Positions 1 to 64,000 of a DNA stretch of 64,000 nt are shown piece by piece; position 1 is the stretch's first letter; the number at the start of each line of letters is the position of its first letter. Origin of the DNA: Glutamicibacter creatinolyticus. GTDB taxonomy: Bacteria; Actinomycetota; Actinomycetes; Actinomycetales; Micrococcaceae. The translations under genes and the position numbers were made by a program. Location: contig NZ_CP034412.1 in the NCBI RefSeq assembly GCF_006094275.1, positions 806,001-870,000 on the forward strand, written 5' to 3'. The notes under the pieces are model-generated. The model had not been told where the DNA came from, made no database searches, and saw nothing but the letters and a program-made list of their open reading frames with translations.

Positions 1-285
1 GACGCGAACAGCTACCTGGTGCTCACCGAGGCGCTGATGAGCCACGACGTGGCCCGCGGGTTCGGCTCGCTGGAGCACGCCCTGGCCCGGCTGGCCGGGG
101 TGAACACGGTGATCGCCGCGGTGCGCAGCGACCGGCTCTACCTGCCCGAGCAGTCCGAGCAGCTGGCCGCGCTGATTCCCGGCGCCGCGCCGGTGCACTA
201 CATCGACTCGCCGATCGGCCACGACGGGTTCCTGACCGACGCGGTGCAGCTGGCCGGGGTGCTGGCCGAGCGCGTGTTCGCCTAG
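1..285 (+). CDS. metX: Homoserine O-acetyltransferase, C-terminal part
   Basis: This is the last 94 residues of an alpha/beta-hydrolase-fold acyltransferase that acetylates homoserine in methionine synthesis; the start lies outside the window. The frame is open from base 1. The visible block NSYLVLTEALMSHDVARG, the acid-residue region AAVRSDRLYLPEQ and the terminal IDSPIGHDGFL match the MetX family, where the Asp of SDRL and the His of GHDGF complete the catalytic triad. The serine elbow is off the edge. The stop codon TAG is part of a CTAG directly followed by an insertion-sequence-like end. A homoserine succinyltransferase or another MetX-like acyltransferase is possible but less likely. 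Confidence 0.85.
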   Translation, partial: DANSYLVLTEALMSHDVARGFGSLEHALARLAGVNTVIAAVRSDRLYLPEQSEQLAALIPGAAPVHYIDSPIGHDGFLTDAVQLAGVLAERVFA

Positions 286-300
286 GGCGTGTCTCCTAAA
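282..300 (+). repeat. Candidate insertion-sequence end (left), CTAG + GGCGTGTCTC
   Basis: CTAG at 282-285 is followed by GGCGTGTCTC (286-295). The exact inverse, GAGACACGCC followed by CTAG, lies at 24828-24841, so the pair faces inward. CTAG targets are known for some IS5-family elements (IS870 and relatives), but no transposase is recognisable in the following 200 bases. It may be a remnant of a lost or collapsed insertion sequence, or coincidence. Confidence 0.3.
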
Positions 301-480
301 TGTGGATAGGTAACTTTGCCACGCTTGAACAGTGAGTTCTCGTTATCATCTCGAGATGAGTGTGGTTACCCATATCGATACCGGAGGTCCTCACCTCTTC
401 TCACACAACGCGCCGTTGCCCACAACCTCCGTGGGAAGAACACCTAGCGCCCGAATCCGTTGGCGGCGCGGCGGGCGCGC

Positions 481-1149
481 CTAGCGCAGCCCGGTCTGGC
501 GCAGCGTGATATTGATCCGTCCGCTGCTGATCCCGCACCCGGCCGGGGCGGTGTGCGGGTGGATCTTGGTCACCGCGTGGTAGGCGAAGCGGGCCGGGCC
601 CTGGAAAACGAACAGGTCCCCGGAGGCCAAGCGCAGATCCTGGTACGGCTGGTTGCGGTGCTCGTTGTTGCCCAGCCGGAAGGTGGCGCTGTCCCCGATG
701 GACAGGGACACCACCGGCGCGTTGACCGACTCCTCCCGGTCCTGGTGCATGCCCATGGTCGCGTTCACGTCGTAGTAGTTCACGATGGCCGCATCCGGGT
801 GGTAATCCCGTGCCTGCCGCGGATCCCCGGTGGCCGCCTGCACCGCGCTGCGGCCCAGATCCACCAGCCACTGCGGCATCGGTGCCACCGGCGCCCCGTT
901 GACGTCATCGGCGGTGCGCGAATAGCGGTTCGGGCTCCAGTGCCAGCCCAGGCAGACGGTCTGCACGCTCATCGGGTGCCCGGCAACCACCGTTGAATGC
1001 GGCGGCACCGGGCCCTGGCCCCATTCGAAGAAGCGCTGGGTGATCCACTGCTGCGCGGCCGGCCTTAGCCACCCGGGCAGGTGGTGTGCCCCGGGCCGGG
1101 GACTGTGCGGGTGCCGCGGCAGGGCACTGTCGTCAAAGAGCGCGTCCAT
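481..1149 (-). CDS. AlkB-like 2-oxoglutarate/Fe(II) dioxygenase
   Basis: A 222-residue protein of the AlkB family, which oxidatively demethylates alkylated bases in DNA or RNA using Fe(II) and 2-oxoglutarate. The iron ligands are visible as HQD in GMHQDREE, the distal His in FAYHAVTKIHP, and the 2-oxoglutarate-binding arginines in RINITLRQTG near the C-terminus. The ATG at 1149 (protein begins MDALFDD) is chosen over the upstream in-frame start at 1185 because the extra residues are a Gly-rich, non-conserved stretch. It is transcribed in the same direction as the TPR gene upstream, with about 70 bases between them. No Ada or AlkA partner is nearby. Confidence 0.85.
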   Translation of the reverse strand: MDALFDDSALPRHPHSPRPGAHHLPGWLRPAAQQWITQRFFEWGQGPVPPHSTVVAGHPMSVQTVCLGWHWSPNRYSRTADDVNGAPVAPMPQWLVDLGRSAVQAATGDPRQARDYHPDAAIVNYYDVNATMGMHQDREESVNAPVVSLSIGDSATFRLGNNEHRNQPYQDLRLASGDLFVFQGPARFAYHAVTKIHPHTAPAGCGISSGRINITLRQTGLR

Positions 1150-1220
1150 GCCTCCACCCTGCCCGCTGCCACCCCGCCCGGGCAAGCCGCGGCCCCGGGC
1201 CGGCGCCCTGCTGCCCGGGG

Positions 1221-4046
1221 CTACTGCCCCAGCTGTTCGGCCAGGCGCCGTTCGGTGGCGGCCCGAGCGTTTTGACCCAGCGCGTCCAGCGAATCGGCCA
1301 GCCGGTGACGCAGGGTCTGCTCGGCACCGGGTTCACCGATCTCGCGTTCCAGGCTTTGTTCGAAGAGCATCACCGCCTCCTGGTGGCGCTCGTCCAGGGC
1401 CAGGTAGCTGGCCGCGGCCCCGATCGCCTGGGCGGCCGAGGATTCCTGCCCCAGGTCCTCGAAGTGGTTGGCGGCCTGCAGCATCAGGCTCACCGCCTGG
1501 GCGAAGTCCTGCTCCCCACCGGCGTACTGGGCGTGGCGCACCAGGATCTGGGCGAGCAGCGCCTCCTGCCGGTGTTCGGTGGCCAGCTCGGCGGCCTGGC
1601 GGTAGCTTTGCTCCGCGGCGCCGGTGCCGGCGGCCTCCTGCACCGCGGCCTGCAGCATCAGCACATTCAGCAGCACGGCGATCCCGTGTTCCTCGCTCAG
1701 CGACTGGGCCAGGGCGACCAACCGGGTGCTCAGCTGCTCGGCCTGCTCGTGCTCCCCGAACATCAGATGCGCGTTGGCCAGCTGCTCCCCGGCCTGCAGT
1801 TCGCGCAGCCCCTCACCGGTGGCGGCGAAGATCGCCAGCGCCTGCCGCCAGTGCCCGGCCGCCTCCGGCAGCTGCTCGCTCATCGCGTAGCCCTGGGCCA
1901 GCAGGTCGTGCACCTCCCCCAGTTCCCGCTCGCCGAGCACCTGGTGCCCGTTTTCCAGGGCCTGCTGCAGGTAGTCGATCGCCTCATAGGGTTCCTCGGC
2001 CTGCACGTGCAGCTGGGCCAGGCGGAAGAGGAACGCGAAGCGCTGCGGGTCCTCGGCCCGGGTGGCCTGCCCCAGCCCCAGGCGCAGCCGCTCCCGGGCG
2101 GCCTCCGGCTCCCCCAGCTCCAGCAGCAGTTCGGCGCTGAAGTCCGCGGCGCTGATCGCCCGCTGCCGGTCCGTGTAGCCCAGGAAGACCTCCAGAGCGG
2201 CGTCGGTGTACTCCAGCGCCAGTTGGGCCTGGCCGTCCCCGGAGGCCAGCTGCCCCATGAAGTTGCGCACCTGGGCCAGCGAGTTCGCGGTGGGGTTGTA
2301 TTTGCGCCAGGCGCGGATCAGCGGCTCCAGTTCCTGCGGTTCGGCCTCCGCCGAGGCCAGGATGATGCGGATGGAGTACAGGTTGTGCAGCAGCGCGTCG
2401 CGCACGTCATCGGCCGGCATCCGCGCGATCAGCTCCAGCGCCGCCCGGTGCGTGGTCCCGGCCAGGGTGGCGGCCTGCTCGAAATCGTCGTGGCGCATCA
2501 GCGCGTGGGCCAGCCAGGTGCCGGTGTACACCCTGACCAGCCGGTCCGGGCTGCCGGCGGCGTGCAGCCGGGCCAGGGCGTGCAGTTGTTCGGTGGACCC
2601 GTCCACATGCAGTTCCAGTCCCTCGCCCTCCAGCAGCTGGGCCAGGGCCCGGTGCCCGGCCGCGCCCAGGGCCCGGCAGTAGGCGCCCAGGTGTTCGCGG
2701 GCGCTGACCTCGTTGCCCGAACCCAGTTCCAGGACCATCAGCAGCTGGTGCAGCCCGGCGGCCACGTCGGCCGGCGGGTGCTGCCCCAGGCCCCGCTGGG
2801 CGTCGGCCGCAGCCCGCACGGTGTCCCCGGCGGCCGTGTATTCCCGGGCCCGGCTCAGCCATCCGGCGGCGTTGGACGGGGCGGATACCGGGGTGGGGGA
2901 CAGCGAGCTGTCCGACTCCCAGTCCAGGTCCCAGCCGGCGGCTGCCAGCGCGGTGATCTTATCCACCTGCTCGCTCATCACGGTGTTGGCGTTGCGTTCA
3001 TCGAAGCGTCCGGCCAGTTCGCGGGCCGCCGCCCAGGCCAGCGGGGCCAGCACGTCGGCCGGCAGCACGGTGGCGTGCCGGCCCAGGAATTCGTCCAGCT
3101 CCGCAAGGTTGCTGCCGCTGATCGGCAGCCCGCCCAGCTGCTGCTCCCCCAGCTTCTGGCAGGTCAGCCCGAGCGCGCACAGGAAGAGCAGGTGTTCACG
3201 CTGGGCCATCGGATCCCGGGCCAGCAGCGGCAGGTGGCGTTCGACCAGCTGCACCGCCCGGGTGAGGTTGCCGGTGGCGGCCAGGTAGATGATGTGGCTG
3301 GCGGCCAGGCCCAGGTTTTGCGGTTCGCGCCGCGCGGCCTGGTAGCTGCGGATGTGCAGGGCCTTGGTCTGCGCCCCGCGCCCGGCCCGCAGCAGCGCCA
3401 GCAGGCAGGCGCCGATCGCGTGCTCCGGTTCCTGCCCGCAGCTCTCTCCCCCGGCCAGCAGCTCGTCCAGTTCGGCCAGGGCCAGCACCTGGGATCCGGT
3501 GGCCAGGTGGTAGCTGATGATGCTGGAGCGCAGGCAGGCCTCGCAGTGCGAGTACGCGTCCGGGGTGGTTTCCTCCAGCGCGGCCAGTTCCCCGGCGGCC
3601 TGCTCCAGCCAGCCGTTGGCCAGCGCCATCTCAAATCCGGCGGTGTGCACCGCGCTCAGCCCGGCCCCGGCCTGGCGGTAGTGCCCGGCCATTTCCACCA
3701 GCAGCTGGCCCAGTTCGGCGGCCGGGATCTGCGGGTCGGAGCTGAGCAGCGCCGGCATCCACTTGTACTGCCACAACAGGTCCGCCCCGTCCCCGGGATC
3801 GGCCGGGAAGCGCTGCGGGCTGGACGCGAAGCGGTCCAGGCACCAGCGGAAGTTGCCCAGCAGCCCGGTGCTGTCCCCGGCCATGGCGCACGCGTCGGCC
3901 AGCAGCAGCCGCACCCGGTATTCCAGGTCCTCCTGCCCGCTCTGCTCGGCCATGGCCAGCGCCTCCTCGAGCAGTTCGCTGCGCTGCTCACCGTAGGGCA
4001 GGGATACGCACAGCGTGAGCAGTTCCTCGATCCGTTCCTCGGACAT
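1221..4046 (-). CDS. Large tetratricopeptide-repeat protein
   Basis: A 941-residue protein made almost entirely of alpha-helical Ala/Leu/Glu-rich repeats with the TPR pattern (for example GEPEAARERLRLGLGQATRA and AEEPYEAIDYLQQALENGH). No signal peptide, membrane segment or catalytic domain is visible, so it is probably a cytoplasmic scaffold. The ATG at 4046 (MSEERIEELLTL) is preceded by a purine-rich GGGAGCGGGAAG; an alternative ATG lies 17 codons upstream at 4097. It is divergent from the PfkB kinase gene. A conserved DUF-type TPR protein of actinobacteria is the best description; the partner and role are unknown. The frame is intact over its whole length. Confidence 0.8.
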   Translation of the reverse strand: MSEERIEELLTLCVSLPYGEQRSELLEEALAMAEQSGQEDLEYRVRLLLADACAMAGDSTGLLGNFRWCLDRFASSPQRFPADPGDGADLLWQYKWMPALLSSDPQIPAAELGQLLVEMAGHYRQAGAGLSAVHTAGFEMALANGWLEQAAGELAALEETTPDAYSHCEACLRSSIISYHLATGSQVLALAELDELLAGGESCGQEPEHAIGACLLALLRAGRGAQTKALHIRSYQAARREPQNLGLAASHIIYLAATGNLTRAVQLVERHLPLLARDPMAQREHLLFLCALGLTCQKLGEQQLGGLPISGSNLAELDEFLGRHATVLPADVLAPLAWAAARELAGRFDERNANTVMSEQVDKITALAAAGWDLDWESDSSLSPTPVSAPSNAAGWLSRAREYTAAGDTVRAAADAQRGLGQHPPADVAAGLHQLLMVLELGSGNEVSAREHLGAYCRALGAAGHRALAQLLEGEGLELHVDGSTEQLHALARLHAAGSPDRLVRVYTGTWLAHALMRHDDFEQAATLAGTTHRAALELIARMPADDVRDALLHNLYSIRIILASAEAEPQELEPLIRAWRKYNPTANSLAQVRNFMGQLASGDGQAQLALEYTDAALEVFLGYTDRQRAISAADFSAELLLELGEPEAARERLRLGLGQATRAEDPQRFAFLFRLAQLHVQAEEPYEAIDYLQQALENGHQVLGERELGEVHDLLAQGYAMSEQLPEAAGHWRQALAIFAATGEGLRELQAGEQLANAHLMFGEHEQAEQLSTRLVALAQSLSEEHGIAVLLNVLMLQAAVQEAAGTGAAEQSYRQAAELATEHRQEALLAQILVRHAQYAGGEQDFAQAVSLMLQAANHFEDLGQESSAAQAIGAAASYLALDERHQEAVMLFEQSLEREIGEPGAEQTLRHRLADSLDALGQNARAATERRLAEQLGQ

Positions 4047-4259
4047 CTTCCCGCTCCCTTCGGTGCCCTCATCGGCCGGTGGACCGGCCCTCAGCATGGT
4101 TGTGCCGCCCGTGTTGCGCTCGTGACCCTCCCTTGGCCCATGGTGGCGCCGCAGAGTTTGCACTGCCCGCGGGCCTCGAGCGCCACGGTACCACTGTGTG
4201 ATGCCGAGCACTACAGCGCCCGGGTATCGCGGACATAGATTGCAACATAGGATCGATGC

Positions 4260-5171
4260 ATGGCGCGTATTTCTGTGATTGGCGAATCCCTGGTCGACGT
4301 GGTGGGACGCAGGGCCTACCCGGGCGGCTCCCCGCTGAACGTGGCCGTGGGCCTGGCCCGGCTGGGCCACCAGGTCAGCTTCCACACCGAGTTCGGGCTG
4401 GATGAGCACGGGGCCCTGATCGCCGGGCACCTGCGCGCGGCCGGGGTCATGCTGGCCGACGGCACCCAGCGCCTGGTCGCCACGAACCAGGCCCAGGTCA
4501 AGCTCGACGCCCAGGGCCGGGCCAGCTACCGCTTCAACATCAACTGGAACCTGCCCGATGACGTGGTGCCCCCGCGCACCGACCTGCTGCACGCCGGGTC
4601 GATCGCCGCCTGGCTGGAGCCCGGGGCCAGCAAGGTGCGCGAGGCGTTCGCCCAGTCCCCGGCGCACCAGCTGCGCAGCTACGACCCGAACATCCGCCCG
4701 GAGCTGGCGCACGACGCCGCGGCCGTGCGCGAGGCGGTCGGGTTCATGATGGGCCGCAGCCACGTGGTCAAGCTCAGCGAATCCGACGCCTCCTGGCTCT
4801 ACCCGCAGCTGGGGCCGGCCGCCGTGCTGGAGCGGGTGCTGGAGCTGGGTCCGCGCCTGGTGGTGCTCACCCGCGGGGCCCTGGGCTGCCAGGCCCGCAC
4901 CGCCACCGACAGCTTCGTCCTGCCGGCCCCGGCCACCGAGGTGGTGGACACGGTGGGCGCCGGGGCGGCGTTCATGTCCGGGCTGCTCGATGCGATCCTC
5001 ACCTCGGACCTGCCCGCCTCCCTGACCGGTGGGCCCGCGGGTCCCGCGGCCCCGCCGGTGCGTACCGCGCTGCAGGCCGGGCTGGCCAGTGCCGCGCTGA
5101 CCGTCGCCCGCTCCGGGGCGAATCCGCCCACCGGTGAGCAGCTGCACCGCGCGCTGCAGCGGGGAAACTAG
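4260..5171 (+). CDS. PfkB-family carbohydrate kinase (fructokinase-like), catalytic Asp missing
   Basis: A 303-residue ribokinase-fold protein. The N-terminal substrate-binding segment GESLVDVVGRRAYPGG...SPLNVAVGLARLG and the C-terminal PfkB signature region are clear, and the spacing is that of bacterial fructokinases, which phosphorylate a free sugar with ATP. In the signature the family has DTxGAGDAF, whose second Asp is the catalytic base. Here the sequence reads DTVGAGAAFMSG (bases 4947-4982), so that Asp is Ala. The rest of the anion hole (GAG) is kept. The product may be inactive, may bind without catalysis, or the codon may be a sequence error (GAC to GCG needs two changes). The IclR gene follows 60 bases downstream on the same strand. 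Confidence 0.8.
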   Translation: MARISVIGESLVDVVGRRAYPGGSPLNVAVGLARLGHQVSFHTEFGLDEHGALIAGHLRAAGVMLADGTQRLVATNQAQVKLDAQGRASYRFNINWNLPDDVVPPRTDLLHAGSIAAWLEPGASKVREAFAQSPAHQLRSYDPNIRPELAHDAAAVREAVGFMMGRSHVVKLSESDASWLYPQLGPAAVLERVLELGPRLVVLTRGALGCQARTATDSFVLPAPATEVVDTVGAGAAFMSGLLDAILTSDLPASLTGGPAGPAAPPVRTALQAGLASAALTVARSGANPPTGEQLHRALQRGN

Positions 5172-5231
5172 CGGTGCGCGCACCGGCTGCCCCGGCCCGC
5201 CGTGCCGCAGGCACGATGCCCGGGGGTGGGT

Positions 5232-6017
5232 GTGGCCAGTAAGGTTCCGGCGGCGGATAATACGCTGCGGGTGCTCAAGCTGCTGGCCAGCCGCAAGTCC
5301 CCCACCCCGGCCGCGATGATCTGCACGCTGCTGCAGCTGCCGCGCTCCACCGTCTACCAGCTGCTGGGGGTGCTGATCGAGCAGGGGTTCGCCACCCACT
5401 ACCCGGAGGAACAGGCCTATGGCCTGGGGCTGTCCGCCTTTGAGCTCTCCAGCGCCTACACCCGCCAGGAGCCGCTGGCGCGCCTGGGCGCCCCGCTGGT
5501 GGCGCAGCTGGTGGACAAGGTGGGCCAAAGCGCGCACCTGGCGGTGCTGCACGGGGCCGATGTGCTGTACATCGTGGAGGAACGCGCCAAGGGGCGGCCC
5601 TCGCTGGTCACCGATGTGGGGGTGCGCCTGCCCTCGCACCTGACCGCCTCGGGCCGGGCGATCCTGGCCCAGCTGCCCAAATCCCAGGTGCGTGCGCTCT
5701 ACCCGCGCCCGGCCAGCTTCATCAGCCGCAGCCCCAACAGCACCACCATCACCGACTACGCCTCGCTGCGCCGTGAACTGCAGTTCACCGCCGAGCGCGG
5801 GTACGCGGTGGAGCAGGGGGACGTGACCGAGGAGTTCCACTCCCTGGCGGTGGCGATCCTGGACAGCAGCGGCTGGCCAGCCGCCGCCCTGGCGGTCACG
5901 TTCCTGGGCGCGCGGGTGGACCAGGCCCAGCGCGCCGGGATCCTGGAGGACCTGAAGCACACGGCGGACCAGTTCACCGCCCGGCTGCACGGGCGGCGGG
6001 CCACCACCCGGCGGTAG
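5232..6017 (+). CDS. IclR-family transcriptional regulator
   Basis: About 261 residues with an N-terminal winged helix-turn-helix (TLRVLKLLASRKSPTPAAM... LPRSTVYQLLGVL) and a C-terminal IclR effector domain (HLAVLHGADVLYIVEE, LPSHLTASGRAILA, VEQGDVTEEFHSLAVAI). IclR proteins are dimeric, ligand-responsive repressors or activators of catabolic operons. GTG at 5232 (protein VASKVPAADNTLRV) is preferred from family starts; GTG at 5226 and 5202 are in frame. Its position about 100 bases upstream of hutU on the same strand suggests it controls urocanate/histidine degradation, as IclR-type regulators do in some actinobacteria; that is an inference. Confidence 0.85.
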   Translation: MASKVPAADNTLRVLKLLASRKSPTPAAMICTLLQLPRSTVYQLLGVLIEQGFATHYPEEQAYGLGLSAFELSSAYTRQEPLARLGAPLVAQLVDKVGQSAHLAVLHGADVLYIVEERAKGRPSLVTDVGVRLPSHLTASGRAILAQLPKSQVRALYPRPASFISRSPNSTTITDYASLRRELQFTAERGYAVEQGDVTEEFHSLAVAILDSSGWPAAALAVTFLGARVDQAQRAGILEDLKHTADQFTARLHGRRATTRR

Positions 6018-6119
6018 AGTCCGGGATCCCGGACAACAGCGGCCGGTGAGCGGTGTCACTGCCGGCGCGGATGGCCAATGATGGAGGCAACAGCACATCC
6101 GCCGCGCAAAGGAGCCTAG

Positions 6120-7793
<1,674 letters not shown>

Positions 7794-7944
7794 CCGCCCA
7801 GCCCATCCAACCCCCGGTCCACCGGCCCGCCAGCTGCCGGTTGACTCGGGGGTTTGCTGAATCCTCCATGGGAGCGCTGGAGTGCCGGGCACCTGATGTT
7901 GCACACTGGTGCCACGTTGCAGGACGCGAACATGAGGTGATCAA

Positions 7945-8985
7945 GTGCTCCCAGAGGGCGTGCAGACCGTGGTTTTGAACCCCGCCGCACCGGCGGATCC
8001 GTTGGACTGGGAGCCGGCCGGGCAACTGCTCACCGCGGCCGAACACTGCCAGGGCCGCCCCGAACCCCTGCTGCGGGTGCTCAGTGCCCACCCCGGCATC
8101 CCGCCGGTGCCCGGCACCGGAAACACGGCCGGGCTGTGGCAATGGCTGGCCACCATCGCCGCCATTGACCTGGCCGCCGCCCGCACCATCGAACCCCACC
8201 TGGACGCGGCCGCCATCCTGCGCCAGGCCGGGCACGAGTGGCCTGCTGGCAGCACCTGGGGCGTCTACGCGGCCGAGGCACCCCACCAGCTGCTCACCGC
8301 CGAACAGGACGGCGAGGGCACCTGGCAACTGAACGGCACCAAGCCCTGGTGCTCCCTGGCCGGGAACCTGAGCCGGGCCATCGTCAGCGCCCACACCGCG
8401 CAGGGCCGGCGGATCTTTGCCGTGCGGCTAAGCGATGCGGGCGTCGAGGTGCAGCAGGGCACCTGGCACAGCCGCGGACTGGCCCACATCCCCAGCGGCA
8501 GCGTGCACTTCACCGCCGTACCGGCCCAGCCCATCGGCGCCGCCGGGTGGTACCTGGACCGTCCGGGCTTCGCCGTCGGCGCGGTCGGGGTGGCCGCCTG
8601 CTGGTTTGGCGGGGCGGTGGGCCTGTACCGGACGCTGTTCGCCTCCGCCCAGCGCCGCGAACCGGACCAGCTGGCCCTGTCCTGGCTCGGCGAGGGGCAC
8701 CGGCTGCTGCACGGTGCCGGGCTGGCGCTCGCCAACGCGGCCGGGCCCGCCGATGCCCAACGGCTGGACTGGGCGGACGCCCTGACCGTGCGCGGCCACG
8801 TCGCCGCCGTCTGCCAGCGGCTGCTGGCCATGGTCCCCGAGGCCACCGGCCCCGGCCCCCTGGTCGGGGATGACGCGCACGCCCGCCGGGTCGCGGACCT
8901 GGGCATCTACCTGCGCCAGCACCATGGGGCCCGGGATGACGCCGCCCTGGGCGGCAAAGTGCTGCAGGCCGGTGGGCCATGGTGA
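7945..8985 (+). CDS. Acyl-CoA dehydrogenase-like flavoprotein
   Basis: A 346-residue protein with the overall pattern of the acyl-CoA dehydrogenase superfamily: an N-terminal helical part, a middle domain with the substrate/FAD-binding stretch LNGTKPWCSLAGNLSRAIV and a C-terminal helical domain ending DLGIYLRQHHGARDDAALG. It is shorter than classical acyl-CoA dehydrogenases (about 380), and the usual central motifs are diverged, so the substrate is probably not an ordinary fatty acyl-CoA. The GTG start at 7945 follows GAGGTGATCAA. It overlaps the next gene by 7 bases, which indicates one operon and translational coupling. A role in tailoring a glycosylated product is an inference from the neighbours. 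Confidence 0.75.
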   Translation: MLPEGVQTVVLNPAAPADPLDWEPAGQLLTAAEHCQGRPEPLLRVLSAHPGIPPVPGTGNTAGLWQWLATIAAIDLAAARTIEPHLDAAAILRQAGHEWPAGSTWGVYAAEAPHQLLTAEQDGEGTWQLNGTKPWCSLAGNLSRAIVSAHTAQGRRIFAVRLSDAGVEVQQGTWHSRGLAHIPSGSVHFTAVPAQPIGAAGWYLDRPGFAVGAVGVAACWFGGAVGLYRTLFASAQRREPDQLALSWLGEGHRLLHGAGLALANAAGPADAQRLDWADALTVRGHVAAVCQRLLAMVPEATGPGPLVGDDAHARRVADLGIYLRQHHGARDDAALGGKVLQAGGPW

Positions 8986-10352
8986 GCTTCGACCACCGGG
9001 ACGCCGGAACCCCCGCCAGCTCCTGGCGGGCGGCCGGCCGGCAGCGGCTGGGGGAACTGGACGAGCAGGCCCTGCCCGGCGCCGGCGGCACCCTGGTGGT
9101 GCTGGCCGCGCACCCGGATGATGAGACCCTGGGCGCCGGCGGGTTGATCCAGCAGTGCCTGGCCCGCGGCGCCGCGGTGCACGTGCTGGTGTGCAGCGCC
9201 GGAGAAGCCTCCCACCCTGACTCCCCCACCCACCGCCCCAAACAGCTGGCCGCCATCCGCCGCCGGGAAATCGCCGACGCCCTGCGCCAGCTGGATGCCA
9301 CGGCCACCACGCACGGCACCCTGACATGGGACGTGTTGGGGCTGCCCGATGGCCAGCTGGCCGGGCACACCAAGGCCATCACCGACGCCCTGGAGCTGGC
9401 GCTGGCCGGCCCCGCCACGGTGCTGGCCTCCACCTACCGCGGCGACGGGCACATCGACCATGAGACCCTGGGCCGCCTGGCCGCCGAGGCCGCCAGCCGC
9501 CACGGGCTGGCGCTGCTGGAGTTCCCGCTCTGGTACTGGCACTGGGCCGAACCCGACCAGGACTCCCGGTGGCGCCACTGGCGCCGCCTACAGCTGAGCG
9601 AAGCGCAGCAGCAGGCCAAGGCCGCGGCCATGGCCGCCCACCGCTCCCAGGTGGCCCCGCTGTCCGACCAGCCCGGGGACGAGGTGCTGCTCAGCGCCGC
9701 GTTCAGCGCCCACTTCGGCAACGGGACCGAGGTCCTGCGCTACACCCCCGCCAACACGCACTCGGGCAGCGACGCCCCACAGGTCTTCGAACAGCTCTAC
9801 CAGCAGCGCGAAGACCCATGGGACTACCGCACCAGCGGCTATGAACGGCGCAAGCGCCAGGTGCTGCTGGCCAGCCTGGCCCGGGACAGCTACCGCCAGG
9901 CCCTGGAAGTCGGGTGCTCCATCGGGGAGCTGTCCGCCGCGCTCGCCGAACGCAGTCAACGGTTCCTGGGCCTGGATGCCAGCGCCACCGCGGTCACCAC
10001 GGCCCGGGGCCGGCTGGCCCACCTGCCCCACGCCCAGGTGCGTGAGGCGACCGTGCCGCAGCAGTGGCCGACGGAGCAGGACGGCTGGGACCTGGTGGTC
10101 ATCAGCGAAACCGGCTACTTCCTGGCCGCCGATGAACTGGCCGAACTGCTCACCCGCTGTGACCGGCAGATGGCGCCCGACGGGGAACTGGTGCTCTGCC
10201 ACTGGCTGCACCCGATCCAGGGCTGGACGCTGGACGGGGAAACGGTGCACGCCATGGCCCGGGAACTGCAAGGCTGGCATCCGGTGGTCGAACACCGCGA
10301 ACCGGACTTCCTGCTGGAGATCTACCGGCGTAAGGGTGGAACCGATGAATGA
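8979..10352 (+). CDS. PIG-L deacetylase / SAM-dependent methyltransferase fusion
   Basis: A 457-residue two-domain protein. Residues about 35-240 are a PIG-L (LmbE) domain with the zinc-binding AHPDDETLGAGG, the YRGDGHIDH block and a distal His. This family includes MshB and GlcNAc-PI de-N-acetylases, which remove an acetyl group from an N-acetylglucosaminyl substrate. Residues about 265-450 are a class I methyltransferase of the NodS type with the SAM motif LEVGCSIGELSAAL and the acidic residue in FLGLDASATAV. The ATG at 8979 overlaps the upstream gene and the stop overlaps the start of the glycosyltransferase. The fusion implies that deacetylation and methylation act on the same (probably amino-sugar) substrate; this is an inference. 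Confidence 0.85.
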   Translation: MVSFDHRDAGTPASSWRAAGRQRLGELDEQALPGAGGTLVVLAAHPDDETLGAGGLIQQCLARGAAVHVLVCSAGEASHPDSPTHRPKQLAAIRRREIADALRQLDATATTHGTLTWDVLGLPDGQLAGHTKAITDALELALAGPATVLASTYRGDGHIDHETLGRLAAEAASRHGLALLEFPLWYWHWAEPDQDSRWRHWRRLQLSEAQQQAKAAAMAAHRSQVAPLSDQPGDEVLLSAAFSAHFGNGTEVLRYTPANTHSGSDAPQVFEQLYQQREDPWDYRTSGYERRKRQVLLASLARDSYRQALEVGCSIGELSAALAERSQRFLGLDASATAVTTARGRLAHLPHAQVREATVPQQWPTEQDGWDLVVISETGYFLAADELAELLTRCDRQMAPDGELVLCHWLHPIQGWTLDGETVHAMARELQGWHPVVEHREPDFLLEIYRRKGGTDE

Positions 10353-11076
10353 GCCGCTGCGGGCACTGGCCATCGTGATCCCGGTGCACAACGAAGAAGA
10401 ACACCTACCCGCCTGCCTGGCCCACCTGGCGGCCGCCATGGACCGCTTCACCCGGTGCGCGCCGCAGGTGGAACTGCATGCGGTGCTCGTGCTGGACCGC
10501 TGCACCGACCTCTCCGGTCAGCTGGTGCGGGACCGGGTGCGCGCCGATGCCCGCTTCCACGCGCTGCCCGGGAACTTTGGCAGCGTCGGGGCCAGCCGCG
10601 CGGCCGGGGTCCAACGGGCCCTGGAACTTAGCGGCGCCTCCCCGGCGGCTACCTGGGTGGCGTGCAGCGACGCCGACAGCCGGGTGCCGGTCAATTGGCT
10701 GACGGTGCTGCTGCTGGCCGCGGCCCGGGGCGCGGACGCGGTGCTGGGCACCGTGCAACCCGATGAGAAGGAATTGGAACCCCACCGGTACCGGCAGTGG
10801 CGGCAGCACTACCGGCCCGAACCCGGTCACGGGCATGTGCACGGGGCAAACCTGGCGTTCAACGCCGCCCACTACCTGCGCGCCGGCGGATTTGAACCGG
10901 TTACCGCGCATGAGGATGTGGGCCTGGTGCGCCGGCTGCGGGCGGGCGGTGCCCGGCTGCAGGCCACCGCCCAGATCCCGGTGGTCACCTCCGGCCGGCT
11001 GACCGGTCGCCTGCAGGGCGGGTTCGCGGACTATCTGGCGGGCCTGGAATCACGCGCGCTGCTGCTGGGGCGCTAA
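10345..11076 (+). CDS. Family 2 glycosyltransferase (GT-A fold)
   Basis: A 243-residue soluble glycosyltransferase. It begins with the nucleotide-binding IVIPVHNEEEHLPACLAHL, carries a DxD-type metal site in ACSDADSRVPVNWL, and a catalytic/acceptor block HGANLAFNAAHYLRAGGF followed by AHEDVGLVRRL, as in GT2 enzymes. No membrane segment is seen. The ATG at 10345 overlaps the end of the PIG-L/methyltransferase gene by 8 bases; the longer open frame to 9841 runs antiphase inside the upstream gene and is rejected. It is the last gene of the three-gene operon and is followed by an inverted repeat shared with dps. Donor and acceptor are unknown. Confidence 0.85.
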   Translation: MNEPLRALAIVIPVHNEEEHLPACLAHLAAAMDRFTRCAPQVELHAVLVLDRCTDLSGQLVRDRVRADARFHALPGNFGSVGASRAAGVQRALELSGASPAATWVACSDADSRVPVNWLTVLLLAAARGADAVLGTVQPDEKELEPHRYRQWRQHYRPEPGHGHVHGANLAFNAAHYLRAGGFEPVTAHEDVGLVRRLRAGGARLQATAQIPVVTSGRLTGRLQGGFADYLAGLESRALLLGR

Positions 11077-11124
11077 GGCCCCACGGCCGGCCCTGGTGCG
11101 GGTGACAACTTGCGCAGACGGCAA

Positions 11125-11153
11125 GCGGCACGCCCCACAAGGGGACGTGCCGC
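11125..11153. terminator. Hairpin between convergent genes
   Basis: GCGGCACG (11125-11132) pairs perfectly with CGTGCCGC (11146-11153), with an inner CCCC/GGGG extension and an ACAA loop. It lies between the end of the glycosyltransferase operon and the end of dps, so it can serve both strands. No strong T-run follows on either strand. Confidence 0.5.
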
Positions 11154-11194
11154 GAAAAACTGGCCGCCGGCCAGAACCGGAAAACCGGTCCGGG

Positions 11195-11707
11195 TTATGG
11201 CTTGCGGTTTTCGGCGCTGATGAACCAGGCCTGCTGTTCCAGCTGCGCAATGTAGTCATGCAGGATGTCAGCCGAGGTTGGGTCGGCCTCATCAACTGCG
11301 TCATGCACCCGGCGCATGACACCCACCGTGGTCTGCACGGCGTCGACCATCAGGTCCACGGCCTTGGTGGTCAGGATCTCGCCGTTCGTGGGCTGCTCCA
11401 GCTCGGTGTACTTCGACACGGTGCCCACCAGCCCATCCGGGGTGGCGTGCATGGCGCGCATGCGCTCGGCGATTTCATCCGAACCCTTGCGGGCGATGTC
11501 CACGACCTCGTCCAGGTTCAGGTGCAGGTCGCGGAAGTTCGGGCCCACAATGTTCCAGTGCGCCTGCTTGCCCACAAGCTGCAAGTCGATCAGGTTCACC
11601 AGGACGGACTGCAGGGCATCACGCAGCTCCTCGGTGGCGACGAAACCGTTCTCGGCGTTTTCCCGCTTGGTCTTCCCTGCTGGTGTCTTCTTTACGGAAT
11701 CAGACAA
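11195..11707 (-). CDS. dps: Dps family ferritin-like DNA-protection protein
   Basis: A 170-residue four-helix ferritin-like protein that forms dodecamers, oxidises Fe(II) with H2O2 and protects DNA. The ferroxidase ligands of the family are visible: His in GKQAHWNIVG, His and acidic residues in FRDLHLNLDEVVDIA and SDEIAERM. A lysine-rich N-terminal tail (SVKKTPAGKTKRE) is the kind used for DNA contact. The start codon lies behind AAGGGGGAGC. Upstream is an 8-base perfect inverted repeat that could be an operator. It fits the iron theme of the window. A bacterioferritin is excluded by length and the Dps-type helix spacing. Confidence 0.93.
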   Translation of the reverse strand: MSDSVKKTPAGKTKRENAENGFVATEELRDALQSVLVNLIDLQLVGKQAHWNIVGPNFRDLHLNLDEVVDIARKGSDEIAERMRAMHATPDGLVGTVSKYTELEQPTNGEILTTKAVDLMVDAVQTTVGVMRRVHDAVDEADPTSADILHDYIAQLEQQAWFISAENRKP

Positions 11708-11753
11708 GGTTTGCTCCCCCTTCAGGTGGTCACTTCAACTTGCTTTCCAACAA

Positions 11754-11776
11754 CCCTTGGCGGTTACGGCCAAGGG
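11754..11776. promoter_or_regulatory. Inverted repeat upstream of dps (possible operator)
   Basis: CCCTTGGC (11754-11761) and GCCAAGGG (11769-11776) form a perfect 8-base dyad with a 7-base spacer, 47 bases upstream of the dps start codon. Position and symmetry suit a repressor or activator site; the regulator is not identified. It could also form an RNA hairpin in the leader. Confidence 0.3.
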
Positions 11777-12084
11777 CCCTAATTTGAACTCTAGCCCTCC
11801 GCGCCCAGGATGTGTACCTCGGCCCCGTTCTTTCACCTGCTTCCAAGGTTTTACCCGGTTGTTCACCTCCTCCACCACTTCGCAAGCCGCGCGTTCCTGC
11901 GGAAGCAGGCCGGGAAGGGCCTGCTGGGAACGCCTTTGGTCAATACTGGCAATCCCCATGGAATGCGCTTTTGGGTGCGGGTTGGCCCCGGGGCGGGCAG
12001 TATCGTGGCTAGTCCAATCGATTCCGGCACCAGGGGTCGGCAGCCCGCCGCCGCTGGATCGCCGCAGAACGAAGGAGGGACACA
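11777..12084. other. Intergenic region between divergent dps and small proline-rich gene
   Basis: About 300 bases, noticeably less GC-rich than neighbouring coding DNA. No protein-coding frame with a ribosome site was found apart from the gene that starts at 12085. It must hold the promoters for dps (leftward) and for the small gene (rightward), but no clear -35/-10 pair stands out. Confidence 0.4.
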
Positions 12085-12273
12085 ATGTTCGGACACCGAC
12101 ATCCCACCGAGCCACCGGTCACCCCGCATGACCCGACCGGGCCAATGGAACCGCCCAGCGACCCCACGGCCCCACCGGAACCGCACACCGACCCGACCGG
12201 GCCGACCCAGCCGCCGCTGGATCCCACTGCCCCGCCACCGCCGCCGGAACCGGAAACCCAGCCGGAACGCTAG
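12085..12273 (+). CDS. Small proline-rich repeat protein (62 aa)
   Basis: A 62-residue protein of unknown function, about 40 percent proline. It contains two imperfect copies of a unit of about 20 residues: HDPTGPMEPPSDPTAPPEP and HTDPTGPTQPPLDPTAPPPP. The start is well supported by the strong site AAGGAGG (12072-12078), 6 bases before the ATG, which argues that the frame is translated. No signal peptide or hydrophobic segment is present, so it is probably an unstructured cytoplasmic peptide. A second tiny gene follows 88 bases downstream. Confidence 0.55.
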   Translation: MFGHRHPTEPPVTPHDPTGPMEPPSDPTAPPEPHTDPTGPTQPPLDPTAPPPPPEPETQPER

Positions 12274-12361
12274 AATCAGGCCAACGCCGGATCTGCCCGC
12301 CGGGCGCACACCAGCCCGGCGCGGACGCTGAATCAACCACACGGAATCAGGAGGACGGCTC

Positions 12362-12535
12362 ATGCAGAACACCTCGAACAACCAGGACAAGACCAACGAG
12401 CAGGACGCCAAGCTGAAGGACCACGTCTCGGACCCCAAGCTCTCCGATGACACCGGTCACGATTGGACCGATGAGGGCGGCGCCACCCACCAGGGCGCGG
12501 CGACCGCAACCCCGGCGCACGACGACGAATCGTAG
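12362..12535 (+). CDS. Small acidic hydrophilic protein (57 aa)
   Basis: A 57-residue Asp/Gln/Asn/Lys-rich protein (begins MQNTSNNQDKTNEQDAKLKD, ends HDDES) with no hydrophobic segment. The ATG at 12362 follows AGGAGGACGGCTC, a near-perfect ribosome site, which is the main evidence that it is real. The composition resembles small stress-associated, intrinsically disordered proteins of actinobacteria, but no family was recognised. It lies directly downstream of the proline-rich mini-gene on the same strand and may share its transcript. Confidence 0.55.
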   Translation: MQNTSNNQDKTNEQDAKLKDHVSDPKLSDDTGHDWTDEGGATHQGAATATPAHDDES

Positions 12536-12576
12536 GCCCCGAAAAACCCACGACTACGGGCTATAGGCAATAAAGT

Positions 12577-12610
12577 GTGTCTGGCCCGGGCGTGTTCCAA
12601 GGCCAGACAC
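12577..12610 (-). terminator. Rho-independent-type terminator
   Basis: GTGTCTGGCC (12577-12586) and GGCCAGACAC (12601-12610) form a perfect 10-base stem with a 14-base loop. On the minus strand it follows a stop codon at 12613 and is followed by ACTTTATT, so it best serves a minus-strand gene of which only the end remains. Confidence 0.55.
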
Positions 12611-12612
12611 CT

Positions 12613-12733
12613 TCAAAACCAGTGACTAGTAGCTGTTTCGAATCCAGCCTCTTCTGATGAACTGTCCATCTTCGGTACTAGCGCCGGTGCCATAAAGCTC
12701 CGGGCCGATTGGCTCGTCATCTGACACTTGCTC
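12613..12733 (-). pseudogene. C-terminal fragment of an unidentified gene
   Basis: A minus-strand open frame of about 40 codons ends at 12613 (last residues GFETATSHWF) and is directly followed by a terminator hairpin. Its upstream continuation runs into HrpB coding sequence on the other strand, so only the tail of the gene seems to be present. I do not recognise the family. The coding claim rests only on the stop-plus-terminator arrangement and on the pattern of truncated genes that follows. Confidence 0.3.
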
Positions 12734-13720
12734 AGCTGCCGCGGATCGGCTTCTCGGTGCGCGGGCAAAGCCTGAGCGGTCCGCGCACCCGCATTGAGTT
12801 CGTCACCGCCGGGCTGCTGCTGCGCCGGCTGCTGGCCGACCCGGACCTGGCCTCGGTGGGCGCGGTGATCGTCGATGAGGTCCATGAGCGCTCCATTGAA
12901 ACCGACCTGGTGCTGGCGATGCTCAACCAGGTCAACCAGCTGCGCGATGACCTGGCCCTGCTGGTGATGAGCGCAACCCTGCACGCCGAGGACCTGCGCG
13001 GATCATCATTTCCACCCCGATCGCCGAATCCTCCCTCACGGTGCCGCGGGTGCACCTGGTGGTGGACGCCGGGTACGCCCGGGAACCGCGGCGGGACGCG
13101 GTGCGCGGGATGAGCGGGCTGGTCACCGTGGTGGCCAGCCGCGCCTCGGCCACCCAGCGGGCCGGCCGTGCCGGACGCCTGGAGCCCGGCCGGGTGGTGC
13201 GCACCCTGGATCAGCGTTCCTTCGCCGCCGCCCCGGCCTTCACCAGCCCGCAGATCGCCACCGCGGAGCTGACCCAGGCGGCGCTGTACCTGGCGGCGTG
13301 GGGGACCCCGCGCGGGGAGGGGCGCTGCGCTCGTTGATTCCCTGGCAGCACGCCCATGACCTGGATGAGCTGCTGCCCGAGCGGCTGCAGGTTCCCAGCG
13401 GCTCGCGCATCGCCCTGCAGTACCCGGAGCCGGGCACGGCGCAGGGCCGGGTGGTGGCGGCGGTGAAGCTGCAGGAATGCTTCGGGCTGGCCCAAACGCC
13501 GCGGCTGCTGCACGGACAGGTGCCGATCCAGTTCCACCTGCTCTCCCCGGCCGGCCGGCCCCTGGCGGTCACCGATGACCTGCGCAGTTTCTGGGATGGC
13601 CCGTACCGACAGGTGCGCGCAGAGATGCGCGGGCGCTATCCCAAGCATCCGTGGCCGGAAAACCCCTGGGAGCACGTGGCCACCGCAACAACCAAAAACC
13701 GGCTGACCGGGGCGCCGTAG
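12734..13720 (+). pseudogene. hrpB: ATP-dependent RNA helicase HrpB, three remnant pieces
   Basis: Three separated parts of a DExH helicase of about 830 residues. About 12745-12998 holds motifs Ib to III, including VDEVHERSIETD and the SAT motif VMSATLHAEDL. About 12998-13315 holds motifs V and VI (RIIISTPIAESSLTV, SRASATQRAGRAGR). About 13320-13720 holds the HrpB C-terminal domain (VPSGSRIAL, VKLQECFGLAQTP, RGRYPKHPWPENPW). The P-loop, the segment between motifs III and V and several hundred residues before the C-terminus are missing, and the frame changes near 13000 and 13320. It cannot make a working helicase as read. HrpA is excluded by the C-terminal domain. The ends of the pieces are abrupt, as at the other junctions of this region. 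Confidence 0.8.
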
Positions 13721-13727
13721 GCCTGGC

Positions 13728-14866
13728 TTAGGCGAAGGCGGAGATGCCGGTGATCGCCCGGCCCATGATCAGCGCCTGCACCGTTTCGGTGCCCTCATAG
13801 GTGTGCAGCGCCTCCATGTCCGCGAAGTGGCGGGCCACCCGGTTGTCGGTCAGGATGCCGTTGCCGCCCAACAGGTCCCGCGCGTTCGCCGCGATCGAAC
13901 GGGCGGTGCGGGTGGCGGTGTACTTGGCCAGCGAGGCGGCCGGGCCGGTGAGCTTGCCCGCCATTTCGCGGCGGGTGGACTGCACGGCCAGCAGTTGGAT
14001 GGTCGCCAGCTCGGACTGCATGCGCGCCAGTCGCTCCTGCACCACCTGGGAGGCGGCCAGCGGGCGACCGAACTGCACGCGCTGCTTGGCGTAGGCCACC
14101 GCGGATTCATAGCAGGCGGTCGCATGCCCAACCGCCGCCCAGGCCACGCCCAGGCGGGTGGCGAAGAGCACCGCGGCGGTGTCCTTGAAGCTGTTCGCGC
14201 CGGGCAGGACCATCTCATCGGGAACAAACACGTTCTCCAGCCGGATGTGCGCCTGCCAGATGGCGCGCAGCGACAGCTTGTTCTTGATCGTGGTCGCGGT
14301 GTAGCCCGCGGACTGCTGGTCCACCAGCAACCCGCGCACCTTGCCCTCGTCATCACGCGCCCAGACCACGCTGATCCCGCCGACCGAGCCGTTGCCGATC
14401 CACTTCTTCTCGCCGTTGAGCACGTAGCCGCCCTCCACCCGGGTGGCCCGGGTTTCCAGGGACACCGAGTCCGAACCGTGGGTGGGTTCGGTCAGGGCGA
14501 AGGCGCCGGGCAGTTCCCCGCGCAGCATCGGCACGCCGAACTTTTCGATCTGCTCGGGGCTGCCACACTGCAGGATGGAACGCAGTGCCAACCCGGCCTG
14601 CACGCCCACAATGGTGCCCACCGAGCCGTCGCCGCGGTGCAGCTCCATGTTCACCAGCCCGGCGGCCATGGCGCTCATTGGGGGCGTACCCCTTGGGGGT
14701 CTGCCCGTCGCGCAGCAGATCGGCGTCGCCCAGCTTCTTGACCAGGTGCAGCGGGTAGTCGGCGGTCTCCCAGTATTCGTGGGAAGACGCCGGTGGGATC
14801 GATCTCCACGTCGGTGGTCCACAGGTCGTAGTCCGGCTCGGTGACACCGGGGGGGAAGTCGGACAT
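13728..14866 (-). pseudogene. Acyl-CoA dehydrogenase (glutaryl-CoA dehydrogenase-like), frameshifted
   Basis: An FAD-dependent acyl-CoA dehydrogenase. The C-terminal 300 or so residues are in one frame: FALTEPTHGSDSVSLETRA, the FAD/substrate block NGEKKWIGNGSVGG, SLRAIWQAHI, RVQFGRPLAASQVVQERLA and the terminal MEALHTYEGTETVQALIMGR. The last contains the YEGT Glu used as catalytic base in the glutaryl-CoA subgroup. The N-terminal part (from MSDFPPGVTEPDYDLW at 14866) is split by frame changes near 14785 and 14685, and about 35 residues seem to be missing at the first. Without those faults it would be a normal enzyme of amino-acid or fatty-acid degradation. It abuts a TetR fragment at its 5' end. 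Confidence 0.8.
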
Positions 14867-14869
14867 GGG

Positions 14870-15044
14870 TGATGATCATTTCCTGGTCCGCGAAGACCAT
14901 ATTCTCCTTGGAACCGAAACGGCGGAAAAACGTGGAACGGGACATGCCGGCGGCGTTGGCCAGCTCATCGACGCTGGTGGCGTCAAATCCCTGGTCGATC
15001 AGCAGTTCGAGGGCGGCAACGGGCACGGCGGAAGAAGTGATCAT
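14870..15044 (-). pseudogene. TetR-family regulator, N-terminal HTH fragment
   Basis: About 57 residues starting at ATG 15044. They contain a complete TetR-type helix-turn-helix (ALELLIDQGFDATSVDELA then NAAGMSRSTFFRRFGSKENM) and stop making sense at 14870, where the start of the acyl-CoA dehydrogenase begins in the same open frame. The ligand-binding domain of about 130 residues is missing. The gene is divergent from the DoxX-like gene at 15086, which it would be expected to regulate. Read literally, the sequence encodes an HTH-dehydrogenase chimera, which I take to be a deletion junction. Confidence 0.75.
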
Positions 15045-15085
15045 GATTGTTGAATCTAGCATGGAAACGAAAGAAGTGAGGATCG

Positions 15086-15483
15086 ATGGGTATCTCAATT
15101 GCAAATGCCGCACTACGTCTGGTCAGCGGTGCGTACATCCTCAACAGCGGCATCAACAAGCTGCGCCTGGATGAGGAAAGCGCCGCCGGGCTGCAGCAGA
15201 TGGCCTCCAACGGCGTGCCGCAGCTGGGCAACATGGAACCGGCAGCGTTCGGCAAGGCGGTCTCCGCCACCGAGATCTCGCTGGGCTCTGCGCTGCTGCT
15301 GCCACTGGTTCCCTCCCGTCTGGCCGGACTGGGGCTGGCCGGCTTCTCCGGAGTCATGCTCAGCATGTACCTGCGCACCCCGGGGCTGACCGAGTCCGAC
15401 GGCATCCGCCCCACCGCCGAGGGCGGCACCCTGGCCAAGGACGTGTGGCTGGCCGGAATCGCCGTCGCCCTGATCTTCGGGCG
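15086..15483 (+). CDS. DoxX-like small membrane protein, 3' end lost
   Basis: About 132 residues with several hydrophobic segments, beginning MGISIANAALRLVSGAYILN with INKLRLDEESAAG after the first segment; this matches DoxX/SURF4-like actinobacterial membrane proteins of unknown role. The ATG follows GTGAGGATCG. The natural protein should end shortly after VWLAGIAVALIFG; at about 15484 the frame runs without a stop into antisense MFS sequence, so the last few codons and the stop are missing. It is divergent from the TetR fragment with only 41 bases between start codons. Confidence 0.65.
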
Positions 15484-16690
15484 CCGCTCACCGCACCTGC
15501 GCCGAGATGCGCGACTGCATCATCACCGCGATCAGCGCCGAGCCGAGCACCGCACCGATCTGCCGGGTCGTGTTGTACACCCCGGAACCGGCCCCGGCGT
15601 TGGCCGGGCCCAGGTCGCGGGTGGCGGTCAGTGACAGCGACGGCCAGATCATGGCCGAACCCAGCCCCTGCAGCACCGGTGGAAGCAGCAGCACCCACAG
15701 TGGGGTGTCGGCGTGCATCAGGAACGCGTAGCTGACGATGCCCCCGCCGCCCAACAGTGCGAAGCCCGGGATCGCGAACTTGCGCGGGTGCCATCGGTGA
15801 CATCAGCAGCGCCGCCTGGGTGGGGCTCAGTTCGCGCACCGACTGCAGGTAGAAGATCATCGGCAGGCTCAGCGTGGTGATGGCCAGGCCCATGAAGCTG
15901 ATGCCCAGGTTCGCCAGGGAGAAGTTCCGGTCGCGGAAGAGGCCCAGCGGCACCAGCGGTTCCTTGGTGGTGCGCGACTGCCACCAGATGAACGCCGCGA
16001 GCAGCACCAGCCCGGCAATGATCAGGTGCACCGAGCCGATCGGCCCGATGAACGGTTCCCAGTTGGTGGAATCCCCCTCCTGGATGCCGTAGACCAGGGC
16101 GAACATGGCCGCCGCGGAGAGGATCACGCCCAGCGTGTCGAAGGTCGGCGAGTGCGGCTGGAGCTTGGGCACCCAGCGCATCACCAGGATGAAGGTCAGC
16201 ACGCCCACCGGCAGGTTGATGAAGAAGATCCACTCCCAGCCCAGGGTGTCCACCAGCAGCCCGCCGGCGATCGGGCCCACCAGCGAGGCCACCCCGGCCA
16301 CCGCGCCCCACACGCCCATGGCCGCGCCACGGTGACGGTAGGGGAAGAGCCGGGTGATCATCGTCATCGACTGCGGGGACATCATCGCCGCGCCGAAGCC
16401 CTGCACGGCGCGGGCGGCAATCAGCGAGCCGATGCTGGGGGAAAGCCCGCACCAGGCCGAGGCGCCGGTGAACAGCACCAGACCGATCAGGTAGATGTTG
16501 CGCGGGCCGAAGCGGTCGCCCAGGCGCCCGGTAATCAGCAGCGGCACCGCAAAGGTGAGCAGGTAGGCGCTGTTCACCCAGATGATCGCGGTCAAATCCG
16601 CGTGCAGCGCCCCCATGATGGCCGGCATCGCCATGGACACGATCGTGGTGTCCAGCAGGATCATGAAGAAGCCGATGACCAGCGCCCATA
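15484..16690 (-). pseudogene. EmrB/QacA-type MFS drug exporter, both ends and middle disrupted
   Basis: A 14-helix DHA2-type proton-driven exporter. Motif A (GRLGDRFGPRNIYLIG), helix 1 with ILLDTTIVSMAMPAIMG, motif C-like GPIAGGLLVDTLGWEWIFFI and TRQIGAVLGSALIAV are all visible. The first 10-20 residues are missing: at about 16691 the frame runs back into PhzF. About 18 residues are missing at a frame change near 15793 (after LLMSPMAP). The C-terminus is cut at about 15484. About 400 of an expected 480 or so residues remain. It would export drugs or hydrophobic compounds; the substrate cannot be told. Confidence 0.8.
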
Positions 16691-17544
16691 GCGCCCGCCA
16701 TGCGGCCTTCGAAGTCCACGTTGCCGCAGATCCGGGTGACCACATCCCCGCCCACCCAGATGCCGGTGCCGTCGTTTTCCACGTGCAGGATCGCCGAGCG
16801 CCCCACCCGGGTGCCCTGGCGGACGGTGTAGCGCTGCGGGGCCAGGGCCGCCTCGGTCAGCCACTGCCCGAATCCGGCGTTCAGCGAGCCGGTGGCCGGG
16901 TCCTCCTGGATCGCCTCGCTGGGCACGAAGGAGCGGGCCTCGAAGTCGGCCGGAGGCTGCAGCACCACCGAGCCGAAGCGCTCCTCGGAACGGTAGCGGT
17001 CCGAGGCATCCAGCGGGCGCAGCTCCTCGCGGGTGCCGGACACGCGGGGCAGCACGCTGCCGCGCGGCTGCCAGGAACCAAAGGTGACGCTGGAGGAGGT
17101 GTAGGGCCCGATCACCCCCAGCTCCAGGCCCTCCAGGGCGGGGTAGTCCGGTTCGATGGCCAGCACCACGTCCGCATCGCCCAGCAGCATCCGCTCGACG
17201 CGCACCTCGATCAGGCCCGCGGCGCACTGCTGAACCAGGTGTTCGTCGCGGGCCGGCTGCCCGCCGGCCTCCAGCCAGGCCTGGGCGGCACCCAGGGTGG
17301 GGTGCCCGGCGAAGGGCAGCTCCGTGCTGGGGGTGAAGATCCGGATGGAGTAGTCGGCCCCCGGCTCGGTGGGGGCAATGAAGAAAACGGTTTCGGACTG
17401 CTTCATCCACCGGGCGAAGCGCTGCATCGCCTCGGTGTCGAGCTCGTCGGCGTCGAAGACCACGGCCAGCCCGTTGCCGCTGAAGGCGGTGGGCGCGAAC
17501 ACATCAACCTGCTGATAGGCGAAGACGGGGTTCATATATTGCAT
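16691..17544 (-). pseudogene. PhzF-family epimerase/isomerase, 3' end lost
   Basis: A PhzF-fold protein of about 284 residues, nearly complete. The family landmarks are present: FSGNGLAVVFD, the catalytic Glu in KQSETVFFI, FAGHPTLGAAQAWL and EDPATGSLNAGFGQWL. The protein should stop soon after VVTRICGNVDF, but no stop codon is present and the frame continues into the MFS gene. ATG at 17544 (MQYMNPVFAYQQ) or 17535. The upstream AMIN-like gene overlaps its start. PhzF homologues outside phenazine clusters are isomerases of unknown substrate, and nothing here points to phenazine. Confidence 0.8.
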
Positions 17545-17810
17545 GGTGGCACATCCGTGCGCGCGGGTGAGCCGGTGTTACGCACCACATGGTGGGCGAC
17601 GTCGATCACCAGCCGTGAACCGGTGCCCGGTCCATCCAGCGTGAAGGCCCGCATCGGCAGCCGGGCCCGGGTGGACAGGCCCCAGTCGGTTTGGCCTTCG
17701 AAGCTGCCCAGGTAGGCCAGCTGCGTTGACGTACTTCACGGTGTACCCGGTCTTCTTGCCCGTCAGGTCAATGACCAGGCGGTCGAAGCAGGCGTGGCGT
17801 CCGGTACGCA
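17532..17810 (-). pseudogene. AMIN-like domain protein, fragment with internal deletion
   Basis: Two pieces of an actinobacterial AMIN-like domain. 17728-17810 encodes FDRLVIDLTGKKTGYTVKYV; 17532-17727, in another frame, encodes LAYLGSFEGQTDWGLSTRAR followed by FTLDGPGTGSRLVIDVAHH. About 40 residues are missing between them, and the N-terminal part, normally a lipoprotein or signal-peptide region, is missing at 17810 where MscS sequence begins on the other strand. The intact protein would be exported and bind cell-wall material, inferred from the family. The stop overlaps the PhzF start. Confidence 0.6.
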
Positions 17811-18511
17811 CTCACCTGGTTCCTGATCCGCCTGGCCAAGGGGATCGAGAACTTCATGCTGGGGCGGTTGCAGAAGAGGATCGGCACCGGACGCAAGCTG
17901 GCGAAGGTGGAAACCCAGATCGGGCTGCTGCGCCGGGTGCTGGCCGCGATCCTGGTGGTGCTGGCGGTCGCCGCGATCCTGCTGACAATCGAACAGGTCA
18001 GGGCGCTGGGCGCCGGTATTCTGGCCTCCGCCGGCCTGATGTCGGTGGTCGTCGGCCTGGCGGTGCAGACCCCGCTGTCCAATGTTTTTGCCGGCATGCA
18101 GGTGGCCTTCACCGACTCGATCCGCGTGGGCGACACCATCGTGGTGGAAGGCGAACGCGGCTCGGTGGAGGAGATCACCCTGAGCTACGTGGTGGTCCTG
18201 CTGCTGGACGGGCGGCGCATGATCCTGCCCTCCACCTACTTCACCACCACGCCGTTTGAGAACTGGTCGCGGCGCTCCACCGAGATCAGCGGCAATGTGG
18301 TGCTGGAGCTGAAGTGGAACGCCCCGGTGGACTACCTGCGCAAGCGCACCACCGAACTGCTGGAGTCCTCGGACCTGTGGGACGGGCGCAGCAACTCCCT
18401 GGTCGTGACCGACGCGGTCGGCGGGCTGCAGACCGTGACCATCTATTTATCGGCCCGCAACGCCGGCGACCTGTGGGACCTGCGCAACATGGTGCGCGAA
18501 AAGCTGCCAGC
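17811..18511 (+). pseudogene. MscS-family mechanosensitive channel, both ends cut
   Basis: From 17811 the frame reads TWFLIRLAKGIENFMLGRL, then a membrane segment (VLAAILVVLAVAAILL), the pore-lining helix region GLAVQTPLSNVFAGMQVA, and the cytoplasmic beta domain (SIRVGDTIVVEGERGSVEEI, RMILPSTYF). It ends in the alpha/beta domain at about 18511. The first transmembrane helices and the C-terminus are absent, and no proper start codon exists at the left end. The channel would release solutes on osmotic downshock. It is divergent from the AMIN-like fragment and convergent with the YqaJ fragment. Confidence 0.75.
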
Positions 18512-19049
18512 CACCCCGCCTTGTCGATCAGGTCCGCGATCATGGTGTCATCGCGCTCAACCCAACGGAATTCGGGCACCGCGTTCAGCGGGATGAAGTT
18601 CTCGTGCTGTTCCCACACGAACAGCGTGCGTTCGGCGCCGATCACGTACTGCTGCCACAGGATCTGGCGCAGGTAGTGGCGCGGAACCCGGTTGAAGGGC
18701 TTGTTCGTGGTCTTGATTTCAGCCAGCACCGGGGTGCCCTGGGCATCGAAGCCCAGCCCGTCCGGGGTGGCCAGGTGCAGGCGGTTCTCCCGGGAATGGA
18801 ACAGCTGGCTGGAGGGGAAGATGTTGAAGTTCTCCAGCACCCAGTTGGCGATCACCGGCTCGCGGCGCCGGCCGTGCTCGGTGTAGGGGTTGCCGGAAAA
18901 ACCGGAACCGTACAGCTTGTCCCAGGCCGCGGACTTGATGGAGCGTTCGGTGGACAGCTTGGCCACGTCGGTGGCGGTGATGCCCTGTGAGCGGGCCCGC
19001 AGCCATTCGATGCGGTTCGACGAATCGGCCAGCACCCGCTGGAAGCACT
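18512..19049 (-). pseudogene. YqaJ-family nuclease (recombinase-associated), truncated
   Basis: About 178 residues of a lambda-exonuclease-like PD-(D/E)XK fold. Visible: the N-terminal IEWLRARSQGITATDVAKL, GNPYTEHGRRREPVIANWV with the conserved Glu, the catalytic Asp in LATPDGLGFD and the ExK in VLAEIKTTNKPFN. It starts mid-frame at about 19049 where the ABC ATPase begins on the other strand, and is cut at 18512 after DKAGWLA. Genes like this occur both in phages and on actinobacterial chromosomes; no other phage gene is adjacent. Confidence 0.7.
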
Positions 19050-19052
19050 CAT

Positions 19053-19613
19053 GGCTCCCTGGCCATCATGGGGCCCTCCGGATCCGGGAAGTCCACCCTG
19101 CTGCACACCCTGGCCGGGATCGAGGCCCCGAACTCCGGGCCGTCACCCTGGCTCTGCCCGGCCGGGTCCCGGTGGAAATCGGCCGCGCTCGAAGCTGCGC
19201 CGTGAGGCGTTCGGCTTCGTCTTCCAGTCCGGGCTGCTGATCCCGGAGCTGACCGCGGAGGAGAACGTGGCGATGGCCCTGCTGATCAACTCCACCCCGC
19301 GCCAGCGGGCCATCGAACTGGGCCGCCAGGCGCTGGTCCGGATGGGGCTGGCCGGCATGGAGCAGCGGCGGATCGGTGAACTGTCCGGCGGGCAGGCGCA
19401 GCGCGTGGCGATCGCCCGCGCCCAGGTCACCGGCGCCCAGCTGATCTTCGCCGATGAGCCCACCGGTGCGCTGGATTCGGCCACCGGGGCCGAGGTGCTG
19501 GACGCGCTCTTTGCCGGCACCGTCGCCGAAGGCAAGACCCTGGTGATGGTCACCCACGACGAACAGGTCGCCTCGCGCTGCGACCGCGTGGTGCGCCTGC
19601 TCGACGGGCGGAT
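19053..19613 (+). pseudogene. ABC transporter ATPase (LolD/MacB type), start lost, frameshifted
   Basis: Walker A (MGPSGSGKSTLLHTLAGIEA) is in one frame from 19053. After one or two frame changes between about 19140 and 19200 the rest continues with FVFQSGLLIPELTAEENVAMAL, the signature LSGGQAQRVAIARA, Walker B LIFADEPTGALD and the switch His in LVMVTHDEQVASRCD. The first 30 or so residues before Walker A are missing. With the following FtsX-like permease it forms a lipoprotein-release or macrolide-type export module; the substrate is unknown. Confidence 0.8.
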
Positions 19614-20262
19614 GGGCCGCTGCCCGGCTCTCGGCGCGCGGCCACGACCGGGCGCTGTCCGCGCTGCGCGTGATGGGCGCCACCGGTGGGCAGGGGCGTG
19701 GGGCTGTATGGCCTGCTGGCCCCGCTGGTGGGGCTGATCCACTTCCAGGGCCGGGCGCTGGGCAACGCGGTCTACGCCTCCGCGCTGGTGGTGGTCGGGG
19801 TGCTGCTGGCGGTCGCGGTGCTTTCGGTGATCAGCTCGCTGATCGGGCTGCGCAAACTGGTGATCACCCCGCTGGCCGTGCGCCGCCGCGGACACAGCGG
19901 CCTGGGGGTGATGAACCTGGTCGGCCCGTGGCTGGTGGCCATGGTGGGCCGTGCCAAGCTGCGCAAGGCCCAGGACGGGGCGCAACTGCTGGCGGCCCGG
20001 ATGATCCTGGAATCCCCGCAGCAGGCCTGGCGCCAGGTCTCCGGGGTGGCGATGGCCGCCTTCATCGCCGTGGTCGGCGGCACCGGCGCGGCGATGATGC
20101 AGCAGGACGTGCTGAGCGGGGTGCTGCTGACCCTGGCGGTGAGCTTCATCTGCGTGGCCGCCTCCAGCACGATCACCCAGGCCGCCGCCACCCTGGACCG
20201 GGCGGACCTGTACCACGGGCTGAACCGGCTGGGCATGCCCTACGAGCTGATGAACCGGGCCC
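19614..20262 (+). pseudogene. FtsX-like ABC permease, fragments
   Basis: A piece encoding RLSARGHDRALSALRVMGAT (19614-19680) is followed after a junction near 19683 by GVGLYGLLAPLVGLIHFQG, further hydrophobic segments (ALVVVGVLLAVAVLSVIS) and GLNRLGMPYELMNRA. These are landmarks of the FtsX/MacB permease family of actinobacteria. The start, about 20 residues at the internal junction and the C-terminal membrane helices are missing; at 20262 it runs into a binding-protein gene. It is the partner of the ATPase immediately upstream. Confidence 0.65.
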
Positions 20263-20701
20263 GGCCGACTCCGGCCCGATCACCATCGAGCACATCTATG
20301 GGGAAACCACCTTCGACCAGGTGCCCGAGGACATCGCCACGATCTCCTGGGTCAATGCCGACGCCCTGCTGGCCCTGGACACCGTTCCGGTCGGCATGGA
20401 CAGCGACATCTGGGGGCAGAACGCCAACAACTCGACCGACTGGAAGGACGCCAAGCTCAAGGAGCTGGGCGCGCAGATCGGCTCCGAGAACGCGCCGACG
20501 CAGTTCTCCGTCGCCGACGGGATCGACTTCGAGGCGATCGCCCAGGCCAAGCCGCAGGCCATCTTTGCCGCGTACTCCGGGTTGACACGACAAGCTGTCC
20601 AAGATCGCTCCGGCCGTGGGGCCGATCGAGGCCAACTACCCGGACCAGCTGGCAGCAGACCACCGAAGCGGCCGGCGAGCTGCTGGGCAAGGACGAGCAG
20701 G
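20263..20701 (+). pseudogene. Ferric-siderophore ABC substrate-binding protein, fragment
   Basis: About 145 residues of a FepB/FhuD-like binding protein: ITIEHIYGETTFDQVPEDI, ATISWVNADALLALDTVPVG and IDFEAIAQAKPQAIFAAYSG, then with frame changes near 20588 and 20635 DKLSKIAPAVGPIEANY and SWQQTTEAAGELLGKDE. The lipoprotein signal and the whole C-terminal lobe are missing; it ends at the stop codon of the convergent metallo-hydrolase. The intact protein would capture ferric siderophore outside the membrane and deliver it to the FecCD permeases encoded just downstream. Confidence 0.75.
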
Positions 20702-21284
20702 CTAGGAGTTGGTCGCCAGGTAGTGCAGTTGCGCCTCAAGCGAATGGGTTGCCGCGCCGACAAGGCGCGGGTCAAGGTCGGGGTACACCAGGTCCAGCAG
20801 TTCAGCGGGCGTGGCGTGGGCCCCGGCCTTGCCAGCAGCGGGTGCGACCCGGTGCTGCGGCCCGTGGGCTGGATGCAGCGGCAGGTCCGGCAACCCGGCC
20901 AGGCGCTGCAGCGAATCCAGGTAGTCCACCAGTGTGCCGTCCGGGTGCTCCAGGATGGTGGTGCCCCGGCCCAGGATCGTGTCCCCGGTGAACAGGGCCC
21001 CGGCGCGCCCTGGCGGACGAAGCACACCGACTCGGAGGTGTGCCCCCGGCCGCGTCGATGACCTCCCGGTCCGACAGCGGCGCGGCGTCGCGGCAGTGCT
21101 CGGGCAGCAGCGCGCGCACCGGGGCGTTGGTCAGCCGGTGCAGCCGGTCGATCCCGCCGGTGTGATCGGCATGCCGGTGGGTGATCAGCACCAGCACCAC
21201 CCGGTGGGCGGCCAACGCGGCCAGGTGCTCCTCCAGGTCCGGGCCCGGATCGATGAGCACCACCGGGCTGCCGGGACGCGGAAC
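20702..21284 (-). pseudogene. Metallo-beta-lactamase-fold hydrolase, start lost, frameshifted
   Basis: The zinc-site motif ITHRHADHTGG (HxHxDH) and the downstream TGDTILGRGTTILEHPDG and LPLHPAHG show a glyoxalase-II/RNase Z-like MBL hydrolase. The N-terminal 40-50 residues are absent: the frame begins around [14 protein letters not shown] with no start. Two frame changes between about 21010 and 21050, in G/C-rich runs, split GHTSESVCFVRQG from ALFTGDTI. The C-terminus is intact (HYLATNS, stop at 20702). It interrupts the siderophore uptake genes and is divergent from the first permease. Confidence 0.7.
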
Positions 21285-22010
21285 ATGCGGTGGTGCATTC
21301 GCGCATTGCGCGCACCGTCGGGGCCCTGGTCACCGGCGCGGCGCTGGGGCTGGCCGGGGCCGGGATGCAGGGGCTGACCCGCAACCCGCTGGCCGACCCC
21401 GGGATCCTGGGGCTGAACGCCGGCGCCGCGCTGGCGGTGGTCGCCGCGATCGCGCTCGCCCGGCCGGCCGGTCATGGTGGCCGCGTTCGCCGGGGCCGCG
21501 GCGGTGATGACCCTGGTCTACCTGGTCGCCTCCATCGGGCGGGAGGGCGCCACCCCGATCAAGCTGGCGTTGGCCGGCGCCGCCCTGGCGGTGGGGCTGA
21601 CCGCGGTGACCAACGCGCTGCTGATGATTTCCCGGGCCGCGCTGGACGAATTCCGGTTCTGGCAGATCGGCGTGCTGGGCACCGCCCGGGTCTCCAATGC
21701 GGTGGCGATGGGCGAGCAGACCGCGACCGCGCTGGGCTTCAACCTGGGCCGGATGCGGCTGCTGGGGTCGATCGGGATCGTGCTGCTGGCCGGGACCGCC
21801 ACCGCGGTGGCCGGGCCGATCGCGTTCGTCGGGCTGATCATCCCGCATGCGGTGCGCCTGCTGATCGGTTCGGACTACCGCTGGCTGATGCCGGGGTGCC
21901 TGCTGGCCGGGCCGGTGCTGATGCTCGCCGCCGACGTGCTTGGACGGCTGATCGCCCCGCCGGGGGAAGTGCAGGCCGGGGTGATGTGCGCGGCGCTGCT
22001 GGGCGGCGCC
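21285..22010 (+). pseudogene. FecCD siderophore permease 1, both ends lost
   Basis: Multi-pass permease of the BtuC/FecCD type. [20 protein letters not shown] (family signature) opens the fragment at about 21330, followed after a frame change near 21468 by [39 protein letters not shown] and [20 protein letters not shown]. The first 50-60 residues are missing, as are the last 30, and the frame passes directly into the second permease with no stop codon. Together with permease 2, the ATPase and the binding protein it would import ferric siderophore. Confidence 0.8.
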
Positions 22011-22925
22011 GCCGCCTACCTGTTCTGGGGGCGCGAGGCCCTGGACCCCGGCGAGGTGCTGGCCGTGCTGGGCGGGCAAAGCGTGCCGGGCACCTCGTTC
22101 ATCGTGATGGAGGACCGCCTGCCCCGCCTGGTGGTCGGGGCGCTGGCCGGGGCCGGTTTCGGGGTCAGCGGCGCCCTGTTCCAGCGCTGGCTGGGCAACC
22201 CGCTGGCCAGCCCCGACGTGATCGGCGTCGGATACGGTGCGGCGGCCGCGGCGATCGTGGCGATGGTGTACTTCGGGGTCAACGGCTGGGCGATGAACGC
22301 CGCCGCCCTGGCCGGCGGGCTGGGGGTGGCGGCGGTGATCTACTGGCTCTCGGCCTCCGGCACCCGCACCGGCCCGCGGCTGATCCTGGCCGGGCTGGCG
22401 ATCGGGGCGATGCTGCAGGCGGTGATCCAGTACCTGCTCACCCAGGCCCAGCTGAACACCGCCGGGGACGCGATCCGCTGGCTGACCGGCTCGCTGTCCG
22501 CCGCCACCTGGGATGCGGCGACGGTGCTGGGCCTCGGGCTGGGGGTGGTGGGCCTGGTGCTGGTGCCGGTGGTGGTGCGCCAGCTGAAGCTGCTGGAGCT
22601 GGGGGAGGACACCGCCGCGGCACTGGGGCTGAACGTTCCGGCGGCCCGTGCGCTGCTGGTGTTCACCGCGGTGGCGATGGGCGCGATCCCGGTGGCGGTC
22701 ACCGGCCCGCTGGCCTTCGTCGCCTTCCTGGCCGGGCCGATCAGTGCCGCGCTGACCCGATCGGCCATGCTGACCGGCGCGGTGATCGTCGTGGTGGCGA
22801 ACTTCGCGGCCGCGAACCTCTTTGCGCAAGTGTCCCTGCCGGTGGGCGTGATCACCGGAGCATTCGGCGCACCGTTCCTGCTATGGGTCCTGGTGCGTGC
22901 CAACTCAACTGGAAACGGGGGATAA
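22011..22925 (+). pseudogene. FecCD siderophore permease 2, fused in frame to permease 1
   Basis: About 300 residues from roughly [13 protein letters not shown] onward, with the family signature [18 protein letters not shown], the [12 protein letters not shown] helix, [37 protein letters not shown] and [16 protein letters not shown]. The C-terminus is intact (stop at 22923-22925) and the ATPase gene starts 3 bases later. The N-terminal 60 residues, including the first helix, and any start codon are missing; instead the frame is continuous with permease 1, giving a double permease that lacks the join-region helices. Confidence 0.8.
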
Positions 22926-22928
22926 CCC

Positions 22929-23711
22929 ATGGCCGATCTGCGGGCCACAGGCCTGACGCTGGCCTACGACAAGGTCACCATCGTCGATGAACTCTCACTG
23001 CAAATCCCCACCGGGGAAGTGACCATGGTGGTCGGCGCCAACGGCTGCGGAAAGTCCACGCTGCTGCGCGCGCTGGCCCGGCTGCTCAAGCCCGCCCAGG
23101 GCCAGGTGCTGCTGGACGGCTCGGACATCCACACCCGCCCGGCGCGGGAGGTGGCCAAGAAGCTGGGGCTGCTGCCGCAGACCCCCAACGCCCCGGACGG
23201 GATCACCGTGCGCGAGCTGATCAGCCGCGGCCGCTACCCGCACCAGGGCTGGTTCAAGCGCTTCTCCGCGGAGGACGAGGCCGCCGTGGCCCGGGCCATG
23301 GAGCTGACCCGCACCTCGGAGCTGTCCGAACGCCCGGTCGATGAGCTCTCCGGCGGGCAGCGCCAGCGCGTGTGGATCGCGATGGCGCTGGCCCAGGAAA
23401 CCGGGCTGCTGCTGCTGGATGAGCCGACCACCTACCTGGACATCGCCCACCAGCTCGAGGTGCTGGACGTGATCGCCGAGCTGAACCGCACCCGCGGGAT
23501 CACCGTGGTGATCGTGCTGCACGATCTGAATCTGGCCGCCCGCTACGCCGACCACCTGGTGGCGCTGAAGGACGGGAAGGTCTTCGCCTCCGGGCACCCC
23601 AGCGTGGTGGTCACCGAGAAAACCGTCAAGGAGGTGTTCGGGATGCCCTCGCGGGTCATCCCCGACCCGGTGGCCGGCACCCCGCTGGTGCTGCCCATCG
23701 GCAAGCACCGG
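22929..23711 (+). CDS. Ferric-siderophore ABC transporter ATPase
   Basis: About 261 residues of a FecE/FepC-type ATPase that powers siderophore import: Walker [18 protein letters not shown]-loop [15 protein letters not shown], signature [19 protein letters not shown], Walker [17 protein letters not shown] and switch His [15 protein letters not shown]. All are in one frame. The start ATG follows GGGGGATAACCC and the gene is 3 bases from permease 2. There is no stop after the usual C-terminal [16 protein letters not shown]: the frame continues into the siderophore-interacting protein. The boundary at 23711 is my estimate. Confidence 0.88.
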
Positions 23712-24754
23712 GTGCTGCGCGCCGAAAGCCTGCTGGCCGCGAACGGGATCGTGCGCCGGGACACGCCGCCCAGTGCCGAGCACTGCCCGACCCTGGCGTT
23801 TGAGACCGAGGTGGTACGCGCCGAGAACATCTCCCCCTCCTTCCGGCGCATCACCCTGGCCGGTCCGGACCTGGAGCACTTTGGCACCAACAGCCACCCG
23901 CTGGACATGCGCATCAAGCTGCTGCTGCCACCAACAAGGCCGGCATGCTGCCCCAGGAGCTGGCCGCGATGCGCCCGGCCGGGCTGACCAGCCCCGCCGA
24001 GCAGGCCGGCTGGTACCAGCGCTGGCTGGCGATCGACCCGCAGGAGCGCGGGGTGATGCGCACCTACACGGTGCGCGCCTTCCGCGACGCCGGGCACCGC
24101 GACAACCAGAGCGGGGACTGGCCGGAACTGGACATCGACTTCGTGCTGCACGGACGCTACGTGGACGGGCACCTGCAGGGCGGGCCGGCCACCGAATGGG
24201 GCGCCGGGGCGAAGCTCGGGGACCGGATGCTCCTGCTGGGGCCGAACAAGGCGCTGAACGACGCCAGCTACGGCGGCATCGAATTCCGGCCCGGCAACGC
24301 CACCCGCGTGCTGCTGGTGGGCGATGAGACCGCCGCGCCGGCGATCTGCTCGATCCTGGAGGCGCTGCCCTCCACGGTGACCGGCGATGCGTTCATCGAG
24401 GTCCCGGAGGCCGGGGACATCCTGGGCACCACGACCGCCTCCGGGGTGTCGGTGCAGTGGCTGACCCGCGGCACCCAGCCGCACGGCAAGCTGTTGGAGT
24501 CCGCCGTGCGGGAGGCGGTGGCGATCCCCGCGGCGGGGGTGGTGCACACCAACGCCGACCCGGAGGACGTGGACATCGATTCGACGATCCTGTGGGAAAC
24601 CGGCGGCGGCTCGGCCGGGCCGTTCTACGCGTGGATCGCCGGGGAGGCCTCCGCGGTCAAGACGCTGCGCCGCTACCTGGTCAAGGACGTGGGCATCGAC
24701 CGCAAGCAGGTGGCCTTCATGGGCTACTGGCGCGAGGGGAAGACCGAAAACTAG
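23712..24754 (+). pseudogene. Siderophore-interacting protein (ferric-siderophore reductase), frameshifted
   Basis: A flavin/NAD(P)H reductase-type protein that releases iron from imported siderophore in the cytoplasm. The FAD-barrel start [20 protein letters not shown] and [13 protein letters not shown] are in the ATPase frame. After a frame change at about 23930 the rest follows: WYQRWLAIDPQERGVMRTY, TRVLLVGDETAAPAICSILE, GPFYAWIAGEASAVKTLRRY and the C-terminal YWREGKTEN. The flavin-binding arginine motif RTYTVR and the NAD-domain are intact. A possible own start, GTG at 23712, has no ribosome site, so the gene is either fused to the ATPase or has lost its 5' boundary. Confidence 0.82.
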
Positions 24755-24821
24755 GCTGCCACCGCACCCTGGGCTGCAGTGGTTTTACAAGCTGTGGTGG
24801 TGTGGAGCGCGGTATTAACCA

Positions 24822-24841
24822 AATAAAGAGACACGCCCTAG
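24822..24841 (-). repeat. Candidate insertion-sequence end (right), GAGACACGCC + CTAG
   Basis: GAGACACGCC (24828-24837) followed by CTAG is the exact inverse of the sequence at 282-295. Read inward it continues TTTATTTGGTTAATACC, an AT-rich stretch unlike the flanks. It may be one end of an insertion sequence whose body is not in the sequence; no transposase is visible in the adjacent 60 bases. Confidence 0.3.
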
Positions 24842-24869
24842 CCGCCCTGCGACGCAGCAGCTTTTTTGC

Positions 24870-24914
24870 GCGCGCCGGGACATCCACCAGTATGCGGTGG
24901 ACGTCCCGGCGCGC
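24870..24914. other. Long GC-rich hairpin upstream of GT87 gene
   Basis: GCGCGCCGGGACATCCACC (24870-24888) pairs with 24896-24914 over 19 positions with a single mismatch and a 7-base loop. It lies after the siderophore-interacting gene and before the GT87 gene. T6 precedes rather than follows it on the plus strand, so it is not a classic terminator in either direction. Confidence 0.4.
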
Positions 24915-25004
24915 ACTGCGTTAAAGCTCCCGGACCGTGCGGCGGCGGTGCCGTCCCCGCGGTGGGCGGCCCACCGCGGCGGCGGACCCCCATAGACTTG
25001 TCGG

Positions 25005-26327
25005 GTGCCTTTAGAGAATCCTGGATTTCAAGCCTCCATCACGCCGCGCCAGTGGCTGTCCCTGTTCCGCCGGCCCTGGTTCCTGCTGGGCCTGGCCGCC
25101 GCGCTGGGGATCGTGCTGCTGGCCTGCCCGCTGTACGGGCTGGACTTCCGGGTGTACCGCGAAGGGGCGAAGGTGCTGTTCGCCGGGCTGAACGAGCGCT
25201 CCTTGTATGACCCGATGCCGCAGGAACTGGGCACCCGCGGCCTGCCGTTCACCTACCCGCCATTCGCCGCCGCCCTGTTCCTGCCCTTCGCGCTGCTGCC
25301 CGCGACGCTGGGCATGGTGCTGATCACCGCCACCACGCTGCTGTGCCTGGTGGGGGCCGCGCTGTTGGCGGTCGGCTACATCCACCGCCACGGGGCGCTG
25401 GGCTGGTTCGCCCACACCCAGCTCCGCCGCGGCCTGGCGGTGCTGCTGGCCATCACGCTAATCGGGGTGAGCGGGCCCTGGCGGGACAGCCTGGACTTCG
25501 GGCAGATCAACGCGATGATCATGGCGCTGATCGTGATCGACGTGGTGCGCCCGGGCCGCTGGCTGCCGCGCGGGGTGCTGATCGGGGTGGCCGCCGGGAT
25601 CAAGCTCACGCCCCTGGCGTTCGGGCTGATCTTCCTGGCCCGCCGGGATCTGCGCTCGCTGTTCGGGATGGCCGGCGGGTTCGCCGCCACCATCGCCGTC
25701 GGCTGGCTGGTGGCCGGAGGCGAGTCGATGACGTTCTGGTCCTCGCTGCTGGAATCGGCCACCCGGGTCGGGGACCCGGCCGCGATGTACAACCTGTCGC
25801 TGAACTCGCTGCTGTTCCACCTTGGGCTCGAGGGCAGCGCCCAGAAGCTGGCCTGGGCGGCGGCCTGCCTGGGCATGGTGCTCCTGGGGTACGCGGCGAT
25901 CCGCCTCGCGCAGCGGCGCGGGGACGTGCTGGCCGCGATCAGCGTCAACGCGCTGGTGATGCTGGCGATCTCCCCGGTGTCCTGGTTCCACCACTGGGTG
26001 TGGATCGCGTTGGGACTGCCGGTGGTGTGGGTGGCCGCCTGGCGCCGCCGCGGGATCGCCCGCGCCCTGGGCCGGGGCCTGTGCCTGGTGCTGGTGCTGG
26101 CGTTCTCGCTCTCCTCCTACGCCTGGACGATCCTGGTGGCCGGGAAGATCTTCAATTCCGGGCCCTGGGGCTGGGAGATGTATTCCAGCCTCGGGCTGCT
26201 GGCCTCGCTCACCGCCGTGGCCGGGGCGCTGGTCACCCGCCAGCAACACGCGCCGCCCGCGGACGCGGAGGCCGGGGCCGGCGCCGGAACGGTGCCGGCC
26301 AACCAGCGGCCGGGCACCGGCGGCTAA
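25005..26327 (+). CDS. GT87 membrane mannosyltransferase (DUF2029 family)
   Basis: A 440-residue polytopic membrane protein with about 10-12 hydrophobic segments. The family features are the acidic LDFRVYREGAKVLFAGLN after the first helix, LPFTYPPFAAALFLPF, the DFGQINAMIMALI loop and SPVSWFHHWVWIALGLP. GT-C enzymes of family 87 use polyprenyl-phosphate-mannose to add alpha-1,2-mannose to lipoglycans or phosphatidylinositol mannosides on the outer face of the membrane. The GTG start at 25005 has no strong ribosome site. The C-terminal 30 residues are Ala/Gly-rich and disordered. The gene ends before a strong bidirectional terminator. Confidence 0.85.
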   Translation: MPLENPGFQASITPRQWLSLFRRPWFLLGLAAALGIVLLACPLYGLDFRVYREGAKVLFAGLNERSLYDPMPQELGTRGLPFTYPPFAAALFLPFALLPATLGMVLITATTLLCLVGAALLAVGYIHRHGALGWFAHTQLRRGLAVLLAITLIGVSGPWRDSLDFGQINAMIMALIVIDVVRPGRWLPRGVLIGVAAGIKLTPLAFGLIFLARRDLRSLFGMAGGFAATIAVGWLVAGGESMTFWSSLLESATRVGDPAAMYNLSLNSLLFHLGLEGSAQKLAWAAACLGMVLLGYAAIRLAQRRGDVLAAISVNALVMLAISPVSWFHHWVWIALGLPVVWVAAWRRRGIARALGRGLCLVLVLAFSLSSYAWTILVAGKIFNSGPWGWEMYSSLGLLASLTAVAGALVTRQQHAPPADAEAGAGAGTVPANQRPGTGG

Positions 26328-26347
26328 AGGCCGGATAAACCGGCAAA

Positions 26348-26387
26348 AGTCCTGTCGGGCACCTTCCACAAGGTGCCCGGCAGGACT
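26348..26387. terminator. Bidirectional terminator
   Basis: An 18-base stem, AGTCCTGTCGGGCACCTT (26348-26365) with 26370-26387, one G-T pair and a 4-base loop, lies between the convergent GT87 and SGNH genes. AAAA precedes it and ATTT follows it, so it can act on both strands. Confidence 0.75.
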
Positions 26388-26423
26388 ATTTCGCATTCGC
26401 CTGCCGGCTGGCGCCGGCGGCAG

Positions 26424-27272
26424 CTACTTCCCGGCGCCCAGGGATTCGTTCGGGGCCGGTTCGGTGAACGGGGTGGGTTCCGGGCGCTTGGGGGTGATCC
26501 CGTCCCCGGAGGACTGGTGGCGCAGCCGGCGCAGCACCCACGGGGCCAGGTGTTCACGCGCCCAATGCAGGTCCTCCAGCCGGGCGGTGCGCCAGGTGCG
26601 GGTGTCCGGCTCGAAGTTCACCTCAAGATCCAGGGTGTGCGGCACGTTCAGCGCGTCCAGGGCCATCGCGGCAATCCGCTGGTGCCCGAGCGGGGAGAAG
26701 TGCAGCCGGTCCTCGGACCACATGGCCGGGTGGTGCAGTTCGCGCAGCGCCCACATGTCGGCCACGATCGCATCATGGCGGGCGGCCACGGTACGGATGT
26801 TCTCGTTGTAGATCGCCACCCGGCCGCGGATTCCGCCCAGCACCGGGGTGTCACGGATGTCCGGGCCGTTGAAGATCAGCAAGGTGGCCCCCGAGGCGGC
26901 CAGGGCCCCGACCGCTGCATCGAGCTGCTCGGCGATCCGGTCCGGGTCCCCGCCGGGGCGCAGCACGTCGTTGCCGCCGGCGCAGATGCTGATCAAGTCG
27001 GGCTTTAGGGCGATCGCCGGGTCAATCTGCTCCTCGACGATCTGGGCGATCAGTCGTCCGCGGATGGCCAGGTTCGCGTAGGCGAAGTCCTCGACGCTGG
27101 AGCTGAGCTGTTCGGCCAGCCGGTCGGCCCAGCCGCGGTGGCGTCCCGGGTTGTTCTCATCCGGGTCCCCGATGCCCTCGGTGAAGGAATCACCCAGCGC
27201 CACATAGCGGCGCCAGGGATGGGCGCCGGGGTTGCCGGTGCCGGCTGGTTCTACGTCTGGATTCTGTGACAC
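26424..27272 (-). CDS. SGNH/GDSL-family hydrolase
   Basis: A 282-residue serine hydrolase of the SGNH superfamily. Block I is VALGDSFTEGIGDPDENN with the nucleophile Ser, block III is CAGGNDVLRPGGDP, and block V gives the catalytic Asp/His pair as SEDRLHFSPLGHQRIA. No signal peptide is seen, so it is probably cytoplasmic. The GTG start at 27272 overlaps a divergent control region with the esterase gene. It is clearly paralogous to the protein at 53062-53883, sharing the GWADRLAEQL and YANLAIRGR segments. The substrate is unknown; a carbohydrate esterase or lysophospholipase role is possible. Confidence 0.88.
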   Translation of the reverse strand: MSQNPDVEPAGTGNPGAHPWRRYVALGDSFTEGIGDPDENNPGRHRGWADRLAEQLSSSVEDFAYANLAIRGRLIAQIVEEQIDPAIALKPDLISICAGGNDVLRPGGDPDRIAEQLDAAVGALAASGATLLIFNGPDIRDTPVLGGIRGRVAIYNENIRTVAARHDAIVADMWALRELHHPAMWSEDRLHFSPLGHQRIAAMALDALNVPHTLDLEVNFEPDTRTWRTARLEDLHWAREHLAPWVLRRLRHQSSGDGITPKRPEPTPFTEPAPNESLGAGK

Positions 27273-27350
27273 ACACAGTATGTTACTAGTCAGTCACCTA
27301 CAGTCAATGGCCGGGCCCCGATCCCGGGCTGCGCTAGGCTGGTGGGCACT

Positions 27351-28004
27351 ATGGACCCGATGACTTCCGCCCCCGTTGCCCTGATTTCCCGTTCCGAAAC
27401 CGAGCGGGCCGGCACCCCGCTGCTGGTGCTGCTGCACGGCTATGGCTCCAATGAACAGGACCTGATGGGGCTGCTGCGCCTGCTGCCCGAGGAATTCACC
27501 TATCTTTCGGTGCGCGCCCCGCTGCCCGCCGGCCCCGGATACTCCTGGTTCCCGCTGAACCAGGACATCGACTATTCGCTGGATGCGGTGGAGGCCAGCG
27601 TCCAGGCGCTGTGGCAGTTCCTGGCCCCGCAGCTGCAGCAGCATTCCTCGCTCAGCCTGCTGGGCTTCTCCCAGGGCATGGCGATGGCGACCTCGCTGGC
27701 CCGCTACCGGCGGGAGGCGGTCACCGCGGTGGTGGGCCTCTCGGGATTTGTGGTCCAGGCGCCGGATTCGCAGGTCTTTGACGACGCCAAGCTCAAGGCC
27801 GACCCGCTGCCGCTGTTCTGGGGCAGGGATGTGGCCGACCCGGTGATCACCCCGCAGAAGGTGGAGTACACCATGGGCTGGGTGCAGCAGCACGCTAAGC
27901 TGACCCACCACACCTACCCGCAGATCCAGCACTCGGTGTGCGCCGAGGAGCTGGCAGACGTCAGCGCGTTCCTGCGCGCCCACGTGCTGCAGCAGGCCAA
28001 GTAG
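27351..28004 (+). CDS. Alpha/beta-hydrolase, phospholipase/carboxylesterase type
   Basis: A small (217-residue) cytoplasmic esterase. The oxyanion-side motif LLVLLHGYGSNEQDL, the nucleophile elbow LLGFSQGMAMAT, the Asp in WGRDVADPVI and the His in QIQHSVCAEEL form the family's catalytic arrangement. ATG at 27351 or 27360; the former has GGTGGG just upstream. It is convergent with the S4 protein gene, with 6 bases between stop codons. The substrate is unknown (short acyl esters or lysophospholipids are usual). Confidence 0.85.
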   Translation: MDPMTSAPVALISRSETERAGTPLLVLLHGYGSNEQDLMGLLRLLPEEFTYLSVRAPLPAGPGYSWFPLNQDIDYSLDAVEASVQALWQFLAPQLQQHSSLSLLGFSQGMAMATSLARYRREAVTAVVGLSGFVVQAPDSQVFDDAKLKADPLPLFWGRDVADPVITPQKVEYTMGWVQQHAKLTHHTYPQIQHSVCAEELADVSAFLRAHVLQQAK

Positions 28005-28010
28005 CCGCAG

Positions 28011-28241
28011 CTAACCGGCGCGCTGCACCTGCACGCACTGCCCGTGCACGCACACGGTTTCGCCCCCGCGCAGCTGGGCGCCGCGCCGGGTCTCCACCTG
28101 GCCGTCCACAGTGACCAGGCCCTCGGCTATCAGCTCCTTGGCATCCAGGCCGTCCTCGGCCAGGTTCGCCAGCTTCAGCAGCTGGCCCAGGCGGATGGAT
28201 TCGTCGCGGATTTGGATGGGGAAGATCTCTTCGCTGCTCAT
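28011..28241 (-). CDS. S4-domain RNA-binding protein
   Basis: A 76-residue stand-alone S4 domain (YbcJ/RlbA-like): IRLGQLLKLANLAEDGLDAK, then EGLVTVDGQVETRRGAQLRGG. These proteins bind structured RNA and are thought to act on ribosome assembly or stalled 50S subunits. ATG at 28241 follows GGAGGC; an upstream in-frame ATG at 28259 is less well placed. The neighbouring divergent gene is glyS. Confidence 0.85.
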   Translation of the reverse strand: MSSEEIFPIQIRDESIRLGQLLKLANLAEDGLDAKELIAEGLVTVDGQVETRRGAQLRGGETVCVHGQCVQVQRAG

Positions 28242-28419
28242 GCCTCCATTCTCGCCCATCCCGGCGCCGGGCGGGGCACCGCGGCCCGGAAGGTGAGTTC
28301 CACATCTCACGTGAGCTACTCAATGCGGTGCCCCGGGGATGGGGAGGATAGGCTGGGAAGGTATGTTTTTCCCCCTGCGGACCGCAACCAGCGGCCTCGT
28401 GAGTACCCATGGAGTTGAT

Positions 28420-29805
28420 ATGGCGCCACAGTCCAAGCTTGATCAAGTCATTTCCCTCGCCAAGCGGCGCGGTTTCGTCTTTCAGGCCGGTGAAATCTAC
28501 GGCGGTTCCCGCTCCGCATGGGACTACGGGCCCCTAGGCACGGAACTGAAGGAGAACATCAAGCGCCAGTGGTGGCAGGCATTCGTGCGCGGCCGCGAGG
28601 ACATGGTGGGCCTGGACTCCTCAATCATCCTGCCCAAGGCCGTCTGGGAGGCCTCCGGGCACGTGGCCACGTTCACCGACCCGCTGGTGGAGTGCACCAA
28701 CTGCCACAAGCGCCACCGTCAGGACCACCTGATCGAGGCGTTCGAGGCCAAGAAGGGCCGCGCCCCGAAGGACGGGATGAGCGAGATCGCCTGCCCGGAC
28801 TGCGGAACCAAGGGCCAGTTCACCGAACCGCAGCTGTTCTCCGGCCTGGTCAAGACGTACCTGGGCCCGGTGGACAACGAGGCCGGGCTGCACTACATGC
28901 GCCCGGAAACCGCGCAGGGCATCTTCGTGAACTTCGCCAACGTGCTCACCGCCAGCCGCAAGAAGCCGCCGTTCGGCATCGGGCAGATCGGCAAGGCGTT
29001 CCGCAACGAGATCACCCCGGGCAACTTCATCTTCCGCACCCGTGAGTTCGAGCAGATGGAGATCGAGTACTTCACCGCCCCGGAGGAGGCCAAGGAGCAC
29101 TTCGACGCGTGGGTGGAGACCTGCTGGAACTGGTTCCTGGACCTGGGCATCAACGAGGAGAACCTGCGCCGCTTCGACGTGCCCGAAGACGAACGCGCCC
29201 ACTACTCGGAGGCGACCATCGACTTCGAGTACCGCTTCGGCTTCGCCGGCTCGGAGTGGGGTGAGCTGATGGGCGTGGCCAACCGCACCGACTACGACCT
29301 GGCCTCGCACACCAAGGCCTCCGGCGTGGACCTGAGCTACTTCAACCAGGCCACCGGCCAGCGCTACACCCCGTACGTGATCGAACCGTCCTTCGGGCTG
29401 ACCCGTTCGATGATGGCCTTCCTGGTCGACGCGTACACCGAGGACGAGGCCCCGAACACCAAGGGCGGGGTGGACAAGCGCACCGTGCTCAAGCTCGACC
29501 CGCGCCTGGCCCCGGTCAAGGCCGCCGTGCTGCCGCTGAGCCGCAACGCCGAGCTGTCCCCGAAGGCCAAGGAGCTGGCCAGCGAGCTGCGCCGCCGCTG
29601 GAACATCGACTTCGACGACGCCGGGGCGATCGGGCGCCGCTACCGCCGCCAGGATGAGATCGGCACCCCGTTCTGCATCACCGTGGACTTCGACACCCTG
29701 GAGGACCAGGCCGTGACGATCCGCGAACGCGACACCATGGCCCAGGAGCGCATCGCACTGGATAAGGTCACCACCTACCTGTCCGAGCGGCTGAACGGGG
29801 CCTAG
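28420..29805 (+). CDS. glyS: Glycyl-tRNA synthetase (dimeric, class II)
   Basis: A 461-residue alpha2-type glycyl-tRNA synthetase. Class II motif 1 region ([11 protein letters not shown]... [18 protein letters not shown]), a zinc-type CxxC insertion ([25 protein letters not shown]), motif 2 ([19 protein letters not shown]) and motif 3 ([16 protein letters not shown]) are all present, and the anticodon-binding domain closes the protein. ATG at 28420 is preceded by GGAG at 6 bases. This single-chain form is standard in actinobacteria. The GNAT gene follows after 4 bases and is likely co-transcribed. Confidence 0.97.
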
Positions 29806-29809
29806 GGCA

Positions 29810-30730
29810 ATGGCAGAGGTGAACTTCCGCCCCTGGCGTGCCGGCGATGACCTGCAGCTGCTGCAGGTCTTCGGCGACCCGCGCTCCCCGCAGGCCCACC
29901 AGGACCGCACCATGCTGCGCGCGGACTCCGACGCGCCGTTCTCCCGCTGCCTGGTGGCCACCGTCCAGGACGTGGCCGTGGGTGCCGGGGTGGTGTTCGC
30001 CTCCTCCCTGCACCCGCAGCGGCTGTGGCTGTTCGTGGAAATCGCCCCGGCCAACCGCCGGCAGGGCATTGGCCGGGAACTGGTCCGGCGGCTGCGCGCA
30101 CTCATCCCGGGCGACCAGCCCGGCGAGCTCAAGGCCCGCTACACGGTGACCCCGGGGGACGCGGCCGAGGCCGCCGCCGGGTTCTGCGCGGCACTGGGCC
30201 TGAAGGAGATCCAGGTGTCCCGCGATGTGATCCTGGAGCCCGGGGCGCTGGCCGAACCGGACTTTGAAACCAACGAGCGGGTGATCGAGGATCTGGCCAC
30301 CGGCAGCGTGGAGCTGACCAACCTGGTCATGGACTTCTACAACGCCACCCACCAGTGGGACCCGGCGCAGATGACGCTGGGTTCGGCTCAGCGGATGTTG
30401 CTTGATGAGCACACCGGGGCGCAGGCCGCCCTGGTGCTGCGCGACCGGCCCAAGGCCCAGGGCGGGAACATCCTGGCCTTCGCGGTCAGCTACCTCCCGG
30501 CCCGGGAGAATGCGCCCAGTGACGTGCTGGTTGGGCACAACCCGGCGTTCAGCGACGAGGATGTGGCCGAGGCGGTGCGGGACATGGTGGCGATGCTGAT
30601 CCACCAGTACCCGGTGAAGCTGGAGGTCGACTCCTCGATGTTCGTGCTCTCCTCCCTGGTGGACGCGCTGGCCGGGGTGGAGCAGGCCACGGTCATCTCC
30701 ACCACCCACATCCTGGCCTCCGACGCCTAG
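29810..30730 (+). CDS. GNAT-family N-acetyltransferase, two-domain
   Basis: A 306-residue protein. The N-terminal half has the acetyl-CoA-binding motif A of the GNAT fold (LWLFVEIAPANRRQGIGREL). The C-terminal half repeats the fold in degenerate form (LVLRDRPKAQGGNILAFAVS, but no clear R/Q-x-x-G-x-G/A). Tandem GNAT domains resemble the MshD architecture, but the sequence is not clearly mycothiol synthase. It lies 4 bases after glyS. Acceptor unknown. Confidence 0.75.
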   Translation: MAEVNFRPWRAGDDLQLLQVFGDPRSPQAHQDRTMLRADSDAPFSRCLVATVQDVAVGAGVVFASSLHPQRLWLFVEIAPANRRQGIGRELVRRLRALIPGDQPGELKARYTVTPGDAAEAAAGFCAALGLKEIQVSRDVILEPGALAEPDFETNERVIEDLATGSVELTNLVMDFYNATHQWDPAQMTLGSAQRMLLDEHTGAQAALVLRDRPKAQGGNILAFAVSYLPARENAPSDVLVGHNPAFSDEDVAEAVRDMVAMLIHQYPVKLEVDSSMFVLSSLVDALAGVEQATVISTTHILASDA

Positions 30731-30756
30731 CTCCGGCTGCCCGGAGGCAGGAGAAC

Positions 30757-30794
30757 AACAGCGGGACCCGAACATTCGGGTCCCGCCGCTGTTT
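30757..30794. terminator. Terminator between convergent genes
   Basis: AACAGCGGGACCCGAA (30757-30772) pairs with TTCGGGTCCCGCCGCTGTT (30775-30793) with a small bulge and a 2-base loop; TTT follows on the plus strand and the AA arm gives T on the minus strand. It lies between the GNAT and LLM genes. Confidence 0.7.
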
Positions 30795-30819
30795 CAGGCC
30801 TCCGGCGTGGGCCTGGGCG

Positions 30820-31821
30820 CTACTTCCAGCCGAGCTGGCGCACCACCTGGCTCAGGTTCGTCATGACCTCTTCGTTGTACTCCACCCCCAGCTGGTTGGG
30901 CAGGGCGAAGAGCAGGTAGTCGGCCTCGTTCATGGCCGCATCCCGGTCGAATTGTTCGGCCAGCTCATCCAGCGACCCGGAATAGGTTGGTCCGGAGCGG
31001 GCCCGGCGTCCGTCGAGCACGCCCACCGAGTCCCCGGCCTCGCGCCGCCCGAAATACAGTTCGTCCAGGTCGGTGATGACCGGGAAGGCGCTGCGGGTCA
31101 CCGCGGTCATCCCGCCGGTGCTGTGCCCGGAGTCCGCGTAGGACTGCCGGTACTGCTTGAGCTGATCGGCCTGGGTCAGGTGGAAGGGGCGCCCGTCATC
31201 CTCCAGCAGCAAGGTGGAGGAGAGCAGGTTCATGCCCTCCTGGCCGGTCCAGACGCCCGAGCCGATGGTCGCCGCGCCCCACCAGATCCGGCTGCTCAGC
31301 CCCGGGGAGACCGGCGCGATCGGCACCAGCTCATCACCCTGGCTGGGATGGGCGATGCCCTGCCCGGCGATGGCGGTGCGGAAGCGTTCGGCCCGTTCCC
31401 GGGTGTTCTGCGACCAGTCCTGCCCCTCGGGCAGCTCGAAGCCGAACTGCTGCGGCCCATCCACGACGGCAGAGGGCGCGCCGCGGCTGATGCCCAGCTG
31501 CAGGCGGCCATTGGAGACCGCGTCCACGATCCCGGCCTCCTCGGCCATGTACAGCGGATTCTCATAGCGCAGGTCCACCACACCGGTGCCGACCTCCAGG
31601 GTGGTGGTGCGGGCGGCCATGGCCGAGAGCAGCGGGAACGGTGCGGAGAGCGAATGGGCGAAGTGGTGCACGCGCACCCAGGCGCCGTCGAAACCGGCCC
31701 GTTCGGCGGCCTGCGCCAAATCCACCATCTGGCGCACCGCGGCCGGGCCGTCGGGCACCGGCGAGGTGGTCGAGCCGCCCCAATGGCCGAAACTGAGGAA
31801 ACCGATCTTCTTGGTCATCAC
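30820..31821 (-). CDS. LLM-class flavin-dependent oxidoreductase
   Basis: A 333-residue luciferase-like monooxygenase-family TIM barrel: FLSFGHWGG near the start, AERAGFDGAWVRVHHFAHSL, TTLEVGTGVVDLRYENPLYM, GRLQLGISRGAPS and SRIWWGAAT. These enzymes use reduced FMN or F420 to oxidise small organic substrates. Two adjacent ATGs (31821, 31818) could start it. It is monocistronic between a terminator and the membrane gene pair. The substrate is unknown. Confidence 0.88.
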   Translation of the reverse strand: MMTKKIGFLSFGHWGGSTTSPVPDGPAAVRQMVDLAQAAERAGFDGAWVRVHHFAHSLSAPFPLLSAMAARTTTLEVGTGVVDLRYENPLYMAEEAGIVDAVSNGRLQLGISRGAPSAVVDGPQQFGFELPEGQDWSQNTRERAERFRTAIAGQGIAHPSQGDELVPIAPVSPGLSSRIWWGAATIGSGVWTGQEGMNLLSSTLLLEDDGRPFHLTQADQLKQYRQSYADSGHSTGGMTAVTRSAFPVITDLDELYFGRREAGDSVGVLDGRRARSGPTYSGSLDELAEQFDRDAAMNEADYLLFALPNQLGVEYNEEVMTNLSQVVRQLGWK

Positions 31822-31977
31822 ATCTTCCGTTCGCTGATCAACCGCTCCGGGCGGGCTGTCACTCGGGTTAAGCTCTTTTCACCCAAGTTTCATTCCTGCC
31901 TAGTCAACTGACGATTGCTTGTGGAAGATCGACGTGAACAAGGTGAGCGGCGCCGCATCCGGGCCGTGGTCCGCCAC

Positions 31978-33603
31978 CTAGTGAAGGGGGATGAGGCGCG
32001 GCTCGGCCCCCTCGGCGATGACCAGCACGCGGGCCGTGTCCTGCGGCAGGCGCTGCAGTTGCTGCACCAGCAGCGGCAGCTCCGGCACCGACGCGGCCGG
32101 AAGACTCTGGCGCAGGTGCTGGACCGGCAGCCCGGTCGCGGCCGCCAGCTGTTCGGCCAGGGCGGCGTGGGCCGCATCGGTGACCAGCAGCACGGCCGGG
32201 GTGCGTTCCGCCGCCGGGGAGGGCGGACCGGCGGTGCCATGCGCCAGGGCTTCCCGGTCGGCGCGCCACAGCGCGAAGTGGTAGGCGAACACCGCGGCGG
32301 TGGCCAGCAGCAGCCCCAGCGGAGCCCGGATCTCACCGAGCAGGCTCGTCCCGGACGGCCCGGTGCCCAGGTAGTAGTCGAAGATCTGGTACACCAGGGC
32401 CAGCAGCGCACCGAGCGCCACCACGGCGCTGGCCCCGAAGAACACCACCAGGTACACCTTGCGGGCCTCGGAGTCCACGGCCCGGCCCGGACGCCAGTAG
32501 AACAGCCAGGGGAGCAGCCCGCACAGCAGCAGGGCCAGGCCGACCCGCAGCAGATCGGCCGGATGATTGCCGGACAGGGAGGGGGAGAATGTGGCCAGCA
32601 GTGCATTGATGACCATCCCAAATCCGGTTGCCGCGACCGCCAGGCTGATCCCGGCCAGCACCTGGCGCCCGGCCTCGCGCAACCGTGGCGTACCGGTGCC
32701 CAGCACCCCGGCCAGGTACGCCCACACCAGGCTGCCGGAGAGGGCAAACCCGGCGGCGACCGGCAACCGGTCAGCCAGCCGGTCGGTGAACGTATCCAGG
32801 TGCAGCGGCAGCAGCACCTCCACCACGAACACCAGCCCCAGCAGCCCGGCCAAAAACGCCGCGGCCACCCCGGCCACCAGCATCACCTGGGCCAGCGCCC
32901 CCGGTTCGACGCGCACGCCCAGCCCGAACCAGTGCCAGGCCCACGCCACGGCCCCCAGCAGCACCCAGACCCCCAGATTCGCCAGTTGCGCCAGCGGACC
33001 GGCGGAGGGCAGGAGCTCACCACCGCCGGAAGCCCCCAGCGCGGCCACCGCGGTGCGCAGCAGCGAGGCCAGGCTCAGCGCCGCCACCAGCAACACCCAG
33101 TAGCAGCCCACCACCCAGCCCAGGGAAGGCAGCCGGGTCGGGGCCAGCCGCGCGGAGCGCAGCACCCGGTGCTGCCACATCCACAACAGCCCCCAGGCCG
33201 CGGCCGTGCCCACTGCGGACTGCCAGCCCACCGTGCTGCCCCCGGCCAGGCGGCCCAGCAACGTGCACAGCGTACTGAACCCGATCCCCAGGCCCAGCAG
33301 GTAGACCAGGGCCGCCTGGATCGAGTAGATCAGCGACCCCGCCTGACCGGCGGCCAACCGCGGGACCAACGCCCGCCACAGCACCCAGGCCAGCGGACCG
33401 GCCACCACGGTGGCGGCCAACGCCATCGGCAGCGCACCGGAATCGGCCTCCGGGGCGCCGGCCATGGACAGGGCGGAGGAAATCAGTGCCGCCAGCCCGG
33501 AGGTGAAGATCATCAACAACACAAAAAGCAGGCCGTGCATGACCAGGGCCCGCACGGTGCCCACGGTGCTGCGCGGCGCGGCAGCCAGGGAGGTGGCCAT
33601 CAT
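31978..33603 (-). CDS. Polytopic membrane protein with DUF5671 repeats
   Basis: A 541-residue integral membrane protein with about 12 hydrophobic segments. Several segments follow the DUF5671 pattern (LIYSIQAALVYLLGLGIGFS; KVYLVVFFGASAVVALGALL; LYQ/VYQIFDYYLG). The C-terminal 90 residues are soluble (LLVTDAAHAALAEQLAAATG...). No transporter signature was seen. ATG at 33603 overlaps the stop of the upstream lipid-anchored or single-pass protein gene (ATGA), so the two are translationally coupled. Function unknown. Confidence 0.75.
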   Translation of the reverse strand: MMATSLAAAPRSTVGTVRALVMHGLLFVLLMIFTSGLAALISSALSMAGAPEADSGALPMALAATVVAGPLAWVLWRALVPRLAAGQAGSLIYSIQAALVYLLGLGIGFSTLCTLLGRLAGGSTVGWQSAVGTAAAWGLLWMWQHRVLRSARLAPTRLPSLGWVVGCYWVLLVAALSLASLLRTAVAALGASGGGELLPSAGPLAQLANLGVWVLLGAVAWAWHWFGLGVRVEPGALAQVMLVAGVAAAFLAGLLGLVFVVEVLLPLHLDTFTDRLADRLPVAAGFALSGSLVWAYLAGVLGTGTPRLREAGRQVLAGISLAVAATGFGMVINALLATFSPSLSGNHPADLLRVGLALLLCGLLPWLFYWRPGRAVDSEARKVYLVVFFGASAVVALGALLALVYQIFDYYLGTGPSGTSLLGEIRAPLGLLLATAAVFAYHFALWRADREALAHGTAGPPSPAAERTPAVLLVTDAAHAALAEQLAAATGLPVQHLRQSLPAASVPELPLLVQQLQRLPQDTARVLVIAEGAEPRLIPLH

Positions 33604-34061
33604 CAGTACCCCATTTCCTCATCCGTGCACAACGCCACAAGCCACGGCGCCAGGCTGACCTTCCAGACCCCGTCCTGGCGGGTGAGCTGGAACTCATCCT
33701 CGTAGCCGCCCACCCCCAGGGACAGGGGTCCTTCCAGGTGCAGCATGTTCATCCGCACCCGCACGGTCGCGGTGGAGCCGGTGGTGGAAGCGGACACCAG
33801 CTCCATCCCCACCTCCTGCAGCCCCTGCCCGTCGTTGCAGGCCCGCTGCCCGGGCTGCACGGACAGCCGGTGCACCTGCTCCCAGTCACCGGCCGAGTAG
33901 GCGTTCAGGTAGGACTGGGTGGCGGCCTGCGGCGAACCGGCCGGTAGCTGGGCGCCGCCCGGGCGCAGCAGCACCAGGCTCACGGCGGTGATCAGCACCA
34001 CCGCGCACAGTCCTGCCAGGACCCACACCAGCCGTCGCGAGGAGGCGGCAATACTAGTCAT
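33603..34061 (-). CDS. Single-pass membrane or secreted protein of unknown function
   Basis: A 152-residue protein with one N-terminal hydrophobic segment (LVWVLAGLCAVVLITAVSLVL) followed by an extracytoplasmic domain with the NTF2-like helical start SPQAATQSYLNAYSAGDWEQ, two Cys (QRACNDGQ and ALCTDEE) and beta strands. This resembles small DUF4878/NTF2-like accessory proteins. ATG at 34061 follows AGGAGGCGGC. It is coupled to the DUF5671 membrane protein and probably works with it. Divergent from dus. Confidence 0.65.
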   Translation of the reverse strand: MTSIAASSRRLVWVLAGLCAVVLITAVSLVLLRPGGAQLPAGSPQAATQSYLNAYSAGDWEQVHRLSVQPGQRACNDGQGLQEVGMELVSASTTGSTATVRVRMNMLHLEGPLSLGVGGYEDEFQLTRQDGVWKVSLAPWLVALCTDEEMGY

Positions 34062-34164
34062 GACCCAATTCTGCGCATCAGCGGGTGCGAAGGCCAGCCC
34101 GGGGTGGTCTCGGTTTGATGAAGATCTCAGCCCACCACGCCAAACTTTTTGGGATAATGGTTCG

Positions 34165-35358
34165 GTGACCCTGCTATCCGATACCCCCGCCGTGCCCCAG
34201 ACGCCCACCAAACTCGAGCTGCCGCCCCTGCAACTGGGCAAGCACACCATCGAGACCCCGGTGGTGCTCGCCCCCATGGCCGGCATCACCAACCGGGCGT
34301 TCCGCCGGTTGTGCCGCGAATACGGCGGTGGAGTGTATGTCACCGAGATGGTCACCGCCCGCGCCCTGGTCGAGCGCAACCAGGAGTCCATGCGCATCAT
34401 CTCCCACGACGCCGACGAGCAGCTGCGCTCCATCCAGATCTATGGGGTGGATGCCAAGACCGTGGGCGCCGCGGTGCGCATGGTCGTCGAGGAGGACCTG
34501 GCCGACCACATCGACCTGAACTTCGGCTGCCCGGTCCCCAAGGTGACCCGCAAGGGCGGGGGAGCGGCCCTGCCATGGAAGACCGACCTGTTCACCGCGA
34601 TCATCGCCGCCGCCACCTCCGAGGCCGCCAAGGGCGAGATCCCGCTGACCATCAAGATGCGCAAGGGCATCGACGAGGACCACCTGACCTACCTGGAGTC
34701 GGCGAAGATCGCCCGTGACCACGGGGTCGCGGCGGTGGCGCTGCACGGGCGCACCGCCCGCCAGCACTATTCCGGCCGCGCCGACTGGGAGGCGATCGCC
34801 ACCCTGCGCGAGGCGCTGCCCGATGTGCCGGTGCTGGGCAACGGGGACATCTTCTCCGCCGAGGACGCGGTGGCGATGGTGGAGCAGACCGGCATCGACG
34901 GGATCGTGGTGGGCCGCGGCTGCCAGGGCCGGCCCTGGCTGTTCGGCGACCTGCAGGCCGCCTTCGAGGGCCGCGCCGACCGGTTCCGCCCGGGCCTGCG
35001 CAAGGTCGCGGACACCGTCTACCGGCACGGCGAGCTGCTCACTGAGTTCTTCGAGGACGAGGGCAAGGGCATGCGCGACATCCGCAAGCACATGGCCTGG
35101 TACTTCAAGGGCTACCCGGTGGGCGGGGAGATCCGCTCCGCCCTGGCCAAGGTCCCGACCCTGGCCGAGCTGCGCGAACTGCTGGACTCCCTGGACCTGG
35201 AGATGCCCTACCCGGGCGCCGACGCGGAAGGCACCCGCGGCCGGGCCGGGCACCCGAAGAAGACCCACCTGCCCGAGGGCTGGCTGGAGAGTCGGGAAAT
35301 GGATGAGAAGCACAAGGCGATGATCGCCGCGGCCGAATTGGACATCTCCGGTGGATAA
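34165..35358 (+). CDS. dus: tRNA-dihydrouridine synthase
   Basis: About 397 residues, FMN-dependent enzyme that reduces uridine in tRNA to dihydrouridine. Landmarks: APMAGITNRAFRRLCREYGG, VTEMVTARALVERN, the catalytic Cys in LNFGCPVPKVTRKGGGAAL, KMRKGIDEDHLTYLE, LHGRTARQHYSGRADW and the phosphate-binding VLGNGDIFSAEDA with VVGRGCQGRPWLF. The GTG at 34165 is the best start; the open frame extends upstream into the divergent gene. The dgt gene starts about 40 bases downstream, a common actinobacterial order dus-dgt-dnaG. Confidence 0.93.
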   Translation: MTLLSDTPAVPQTPTKLELPPLQLGKHTIETPVVLAPMAGITNRAFRRLCREYGGGVYVTEMVTARALVERNQESMRIISHDADEQLRSIQIYGVDAKTVGAAVRMVVEEDLADHIDLNFGCPVPKVTRKGGGAALPWKTDLFTAIIAAATSEAAKGEIPLTIKMRKGIDEDHLTYLESAKIARDHGVAAVALHGRTARQHYSGRADWEAIATLREALPDVPVLGNGDIFSAEDAVAMVEQTGIDGIVVGRGCQGRPWLFGDLQAAFEGRADRFRPGLRKVADTVYRHGELLTEFFEDEGKGMRDIRKHMAWYFKGYPVGGEIRSALAKVPTLAELRELLDSLDLEMPYPGADAEGTRGRAGHPKKTHLPEGWLESREMDEKHKAMIAAAELDISGG

Positions 35359-35397
35359 CGCCCGGGGTGCCGACCAAAACTCACTAGACTGGTTTCC

Positions 35398-36684
35398 ATG
35401 ACCGAACTGCAGGGATATACCGAAGCTGATCAGGAGCGTTGGGTACCGGAACCGGCCAAGAAGGCCTACCGCACCGCATTCGAGCGGGACCGCGCCCGGG
35501 TGCTGCACTCTTCGGCCCTGCGCCGGTTGGGCGCCAAGACCCAGGTCGTCGCCCCCTACTCGGATGACTTTGTGCGCACCCGACTGACCCACTCCCTGGA
35601 GGTGGCCCAGGTGGGCCGCGAACTGGGCGCCGCGCTGGGGTGCGACCCCAACGTGGTGGACACCGCCTGCCTGGCCCACGACCTGGGCCACCCGCCCTTC
35701 GGGCACAACGGCGAAAAGGCGCTGAACGAGCTGTCCACCGGCATCGGCGGGTTTGAGGGCAATGCGCAGACGCTGCGGCTGCTGACCCGGCTGGAAACCA
35801 AGACCTTCCGGCACAACGGGGCCAGCGCCGGGCTGAACCTCTCCCGCGCCTCCCTGGACGCGGCCTGCAAGTACCCCTGGACCCGGGACACGGCCCCGCT
35901 GCGCCACGACGGCAAGCCCACCGCCAAGTTTGGGGCGTACCTGGATGACCTGCCGGTGTTCAACTGGCTGCGGGAGGGCCCGGACACCGTCCCCGGCCAG
36001 GTGTGCATGGAGGGCCAGGTGATGGACCTGGCCGATGACATCTCCTACTCGGTGCACGATGTGGAGGACGCGATCGTGGGCGGGAACCTGCAGCTGCGCT
36101 GGCTGCGCCACGCCCGCCAGCGCGAACAGGCCCTGGAGGTCACCCGCCAGTGGTACCTGCCCGGCACCGACCTGGCCGACATCGAGGCGGCCCTGGCGCG
36201 CCTGGAGCACACCGCCGAATGGGTGCCGCACGCCGACGGGTCGCGCCGTTCGCTGGCCGCGCTGAAGGACATGACCAGCCAGTTCATTGGCCGCTTCTGC
36301 CAGGCCGCGATGGACGCGACCCGCGCTGAATACGGCAACGGGGCGCTGACCCGCTATAACGCCCAGCTGATCGTGCCCACCGAGACCGAACACGAGATCG
36401 CGGTGATGAAGGGGATCGCGGCCACCTATGTGATGACCGACACCGAACGCCAGCCGCTGTACGCCGATCAGCGGGCGCTGCTCACCGACCTGGTCAACCT
36501 GCTGATGGAGACCGAGGAGAAGTACCTGGAGCCGATCTTCGCCGCGGACTGGCGCGACGCGGCCGATGACGACGAGCGGCTGCGGGTTGTGGTCGACCAG
36601 GTCGCATCGCTCACCGACGCGTCGGCCAAGGAATGGCACGCCACCCTGGTCAAGGGCGAAAGCTTCAACGAGCGCCTGTTCTAG
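35398..36684 (+). CDS. dgt: Deoxyguanosinetriphosphate triphosphohydrolase
   Basis: A 428-residue HD-domain dNTPase that splits dNTP to deoxynucleoside and triphosphate. Visible: VLHSSALRRLGAKTQV, the metal ligands of RLTHSLEVAQVGR and LAHDLGHPPFGHNGEKAL, and the later Asp in VMDLADDISYSVHDVEDAI. The length and motif order fit the dGTPase-like family type II. It sits between dus and dnaG on the same strand. Start ATG is 8 bases after ACTGGTTTCC, a weak ribosome site. Confidence 0.94.
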   Translation: MTELQGYTEADQERWVPEPAKKAYRTAFERDRARVLHSSALRRLGAKTQVVAPYSDDFVRTRLTHSLEVAQVGRELGAALGCDPNVVDTACLAHDLGHPPFGHNGEKALNELSTGIGGFEGNAQTLRLLTRLETKTFRHNGASAGLNLSRASLDAACKYPWTRDTAPLRHDGKPTAKFGAYLDDLPVFNWLREGPDTVPGQVCMEGQVMDLADDISYSVHDVEDAIVGGNLQLRWLRHARQREQALEVTRQWYLPGTDLADIEAALARLEHTAEWVPHADGSRRSLAALKDMTSQFIGRFCQAAMDATRAEYGNGALTRYNAQLIVPTETEHEIAVMKGIAATYVMTDTERQPLYADQRALLTDLVNLLMETEEKYLEPIFAADWRDAADDDERLRVVVDQVASLTDASAKEWHATLVKGESFNERLF

Positions 36685-36761
36685 CGCTCGGGAATGCGGC
36701 GTCATCCACAACGCGTTGACGCCAATAAGCAGGCGGGTACACCGCCTCTAGAGTGAGGGTC

Positions 36762-38642
36762 ATGGCAGGGCTGATTAAACGCGAAGACATCGACGAGGTG
36801 CGCAACCGCACCGACCTGAAGGAGGTCGTCGATTCCTACGTCACGCTCAAATCCGCGGGCGTGGGTTCCTTCAAGGGGCTGTGCCCCTTCCACGATGAGC
36901 GCACCCCTTCCTTCCACATCCGCCCGCAGCTGGGCACCTTCCACTGCTTCGGCTGCGGCGAGTCCGGGGACGTGATCGCGTTCATCCAGAAAATGGACCA
37001 CTCCTCGTTCACCGAGACCGTGGAGCTGCTGGCCGGGCGCATCGGCTACGAACTGCATTATGAGGACGGCGGCAGCGGGCCGCGCCGCGAGGAATACGGC
37101 AAGCGCCAGCGCCTGGTGGACGCACACAAGGTGGCCGAGGAATTCTTCCGCACCCAGCTGGGCACCGAGGAGGCGGCCACGGCCCGTGACTTCCTCACCG
37201 GGCGCGGCTTTGACGCGCAGGCGGCGAACCAGTTCAGCGTCGGTTACGCGCCCAAGGGCTGGGACGGGCTGCTCAAGCACCTGCGCTCGAAGGGGTTCCG
37301 GGATGAGGAGCTGAAGCTCACCGGCATGTTCTCCGAGGGGAACCGCGGCCTCTACGACCGGTTCCGCGGCCGGCTGACCTGGCCGATCCGGGACCTGGCC
37401 GGGGCCACCATTGGCTTTGGGGCGCGCAAGCTCTACGAGGATGACCAGGGCCCGAAGTACCTGAACACCCCCGAAACCCAGCTGTACAAGAAATCCCAGG
37501 TGCTCTACGGCATCGACCTGGCCAAAAAGCGGATCTCCAAGAACCGGCAGATCGTGGTGGTGGAGGGCTACACGGACGTGATGGCCTGCCATCTGGCCGG
37601 GATCGATACCGCCGTGGCCACCTGCGGTACCGCCTTCGGCACCGACCACATCAAGATTGCCCGCCGGCTGCTGCAGGATGACGGCACCGGCGGGGAAGTG
37701 ATCTTCACGTTCGACGGCGATGAGGCCGGGCAGAAGGCGGCGCTGCGCGCCTTCGAGGAAGACCAGCGCTTCATCGCCCAAACCTATGTATGCGTCGAAC
37801 CCACCGGGGCCGACCCCTGTGACCTGCGGGTGAACCGCGGGGATGAGGCGGTGCGGGAACTGATCGAGCTCAAGCGCCCGCTCTTTGAGTTCGCCATCCG
37901 CGCCGAGCTGAAGAAGTTCAACCTGAACACCGTCGAGGGGCGGGTGCAGGCGCTGCGCAAGACCGCACCGATCGTCGGGCAGATCCGCGACTCGGCCATC
38001 CGCCCGGCCTACGCCCGGGAACTGGCCGGCTGGCTGGGGATGGACAACGAGGATGTGAACCGGGCGGTGCAGGCCGCGATCCGCCGGGCCCGGCTGCCGC
38101 GGGCCGCGGACCTGGAACCGGTCCCGGCCCAGAACGGGGCCACGGCCACCGAACCCGGCCAGCCGGCGTTCGAACGCCCCGATCACCGCGACCCGGTGGT
38201 GCGCCTGGAACGCCAGGCCTTGGAGGTGGTGATCCAGCAGCCCGGGCGGCTGGGCAACGAGCAGTGGCAGGCCTTCTACGAGGCCCGCTTCATGGCCCCG
38301 GCCCACGCCGCGGTGCATTCGGGGATCGTCGCGGCCAGCTCCGCCGGGGCCTCTGCCAGCGCCTGGGTGCAGGTCATCCGTGACGAGGTGCCCGAGCAGC
38401 TGCGCTCCCTGGTCTCCGAGATCGCGGTGACCTCGATCCCGGCCTCCGATGAGGACAGCCTGGCCCGCTACTGCACGGACATCATCAACGGGCTGATTGA
38501 GCTGCAAATCACACACCGCAAGGCGGAGCTCATCGGCCGGCTGCAACGGGCCGAGCTGGACCCGCAGGGTGAGGAATACAGCCAGATCAACCGCGAGTTG
38601 ATGGAGCTGGAGATGCGGCGAAGGATTCTGCGCGGGAACTGA
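36762..38642 (+). CDS. dnaG: DNA primase
   Basis: A 626-residue replicative primase. The CHC2 zinc finger is LCPFHDERTPSFHI ... TFHCFGCGESGDV. The RNA polymerase/TOPRIM domain shows WPIRDLAGATIGFGARKL, the metal-binding VVEGYTDVMACH and FTFDGDEAGQKAA. The C-terminal helicase-binding domain begins after about residue 445. ATG at 36762 (MAGLIKREDIDEVRNRTDLK) follows GAGTGAGGGTC. It is the last gene of dus-dgt-dnaG and is followed by tRNA-Asn, a common arrangement in this group. Confidence 0.96.
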   Translation: MAGLIKREDIDEVRNRTDLKEVVDSYVTLKSAGVGSFKGLCPFHDERTPSFHIRPQLGTFHCFGCGESGDVIAFIQKMDHSSFTETVELLAGRIGYELHYEDGGSGPRREEYGKRQRLVDAHKVAEEFFRTQLGTEEAATARDFLTGRGFDAQAANQFSVGYAPKGWDGLLKHLRSKGFRDEELKLTGMFSEGNRGLYDRFRGRLTWPIRDLAGATIGFGARKLYEDDQGPKYLNTPETQLYKKSQVLYGIDLAKKRISKNRQIVVVEGYTDVMACHLAGIDTAVATCGTAFGTDHIKIARRLLQDDGTGGEVIFTFDGDEAGQKAALRAFEEDQRFIAQTYVCVEPTGADPCDLRVNRGDEAVRELIELKRPLFEFAIRAELKKFNLNTVEGRVQALRKTAPIVGQIRDSAIRPAYARELAGWLGMDNEDVNRAVQAAIRRARLPRAADLEPVPAQNGATATEPGQPAFERPDHRDPVVRLERQALEVVIQQPGRLGNEQWQAFYEARFMAPAHAAVHSGIVAASSAGASASAWVQVIRDEVPEQLRSLVSEIAVTSIPASDEDSLARYCTDIINGLIELQITHRKAELIGRLQRAELDPQGEEYSQINRELMELEMRRRILRGN

Positions 38643-38696
38643 GCGGCCGATTTTGGCTTTTCGAATCCGCTCGGGTAAAGTTAAATCTCGTTGCAA

Positions 38697-38769
38697 TCCT
38701 CCATAGCTCAATAGGCAGAGCATTCGACTGTTAATCGAAGGGTTGTTGGTTCAAGTCCAACTGGAGGAG
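38697..38769 (+). tRNA. tRNA-Asn (GTT), copy 1
   Basis: A 73-base cloverleaf with acceptor TCCTCCA/TGGAGGA and discriminator G, D-arm AGCTCAATAGGCAGAGC, anticodon loop CTGTTAA (anticodon GTT) and T-arm TTGGTTCAAGTCCAA. No CCA is encoded. Identical to the copy at 48478-48550. Followed immediately by a perfect terminator. Confidence 0.97.
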
Positions 38770-38774
38770 CTCAC

Positions 38775-38807
38775 AAGGTCCCGGATCCCATGGATCCGGG
38801 ACCTTTT
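38775..38807 (+). terminator. Terminator of tRNA-Asn copy 1
   Basis: A perfect 14-base stem, AAGGTCCCGGATCC (38775-38788) with 38792-38805, a 3-base loop and TT after the stem, 6 bases behind the tRNA. Confidence 0.85.
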
Positions 38808-38892
38808 CCATGCCCGGGCATCCCTTGGACGACCCCATCGAGGACCGGTGATCCGAAAGTTCTCCCCCAAAAAGGCCCCGCGCACAGAACAA

Positions 38893-38932
38893 GCGCCCGG
38901 CCCGGACCCGGGAAGGGGTCCGGACCGGGCGC
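38893..38932 (-). terminator. Hairpin downstream of aminotransferase
   Basis: GCGCCCGG (38893-38900) pairs with CCGGGCGC (38925-38932) and CGGACC with GGTCCG inside. It lies 20 bases after the aminotransferase stop on the minus strand and is a likely terminator for it; no T-run is evident. Confidence 0.55.
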
Positions 38933-38951
38933 CGCCAGGAGGAGGAAGTGG

Positions 38952-40049
38952 CTAGGCCTTGTCGATGGCTTCGCGCAGGGCCGCCAGCAGCAGCGCCACC
39001 GAGCCCGGGTTCGCGTTCGGGCCCATCAGGCCGATGCGCCACACCGAGTCGGCGTACTTGCCCACCCCGGCGCCGATCTCGATGTTGAAGCGCTCCAGCA
39101 GGTACTTGCGCACCCGCGCCGAATCCACGGTCTGGGGAACCTTCACGCTGGTCAGCTGCGGCAGGCGGTGGCCCTGGGCGGCAAACAATTCCAGGCCCAT
39201 CTCCTGGATCCCGTCCTGCAGCGCAGTGCCCGCCTCCTGGTGGCGGCGGGTGACGGCATCCAGGCCCTCTTCCAGGATGCGGTTGATGCCGGCCTCCAGG
39301 GAGGCGACCATCGCCACCGGGGCGGTGTGGTGGTAGGTGCGCCCACCGCCGGTGGACCCGGTGGTGTAGCCGCCCAGCAGCCCCAGATCCAGGTACCAGG
39401 ACTGCGGGCGCTCCACCCGGCGCTCGAAGGCGCGCTCGGAAATGGTGAACGGGGCCAGGCCCGGGGCCACGCCAATGCACTTCTGCGATCCGGCGTAGCC
39501 GATGTCGATGCCCCACTCATCGGCCAGCACCGGCATGCCGCCGATGGAGGTGACCGCGTCGGTGATCAGCAGGGCATCGCCCTTGATCGCGCCCAGCGCG
39601 GCGATGTCCGAGACCACCCCGGTGCTGGTTTCCGCGTGCACCGCGGCAATCACCGCCGGGTTCGGGTGCGCATCGGCAACCCGCTGGGCGTCCACCGGCG
39701 TGCCGTACTCGTGGTCAACGCGCACCACCTCGGCGCCCACCCGGGCGGCGACCTCGCACATGCGTTCCCCGAACAAGCCGTTGACCGCGATCACCGCAAC
39801 ATCCCCGGGGCGGATGGTGTTCACGAACGCAGCCTCCATACCGGCCGAGCCGGTGGCGCTCAACGGCAGGGTGCGCCGGTTCCCGGTTCCCCACAGGGTG
39901 CGCAGCCCGTCGCACACCCGGTCCATGCGCTCGATGAACAGCGGGTCCAGGTGACCCAGCAGCGGAAGACCCAGGGCGGCGGTGGCCTCCGGATAGGGGT
40001 TGCACGGGCCGGGACCGAACAGGTGGCGGACGGGAACCAGGTTGCTCAT
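38952..40049 (-). CDS. Class V aminotransferase (alanine/serine-glyoxylate type)
   Basis: A 365-residue PLP enzyme of fold type I. Visible: the N-terminal HLFGPGPCNPYPEATAALG, the phosphate-binding SATGSAGMEAAFVNTIRPGD, AVHAETSTGVVSDIAALG, the cofactor Asp in LLITDAVTSIGGMPV and the Schiff-base Lys in GYAGSQKCIGVAPGLAPF. The family converts glyoxylate plus alanine or serine to glycine plus keto acid, or acts in the serine and purine pathways. It is monocistronic between tRNA-Asn and the siderophore genes; no link to the siderophore pathway is apparent. Confidence 0.9.
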   Translation of the reverse strand: MSNLVPVRHLFGPGPCNPYPEATAALGLPLLGHLDPLFIERMDRVCDGLRTLWGTGNRRTLPLSATGSAGMEAAFVNTIRPGDVAVIAVNGLFGERMCEVAARVGAEVVRVDHEYGTPVDAQRVADAHPNPAVIAAVHAETSTGVVSDIAALGAIKGDALLITDAVTSIGGMPVLADEWGIDIGYAGSQKCIGVAPGLAPFTISERAFERRVERPQSWYLDLGLLGGYTTGSTGGGRTYHHTAPVAMVASLEAGINRILEEGLDAVTRRHQEAGTALQDGIQEMGLELFAAQGHRLPQLTSVKVPQTVDSARVRKYLLERFNIEIGAGVGKYADSVWRIGLMGPNANPGSVALLLAALREAIDKA

Positions 40050-40179
40050 AATTGCTCACTTTCGTCGAGGGGTTGGCGCACCTGGTTCCACCCTAGGCGG
40101 AAGTGGGGGCGAAGTGAAAGCTAGCTCACACCCGGCTGCCGGCAGCACCGCGCCGGGCCGCCACCCGCGCCCCTGCGCG

Positions 40180-42593
40180 CTAGCTTGTCCCGGCCAGGTG
40201 CTTGTCGCACAGCGTTCGCCTGGGCGGCACCGCCGGATCCCCAAACCCGGACAGCGGGTTCTGTAGTTCTCCGGCATAGAGCAGCCCCGAGGACTGGTCG
40301 CTCAAATCCAGCATCTGCTGGTTGTTGCGCAGCTGCAGCCGGTTCAGGCAGGAGAGCGGGAACGCTTCGGTGAACAGTCCCAGCGCGTCGAAGTGCTGCG
40401 CCTGGGCCGGGTTCTCGCGTCGGTAACGCAGCAGCCGTTCGGCCACCAGCGCCCAAAACTCCTCCTCGGCCAGCAGCCCCTCGGCATCCAGCAGCGGAGC
40501 CAGGAAGCGGAAAAGGAGTCAAAGACGTCGGTGAACACCGAGAGCACCGGATCCCCGCCGGTACGCACCCGCCGGATGTGCTCGGGCAGCTGCACCCGGT
40601 CGGAGAGCACCGCGATCTCCTCACCCAGGTCCTTGAGCAGCACCTTGTCCACCGCCCCGTCGCGCAGCACCAGGATCACGTTCTCCCCGTGCGGCATGAA
40701 CACCAGGTCGTAGGCGGCCAGGCAGTGCACCAGCGGGATCAGGTAGGCGTCCAGGTAGCGTTCCATCCAGGTGCGCGCCGGCAGCCCGCTGCGCCGGATC
40801 AAAGCCCCAACGAAGCTGTGGCCCTGCCCCTCAACATGCAGCAGGCTCGCCATGGTGGCCAGGTTCTGCCCCGGTTCCAGTGCCTCCAACGGGGATTCAC
40901 GCCACAACGCGGCGAGCATCTTGCGTTGCGCGGCGCCCGGGGTGGTGGCCGCCTCGTACTGCCGGTTGCGGTAGCCGACCGCCGCGACCTCGCGCAGCAG
41001 CCCCACCGGGGCGTCGCGCAGGAACTCATCGGTGTCGAACAGCTCCTGCAGCCATTCGTTGATCGCCGGGGTGACCTGCATGTAGTCGGCGCTCAGTCCG
41101 CGCATGAACCCCATGTTCAGGATCGACATCGCCGTTTTCACATAGTGGCGCCGCGGGTGGCTGAGGTTGAAGAACGTGCGGATCGACTGCTGCGGCTGGT
41201 AGCGGTCCGCCCCGTGGCCCAGCCAGAGCAGCTCACCACGGGCCACGTCGTTGGCGAACGTGGTCGCCAGGCGGTGCTCCCACTGCCAGGGGTGCACCGG
41301 GATCAGCAGGTACTGATCCGGGTCCCGATCGGTGCCGGCCAGCAGGTGTTCCAGCTGCCCGCGCAGCCTGCGCAGCTCCGTCGCGCCCAGCTGCTGGCGC
41401 AGCAGGTGATCCAGTGCCTGGACCTGGGGCTGTGTTGCACCAAGGTGGGTGAAGGTGGCCCGGTTATGGTGGGCCGCCACCCAGCCCAAGGGGGTGTCGG
41501 CCCCGGTTTCCGGGGCATAACGCAGATAGTCCCCGCGCCCCACCCCGATGCGTCCGTTGTTGGCCACGAAGCACGGGTGCCCCTCGGTCATCGCGGCCTC
41601 GATGCGCTGGAAGGACTGGGCGGGGGTGCCGGCGAACTCGGCCAGCTGCCCGCTGTCCTGCTGCGCGTGCTGCTGCTTGTAGCAGTGGCTGGCCAGGGTG
41701 CTGGTCAGCTCCTCCACATAGGTGGGCAGCTGCTGGGGGCTGAGGGTCAGCTCGTGGGCGAACACCGTGACGAAGTCCAGCACGTCCACGGTGTCCGGCC
41801 GCCACGCCTGATCGGTGAACACCCAATGGCGCAGCGAAGCCGGCTGCACCTGCCAATGCTCCAGCAAGTAGTGGCGGGCCTGGAATTCGTAGCGGTGCCC
41901 GTGCCCCTCAACCCGGTAGCGGCCCTCCGGCAGCGGTTGCGGGTGCAGCAGCCGTTCATGGCTGAACTCGCCAATGGCCTTGGCCAGCAGGTGGTGGTGG
42001 GCCTGCTGCCAGTGCCCGGGCCGCAAATGCCCGGGGGAGGGGACCAGCCCGGTGGCCTGTTCAAAGTCGGCCCGGGTGCAGAGCGAGAGCAGTGCGTGCT
42101 TCTGCGACCCGTCCGCTTCGGTGAGCCGCACCTGGCCCGCCGGGCGGAACCCAACCCGGGCGTTCAGTGCCTGGATCGGCTTGTTGGCCAGGTCGGGTTC
42201 CACCACCACCCGTTCGGTGCCCGGCCCGGTGAATGCGTGGGCCAGTGCGGCGGTCATCGCCGCCAGCGTGAAACCGGGTTCTGCCGCGGCCGGTGGGGCG
42301 GGGACCAGCAGGTGCAGTCCCACATCCCCGGGCACCACGTGGTAGGCCTCGGCCAGCGGGGAGGTGGCCGGGTCATAGAGCTCGACCAGGAAGCGCGGTT
42401 GCCCGTCCCGCTGCCCAAGCAGCACCCGGTAGTCCTTCGTGGCTAGCAGTTGGCGGTATTCCTCCTGGACCCGTTGCCTGCTGGCCCCGGTCAGACCCCA
42501 GAAACGGGCCTGTTCGGTGCTCACCCAGCGGTGCAGCAGGGCCGCATCCTCGGGCAGCCGCAACGGGCGGAAGCTGAAATCGGTGGCGTTCAT
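40180..42593 (-). pseudogene. GNAT acyltransferase-NIS siderophore synthetase (IucC/DesD) fusion, single frameshift
   Basis: An 804-residue protein if repaired. Residues 1-185 are a GNAT domain of the AlcB/RhbD type that acylates a hydroxylamine (DesC role). The remainder is an IucA/IucC synthetase that forms amides with ATP (DesD role): HPCFVANNGRIGVGRGDYLRY, PVHPWQWEHRLATTF, YVKTAMSILNMGFMRGLS, GQGHSFVGALI, and MPHGENVILVLRDG with LLKDLGEEIAVL. The frame breaks at an A4 run (40511-40514, plus strand): one more A restores FDSFFRFLAPLLDAEGLL and the C-terminus to 40180. The length is one base short of a multiple of three, as expected for a one-base loss. Last gene of the cluster. Confidence 0.88.
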
Positions 42594-42603
42594 CGTCTGT
42601 CTC

Positions 42604-44004
42604 CTAGTCCTTCAGCACGGTGTTGGATGCTTCCCGGTGTTCGGTGGGCAGGCCTTCGAGCCCGGCGGCCCCAAACCGCTGGAACGCGATGCGCTGCTCC
42701 ACCGGGTAGGCTTCGCGTCCGGTGATCCGGTTCAGCAGCACCGAGTTGCGGTATGCGCCCATGCCCAGGTCCGGGGCGGTGAACCCATGGGTATGCAGTT
42801 CGGCGTTCTGCACGAAAATGTCCTGGTGCACGCCCACCGCATAGTTGCGGTCCACATCCAGCCGCCCGTCCGGCAGCCGGCGCAGCCGGGAGTCGATGCC
42901 GGAGAGGAAGTCCGGGGCCCCGGTGCGGTAGCCGGTGGCCAGCACCAGGTGGTCGGTGCCAAAGCGCAGCTGACGGTGGTCATCCTCGTGGCGCAAAGTC
43001 ACCTGCAGTGCGTCTTCGGCGGTGCCGGATCCGGCCTCGATGGCGGTGGCAGTGCAACCGGTGCGCAGATGCACCGGCGGACGGCCGTGCACGCTGCGCT
43101 GGTAGAGCTGCTCGTGGATCTCATCGATCAGGTCGGCGTTGATGCCCTTGTACAGTCCCTTGTGCCGGGCGGAGAGTTCATCGCGCCGGCGCATTGGCAG
43201 GGCGTGGAAGTGGTCGATGTACTCCGGGGAGGTCATCTCCAGGGTGAGCTTGGTGTACTCCAGCGGGAAGAAGCGGTTTGAGCGGGTGGCCCAAACCAGG
43301 TGGTCCTCCTGCGGCAGGTGCTGCAGCAAATCCAGGAAGATTTCTGCCGCGCTTTGACCACTGCCCAGTACCGTGACGACCTTTGGGCGCTCGCCGTCGG
43401 CGCTGAGCAGCTCCGGGCGGGAGAACACGTAGCGGCTGCTGTGCACCAGCCGCCCGGTCGCCTGGGCGGCCTCGTTCGCGATCGGCGGTACGTAGGGCTG
43501 GGAACCGGTGCCGATGACCAGCCGGTCGGCGCTGATCGTGGTCATGCCGCGATTGGTGAGCACCAGCAGGAGGTAGCGGCCGTTGGCGTAGCTGGCCTGC
43601 ATGACGCGGTGGCCAAAGCGCACGCTGGGCAGCTCTTCGGCGGCCCAGGCCAAATAGTTGCTGTATTCGTTGCGCAGCGCGTAGAAGTTCTCCCGGATAT
43701 AGAACGGGTAGATCCGCCCGTGCTGCTTTAGGTAGTTCAAGAACGAATACCGGCTGGTCGGATCCGCCATGGTGACCAGGTCCGCCATGAAGGGCACCTG
43801 CAGGTGCGCCCCCTCCAGCATCATTCCCGGGTGCCAGGCAAAATAGTCATCGGCCTCCAGCACGGCCAGGGACAGATCCTGCAGGGGTTCGGCCAGTGCC
43901 GCGAACCCCAGGTTAAAGGGTCCGGCCCCGATGGCCACGACGTCGAAGTGTTCTGCCGGAGTGCGGGATGTCCCGGAAGCGCTCTGGGCTGTGTGCTTGG
44001 TCAT
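42604..44004 (-). CDS. Lysine/ornithine/cadaverine N-monooxygenase (siderophore hydroxylase)
   Basis: A 466-residue FAD- and NADPH-dependent N-hydroxylating monooxygenase (IucD/DesB family). The FAD motif VVAIGAGPFNLGFAALAEPL is at the N-terminus, the NADPH motif VLGSGQSAAEIFLDLLQHLP is central, and HLVLATGYRTGAPDFL is the typical C-terminal ATGY block. In the desferrioxamine pathway this enzyme hydroxylates the free amine of cadaverine. It overlaps the decarboxylase gene by 4 bases and is 10 bases upstream of the synthetase gene, so the three form one operon. Confidence 0.93.
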   Translation of the reverse strand: MTKHTAQSASGTSRTPAEHFDVVAIGAGPFNLGFAALAEPLQDLSLAVLEADDYFAWHPGMMLEGAHLQVPFMADLVTMADPTSRYSFLNYLKQHGRIYPFYIRENFYALRNEYSNYLAWAAEELPSVRFGHRVMQASYANGRYLLLVLTNRGMTTISADRLVIGTGSQPYVPPIANEAAQATGRLVHSSRYVFSRPELLSADGERPKVVTVLGSGQSAAEIFLDLLQHLPQEDHLVWATRSNRFFPLEYTKLTLEMTSPEYIDHFHALPMRRRDELSARHKGLYKGINADLIDEIHEQLYQRSVHGRPPVHLRTGCTATAIEAGSGTAEDALQVTLRHEDDHRQLRFGTDHLVLATGYRTGAPDFLSGIDSRLRRLPDGRLDVDRNYAVGVHQDIFVQNAELHTHGFTAPDLGMGAYRNSVLLNRITGREAYPVEQRIAFQRFGAAGLEGLPTEHREASNTVLKD

Positions 44005-45521
44005 GGGCGTCCTTTCGCGAAGTTCTCGGCGAGCAGCTCGTAGCCGGCCTGGCAGATCAGGTCGAGGATCTCCTCCAGGTCCCGCACCGTGGTGTTGGGG
44101 TTGAGCAGGGTCAGCTTCAGCAGGCGACGCCCTTGCACGGTGGTGGCGGCGACCATGGCCTGGCCCCGCTCGTACAGCCGCTGGCGGATCGCGTCATTCA
44201 GCGTGTTCGCGTGGTGTTGGGGCAGCGGCTCGGTGGGGTGGTTGAAGCCAAACACCACCGTGCTCAGCTGCACCGGTGCTTCAAGGCGCAGCTCGGCGCG
44301 CACCCCGATCAGCTCCTGCGCTTCGCCCGCCAGCTCAATGACCCGGTCGAACATGGTGCCGATGGCTGACGCGCCGATCGTGCGCAACCCCACCCAGAGC
44401 TTGAGCGCGTCAAACCGCCGGGTGGTCTGCAGCGACTTGTCGACCTGGTTCGGGGTTTGCGCCGCGGCGGCCCGGGGGTTGAGGTAGTCGGCGTAGTGCC
44501 TGATGGAGTCAAAGTCCGTCCCCTCGCGAAGGACCAGCGCACTGGAGCCGATGGGCTGAAAGAAGGACTTGTGAAAGTCCAGTGTGACCGAGTCGGCCTG
44601 CTCGATGCCCGCCAACCATTGCCGGTGGCGCGGTGATACCAGCAGACCGCAGCCGTAGGCCGCGTCAACGTGCAGCCAGGTCCCGAACCGGCGGGCGAGG
44701 GCCGACAGATCCGAGAGGGGGTCGATGGCTCCGAAGTCAGTGGTGCCAGCGGTGGCGGATATCGACATCGGCAGCAGTCCGGCGGCCACGTCCCGCTCAA
44801 TCTGCTCGCACAGAGACACACTGTCCATGCGGTGGCGGGCATCGGTGGGGATGCTGCGCACCGCGTCCTGTCCCAGGCCCAGCAGCATGGCGGCATTCGC
44901 GATGCTGAAGTGGGCGTCGGCGGAGGTGTAGATGCGCAATTGCGAAAGCCGGTGCGGCAACGGGCCGTCCAGACGGGCCACTGCCCGATTCCGCGCAATC
45001 AGCATCGCCTGGACGTTGGACTGGGTGCCGCCGGAAGTAAAGATGCCGTCCGCCCGTGAGACAGCAAATCCGATGAGCCCGGCGCTCCACTGCACCAGGC
45101 GTTGTTCGATCAGGGTTGCGCCGGCGCTCTGGTCGAAGGTGTCCATAGACGTGTTCAGGGTGCTGACGAACGCCTCTGCGGCCACCGACGGGATGAGCAC
45201 GGGGCAGTTCAAATGCGCGGCGTACTTCGGGTGGTGGAAGTACACGGCATCACGCAGGTACAGCTCCTCCAGTTCGGAAAAGACCTCAGCGCTGGAACCC
45301 AGCGGTGTTTCCAGGTCAACGGCCTCGATGCGTGGTGCCAAGTCGGTGGGGGAGGGACCGGTGGTGGGGGAATTGGCCTGTTGCAGTTGGCGTGTGGCCC
45401 GATGAAGCGCGTCTTCGGTTTCCTCTCGGAATCGCGTCGCGGTGGCGCCGCACAGCAGCGTGTCCTCGGGCGTGGTCGGTTGCCGCCGTTGTGGCCGCAG
45501 AGTCTGAAGGGAGGTGCCCAT
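44001..45521 (-). CDS. PLP-dependent decarboxylase, siderophore pathway (DesA-like)
   Basis: A 506-residue group II PLP decarboxylase (DDC fold). The cofactor Lys is in SVTLDFHKSFFQPIGSSALVL, the cofactor Asp in HVDAAYGCGLLVS, and the TSGGTQSNVQAMLIAR block is conserved. In desferrioxamine-type pathways it makes cadaverine from lysine (putrescine from ornithine in relatives); a diaminobutyrate decarboxylase cannot be excluded by sequence alone. ATG at 45521 (MGTSLQTLRP) is preferred over a far-upstream in-frame start because GAGGAC lies 7 bases before it. An IdeR/DtxR-like site lies about 30 bases upstream. First gene of the biosynthetic operon. Confidence 0.88.
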   Translation of the reverse strand: MGTSLQTLRPQRRQPTTPEDTLLCGATATRFREETEDALHRATRQLQQANSPTTGPSPTDLAPRIEAVDLETPLGSSAEVFSELEELYLRDAVYFHHPKYAAHLNCPVLIPSVAAEAFVSTLNTSMDTFDQSAGATLIEQRLVQWSAGLIGFAVSRADGIFTSGGTQSNVQAMLIARNRAVARLDGPLPHRLSQLRIYTSADAHFSIANAAMLLGLGQDAVRSIPTDARHRMDSVSLCEQIERDVAAGLLPMSISATAGTTDFGAIDPLSDLSALARRFGTWLHVDAAYGCGLLVSPRHRQWLAGIEQADSVTLDFHKSFFQPIGSSALVLREGTDFDSIRHYADYLNPRAAAAQTPNQVDKSLQTTRRFDALKLWVGLRTIGASAIGTMFDRVIELAGEAQELIGVRAELRLEAPVQLSTVVFGFNHPTEPLPQHHANTLNDAIRQRLYERGQAMVAATTVQGRRLLKLTLLNPNTTVRDLEEILDLICQAGYELLAENFAKGRP

Positions 45522-45550
45522 GGCGTAGTCCTCAAGTTGATTACATGATG

Positions 45551-45569
45551 TTTGGTCAGGCTTGCCTAA
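45551..45569 (-). promoter_or_regulatory. Candidate IdeR/DtxR iron box
   Basis: Read on the minus strand this is TTAGGCAAGCCTGACCAAA, matching the DtxR/IdeR consensus TTAGGTTAGGCTAACCTAA at 14 of 19 positions, including both TTAGG-like arms. It lies 30 bases before the decarboxylase start, a position where Fe(II)-bound repressor would block transcription. Iron repression of the cluster is the inferred role. Confidence 0.6.
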
Positions 45570-45802
45570 CGGGAACTTATTAACATCACAGCTAGGTAAC
45601 GTATTGCAAATTCGGTGCAGATCAACTCGAAATCGTCTCGGAGTTTTCTGATATTTACACCAAGGAAGAATGCAGTGATTTATGATGCCCGTCACCAACG
45701 GCATGAAGACCGTAATGTGAAGCTCCCACGGCTCTGCCGCGACTGCGAAGCCATTGATGCCCAGGGTCTCAACGAGGGCACTGCGGCCTGTTGGATTCGG
45801 TG

Positions 45803-47056
45803 TCAGAGCTCAGCGGGGGGAGTGCGCAAGGACCCTCTCCGCAGCAGGAGAAAACTCAAAGTGCCCACGGCGCACAACAGACACCAGGACAGCAAGGACG
45901 CCCAGATTCCCACGGTTGAGCCAATTGCGCCACCCGCCAGGGAGCCGACTGGCACCGCACCGAAGGTGAACAGGCGCCGGGCGCTGCTGACCCTGCCCAC
46001 GAACGCCGGGTCAACGATCGTCGTCACCCACGACATGCTGGCAATGTTGAAGATGACCAGTACCACGCCCCACAGCAGAGACTGGGTCAGCAGCAACGCC
46101 AGGGACACGTAAGGCACCGTGAAATAAGAGGTGAACACCAGCCCTGCGAGCAGGAGCTGGAAGAATCCGGTCAGCACCGTCAAGCGAGGCAGCGCCACGC
46201 GCTGCACTATCCGCTCCGAAAAAGCCGCGCCCAGCAAGCCGCCCACGGCCCCGAACGCGGTAATCACGCCAAACCACTGCGGTCCCAGCCGAAGATGGCG
46301 CAGGATCAGGATTGACTCAACAGCCGCACCCACCGCCAAGCCCGCATTGCACAAGGTCACCAGGGCCGTGACCGCCAGCAGTCGCCGATCAGCAAACAGC
46401 AGTGTCAGTCCGCTGCGCCAATTGCCCTGGGGCTGCGGGCGGGGCGATTTAATCGAGGCGCCGGAGGCCGAACTATGGTTGCGGATGGGCTGGGCCAGCA
46501 GAAGCGCGGCGGAACCCAGGCCGGCAGCCAGGGCCATCAGCGTGCTGGATCCCAGCTGGCTGATCAGCAGTCCAAAGAATGCGGGAATGATGATGCTCAG
46601 GGCCTGGTCCGCGGCGGTAAGCCGGGCGACGAGCCTGGTGATTCCGCTCGTCGACTTCGTCGGATCATTGAGCCCGGGCACCGCCGAGATCTGCGCGGTT
46701 TCAACCACCAGGGTGCCCAGTCCCATGACCGTGACCAGCAGCAGGACGGCGGGCACGGTCAATTGGTTGGTGGCCAGCAGCAGGGTCAAGACCAGGAGCA
46801 GGGCAAGCTTTCCGGCCAACCCCACGCGCAACCAGCGCAGGGCGCCGTGCCGGTCCACCAGATGTCCCACCGGGATCGCTGCCACAACAAACGCCACCGA
46901 TCCAAGCGCGTTGAGCACGCCGATCTGAAAGGCGCTGGCCCCCAGCGTCGTTACCAAGACCAGGTCGATAATGAAGTCGGCCGCAGCCCGCCCTGCCGCA
47001 TCCGCGGAGTTGGAGGAAAGCAGGAATCGCTGCGAACGGGCCAATTGTTCAGTCAT
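45803..47056 (-). CDS. MFS transporter, probable siderophore exporter
   Basis: A 417-residue, 12-helix major facilitator protein. Motif A (IPVGHLVDRHGALRWLRVGL) lies between helices 2 and 3. The ENTS/Bcr-like pattern of siderophore exporters fits: DFIIDLVLVTTLGASAFQIG, GAVGGLLGAAFSERIV. ATG at 47056 (MTEQLARSQRFLL) is preceded by GGAGGCAGGAAA, which decides the start against an upstream in-frame one. It stands about 280 bases upstream of the decarboxylase on the same strand. Base composition is clearly less GC-rich than the genome-like flanks. Export of the siderophore is inferred from position. Confidence 0.83.
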   Translation of the reverse strand: MTEQLARSQRFLLSSNSADAAGRAAADFIIDLVLVTTLGASAFQIGVLNALGSVAFVVAAIPVGHLVDRHGALRWLRVGLAGKLALLLVLTLLLATNQLTVPAVLLLVTVMGLGTLVVETAQISAVPGLNDPTKSTSGITRLVARLTAADQALSIIIPAFFGLLISQLGSSTLMALAAGLGSAALLLAQPIRNHSSASGASIKSPRPQPQGNWRSGLTLLFADRRLLAVTALVTLCNAGLAVGAAVESILILRHLRLGPQWFGVITAFGAVGGLLGAAFSERIVQRVALPRLTVLTGFFQLLLAGLVFTSYFTVPYVSLALLLTQSLLWGVVLVIFNIASMSWVTTIVDPAFVGRVSSARRLFTFGAVPVGSLAGGAIGSTVGIWASLLSWCLLCAVGTLSFLLLRRGSLRTPPAEL

Positions 47057-47271
47057 TTTCCTGCCTCCTTCCTTCCGCCTCGTTACAGTCTTCTTCAGCC
47101 AAGCCGCCGGTCCTTTGGAGATTACCAGCAGGTCATCCACCGGACTGGATAAAACCCCTACTCGTTGCGCAGACAGTGTCCAGGAAAGAGCGGTGGCGCA
47201 ACAGGTAACGGTCCGGATCAGCCACTAATGTGGAGAGGGTTGAGACCAGCGAACGTAAGGCGACCCGAAGA

Positions 47272-48354
47272 GTGAAACTCGTCATCGATGCCCGCTATAC
47301 CCGTATCAATCACCATGATGGCATCAGCCGGTATACGGCAGGTTTGATTGAGGCCGTGAGCAAGCGGGCGGATGTCACCATGCTCGTCAGCGATCTGCGC
47401 CAATTATCGATGTTGCCCGACGTTCCCTACCTGAAGGTCACTTCTCCCACCTCGCCCCTGGAACCACTGGTGGCGTTGCAGGTCAACAAACTGCGTCCGG
47501 ACGTCGTGTTTTCACCCATGCAGACGATGGGAACGCTGGGTCGCAAGTTCCCGGTGATCCTCACCCTGCATGACCTGATTTACTATGCGCACCCGAGGGC
47601 GCCCAAGTTTCTGCCGGCTCCCATCCGGGTGGGCTGGTTTCTGTTCCATCAGGTGTATTGGCCACAGCGGCTGCTGCTCAATCGGGCGGATGCGGTTGCC
47701 ACGGTCTCCAACACCACTGCCGGGCTGATGAAACGCCATCGGTTGACCAGGAAGCACATTGGGCTGGTGTCTAATGCGCCCACCGGCCAGGCGGCTCCGC
47801 GAGCCCAGGATGTGAAGCCGGAAAAGTCCCTGCTGTATATGGGCTCGTTCATGGAATACAAGAACGTGGAGACCCTGATTAGGGCGATGGCCTGCTTGCC
47901 GGAGCACAGCTTGCATCTGCTCAGTCCAATCAGCGCTGCGCGGCGCAGCGAACTGGAGGCGTTGATTCCCGCGAGCGCAACGGTGATCTTCCATGACGGG
48001 GTCAGTGAAGAGGCGTATCAGGAACTGTTGGCCCAATGCACGGCCCTGGTCACTCTGTCCCGGGAGGAAGGCTACGGTTTGCCGCTGGTGGAGGCGATGA
48101 GCGTTGGGACTCCGGTTGTGGTGACGAACATGCCGATCTTTAGGGAAGTCGCGCAGGAAGCGGCACTCTACGTGGATCCGGATGACGCCCCGGGATTTGC
48201 CCGGCAGATCCAGCGTCTAGATGACTGGGAAGTGTGGAAGGAATATTCGCAGCGATCCCTCGAACGGGCCGCCGATTACTCATGGGACGAATCTGCCGAA
48301 CAACTGATCGATCTGGCCCAGTTAGCGATCACTGAATACCGGAAGCGGAAATAA
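47272..48354 (+). CDS. GT1/GT4-type glycosyltransferase (GT-B fold)
   Basis: About 360 residues. VKLVIDARYTRINHHDGISR at the start is the usual beginning of this mannosyl- or rhamnosyltransferase subgroup, followed by LTLHDLIYYAHPR, the linker VSNTTAGLMKRHR and the donor-binding Glu block LVTLSREEGYGLPLVEAMSVGTPVV. GTG at 47272 is preferred; GTG at 47230 is in frame with no ribosome site. GC content is low (about half GC in its 5' part), unlike most genes here. It is divergent from the MFS gene and ends just before tRNA-Asn copy 2. Donor and acceptor are unknown. Confidence 0.85.
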   Translation: MKLVIDARYTRINHHDGISRYTAGLIEAVSKRADVTMLVSDLRQLSMLPDVPYLKVTSPTSPLEPLVALQVNKLRPDVVFSPMQTMGTLGRKFPVILTLHDLIYYAHPRAPKFLPAPIRVGWFLFHQVYWPQRLLLNRADAVATVSNTTAGLMKRHRLTRKHIGLVSNAPTGQAAPRAQDVKPEKSLLYMGSFMEYKNVETLIRAMACLPEHSLHLLSPISAARRSELEALIPASATVIFHDGVSEEAYQELLAQCTALVTLSREEGYGLPLVEAMSVGTPVVVTNMPIFREVAQEAALYVDPDDAPGFARQIQRLDDWEVWKEYSQRSLERAADYSWDESAEQLIDLAQLAITEYRKRK

Positions 48355-48477
48355 GACCACTGCCTGGTTTTTCGGGCTTTCATAACGGTCGACCGGGCCG
48401 AGAAACAATGTCGGTGACGCTCCATTGCTGGATTTGGAAACGGGTCTTGGCCAGTGCTAAGATATTACACGTTGCGA

Positions 48478-48550
48478 TCCTCCATAGCTCAATAGGCAGA
48501 GCATTCGACTGTTAATCGAAGGGTTGTTGGTTCAAGTCCAACTGGAGGAG
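48478..48550 (+). tRNA. tRNA-Asn (GTT), copy 2
   Basis: Base-for-base identical over 73 bases to the copy at 38697-38769, including anticodon GTT and discriminator G. Upstream bases (GTTGC) are also shared, but the terminators differ in sequence. A tandem pair at this distance, with the siderophore cluster between, is unusual. Confidence 0.97.
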
Positions 48551-48555
48551 CTTTG

Positions 48556-48594
48556 AAAGGCCCTGATCCGTGTTTTACGGATCAGGGCCTTTGT
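48556..48594 (+). terminator. Terminator of tRNA-Asn copy 2
   Basis: A perfect 16-base stem, AAAGGCCCTGATCCGT (48556-48571) with 48577-48592, a 5-base loop GTTTT and the T-rich stem end CCTTTG. Confidence 0.85.
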
Positions 48595-48749
48595 CATTTC
48601 CCCCTGATCTACCTCCTGCCCGGCGGGCTTTTGGGGCCCAGGCCGGAGGCGGATCATCCTAAGCCGCAGCAAAACGTGAGCTCAAAGGCCTATCTTCGGC
48701 GCGGGGATCGCTCCTACGATGGGCATACACCACGAAAAGGGGAGATGAC

Positions 48750-49250
48750 ATGAACTCCGTTGAAGTCCTCAAGGACTTGGCCTACCGTCCGCTCGAAGCC
48801 GCAAAATCCATTGAAGACCAGCTCACCGCCGAGAACCTGAACTGGCACCCCGGCCACGACAACTCCATCGCGTGGCTTCTGTGGCATTCAGCACGGGAAA
48901 TCGATGTTCAGCTTTCCCAGCTCAGCGGCAAGGAGCCGGTGTGGACGGCGCAGGGCTACCAAGAGCGCTTCGACCTGTCTCTCGCCGAGGATGACATGGG
49001 TTTCGGGCACAGCCCCGAACAGGCGCGCAGCGTCATCGTCGAGGATCCGCGCCTGTTGATGGAGCACCTCGAAGCCGTGATCAACGCCCAGCTGGACTAC
49101 CTCAATGTTCTTAGCGACGGTGAGCTGGCGCAGATTGTGGACCGGCGCTGGGAGCCGCCGGTCAGCCGTGGGGCCAGGCTGCTCAGCATTTCATTGGATG
49201 CCTTCGCCCACGTTTCCCAGGCACAGTACATCCTGGGGATCCAGCGCTAG
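48750..49250 (+). CDS. DinB-family (mycothiol-dependent) protein
   Basis: A 166-residue four-helix-bundle protein of the DinB/DUF664 superfamily. Three metal-ligand histidines are in the expected places: NLNWHPGHDN, WLLWHSAREID and the C-terminal AHVSQAQYILG. Family members are thiol-S-transferases that use mycothiol or bacillithiol, or metal-binding detoxification enzymes. ATG at 48750 follows AAGGGGAGATGAC. Monocistronic. The exact substrate is unknown. Confidence 0.85.
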   Translation: MNSVEVLKDLAYRPLEAAKSIEDQLTAENLNWHPGHDNSIAWLLWHSAREIDVQLSQLSGKEPVWTAQGYQERFDLSLAEDDMGFGHSPEQARSVIVEDPRLLMEHLEAVINAQLDYLNVLSDGELAQIVDRRWEPPVSRGARLLSISLDAFAHVSQAQYILGIQR

Positions 49251-49570
49251 GAAACGAAGCGGTGAACAAGCCGCGAAGAGGCAATGAATCCTCGCGCGAT
49301 GCCGCCCAGGGGACTGTTGGCCCGCATCCCGGCCGAGCGCCGATTCACACCCGAATTCTGTTCGGGGAATTGATCAAACCCTCCAATCTGCTGGTAAATG
49401 CCGGAAATGCGGGTTCATTAGACGATAGACTGGCGAATCGATGATACGTACAGCGCAAGTTGGGGGTTCTCATACCGTGGGTTTACCTCTTGAGGCTGAG
49501 TCCGAATCAGCGGCCGGGGTGTTAGTTTTGAACCACCGGTCGCTTGGCGATCGAGAAAACTGGAGAAACC
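49251..49570. other. Intergenic region, no gene recognised
   Basis: About 320 bases between the DinB gene and the holin-X-like gene, less GC-rich than coding DNA. A 60-codon frame (49262-49444) lacks a ribosome site and recognisable sequence, and is not called. It should hold the promoter of the holin-X-like gene; no -35/-10 pair is clear. Confidence 0.4.
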
Positions 49571-50413
49571 ATGTCTGAAGAAGGATCGACGCGAGTAGGC
49601 GGAAATCTGAAAACCAGCATCAAGAATGCCAAGGAGCAGGTAGAGGGGCTCAAGGAGCTGGTCCCACAGCAGCTGTCCGATGAGGCGAAGCTGGCGACCA
49701 CCCTCCTGAAAGACAAGGGCATCCGCATGGGCGTCGCTGTCGGCCTTGCCGTGGGCGCGCTGGTTGTGCTGTTGCTGTTTGTGATCGCTGTAGTGGTCAC
49801 CCTGGTCAACGTGTTGGCAATTTGGTTGCCCGGATGGGCTGCCGCGCTGATTGTTGCCGGGTTCTTCCTGCTTGTCGCTTTGATTCTGGGCTTGGTGGGC
49901 TACCGCAAGATCAAGAAGGCGCTGCCGCTGACTCCGGACGCTGCGATTCGAGGCATCCGCCACGATATCGGCGTGCTGAAGGAAGGCAGCGAGTTCGACG
50001 AGTCGAGCCTGGATGAACCGTGCAAGAAGAAGTCCAAGGACGACGAGCACGACAAGGACGGCAAGGACAAGGAACCGAAGCCTCCGGCACCGAGCGCCGA
50101 CGAACTGATCCTGCGCACCAAGCGCCGCCGCCGCCAGATCCAGGCGCTGCGTGACAACCTCGAAGAGAGCATGCGCGGCCCAAAAGCTAAGGTCGATCGC
50201 GCCCGTCGCATGGCCGACCAGGCGGGGTCGACTGTCTCGGACGCCGCGGCGAAGGCCCGCAGCTTCGTACTGCCCTCCTCCACCACGGGGGTGCAGACCG
50301 ATCAGGAACGCGCCACCCAGGAGCGGATGGAGAAGGCCAAGCCCTTCGCGCTGATCGGTGCCGGTGCGCTGGCGCTCGTCGGCGTGCTGCGCAAGCTGCT
50401 GCGTAAGTCCTAG
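49571..50413 (+). CDS. Holin-X-like (phage holin family / DUF1469) membrane protein
   Basis: A 280-residue protein with an N-terminal helix (TSIKNAKEQVEGLKELVPQQ), two closely spaced membrane segments (VAVGLAVGALVVLLLFVIAVVV and WAAALIVAGFFLLVALILGLVG) and the basic YRKIKKALPLTP that follows them in the actinobacterial holin-X family. A charged linker (residues 150-180, Lys/Asp/Glu-rich) and a C-terminal basic helix plus short hydrophobic end (ALIGAGALALVGVLRKLL) follow. ATG at 49571 after GGAGAAACC. Despite the family name, no phage genes are near; the role is probably envelope-related and is unknown. Confidence 0.75.
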   Translation: MSEEGSTRVGGNLKTSIKNAKEQVEGLKELVPQQLSDEAKLATTLLKDKGIRMGVAVGLAVGALVVLLLFVIAVVVTLVNVLAIWLPGWAAALIVAGFFLLVALILGLVGYRKIKKALPLTPDAAIRGIRHDIGVLKEGSEFDESSLDEPCKKKSKDDEHDKDGKDKEPKPPAPSADELILRTKRRRRQIQALRDNLEESMRGPKAKVDRARRMADQAGSTVSDAAAKARSFVLPSSTTGVQTDQERATQERMEKAKPFALIGAGALALVGVLRKLLRKS

Positions 50414-50425
50414 CCTGCTTCGGAT

Positions 50426-50453
50426 GCCGGCTGCCCCGGGCGGGGCAGCCGGC
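50426..50453 (+). terminator. Hairpin after holin-X-like gene
   Basis: A perfect 12-base stem, GCCGGCTGCCCC (50426-50437) with 50442-50453 and a 4-base loop, 13 bases after the stop codon. No T-run follows. Confidence 0.55.
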
Positions 50454-50564
50454 CCGGTCTGACGACCAAGGTCCACTCCAGTAACTGAATGTTCGCGACC
50501 AGACCGGGCGGACACCAGTGGGTTGACGTCGTTGCCGGTCACGAGCTGAGGAGATAGCACGGCC

Positions 50565-51488
50565 ATGGTTTGGACCGCTGTAGCTGCCGCGTTATGTGGC
50601 GCTGTATGCCTGGCCTTCGGCGCACACTGGCAATCCGGGGCGGTGCGGACGCAAACCGGCGGGCTGAACCTTTCCTGGGGCAACATTCCGGCACTGCTGG
50701 CCAACCGACGCTGGGTATTGGGTACCCTGCTGCTGGGTGCCGGCACCGTGCTGAACGTCTACGCCCTGGCCAGCGCCCCGCTGACCGTTGTCCAGCCCAT
50801 CGGCGCCATCGCGCTGGTGATCACCGCGGTGGTCAACGCGAAGGAAAACAACCTGAAGATGAACCGGCCCACGGTGCTGGCAATCGTCAGCTGCATGGTC
50901 GGTTCGGTGGGCTTCGTGCTGCTGGCCATCAACGTCACCACCCGCAACAGCGACGCCTCCCCGCAGCAGACCCTGCTGATCGAGATGATCCTCTCCGTAC
51001 TGGTGGTCTTCTTCGCCGTCTTCGGTTTCCTGGGACGCCACAAGTTTGGGCCGTTCTTCTACATCGCCGGGGCAGGGGTACTCTTCGGGTTCGTGGCGGT
51101 GTTGGTGCGCACCATCGCCATCGCGCTGATGCACCTGGAAGAGTTCAAGTTCGCGAACCTGCCCTGGCTGGCCCTGGGATTCGTGGTGATCGCCGGGCTG
51201 CTGGGCTCCTACTTCGTGCAGAACGCCTATTCCAAGGGCCCGCCGGACTTGGTGATTGCGGGGTTGACCGTGATCGACCCGATCATCGGCATCGCCATCG
51301 GCATCTCGATCCTGAACGAACTGCGCCCGGATGTGCCAGGAGTCATCGGCGTGGTGATGGGCATCGCCGGCCTGCTGGCCATCGTCGGGGTGGTGGCCCT
51401 GTCAAAGCACCATCCAGATGTGATTGAACAACGCGCCAAGAAGGCTGCCGCCGGGGGAATGGACAAGCGTGACGACGCCGACAACTGA
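50565..51488 (+). CDS. DMT-superfamily transporter (NIPA/EamA-like)
   Basis: A 307-residue membrane protein with about 9-10 helices: VWTAVAAALCGAVCLAFGAH, TVVQPIGAIALVITAVVNAK (the duplicated DMT motif), FGPFFYIAGAGVLFG and LVIAGLTVIDPIIGIAIGIS (second copy). This order fits drug/metabolite or Mg-like DMT permeases of actinobacteria. ATG at 50565 follows GAGGAGATAGC. The glycosyltransferase gene begins about 40 bases downstream, so the two may be co-transcribed. Substrate unknown. Confidence 0.85.
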   Translation: MVWTAVAAALCGAVCLAFGAHWQSGAVRTQTGGLNLSWGNIPALLANRRWVLGTLLLGAGTVLNVYALASAPLTVVQPIGAIALVITAVVNAKENNLKMNRPTVLAIVSCMVGSVGFVLLAINVTTRNSDASPQQTLLIEMILSVLVVFFAVFGFLGRHKFGPFFYIAGAGVLFGFVAVLVRTIAIALMHLEEFKFANLPWLALGFVVIAGLLGSYFVQNAYSKGPPDLVIAGLTVIDPIIGIAIGISILNELRPDVPGVIGVVMGIAGLLAIVGVVALSKHHPDVIEQRAKKAAAGGMDKRDDADN

Positions 51489-51528
51489 ACTGATAACTGA
51501 CCACACGCCTACAAGCAAGGAAGACTGC

Positions 51529-52722
51529 GTGGCCGAGGAAAAACCGTTGACCATCGTCATTGCCGCCGACACCTACCCGCCGGATGTCAATGGCGCGGCG
51601 ACGTTCTGCTACCGGTTGGCCACCGCGATGCATTCGCGCGGTCATCGGGTCCATGTGCTGGCCAGCCGGGGAAACAAGGGAAAAACCTACACCGAGGTGC
51701 GTCCCGAGGCGATCGTGCACCGGCTCGAATCCCACGCCGTGCCCACCCACGACTACTTCCGCATCACCTACCCGTGGGAGGTCAACAAGCAGATCCAGCG
51801 GCTGCTGCGGGAGATCGGGCCCGATGCGATTCATGCCCAAAGCCACTACATGATCGGCCGGGCTGCGCTGTCCTACGGGCGCAGCAAGAATATCCGCACC
51901 GTGGCGACCAATCACCTGATGCCGGAGAACCTGAACCCGTTCCTGCCCTTCCCGCAGTGGTTCAACAACCTGTACTTCCGCTACTCCTGGTGGGACATGG
52001 GCAGGGTCTTCAACCGCGCCGAGGTGATCACCACCCCCACCCCCTTGGCGGCCAAGGCGATGCGCGAACGCGCCGGCCTGACCCGGGTGCGCCCGCTGTC
52101 CAATGGCATTGAGGTGGGCAACTACGAGCTCACCGAAGGTGAGAGCGTGCTGCGCAATGAACAACCCACCATCCTGTTCGTCGGGCGCCTGGCCGTGGAG
52201 AAGAACGTCAACGAACTGATCGAGGCACTGCCGCTGATGAGGCAGGTGCCCAACGCCGTACTGGAGATCGTTGGCGGCGGCGAACAGCGCAGCAAGCTTG
52301 AACAGGTGGCCAAGGAACAGGGCGTGGCGGACCGGGTCAAGTTCTTCGGGCACATCAGCGACGAGGAATTGCGCGAGGCCTACCTGCGCTGTGACCTATT
52401 CTGCCAGCCGGGCACCGCCGAACTGCAGTCCCTGGTCACCTTGGAGGCGCTTTCGGCCTCCAAGCCCGTGGTCCTGGCCAACGCGTTGGCGCTGCCGCAT
52501 TTGGTGGATGAAGGGATCAACGGCTACATGTTCCAGCCCGGTGACCGCAAGGACCTGGCCGAAAAGCTGGATCGCATCCTGTCACTGGATGAGACGGAGC
52601 GCGAGCGGATGGGCAGGGCCGGGCACCGCAAGGTCATGAACCACGCCCAGAAGAACACAATGGACGCCTTCGAGGGCATCTACCGCCGCATGCTCGACGG
52701 CTCGGAACAGGTGTGGGACTAA
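51529..52722 (+). CDS. GT4 glycosyltransferase (GDP-mannose type)
   Basis: About 397 residues, GT-B fold. N-terminal IVIAADTYPPDVNGAATFCY, acceptor-side AQSHYMIGRAALSYGRSK, TNHLMPENLNPFLPFP, and donor-side ILFVGRLAVEKNVNELIEAL, FGHISDEELREAYLRCD, PGTAELQSLVTLEALSASKP (Glu of the EX7E-type motif). It resembles MgtA/PimB-like alpha-mannosyltransferases of actinobacterial glycolipids. GTG at 51529 (VAEEKPLTIV) is favoured by AAGGAAG 7 bases upstream; an in-frame GTG at 51469 would overlap the transporter gene. Confidence 0.85.
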   Translation: MAEEKPLTIVIAADTYPPDVNGAATFCYRLATAMHSRGHRVHVLASRGNKGKTYTEVRPEAIVHRLESHAVPTHDYFRITYPWEVNKQIQRLLREIGPDAIHAQSHYMIGRAALSYGRSKNIRTVATNHLMPENLNPFLPFPQWFNNLYFRYSWWDMGRVFNRAEVITTPTPLAAKAMRERAGLTRVRPLSNGIEVGNYELTEGESVLRNEQPTILFVGRLAVEKNVNELIEALPLMRQVPNAVLEIVGGGEQRSKLEQVAKEQGVADRVKFFGHISDEELREAYLRCDLFCQPGTAELQSLVTLEALSASKPVVLANALALPHLVDEGINGYMFQPGDRKDLAEKLDRILSLDETERERMGRAGHRKVMNHAQKNTMDAFEGIYRRMLDGSEQVWD

Positions 52723-52813
52723 AATCGCGTGACACCCAGTTCCAGGAACCGGATGGTTATGCTCTAGAATATTTCGAGTGTGCTCAACCCCCTGGATGGT
52801 TTGCAGCTCATGT

Positions 52814-52887
<74 letters not shown>

Positions 52888-52894
52888 CGAATAG

Positions 52895-52931
52895 AACACC
52901 GGATGCGCTGTGAAGACAGTCATCCGGTGTT
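52895..52931 (+). terminator. Terminator of tRNA-Met
   Basis: An 11-base perfect stem, AACACCGGATG (52895-52905) with 52921-52931, followed by TT, immediately after the tRNA. Confidence 0.8.
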
Positions 52932-53061
52932 TCGCATTCTCAGGCGCTGCCCCTGGCAGGGTTGAGCGACAGGGCAAGGCCGTGGCGCACCCACGTCGCG
53001 ACACTGATTGTTCGAGCGTTCGTTGCCTGCCCGTCACGTTGCCTGCCTAGCCTGAATCTTC

Positions 53062-53883
53062 ATGGGCCGGCTTTTTGTTGCGATTGGTGATTCCTTTACC
53101 GAGGGCGTGGGGGACTGGGATCCGAGATTTCCCAATGGAGTGCGAGGCTGGGCCGATCGGGTCGCGAAGCAGCTGTCCAAACAGGATCCGCAGTGGCGTT
53201 ACGCCAATCTGGCGATCCGCAGCCGCCGGCTGGAACGCATCGTCTGCGAACAGGTTGAACCGGCGCTGGCCATGAAGCCGGACGTCATCAGCTTCTACGC
53301 CGGCGGCAACGACATCATGGAGCTGCGCAAGGACATGGCGCAGCTGCTCCACTGCTACACCCAGGCCGTGCACCGGCTTGCCGGCTCCGGCGCCCAGGTT
53401 CTGCTCTTCACCGGTTTTGACATCCCGGTCCATCCGCTGCTGGCCCCGTTGAAGCGACGCAACTGGAAGTTCAACGAGCGGGTGCGTGAACTGGCCGAAC
53501 AGTATCCTTCGACCGTGACGCTCGTGGACTACTGGACGTGGAACGCCTACCGGGATCGGCGGATGTGGGACACCGACAAGTTGCACATGAACCGAGCCGG
53601 GCACCGCTATATGGCGATTCGCATCCTGGAGATCCTGGGTGAAAACCACCGGCTCTCCTTCGTGCCATTCGACACCCCCGAACGGATGGGTCTGTTGCAG
53701 GCCACGCAGCGCGATGTTGAGTGGCTGCGCCAATGGGTGCTGCCCATGTTCGGCCGGCGGATGCGCGGCATCACCCTGGGCGACACCCTGCAGCCCCGTT
53801 GGCCTGAACCGATGTATCCGGCCAGGGGCATGAAGAAGCAGTATCGGAAGCGGCTGGCGCGCCAAAGCATCCAACTGCCCTGA
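53062..53883 (+). CDS. SGNH/GDSL-family hydrolase, paralogue
   Basis: A 273-residue protein with SGNH blocks: VAIGDSFTEGVGDWDPRF (Ser), FYAGGNDIMELRKDM (Asn block) and WDTDKLHMNRAGHRYM (Asp/His). It is shorter than the paralogue at 26424-27272, and its tail is rich in basic residues (KKQYRKRLARQ), suggesting nucleic-acid or membrane contact. ATG at 53062. No signal peptide. Substrate unknown; the two copies share GWADR and AIRS/GR segments and motif spacing. Confidence 0.87.
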   Translation: MGRLFVAIGDSFTEGVGDWDPRFPNGVRGWADRVAKQLSKQDPQWRYANLAIRSRRLERIVCEQVEPALAMKPDVISFYAGGNDIMELRKDMAQLLHCYTQAVHRLAGSGAQVLLFTGFDIPVHPLLAPLKRRNWKFNERVRELAEQYPSTVTLVDYWTWNAYRDRRMWDTDKLHMNRAGHRYMAIRILEILGENHRLSFVPFDTPERMGLLQATQRDVEWLRQWVLPMFGRRMRGITLGDTLQPRWPEPMYPARGMKKQYRKRLARQSIQLP

Positions 53884-53959
53884 GCCGAACCGGTGCAGCC
53901 GAACTCCTCCTGAGCCGGGCAGGGGATTCGTTGGCAGCAGCGGCACCGGAACAGCTGCA

Positions 53960-54481
53960 TCAGTGCAGGGGAAGCAGGATCGAGGGGCGCAAGTCTTCGA
54001 TCAACAACGCCGGGTCAATGTACTCGCCATTCAGCCGCACACCCCAATGCAGGCACCGGCCATCGCAGTGGGCGCCGGAGGCCACCTCACCGATGACTTC
54101 CCGTTCCCGCACCGCATCTCCGACCCGCAAGGATGAGGTCACCGGCTCAAAACTGGATTTGAAACCCTGCCCGTGATCGAGGACGATGACCGGCCGGTCC
54201 ACGATGAACCCGCGATAGGACACCACCCCGCCCTGCGGGGCGAGCACGCTGATGCCGGCCGCCGCCTTTAGATCGACCCCGCGGTGGCCGGGCAACCAGG
54301 TCTGCGCCGGACCATCAAATTCACGCAGCACCTGCACATCCCCGGACAGCGGCCAGTGCCATGGCTGATCGAATTCGCCCGCCGTGCCGGAGGGCACCGT
54401 GGGCGGGAGGGGGGAGAGGGCCAGCAACACCGCCAAGAGCGGAAGGACGGCCAGGGACCGGAATCTGCGAAACTTTTTCAT
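53960..54481 (-). CDS. M23-family peptidoglycan endopeptidase
   Basis: A 173-residue exported protein. A basic N-terminus and hydrophobic segment (RSLAVLPLLAVLLALSPLPP) form a signal peptide or anchor. The M23 domain shows the first zinc ligands in LPGHRGVDLKA (HxxxD), APQGGVVSYRGFI and the final CDGRCLHWGVRLNGEYIDP, where the HxH is reduced to CLH as in many actinobacterial members. It cleaves cross-bridges in peptidoglycan, or activates other hydrolases if inactive. ATG at 54481 is preferred over an upstream start because the hydrophobic segment then sits at the N-terminus. Transcribed away from rpsB. Confidence 0.85.
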   Translation of the reverse strand: MKKFRRFRSLAVLPLLAVLLALSPLPPTVPSGTAGEFDQPWHWPLSGDVQVLREFDGPAQTWLPGHRGVDLKAAAGISVLAPQGGVVSYRGFIVDRPVIVLDHGQGFKSSFEPVTSSLRVGDAVREREVIGEVASGAHCDGRCLHWGVRLNGEYIDPALLIEDLRPSILLPLH

Positions 54482-54869
54482 GCCTCCACCGTGGAGCCGC
54501 GTACCCCGGCCCGGGCGATGGCGGCGACGCAATGTGGGTAACCGGTGTCACTGGATCCACCGGCCCCTGGGCACTGGAGCGCGTGGAGCCGTGTAGTACA
54601 CTTGGAACTGCAGTTTCGTGCGACAGGTGTGCCCAAAACACCGGTCGCGGATGCGGAATTGACTTCGCGTGCCACGTTTCACGATTCATTTTGTGTCTAG
54701 GCCCCAGAGGTCCGAGCAATCGGTGGGGTCAGCCCGCCTGCCGCGTGCAGGCGTGAACGTAGCACTAGGGCGTATGGCCACCAGGGCCTTGCGCGGAAAA
54801 CCCAAACAACTAGGGCAGTTACCGCGGTCGAAAACCGGCCGGTCCGCTACTGCCGGAAGGAGTTGCGAC
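54482..54869. other. Long leader/intergenic region upstream of rpsB
   Basis: 388 bases with no gene. It contains an imperfect hairpin at 54620-54648 (GCGACAGGTGT with ACACCGGTCGC, one mismatch), a second short hairpin near 54741-54756 (CCTGC/GCAGG), and the -35-like TTGACT at 54659. It should hold the M23 promoter (leftward) and the rpsB promoter and an mRNA leader in which S2 may act on its own translation. Confidence 0.4.
54659..54690 (+). promoter_or_regulatory. Possible rpsB promoter
   Basis: TTGACT (54659-54664) matches the -35 consensus; the best -10 candidate, ATTCAT-like around 54684-54689, is weak and spaced 19 bases. It is 180 bases upstream of the start codon. Confidence 0.3.
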
Positions 54870-55718
54870 ATGCCAGTCGTAACCATGCGAGAGCTGCTGA
54901 ACAGCGGCGTCCACTTCGGCCACCAGACCCGTCGCTGGAACCCGAAGATGAAGCGTTTCATCCTGACCGAGCGCAACGGCATCTACATCATCGACCTGCA
55001 GCAGTCGCTGTCGTTCATCGACCGCGCCTACGACTTCGTCAAGCAGACCGTCGCCCACGGCGGCTCGATCCTGTTTGTCGGCACCAAGAAGCAGGCTCAG
55101 GAAGCCATTGCCGAGCAGGCCACCCGCGTCAACCAGCCTTACGTGAACCACCGCTGGCTGGGCGGCATGCTGACCAACTTCTCGACCGTTTCCAAGCGCG
55201 TGCAGCGCATGAAGGAACTGGAAGAGATCAACTTTGAGGATGTTGCCGGTTCGGGCCACACCAAGAAGGAACTGCTGCTGCTCAAGCGCGAGCTGACCAA
55301 GCTGCAGAACAACCTTGGTGGTATCCGCAACCTGAACCGCACTCCGTCGGCAATCTGGATCGTTGACACCAAGAAGGAACACCTGGCCATCGACGAAGCC
55401 CAGAAGCTGGGCATCCCGGTGGTTGCCATCCTGGACACCAACTGCGATCCGGACGAAGTCACCTACCCGATCCCGGGCAACGACGACGCCATCCGCTCCG
55501 TCAACCTGCTCACCCGCGTTGTCGCCGACGCTGTTGCCGATGGCCTGATCGCCCGCAACAACAAGGCTGCCGGCAAGGCCGAGGGTGCCGCAGAGCCGAT
55601 GGCCGAGTGGGAGCGCGAGCTGCTCGAAGCCGGTGCCAAGGAAGAGGCTTCGAAGGAAGAGGCCCCCAAGGCCGAGACCGCTACCGAGGAAGCTGCTGAA
55701 AAGCCAGCCGCCGAGTAG
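54870..55718 (+). CDS. rpsB: 30S ribosomal protein S2
   Basis: A 282-residue ribosomal protein. [59 protein letters not shown] and [20 protein letters not shown] are the S2 signatures. The C-terminus carries an acidic Glu/Ala tail ([13 protein letters not shown]) typical of actinobacteria. ATG at 54870 follows GGAAGGAGTTGCGAC; the open frame to 54669 is not conserved. The first gene of the rpsB-tsf-pyrH-frr-cdsA series. Confidence 0.98.
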
Positions 55719-55788
55719 TCACCTGAATGACTCATGGAGTTTGTCCGTTGATGCTACGTTGAGATCAAGGGCGTAACTCCAGACCCTC

Positions 55789-55826
55789 TCGTGGGACGGG
55801 CCGGGACACCGACCCGTCCCACGAGC
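55789..55826 (+). terminator. Hairpin between rpsB and tsf
   Basis: A perfect 13-base stem, CTCGTGGGACGGG (55789-55801) with 55814-55826, a 12-base loop, no T-run after it. It may attenuate read-through so that S2 and EF-Ts are made in different amounts. Confidence 0.55.
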
Positions 55827-55864
55827 GAAATAACTTGAAACCTCCTAGTGAATGGGGAACGCAC

Positions 55865-56701
55865 GTGGCAAACTACACCGCTGCTGATATCAAGGCACTG
55901 CGCGAGCGCACCGGCGCCGGCATGATGGACGTGAAGAAGGCCCTGGACGAGGCCAACGGTGACGCCGAGAAGGCCATCGAGATCATCCGCATCAAGGGCC
56001 TGAAGGGCGCCACCAAGCGCGAAGGCCGTTCGACCGCTGAGGGCCTGGTGGCCGCCAAGGTCGAGGGCAACGCCGGTGTCATGATCGAGATCAACTGCGA
56101 GACCGACTTCGTGGCCAAGAACGACAAGTTCATCGAGCTGGCCAACAAGGTTCTGGATGCCGCCGTGGCTTCCGGCGCCGCCGATGTGGATGCCCTGCTG
56201 GCTTACGAGCTGGATGGCAAGACCGTGGGCGACGTTGTTGTTGAAGAGGGCGCCGTGCTGGGCGAGAAGGTCGTCGTGCGCCGTGTGGCCCGCGTCGAGG
56301 GCACCAAGGTTGCCGCCTACCTGCACAAGACCAGCAAGGACCTGCCGGCCCAGGTTGGCGTGCTGCTGGCCGTTGACTCGGACTCCGAGGCTGCCGCCAC
56401 CGCCGCCCACGACGTGGCCGTGCACACCGCAGCGATGGCCCCGACCTACCTGAGCCGCGACGAGGTTCCGGCCGAGCGCGTCCAGGACGAGCGCCGCATC
56501 GCCGATGAGACCGCGCGTGCCGAGGGCAAGCCGGAGAAGGCCCTGGAAAAGATCGTGGAAGGCCGCCTGACCGGTTTCTTCAAGGAAATCGTGCTGGTGG
56601 ACCAGGCCTTCGCCAAGGACGCCAAGAAGTCCGTCGGCCAGATCTTCGAAGAGGCCGGCACCAAGCCGGTCGCGTTCGCACGCTTCCGCGTCGGCGCCTA
56701 A
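55865..56701 (+). CDS. tsf: Elongation factor Ts
   Basis: A 278-residue guanine-nucleotide exchange factor for EF-Tu. The N-terminal UBA-like helix ADIKALRERTGAGMMDVKKA, the TDFV motif in IEINCETDFVAKNDKFIEL and VTKREGR-like AEGLVAAKVEG are typical. GTG at 55865 (VANYTAADIK) after GGGGAACGC is preferred; the frame extends 10 codons upstream without support. Follows rpsB. Confidence 0.97.
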   Translation: MANYTAADIKALRERTGAGMMDVKKALDEANGDAEKAIEIIRIKGLKGATKREGRSTAEGLVAAKVEGNAGVMIEINCETDFVAKNDKFIELANKVLDAAVASGAADVDALLAYELDGKTVGDVVVEEGAVLGEKVVVRRVARVEGTKVAAYLHKTSKDLPAQVGVLLAVDSDSEAAATAAHDVAVHTAAMAPTYLSRDEVPAERVQDERRIADETARAEGKPEKALEKIVEGRLTGFFKEIVLVDQAFAKDAKKSVGQIFEEAGTKPVAFARFRVGA

Positions 56702-56757
56702 CACGGGCAGCGATCCGCAGCTAGCATAGCCGCCCGGCACGGGCGGCGGGAATCAGG

Positions 56758-56802
56758 AGGGGAGGTGAGCACCGAGCATACTCGGTGACTCGCCTCCCCT
56801 TT
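56758..56802 (+). terminator. Terminator between tsf and pyrH
   Basis: The stem AGGGGAGGTGAGCACCGAG (56758-56776) pairs with 56781-56800 with one bulge and a 4-base loop, followed by TTTCCC. It separates rpsB-tsf from pyrH. Confidence 0.75.
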
Positions 56803-56954
56803 CCCACGCCCGGACTCCATCCATACCGGCCGCACCGGCCACCCCAGACCCCCTGCCCCGACGACGGGACGCCCGCCCGGCATCCGGGCCCGCGCCTCGT
56901 AGCGGGGACACATCGACCAGCCGCAAGCACTACCATCCTCCAGGAGCAAAACTG

Positions 56955-57677
56955 ATGGTCCCTACCGATACCCCCAAGCGTCGCCGCGTCCTTCTCAAGC
57001 TGTCCGGGGAGGTGTTCGGCGGCGGCAATGTCGGCGTGGACCCGACCACCGTGCGCGGCGTGGCCGAGCAGATCGCCCAGACCGTGGGCGAGGTTGAAAC
57101 CGCGATCGTGGTCGGCGGCGGCAACTTCTTCCGCGGCGCCGAACTCTCGGCCGCCGGCATGGACCGCTCCCGCGCGGACTACATGGGAATGCTGGGCACC
57201 GTGATGAACTGCCTGGCGCTGCAGGACTTCTTGGAGCAGTGCGGGGTGGAAACCCGCGTGCAGTCGGCCATCTCCATGGCCCAGGTGGCGGAGAACTACA
57301 TTCCGCGCCGCGCCATCCGCCACATGCAGAAGGACCGTGTGGTGATCTTCGGTGCCGGGGCCGGGCTGCCCTATTTCTCCACCGACACCGTCGCCGCCCA
57401 GCGCGCCCTGGAAGTGGACGCCGACGAGGTGCTGATGGCCAAGAGCGGCGTTGACGGGGTGTACACCGCGGACCCGAAGAAGGACCCGACCGCCCAGAAG
57501 CTGCAGACCCTGACCTACAACGACGCGCTGGTGCGCAACATCCGAGTGATGGACCAGACCGCGATGACCATGTGCCAGGACAACAACCTGAACATGCTGG
57601 TCTTCGGCATGGAAGGCGAAGGCAACGTCGCGGCCGCGATCCGCGGCGAACGGATCGGCACCACGGTCACGCCGTAG
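56955..57677 (+). CDS. pyrH: UMP kinase
   Basis: A 240-residue bacterial UMP kinase (amino-acid kinase fold) that makes UDP from [23 protein letters not shown] at the start, [59 protein letters not shown] and [16 protein letters not shown] are family hallmarks. ATG at 56955 after AGGAGCAAAACTG. Followed by frr after 102 bases. Confidence 0.97.
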
Positions 57678-57779
57678 CCCATCGTGGCATAGGATTGAAC
57701 TAGTTTGAATTGCCAAAGCCCGGTGGCACCGATGTGAAACCGGGTTTTGGTCCAGCCAAAGGACCCTGAAGGAGTACCG

Positions 57780-58337
57780 GTGATTGAGGAAACTCTGGCG
57801 GAAGCCGCCGAGAAAATGGAACGCACCATCGAGGCCGCCAAGGAAGACTTCGCGAACATCCGCACCGGGCGTGCCCACCCCGGAATGTATTCCAAGGTGA
57901 TGGTCGACTACTACGGTTCGCCCACCCCGCTGCAGCAGCTGGCATCCTTCGCGGTGCCCGATGCGCGTACCATCATGATCACCCCCTACGACGTCTCCGC
58001 GCTGCGCGAGATTGAAAAGGCGCTGGGCGACTCGGAGGTCGGGGCCAACCCGTCCAACGACGGCAAGACCATCCGCGTGGTGCTGCCGGTGCTCACCGAG
58101 GAACGCCGCAAGGAATACGTGAAGCTGGCCCGCACCAAGGGTGAGGACTCCAAGGTCGGTATCCGCAACCACCGTCGCAAGGCCAAGGAAGCCATCGACA
58201 AGATGGTCAAGGACGGCGAAGTCGGTGAGGACGACGGTAACCGCGGTGAAAAGGACCTCGACGCGCTGACCAAGAAGCACACCGAGGCCATCGACGATTT
58301 GCTCAAGCGCAAAGAAGCAGAGCTGCTGGACGTCTAA
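57780..58337 (+). CDS. frr: Ribosome recycling factor
   Basis: A 185-residue RRF that splits post-termination ribosomes with EF-G. NIRTGRAHPGMYSKVMVDYY, PYDVSALREIEKALGDSEVG and RIVLPxLTEERRKEYVKLA-type segments (TIRVVLPVLTEERRKEYVKL) are diagnostic. GTG at 57780 (VIEETLAEAAEK) has GAAGGAGTACCG directly upstream. Its stop overlaps the cdsA start (TAATG). Confidence 0.97.
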   Translation: MIEETLAEAAEKMERTIEAAKEDFANIRTGRAHPGMYSKVMVDYYGSPTPLQQLASFAVPDARTIMITPYDVSALREIEKALGDSEVGANPSNDGKTIRVVLPVLTEERRKEYVKLARTKGEDSKVGIRNHRRKAKEAIDKMVKDGEVGEDDGNRGEKDLDALTKKHTEAIDDLLKRKEAELLDV

Positions 58338-59281
58338 TGCCAGACCAGCCAGACCCGGTCGGCGGCACCGCAGCGCAGGTTCCGCCAACCGACTCGGGCC
58401 CTCGTGCGCCGCGCACGCGGCGTGAGCTGCGCGCCGCCGAACAGGCGGCGGCAGCCAGCAAATCCAAGGCCGGACGCGACCTGCCCGCCGCCATCGCGGT
58501 GGGCCTGGTGCTGCTGGGCGCGGTCCTGGTGGGACTGTTCTGGTTCCCGCTGGCGCTGCTGGCCATGGTGGTTGTCCTGGCCGGGCTGGGCAGCTGGGAA
58601 GTTGCCCGGGCCACCAGCCACGTGCGCACCGCCGTCCCGCTGACCCCGGTGCTGCTGGCCTGCGCCCTGCTGCCGGCGGCCGCCTACTTCGGGGGGCTGC
58701 AGGCCCTGGGCTTCGCTTACCTGGGCTCACTGCTGCTGGCGGTGCTGTTCAGGATCATGGAGGGCCTGAAGGGCGCCAGTGCCTCGATCATGGCCTCGGT
58801 CTTCATCATCAGCTGGGTGCCGCTGCTTTTGAGCTTCGCCGTCCTGCTGCTGGCCGATGAGAAGGGCCGGTGGCTGATCGCCTCGATGCTGCTGCTGGTG
58901 GTCGCCAATGACACGTTCGGCTACATTGTCGGGGTGCTGCTGGGCCGGCACCCGATGGCCCCGAAGGTTTCGCCGAAGAAGTCCTGGGAGGGCTTCGCCG
59001 GGTCCATGCTCGGCGCCATGGTGATCGGTGCCCTGTGCGCCCAGTACCTGCTGCAGATGCCGTGGTGGACCGGGCTGATCCTGGCGGTGTTCATCGTGGT
59101 GGCCGCCACCACCGGGGACCTGTCCGAATCGATGGTGAAGCGCGAACTGGGCATCAAGGACATGAGCAACCTGCTGCCCGGCCACGGCGGGGTGATGGAC
59201 CGGCTGGACTCGGTGCTCTTCTCCGTTCCGCTGACCTATCTCGCCTCCCACCTCATCGATTGGGTGACCACCTACTCCTAG
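58337..59281 (+). CDS. cdsA: Phosphatidate cytidylyltransferase
   Basis: A 314-residue membrane enzyme that makes CDP-diacylglycerol from phosphatidate and CTP. About 8 hydrophobic segments, and the family signature SMVKRELGIKDMSNLLPGHG followed by GVMDRLDSVLFSVPL near the C-terminus. The N-terminal 50 residues are a Pro/Ala/Arg-rich cytoplasmic extension typical of actinobacteria. Translationally coupled to frr by a one-base overlap. Confidence 0.95.
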   Translation: MPDQPDPVGGTAAQVPPTDSGPRAPRTRRELRAAEQAAAASKSKAGRDLPAAIAVGLVLLGAVLVGLFWFPLALLAMVVVLAGLGSWEVARATSHVRTAVPLTPVLLACALLPAAAYFGGLQALGFAYLGSLLLAVLFRIMEGLKGASASIMASVFIISWVPLLLSFAVLLLADEKGRWLIASMLLLVVANDTFGYIVGVLLGRHPMAPKVSPKKSWEGFAGSMLGAMVIGALCAQYLLQMPWWTGLILAVFIVVAATTGDLSESMVKRELGIKDMSNLLPGHGGVMDRLDSVLFSVPLTYLASHLIDWVTTYS

Positions 59282-59402
59282 GACCCGCGACGGTGTGCCC
59301 CGGCCCGCGGGGCAACTCGAACGCATAGAATATTGCCGGTACCGTGCGCGGTACGACCAGGCCACGAACCAGGGCGCGAGCCAGTACGACGAAGGATGAA
59401 AC

Positions 59403-59975
59403 GTGTCGCAGCAAGCAGATACCCCGTTTTCCCGGGTCTCCGAGCAGGAGTTCGGGTACAACATGAAGCAGGTAGACGCTTTCCTGGACCGGGCGCGGGA
59501 GACCTTCAACGGCGAGGGGTCCGATGAGACCCTGGTGACCAGCCACCTGGTGCGCCGCACCACCTTCGCCCCGCAGAAGGGCGGCTACAACGCCCGCGAG
59601 GTCGACGGGGCACTGGACCGCCTGGAGGACGTGTTTGCCAAGCGGGAACGCGATGACCTGATCGCCCACCAGGGCGAGGAGGTCTGGCTGCAGCAGGTGG
59701 GCCGGTTGGCCGCCATCCTGCGTGGCCGCCTGCACCGCTCCCACGGGGAACGCTTCCGCCGCCCCTCGCGCTCCAACGCCGCCAGCTACAACGTCGAGGA
59801 CGTTGACCGGTTGTGCGACCAGCTCATCGAGTACTTCGAAAAGGACGTGCCGATGAGCGTGGACTCGGTGCGCCGCGTCGAGTTCCGCACCGCGATCGGC
59901 ACCGAAGGGTACGAGGAGTCCCAGGTGGACGCGTTCCTGGACCGCGTCGTGGAACTGATGGCCTCGATCGACTAG
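59403..59975 (+). CDS. DivIVA-repeat protein
   Basis: A 190-residue protein with four copies of the DivI1A-type motif: FGYNMKQVDAFLDRARETF (17-35), GYNAREVDGALDRLEDVF, SYNVEDVDRLCDQLIEYF and GYEESQVDAFLDRVVELM. The first and last keep the VDAFLDR core exactly. It lacks the long coiled coil of true DivIVA/Wag31. The motif binds membranes or other DivIVA proteins at poles and septa, so a role in growth or division is likely but not shown. GTG at 59403 follows GAAGGATGAAAC. Placed after cdsA; a strong terminator ends the series. Confidence 0.8.
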   Translation: MSQQADTPFSRVSEQEFGYNMKQVDAFLDRARETFNGEGSDETLVTSHLVRRTTFAPQKGGYNAREVDGALDRLEDVFAKRERDDLIAHQGEEVWLQQVGRLAAILRGRLHRSHGERFRRPSRSNAASYNVEDVDRLCDQLIEYFEKDVPMSVDSVRRVEFRTAIGTEGYEESQVDAFLDRVVELMASID

Positions 59976-59990
59976 CACCGCAACGAACAA

Positions 59991-60038
59991 GAGCGCGGCG
60001 GGCCGCCCCTGGCATGGGGCGGCCCGCCGCGCTCTTTT
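59991..60038 (+). terminator. Strong terminator after the DivIVA-repeat gene
   Basis: A perfect 19-base stem, GAGCGCGGCGGGCCGCCCC (59991-60009) with 60016-60034, a 6-base loop and TTTT. It ends the rightward cdsA/DivIVA transcripts and may also stop leftward transcription from the symporter operon. Confidence 0.9.
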
Positions 60039-60096
60039 CCTGCCTCCAGCTCACCACATCACGGCGCTGAACGCCGGTGATCCGGTGAGGGTGGGG

Positions 60097-61572
60097 TCAG
60101 TCGCTCAGGGCGCTGCGTTCGGGCACGTGCAGCCGTTCCAGGATCCGGTCCACGTTGCGCGGAACCCGTTTGGCGGTGGTCAGCGAAACCAGGACCGTGA
60201 CCACGAACGCCAGCGGCACGCTCCACGCGGCCGGCTGGCGCAGCAGCGCCGCCAGCACGGACTCTGATTCGGCCAGCAGCCCGCTGACCAGCAGTGCGAG
60301 GGCGCAGCTCACCGCGCCGGTGAGCATCCCGGCCATCGCGCCAATACTGGTCAGCTGCCGCCACCAGATGCCCAGCAGCAGCAGCGGGCAGATGGTTGAG
60401 GCGGTGAAGGCGAACACGTTGCCGATCGCCCCGGCCAGCGCCAGGGAACTGGTCAACGCCGCCACCAGCAGCGGCGCCAGGGTGGCGATGACCGTGGAGA
60501 TCCTGAACCCGCGCACCGTGCCGGCAAAGAACTCCTGGGACACCGCCCCGGCCAGGGAGACCACCAGGCCGGAGGTGGTGGACAGGAACGCGGCGAAGGC
60601 GCCGCCGACCACCACCGCGGTCAGCACGTCCGCGGCCCAGCCGTCAAAGATCCACTGCGGCAGCAGCAGCACCGTGGCATCGGCGTTGCCCGGGGCGTGG
60701 TGCTCGGGGGTGTAGAGCCGTCCCAGCACCCCCAGGGCCACCGGCCAGATGTAGAAGACCGACAGCAGCCCCAGGACGATGACCGTGGTGGAGCGGGCCG
60801 CCTGGCCGGTGGGGTTCGTGTAGAAGCGCACCAGCACGTGCGGCAGGCCCAGGGTGCCAAAGAGCAGGGCAATGATGATGGAAATGGTTTCGTAGAGCCC
60901 CAGGCTGCCGCCATCACCCATGCGTTCGCTCAGCTGCTGCACCCGCATCCCCGGGTCGTTGCCCGGGATGATGCGCACCAGCAACAGCACGGTGGGGATC
61001 ACCAGCGCGGCCAGCTTCAGCCAGTACTGGAAGGCCTGCACGAACGTCACCGAGCGCATCCCGCCGGAGACCACGGTCAGGCACACCACCGCCGCCACGA
61101 TCAGCGGCCCCACCCAGCCCGGCAGCCCGGTGGCAATCGAGAGGGTCAGCGCGGCCCCGTGCATCTGCGGGACGATGTACAGCAGGCAGATCAGCACCAC
61201 CAGGTAGGTGGTCAGCTTGCGCAGCGGCAGGGAGGCGAAGCGGATCTGCGCGAAGTCCGGCAGCGTGTACGCCTGGGAGCGGCGCAGCGGCGCGGCCACA
61301 AAGAGCAGCAGCATCAGGTAGCCGGCCGTGTAGCCGATCGGGAACCACAGCCCGGACTGCCCGGAGACCACGATCAGCCCGGCCACCCCCAGGAAGGAGG
61401 CGGCCGAAAGGTATTCGCCGCCGATCGCCGAGGCGTTCCACCAGGGGCGCACGGTGCGGCTGGCGACATAGAAGTCGGAGGTGGTGCGGGACAGGCGCAG
61501 CCCGTGCACCGCCACCAGCACGGTGGCCAGGCACACCACCAGCAGGGTGAGCAGGCTGAGCACCGCCATCAT
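60097..61572 (-). CDS. Solute:sodium symporter (ActP/MctC-type, SSS family)
   Basis: A 491-residue protein with about 13 hydrophobic segments: DFYVASRTVRPWWNASAIGG, AASFLGVAGLIVVSG, TLPDFAQIRFASLPLRKLT, SGGMRSVTFVQAFQYWLKL and FAAFLSTTSGLVVSLAGAVS. This family couples Na+ to uptake of acetate, pyruvate, propionate or other monocarboxylates. ATG at 61572 or 61569; the stop of the DUF485 gene overlaps it (ATGA). Last gene of the four-gene leftward operon. Two terminators are near its end. Confidence 0.9.
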   Translation of the reverse strand: MMAVLSLLTLLVVCLATVLVAVHGLRLSRTTSDFYVASRTVRPWWNASAIGGEYLSAASFLGVAGLIVVSGQSGLWFPIGYTAGYLMLLLFVAAPLRRSQAYTLPDFAQIRFASLPLRKLTTYLVVLICLLYIVPQMHGAALTLSIATGLPGWVGPLIVAAVVCLTVVSGGMRSVTFVQAFQYWLKLAALVIPTVLLLVRIIPGNDPGMRVQQLSERMGDGGSLGLYETISIIIALLFGTLGLPHVLVRFYTNPTGQAARSTTVIVLGLLSVFYIWPVALGVLGRLYTPEHHAPGNADATVLLLPQWIFDGWAADVLTAVVVGGAFAAFLSTTSGLVVSLAGAVSQEFFAGTVRGFRISTVIATLAPLLVAALTSSLALAGAIGNVFAFTASTICPLLLLGIWWRQLTSIGAMAGMLTGAVSCALALLVSGLLAESESVLAALLRQPAAWSVPLAFVVTVLVSLTTAKRVPRNVDRILERLHVPERSALSD

Positions 61573-61943
61573 CGGGCGATGCTCCGGTAGCGTTTCTCGT
61601 TGCGCACCGCGGAGATGTTGTACAGCACCCCGGCGATCAGGATCAGCGGGTACACCCCCAGCCCCAGGATCCACCAGGGCAGCGGGATGCGCGCCAGGGT
61701 GATCTGGGAAATCTGCGGCCAGTAGGAGAGCAGCACCGTGATGCCCACCAGCAGGACGATGATCCCGCTGGCCACCGAGACCGCCAGGCGCAGCTGGGAA
61801 CGGATCAGCTGGCGCACATAGAAGTTCTCGGCGCTGTGCTCGGCGGAGGGAACCTGCAGGTCCACGGCGGCATCCGCCGGGGCCTGGACCCGAACCCGGG
61901 CCGGGCGCTGGGCGGTGAAGTGCGCATCGGGATCCTGGCTCAC
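61569..61943 (-). CDS. DUF485 membrane protein
   Basis: A 124-residue protein with two hydrophobic segments (LAVSVASGIIVLLVGITVLLS and IPLPWWILGLGVYPLILIAG) and the terminal YNISAVRNEKRY. DUF485 genes precede actP/mctC-type symporters in many bacteria and are thought to be small subunits of them. GTG at 61943 overlaps the LytTR stop by GTGA; its own stop overlaps the symporter start by ATGA. Confidence 0.85.
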   Translation of the reverse strand: MSQDPDAHFTAQRPARVRVQAPADAAVDLQVPSAEHSAENFYVRQLIRSQLRLAVSVASGIIVLLVGITVLLSYWPQISQITLARIPLPWWILGLGVYPLILIAGVLYNISAVRNEKRYRSIAR

Positions 61944-62656
61944 AGTGGCCGCACCCGGTTGGCCGAGAGCTTCTCGCGCAGGTAGGGCAGCGCCCGGCGG
62001 GAGATGGGCAGTTCCACGCCGTTGACCAGGACCGAGGCCTTGCCGGTGGCGAGCTTGACGGTCTGCACGTGTTCCATGTTCACCAGGTAGGAGCGGTGGA
62101 TGCGCACGTAGCCGGCCGGGCCCCACTGGGTTTCCAGGTCGTTGAGCGGCACCCGGATCAGGTAGCTGGCGTTGGGCGTGTGCAGCCGCGCGTAGTCCCC
62201 GGCCGCCTGCACGTAGGCAATGGAGTCGCGTTCGATCAGCTTGGTGACCCCGCCCTGGTCCACGGTGACCATTTCCGGTTTGGTTTGGGTGTCCTCGACC
62301 AGCTCACAGATGCGCCGCACCGACTCGGCCAGCCGCTGCGGGCGGATGGGCTTGAGCACGTAGTCCACCGCGGCCAGTTCGAAGGCCTCCAGCGCCTGGT
62401 CCTCGTCGGCGGTGACGAAGACGATGTGCGGGGGATTGGTGAAGCGGGAAATGACCCGGGCGATGTCCAGCCCGGATAACGCGGGCATGTGGATGTCCAG
62501 GAACAGGGCATCGACGTCTTCTTCCTCCAGCGCCTTCAGCGCCGCCGCCCCGGAGGTGGCCCGGAAGATCTGCCCGACCCGGGAGTCCTGGCTGAGCAGG
62601 TAGGCCAGTTCCTCGACTGCCGGCAGCTCATCGTCGGCTACTACGACATTGATCAT
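61940..62656 (-). CDS. LytTR-family response regulator
   Basis: A 238-residue regulator. The receiver has VVADDELPAVEELAYLLSQD (acidic pair), the phosphoacceptor Asp in ALFLDIHMPALSGLDIAR, the Thr/Lys in FVTADEDQALEAF and YVLKPIRPQRLAES. The LytTR DNA-binding domain shows IAYVQAAGDYARLHTPN, YLIRVPLNDLETQWGP and IHRSYLVNMEHVQ. It binds repeats upstream of target genes in this family. It is preceded by the kinase gene and coupled to DUF485. Confidence 0.93.
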   Translation of the reverse strand: MINVVVADDELPAVEELAYLLSQDSRVGQIFRATSGAAALKALEEEDVDALFLDIHMPALSGLDIARVISRFTNPPHIVFVTADEDQALEAFELAAVDYVLKPIRPQRLAESVRRICELVEDTQTKPEMVTVDQGGVTKLIERDSIAYVQAAGDYARLHTPNASYLIRVPLNDLETQWGPAGYVRIHRSYLVNMEHVQTVKLATGKASVLVNGVELPISRRALPYLREKLSANRVRPL

Positions 62657-62733
62657 TGTTCCAGTCTACCCAGTCGCCGCCGCGCACCCCGTTGGGTCAG
62701 GGGCCGGTTGGGGGCCGGGCCCTGCCGCGGTGG

Positions 62734-63915
62734 CTAGGCGCCGATCTCCGCGTCGGGCAGCGGCACGAACTTGGGGATGCGCAAGGTGATCAGGGTGCCG
62801 GCCCCGGGGGCGGTGTCGATCACCAGTCCGTGGCCCGACCCGTAGATCTGGCGCAGACGCACGTCCACGTTGCGCAGCCCCACGTGCAGGTTGGTGGTGG
62901 TCCCGGCCAGCACGCTGGAGAGCTTCTGCGGGTCCATCCCGGCCCCGTCGTCCTCGACCTGGATCATCGCGTACTGTCCCTCGTCGGTGGCGGTGATGGA
63001 GATCAGCCCGCCGTCGGGTTTGGCCTCCAGGCCGTGGCGCACCGCGTTTTCCACCAGCGGCTGCAGCGAGAGGAACGGGATCTGGGTGGGCAGCACCTCG
63101 GGGGCGATCTGCAGGGAGACCCGGATGCGCTCCCCGAACCGGGCCTTTTCCAGCAGCAGGTAGCGGTCGATCGCCTCCAACTCCTCGGCCAGGGTGGTGA
63201 AGTCCCCGCGGCGGCGGAAGGAGTAGCGGGTGAAGTCCGCGAACTCGATCACCAGTTCCCGGGCGCGGGCCGGATCGGTGTTGATGAACGAGGCGATCGC
63301 GTTCAGCGAGTTGTAGATGAAATGCGGGGAGATCTGGGCGCGCAGCGCCCGGACCTGGGCCTCGAGCAGCATCGCCTTGGACGCGTCCAGCTCGGCCAGG
63401 GACAGCTGGGCCGAAACGAAGGTAGCGACCTCGGAGACGGCGCGCACAAACCCGGCACCGGCGTGCGCGTGCACGGCGCTGACCGCACCGACTGGGGTGC
63501 CCGAACGCAGCAGCGGGGCACTGACCAGGGTGGTGCCCGGCAGCTTGTTCACCTGGGTCTTGGAGGTGGCGATCGCGTCCTTGACGGTGCCGCGCAATTC
63601 GGCGAGCACCGGCTCGGGCAGGGCCTGGCTGGTTTCAACGCCCAGCTCGGTGGCGGTATCGGAGATCACCAGGCCCTGGCAGCCCAGCAGCTTGCGCAGC
63701 GCCCGGGCCGCCTTGGCGGCACTGACCTCGTTCAGCCCCTCGGCCAGGTGCGGGACGGCGACTGACATGTGGTGCAGCGCCTGGAAGGTCGCCTGCTCGG
63801 CGTCGGTGCCCATCTCCCGGGTGGAGCGCGAAATCCGGAAGCCGAGGAACCCCACGATGGCGATCCCGATGGACGCCACGGTGACGATCAGGGTGATCTC
63901 CAAGGCTGTTGACAT
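62734..63915 (-). CDS. Sensor histidine kinase (LytS/YehU-like, His-kinase 5)
   Basis: A 393-residue kinase. One N-terminal membrane segment (LIVTVASIGIAIVGFLGF), a GAF-like ligand domain (residues about 60-190: LVISDTATELGVET ... TTLVSAPLLRSGTPVGAVSA), the phosphoacceptor His in ALRAQISPHFIYNSLNAIA, and the HATPase boxes PFLSLQPLVENAVRHGLE and IQVEDDGAGMDPQKL. The architecture lacks the usual many-helix LytS input; ligand sensing through the GAF-like domain is an inference. The gene heads the leftward operon with the LytTR regulator, DUF485 and symporter. Confidence 0.92.
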   Translation of the reverse strand: MSTALEITLIVTVASIGIAIVGFLGFRISRSTREMGTDAEQATFQALHHMSVAVPHLAEGLNEVSAAKAARALRKLLGCQGLVISDTATELGVETSQALPEPVLAELRGTVKDAIATSKTQVNKLPGTTLVSAPLLRSGTPVGAVSAVHAHAGAGFVRAVSEVATFVSAQLSLAELDASKAMLLEAQVRALRAQISPHFIYNSLNAIASFINTDPARARELVIEFADFTRYSFRRRGDFTTLAEELEAIDRYLLLEKARFGERIRVSLQIAPEVLPTQIPFLSLQPLVENAVRHGLEAKPDGGLISITATDEGQYAMIQVEDDGAGMDPQKLSSVLAGTTTNLHVGLRNVDVRLRQIYGSGHGLVIDTAPGAGTLITLRIPKFVPLPDAEIGA

Positions 63916-64000
63916 GCCTCAATCCTAATCACTGCGCCGCCCGGCCGACCGTTCGTCGCGCCCGGGTGTGCCGTTGGGCGCATGATCTTGACCGCTGGCC

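Follow-up and report, generated by a model that had tools for sequence, protein, structure and literature searches.

Organization of the locus

The window analyzed here, a stretch of 64,000 nucleotides from Glutamicibacter creatinolyticus, carries a cassette of three overlapping genes that encode an acyl-CoA dehydrogenase (ACAD)-like flavoprotein, a fusion of a PIG-L-type deacetylase with a methyltransferase, and a GT2 family glycosyltransferase (GT):

7945–8985, + strand: ACAD-like gene (346 aa), from ORF and Pfam
8979–8985, + strand: overlap of genes 1 and 2, 7 bases (ATGGTGA)
8979–10352, + strand: PIG-L/methyltransferase fusion gene (457 aa)
8979–9764, + strand: PIG-L-type N-deacetylase domain (about residues 1–262 of the fusion; Pfam PF02585)
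9765–10352, + strand: class I SAM-dependent methyltransferase domain, NodS-like (about residues 263–457 of the fusion)
10345–10352, + strand: overlap of genes 2 and 3, 8 bases (ATGAATGA)
10345–11076, + strand: GT2 family glycosyltransferase gene (243 aa)
11195–11707, − strand: ferritin-like (Dps-type) neighbor, outside the cassette (Pfam PF00210, 1.1e-16)

The ORF coordinates confirmed the overlaps of 7 and 8 bases described in an earlier note on this DNA. The ACAD-like gene begins with GTG and is preceded by GAGGTG five bases 5′ of this start. For the GT2 gene, a longer frame (9841–11076) is also open, the start at 10345 being favored by homologues. The lengths of all three proteins match those of their homologues, so no frameshift is apparent. 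The immediate upstream neighbor of the cassette is a urocanate hydratase gene, and a promoter and terminator scan of the locus gave no signal above shuffles.

Distribution and linkage of the cassette

The earlier note had treated the three genes as one unit, an operon. We searched for the fusion (E ≤ 1e-49), the ACAD-like gene (E ≤ 1e-8) and the GT2 gene (E ≤ 1e-6) separately in the same 58 genomes, including the window's own, and found them in 23, 24 and 23 genomes, respectively. All three occurred together in 23 of the 58 genomes, the identical 23 in each search, while genome G026 held the ACAD-like gene without the fusion or GT2. The genes are thus not scattered, and this co-occurrence, together with the locus tally given below, ruled out chance clustering. 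Within the window's genus, the cassette was patchy (9 of 18 genomes).

We also tallied 58 chosen cassette loci from Actinomycetota, three classes of Pseudomonadota, Deinococcota and one cyanobacterium, presence outside the window's phylum being judged from plasmid records. All four modules (flavoprotein, deacetylase, methyltransferase and GT) were found together in 54 of these loci. The cassette is not confined to the window's family; at least four phyla carry it, in part on plasmids. Locus L073 holds only ACAD and PIG-L, and L081 and L082 hold only the methyltransferase and GT; with the ACAD-only genome G026, these incomplete sets indicate that the link between the flavoprotein and the other modules may not be obligatory. 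The tally omits a Cupriavidus locus with the methyltransferase alone (L083) and four nod operons (L075–L078). Longer versions or duplicates took the place of the short loci (L053–L061), the longer L067 stood in for L019, and the ACAD-like gene of L045, split into two overlapping frames, was scored present from its pieces.

The PIG-L/methyltransferase fusion reported earlier is real in the window but proved to be a local variant. Among 49 distinct loci (54 rows minus the five duplicates L054, L058, L066, L067 and L069), the two domains share one frame in 37 and are separate genes in 12. All but one of the 37 one-frame loci are close relatives or genome-contig loci, mostly Microbacterium, and the more distant loci have PIG-L and methyltransferase as two genes; the Jiella row (L080) was scored fused through a small PIG-L piece in the methyltransferase frame, its record listing two overlapping genes. 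Of the PIG-L-type amino-sugar deacetylases, we know of none that is fused to a methyltransferase in this way. Among plasmid records, 37 match the fusion query over at least 80% of its length; most of the 204 matching records cover less than 80% of the query, and many of the rows sampled from these were NodS or other PIG-L genes. Hosts of the cassette include clinical Acinetobacter isolates and Deinococcus.

Two unrelated deacetylases occupy the same slot

The PIG-L domain matched PF02585 at 2.1e-24 (86.9 bits, above the cut-off of 28.2). Its AHPDDE (residues 44–49) and HxDH (158–161) motifs are intact and were invariant in 19 aligned fusions; in the wider set, HPDDE was present in 49 of 49 rows (39 AHPDDE and 10 PHPDDE) and HxDH, counted with the window copies left out, in 47 of 47. 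We take HPDDE and HxDH to be the zinc/catalytic motifs of PIG-L. GPI PIG-L, diacetylchitobiose deacetylase and BtrD (2′-N-acetylparomamine deacetylase), which are PIG-L-type enzymes like the cassette protein, deacetylate amino-sugars.

In six loci of the window's phylum (L064, L065, L068, L070, L071 and L072), a NodB-family deacetylase replaces PIG-L, with the gene order NodB, ACAD, methyltransferase, pyridine-nucleotide reductase and GT2 conserved. The NodB-like proteins matched PF01522 in all six loci (2.6e-20 to 3.5e-26), as did the reductase PF07992 and the GT PF00535. NodB was the best NCBIfam model for both NodB-like proteins tested (2.5e-31 and 9.4e-33), which scored 108.7 and 113.4 bits against TIGR04243, below its equivalog cut-off of 240; one NodB-like cassette protein is 34% identical to rhizobial NodB. 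The one reductase tested was nearest to dioxygenase ferredoxin-NAD reductases in NCBIfam (1.4e-61). That two unrelated folds fill one slot argues that N-deacetylation is the conserved step, and from their exchange within one operon follows a definite chemical prediction that can be tested, namely, amino-sugar N-deacetylation. The exchange also strengthens sugar transfer, deacetylation and methylation, all named in the earlier note, as the best reading of these genes.

A NodS-like methyltransferase and the comparison with nod operons

The methyltransferase domain, whose motifs are intact, matched the Pfam families Methyltransf_25 (1.2e-11) and NodS (2.8e-11). NodS was also the best named NCBIfam family for the three methyltransferases tested (3e-16, 3.8e-25 and 2.4e-21), the proteins of the window, L072 and L051 scoring 59.7, 88.7 and 76.3 bits against NF041650, below the equivalog cut-off of 300. 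In a tree, four NodS rows formed their own long-branched clade (100/100) with the cassette methyltransferases outside; a nesting of NodS among the cassette enzymes was discarded on this placement, which involves a long branch and weak rooting. Since the NodS and NodB scores lie far under the curated cut-offs and NodS forms a separate clade, N-methylation is proposed by analogy.

The genes nodB, nodC and nodS are neighbors in the four nod operons, one record having an unnamed methyltransferase for nodS. NodC is a GT2-type synthase, so that nod operons, like the cassette, combine such an enzyme with a GlcNAc N-deacetylase and a NodS-type methyltransferase, and six cassette loci likewise use a NodB-family deacetylase. 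In contrast, the cassette adds an ACAD-fold flavoprotein, its proteins fall under the NodB and NodS cut-offs and outside the NodS clade, and most cassettes seen use PIG-L, which is unrelated to NodB. Nod-factor synthesis itself was rejected because annotated cassette loci have no NodA or NodIJ. By analogy, the NodB swap and the NodS-like methyltransferase support a Nod-factor-like chemistry of sugar transfer, N-deacetylation and N-methylation. The idea of the earlier note was largely right, with NodB/NodS a better precedent than the MshA/MshB that it had named. We give an even chance to the proposal that the three genes form one operon for cytosolic amino-sugar tailoring, the product of which serves stress survival.

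The glycosyltransferase and a possible envelope role

The GT2 protein matched Glycos_transf_2 (PF00535) at 3.8e-11 (43.6 bits, above the cut-off of 23.3), and its motifs, D109 and D111 (DxD) and E190 and D191, are intact and invariant in 26 aligned sequences. A fold search returned generic GT2 relatives alone, with no pointer to donor or acceptor, and scores against mycofactocin MftF and TIGR04283 (30.3 and 37 bits) were below the equivalog cut-offs (280 and 182).

Profile matches to envelope-type GT2 enzymes (ArnC, DPMS, GtrB and chondroitin synthase) would suit a cassette whose target is not a small soluble compound but an envelope polymer or glycolipid (capsule, exopolysaccharide, LPS or a lipid-linked sugar). 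Also in line with this, polysaccharide and peptidoglycan deacetylases make up most of the solved relatives of one NodB-like protein, a passage of PMC8005017 places a PIG-L gene in a P. syringae LPS-core locus, and a long ORF after GT2 in L064 looks membrane-bound by eye. However, no Pfam membrane or secretion domain was matched in the three window proteins, no flippase or polymerase recurs at the 12 annotated plasmid loci (an MFS transporter lies near 4 of the 12), and the bacteria hosting the cassette differ widely in envelope. We thus consider an envelope role unlikely.

An ACAD-fold flavoprotein that has lost the catalytic base

In the cytosolic amino-sugar tailoring that we prefer, oxidation would fall to the ACAD-like protein, called a diverged dehydrogenase in the earlier note. 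The fold part of this description stands: Acyl-CoA_dh_M (PF02770) matched at 2e-8 (34.7 bits, above the cut-off of 33.3), and Foldseek comparison of a model of middling confidence (pLDDT 68) returned the ACAD fold. Residues H85, K133, S137, R283, G302 and Q325 were invariant in 38 aligned sequences. The catalytic Glu (YEGT-type loop) was found in 0 of these 38, whereas a control ACAD from the window has Glu there; in the window protein, H326 occupies the position. Some ACADs place the catalytic base elsewhere. The lost base leads to the testable claim that the flavoprotein does not perform beta-oxidation, and the protein may be an oxygenase.

The best profile matches were DszC (6.7e-18) and TdsC (1.9e-17), with alignments covering part of the N-terminal domain. 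True dehydrogenases scored alongside, with CarC at 2.3e-17 (within a factor of four of the best E-values) and 5z8t, 5gj7 and 2dvl at 1–2e-16, all ahead of the amino-sugar nitrososynthase KijD3 (1.2e-15). Foldseek ranked TdsC, DszC and DnmZ at the top and a steroid ACAD 11th, while TM-scores on the same model reached 0.71 for several ACADs versus 0.61–0.67 for monooxygenases. No NCBIfam model matched the ACAD-like protein of the window or L051, and the best for a Bradyrhizobium homologue was SfnB (5.3e-12). DszC/TdsC and the amino-sugar nitrososynthases KijD3, DnmZ and ORF36 have the ACAD fold without ACAD chemistry. Of these, the class D flavin monooxygenases DszC and TdsC gave the best profile and Foldseek E-values, but identity of the cassette flavoprotein to such enzymes is about 16–20% (Foldseek) and ACADs score nearly equally. 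In the proposed pathway, the flavoprotein would act as a flavin-dependent oxygenase (perhaps an N-oxygenase) or an oxidase more probably than as an acyl-CoA dehydrogenase; if so, "acyl-CoA dehydrogenase" annotations at such loci are misread.

Were the protein a genuine dehydrogenase or oxidase with an acyl group as its substrate, the cassette would make an acylated sugar (lipo-sugar). This reading would agree with the fold, with ACAD profile and TM-scores about as good as those of monooxygenases, and with the annotation of the gene in plasmid records. We find it quite unlikely, given that the Glu is missing in 38 of 38 sequences and that genes for an acyltransferase, CoA ligase or thioesterase are not recurrent neighbors of annotated loci. 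Only at the Komagataeibacter locus do a thioesterase gene and a GNAT gene lie about 3–5 kb from the cassette.

Genomic neighborhood and a possible link to stress

Genes for catalase, trehalose synthesis, Dps and CsbD lie near the cassette in many loci, not all. Stress-type genes, judged by eye, flank 9 of the 12 annotated plasmid loci, none being obvious at L046, L080 and L082, and KatE and a PNPOx-like gene lie beside the same-genus locus L066. The window adds its Dps-type gene, against which stands the urocanate hydratase gene on the other side of the cassette. In colistin-dependent mutants of A. baumannii, an operon whose four genes carry identical names (ACICU_02432–02435) drops 31- to 62-fold, and otsBA and catalase drop together with it (PMC5660220, Table 2). 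The neighbors in many loci and this one Acinetobacter transcriptome suggest a link to stress physiology. A1S_2230 was dismissed as the Acinetobacter ACAD, being in passages of PMC6330354 a DUF2171 gene adjoining the ACAD, and its expression data were left out of the stress evidence.

The 37 plasmid records and the presence in 9 of 18 genomes of the genus could also point to a detoxification unit that glycosylates, methylates and oxidizes xenobiotics or host compounds. We hold this to be improbable, as a deacetylase retained across a fold change suggests a defined biosynthetic intermediate, and as the Acinetobacter operon is co-expressed with trehalose synthesis and catalase.

The MshA/MshB and BshA/BshB pathways share with the cassette a sugar transfer followed by PIG-L deacetylation, and in NCBIfam the PIG-L domain resembles MshB, BshB1, BshB2 and Mca; in contrast, the cassette GT is a GT2 enzyme, MshA and BshA being GT4, and the domain scores 37.8 bits against the MshB model TIGR03445 (equivalog cut-off 224). 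A low-molecular-weight thiol or cofactor pathway akin to mycothiol or bacillithiol, although such thiols guard against oxidants, is highly improbable because a better MshB-like gene lies elsewhere in the genome (663720–664580; E 1.7e-55, 189.1 bits, also below 224), the cassette has no cysteine ligase, and a methylated amine should, by MshC/BshC chemistry, be harder to ligate to cysteine.

A proposed amino-sugar tailoring pathway

In the tailoring pathway that we propose, GT2 would move an N-acetyl-hexosamine, likely GlcNAc from UDP-GlcNAc, onto a small acceptor, and the PIG-L domain would take off the acetyl group of the transferred sugar. The fused NodS-like domain would methylate the freed amine, the fusion perhaps channeling the deacetylated intermediate to it, and the flavoprotein would oxidize the methylated product last. 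The final product would support survival of drying, oxidation and stationary phase. Here we infer the sugar donor, the acceptor, N- over O-methylation, the oxidation, the order of steps, the cytosolic site and the physiological role.

The open-licence literature searched yielded neither an account of the cassette as a pathway nor a product for this gene combination, in agreement with the earlier note, which knew of no characterized pathway with the three-gene set; the relevant passages of PMC12029717, PMC8092242, PMC6599016, PMC13130816, PMC10375965, PMC9657202 and PMC6181384 do not describe it. Each enzyme type is already known, and it is their combination, spanning at least four phyla, for which no assigned product was found. 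As a tentative and rather doubtful extension, the product could be a small molecule that stands for a new class of stress metabolites: an N-methylated, N-oxidized amino-sugar conjugate (N-hydroxy, nitrone or N-oxide) that is made by NodC/NodB/NodS-like logic and a nitrososynthase-like flavoenzyme and that accompanies trehalose and catalase under drying and oxidative stress. Should the proposed pathway be right, a stress metabolite of common occurrence has so far escaped notice.

The closest solved relative of the C-terminal domain of the fusion is PDB 4isc (2.2e-39), presumably from Pseudomonas syringae, the record of which is named "Methyltransferase" and gives no function.

Organization and linkage of the cassette

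The four modules of the cassette (an ACAD-like flavoprotein, a PIG-L deacetylase, a NodS-like methyltransferase and a GT2) form a real, conserved biosynthetic unit, apparently uncharacterised in the open-licence literature, which we best read as carrying out amino-sugar transfer, N-deacetylation, N-methylation and oxidation, tied to stress survival. An earlier note on this DNA knew of no characterised pathway with this gene set, and we likewise found no open-licence paper treating the set as a pathway; its parts are of known kinds, whereas their combination and the product appear to be new. The ORFs were re-derived, and the three reported to overlap by 7-8 bases do so, by 7 bases and then by 8:

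7945-8985, ACAD-like gene (ORF listing and Pfam; borderline match to the ACAD middle domain)
8979-10352, PIG-L/methyltransferase fusion (ORF listing and Pfam; both domains clear)
10345-11076, GT2 (ORF listing and Pfam; clear match)

Among named NCBIfam models, the methyltransferase came closest to NodS, PIG-L to MshB/BshB1 and the GT2 to TIGR04283/MftF, all under cut-off, and no NCBIfam model matched the ACAD-like protein. In single-sequence searches of solved structures, the methyltransferase domain matched 4isc (2.2e-39), the ACAD-like protein TdsC (8e-7) and the GT2, weakly, ArnC. The structure model of the GT2 is a single GT2-type domain (pLDDT 83.4) with generic GT2 enzymes as nearest folds.

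Each gene was searched separately in the same 58 genomes. The fusion (at E<=1e-49) and the GT2 each occur in 23 of them and the ACAD-like gene in 24, with all three present in one and the same 23. The 24th ACAD-like gene, without partners, lies in relative G026, where it adjoins ferritin-like and multicopper-oxidase genes (L063 5105-9398, minus strand). Within the window's genus, 9 of 18 genomes have the set, its own genome counted. Gene order departs from the rule in G039 (GT2 divergent, 2.4 kb off) and G040 (GT2 leading), and in G048 the set is divided over contig ends. In a sample of 149 genomes of the phylum, 11 matched at E<=1e-30, including two that had been counted before.

With local profiles, all four modules were found in one stretch at 54 of 58 chosen cassette loci (relatives, 22/23, the split set of G048 being the sole exception; genome_contigs, 13/13; plasmids, 11/13; phylum sample, 8/9), fractions that describe the chosen set, since the plasmid loci are a selection from 204 matching records. 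Full plasmid loci came from Kitasatospora, Acinetobacter (two), Deinococcus sp. NW-56, Paracoccus, Bradyrhizobium, Pandoraea, Nostoc, Sulfitobacter, Komagataeibacter and Jiella; by the same profiles, those of Paraburkholderia and Deinococcus proteolyticus have the methyltransferase and GT2 only. On the Acinetobacter soli plasmid (L045 6935-7959), the ACAD-like gene is in two pieces and is whole in the closely similar L051 cassette. One open frame of the Kitasatospora plasmid (L044 9391-10815, plus strand) holds the GT2 and a ferritin-like domain (PF00535, PF00210), possibly as a fusion or an overlapping frame; the record has a separate ferritin-like gene there.

Of the 49 distinct loci having both PIG-L and methyltransferase, 37 encode them in a single reading frame. 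These comprise the window with its relatives, 13 loci from genome_contigs, most of them Microbacterium (order Micrococcales), and a Jiella row that is doubtful. The other 12 loci, all more distant, carry two separate genes that often overlap. Given this distribution, the fusion is a local variant of the four-gene set.

Deacetylation and N-methylation

In six phylum-sample loci, tblastn matched the methyltransferase in all six and the ACAD in five, with no match to PIG-L. Longer stretches of all six showed the order NodB-family deacetylase (PF01522), ACAD-like gene, methyltransferase, pyridine-nucleotide reductase (PF07992) and GT2 (PF00535), the three Pfam families each being matched at every locus, so that the ACAD-like gene, first in the PIG-L type, stands second here. 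Of the six deacetylases, two were run against NCBIfam, with NodB as the best model of each, and one cassette deacetylase is 34% identical to Sinorhizobium NodB. The one reductase run came closest to the ferredoxin-NAD reductases of aromatic-ring dioxygenases. PIG-L and NodB have unrelated folds, and the exchange of one for the other argues strongly for N-deacetylation of an amino-sugar as the step that matters in the cassette. The GT2 proteins of these loci are longer, with lengths of 510-570 aa at five loci of the six, and their Pfam match is confined to the N-terminal half.

NodS carries out N-methylation of Nod-factor precursors at their deacetylated end, and it was the best NCBIfam match of all three cassette methyltransferases tested; by analogy, we infer that these enzymes may perform N-methylation. 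That they are NodS proper is ruled out by a tree of 56 rows, in which NodS forms a separate clade.

The ACAD-fold flavoprotein

Across 38 aligned ACAD-like sequences, H85, K133, S137, R283, G302 and Q325 are invariant, and the alignment column for the catalytic Glu of ACADs, placed with a control ACAD of the window (13731-15113, minus strand), holds H in 30, D, S, P and A in two each, and E in none. The family profile matched DszC (6.7e-18), TdsC (1.9e-17) and the ACAD CarC (2.3e-17), followed by three more ACADs (1-2e-16), KijD3 (1.2e-15) and DnmZ (4.8e-10); in the printed profile alignment, S137 lies opposite Ser163 of the DszC chain. Foldseek searches with an AlphaFold2 model (pLDDT 68.4, pTM 0.74) placed TdsC, DszC and DnmZ in the top ten by E-value; a steroid ACAD ranked 11th, KijD3 came 13th, and the TM-scores of several ACADs were higher than those of the monooxygenases. 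These results argue against an ordinary acyl-CoA dehydrogenase and favour, without proving, an oxygenase or oxidase. The ORF at 13728-15113 (minus strand) has a TetR regulator at its start, followed by an acyl-CoA dehydrogenase whose N-terminal domain is shortened; it looks like a fused remnant or a frameshift.

Genomic neighbourhood and stress

Stress-type neighbours, judged by eye from annotation, occur at 9 of 12 annotated plasmid loci, the Nostoc record being outside this count for want of annotation:

Paracoccus: catalase, treZ
Acinetobacter johnsonii: catalase, DUF2171, otsBA
A. soli: trehalose-6-phosphate synthase
Bradyrhizobium: Ku/LigD, RpoH, BLUF protein
Pandoraea: CsbD
Sulfitobacter: catalase
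Paraburkholderia: catalase
Komagataeibacter: general stress protein
Kitasatospora: spore photoproduct lyase, PRC-barrel

No flanking gene was so judged in Deinococcus NW-56, Jiella or D. proteolyticus. The same-genus locus L066 has KatE-type catalase, BrkB-type and PNPOx-like neighbours, and the window cassette lies between a Dps-type gene and urocanate hydratase, so the cassette is placed differently in different genomes. Upstream, the urocanate hydratase gene spans 6120-7793 and an IclR-type regulator 5202-6017.

A study of A. baumannii marks ACICU_02432-02435, with the same four gene names, as one operon whose expression is reduced in colistin-dependent mutants, by 31- to 45-fold in one and by 42- to 62-fold in another, with otsBA and catalase falling together with it (PMC5660220). 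We equated this operon with the cassette by gene names and order, and by A. baumannii matches among the plasmid records. According to a second paper, the same set adjoins the photoreceptor gene blsA (PMC6240043). Elsewhere in the window, an ORF of 608 aa (15718-17544, minus strand) has a PhzF match at its start and then, by eye, seems to cross an MFS transporter gene in another frame, a possible frameshift or pseudogene.
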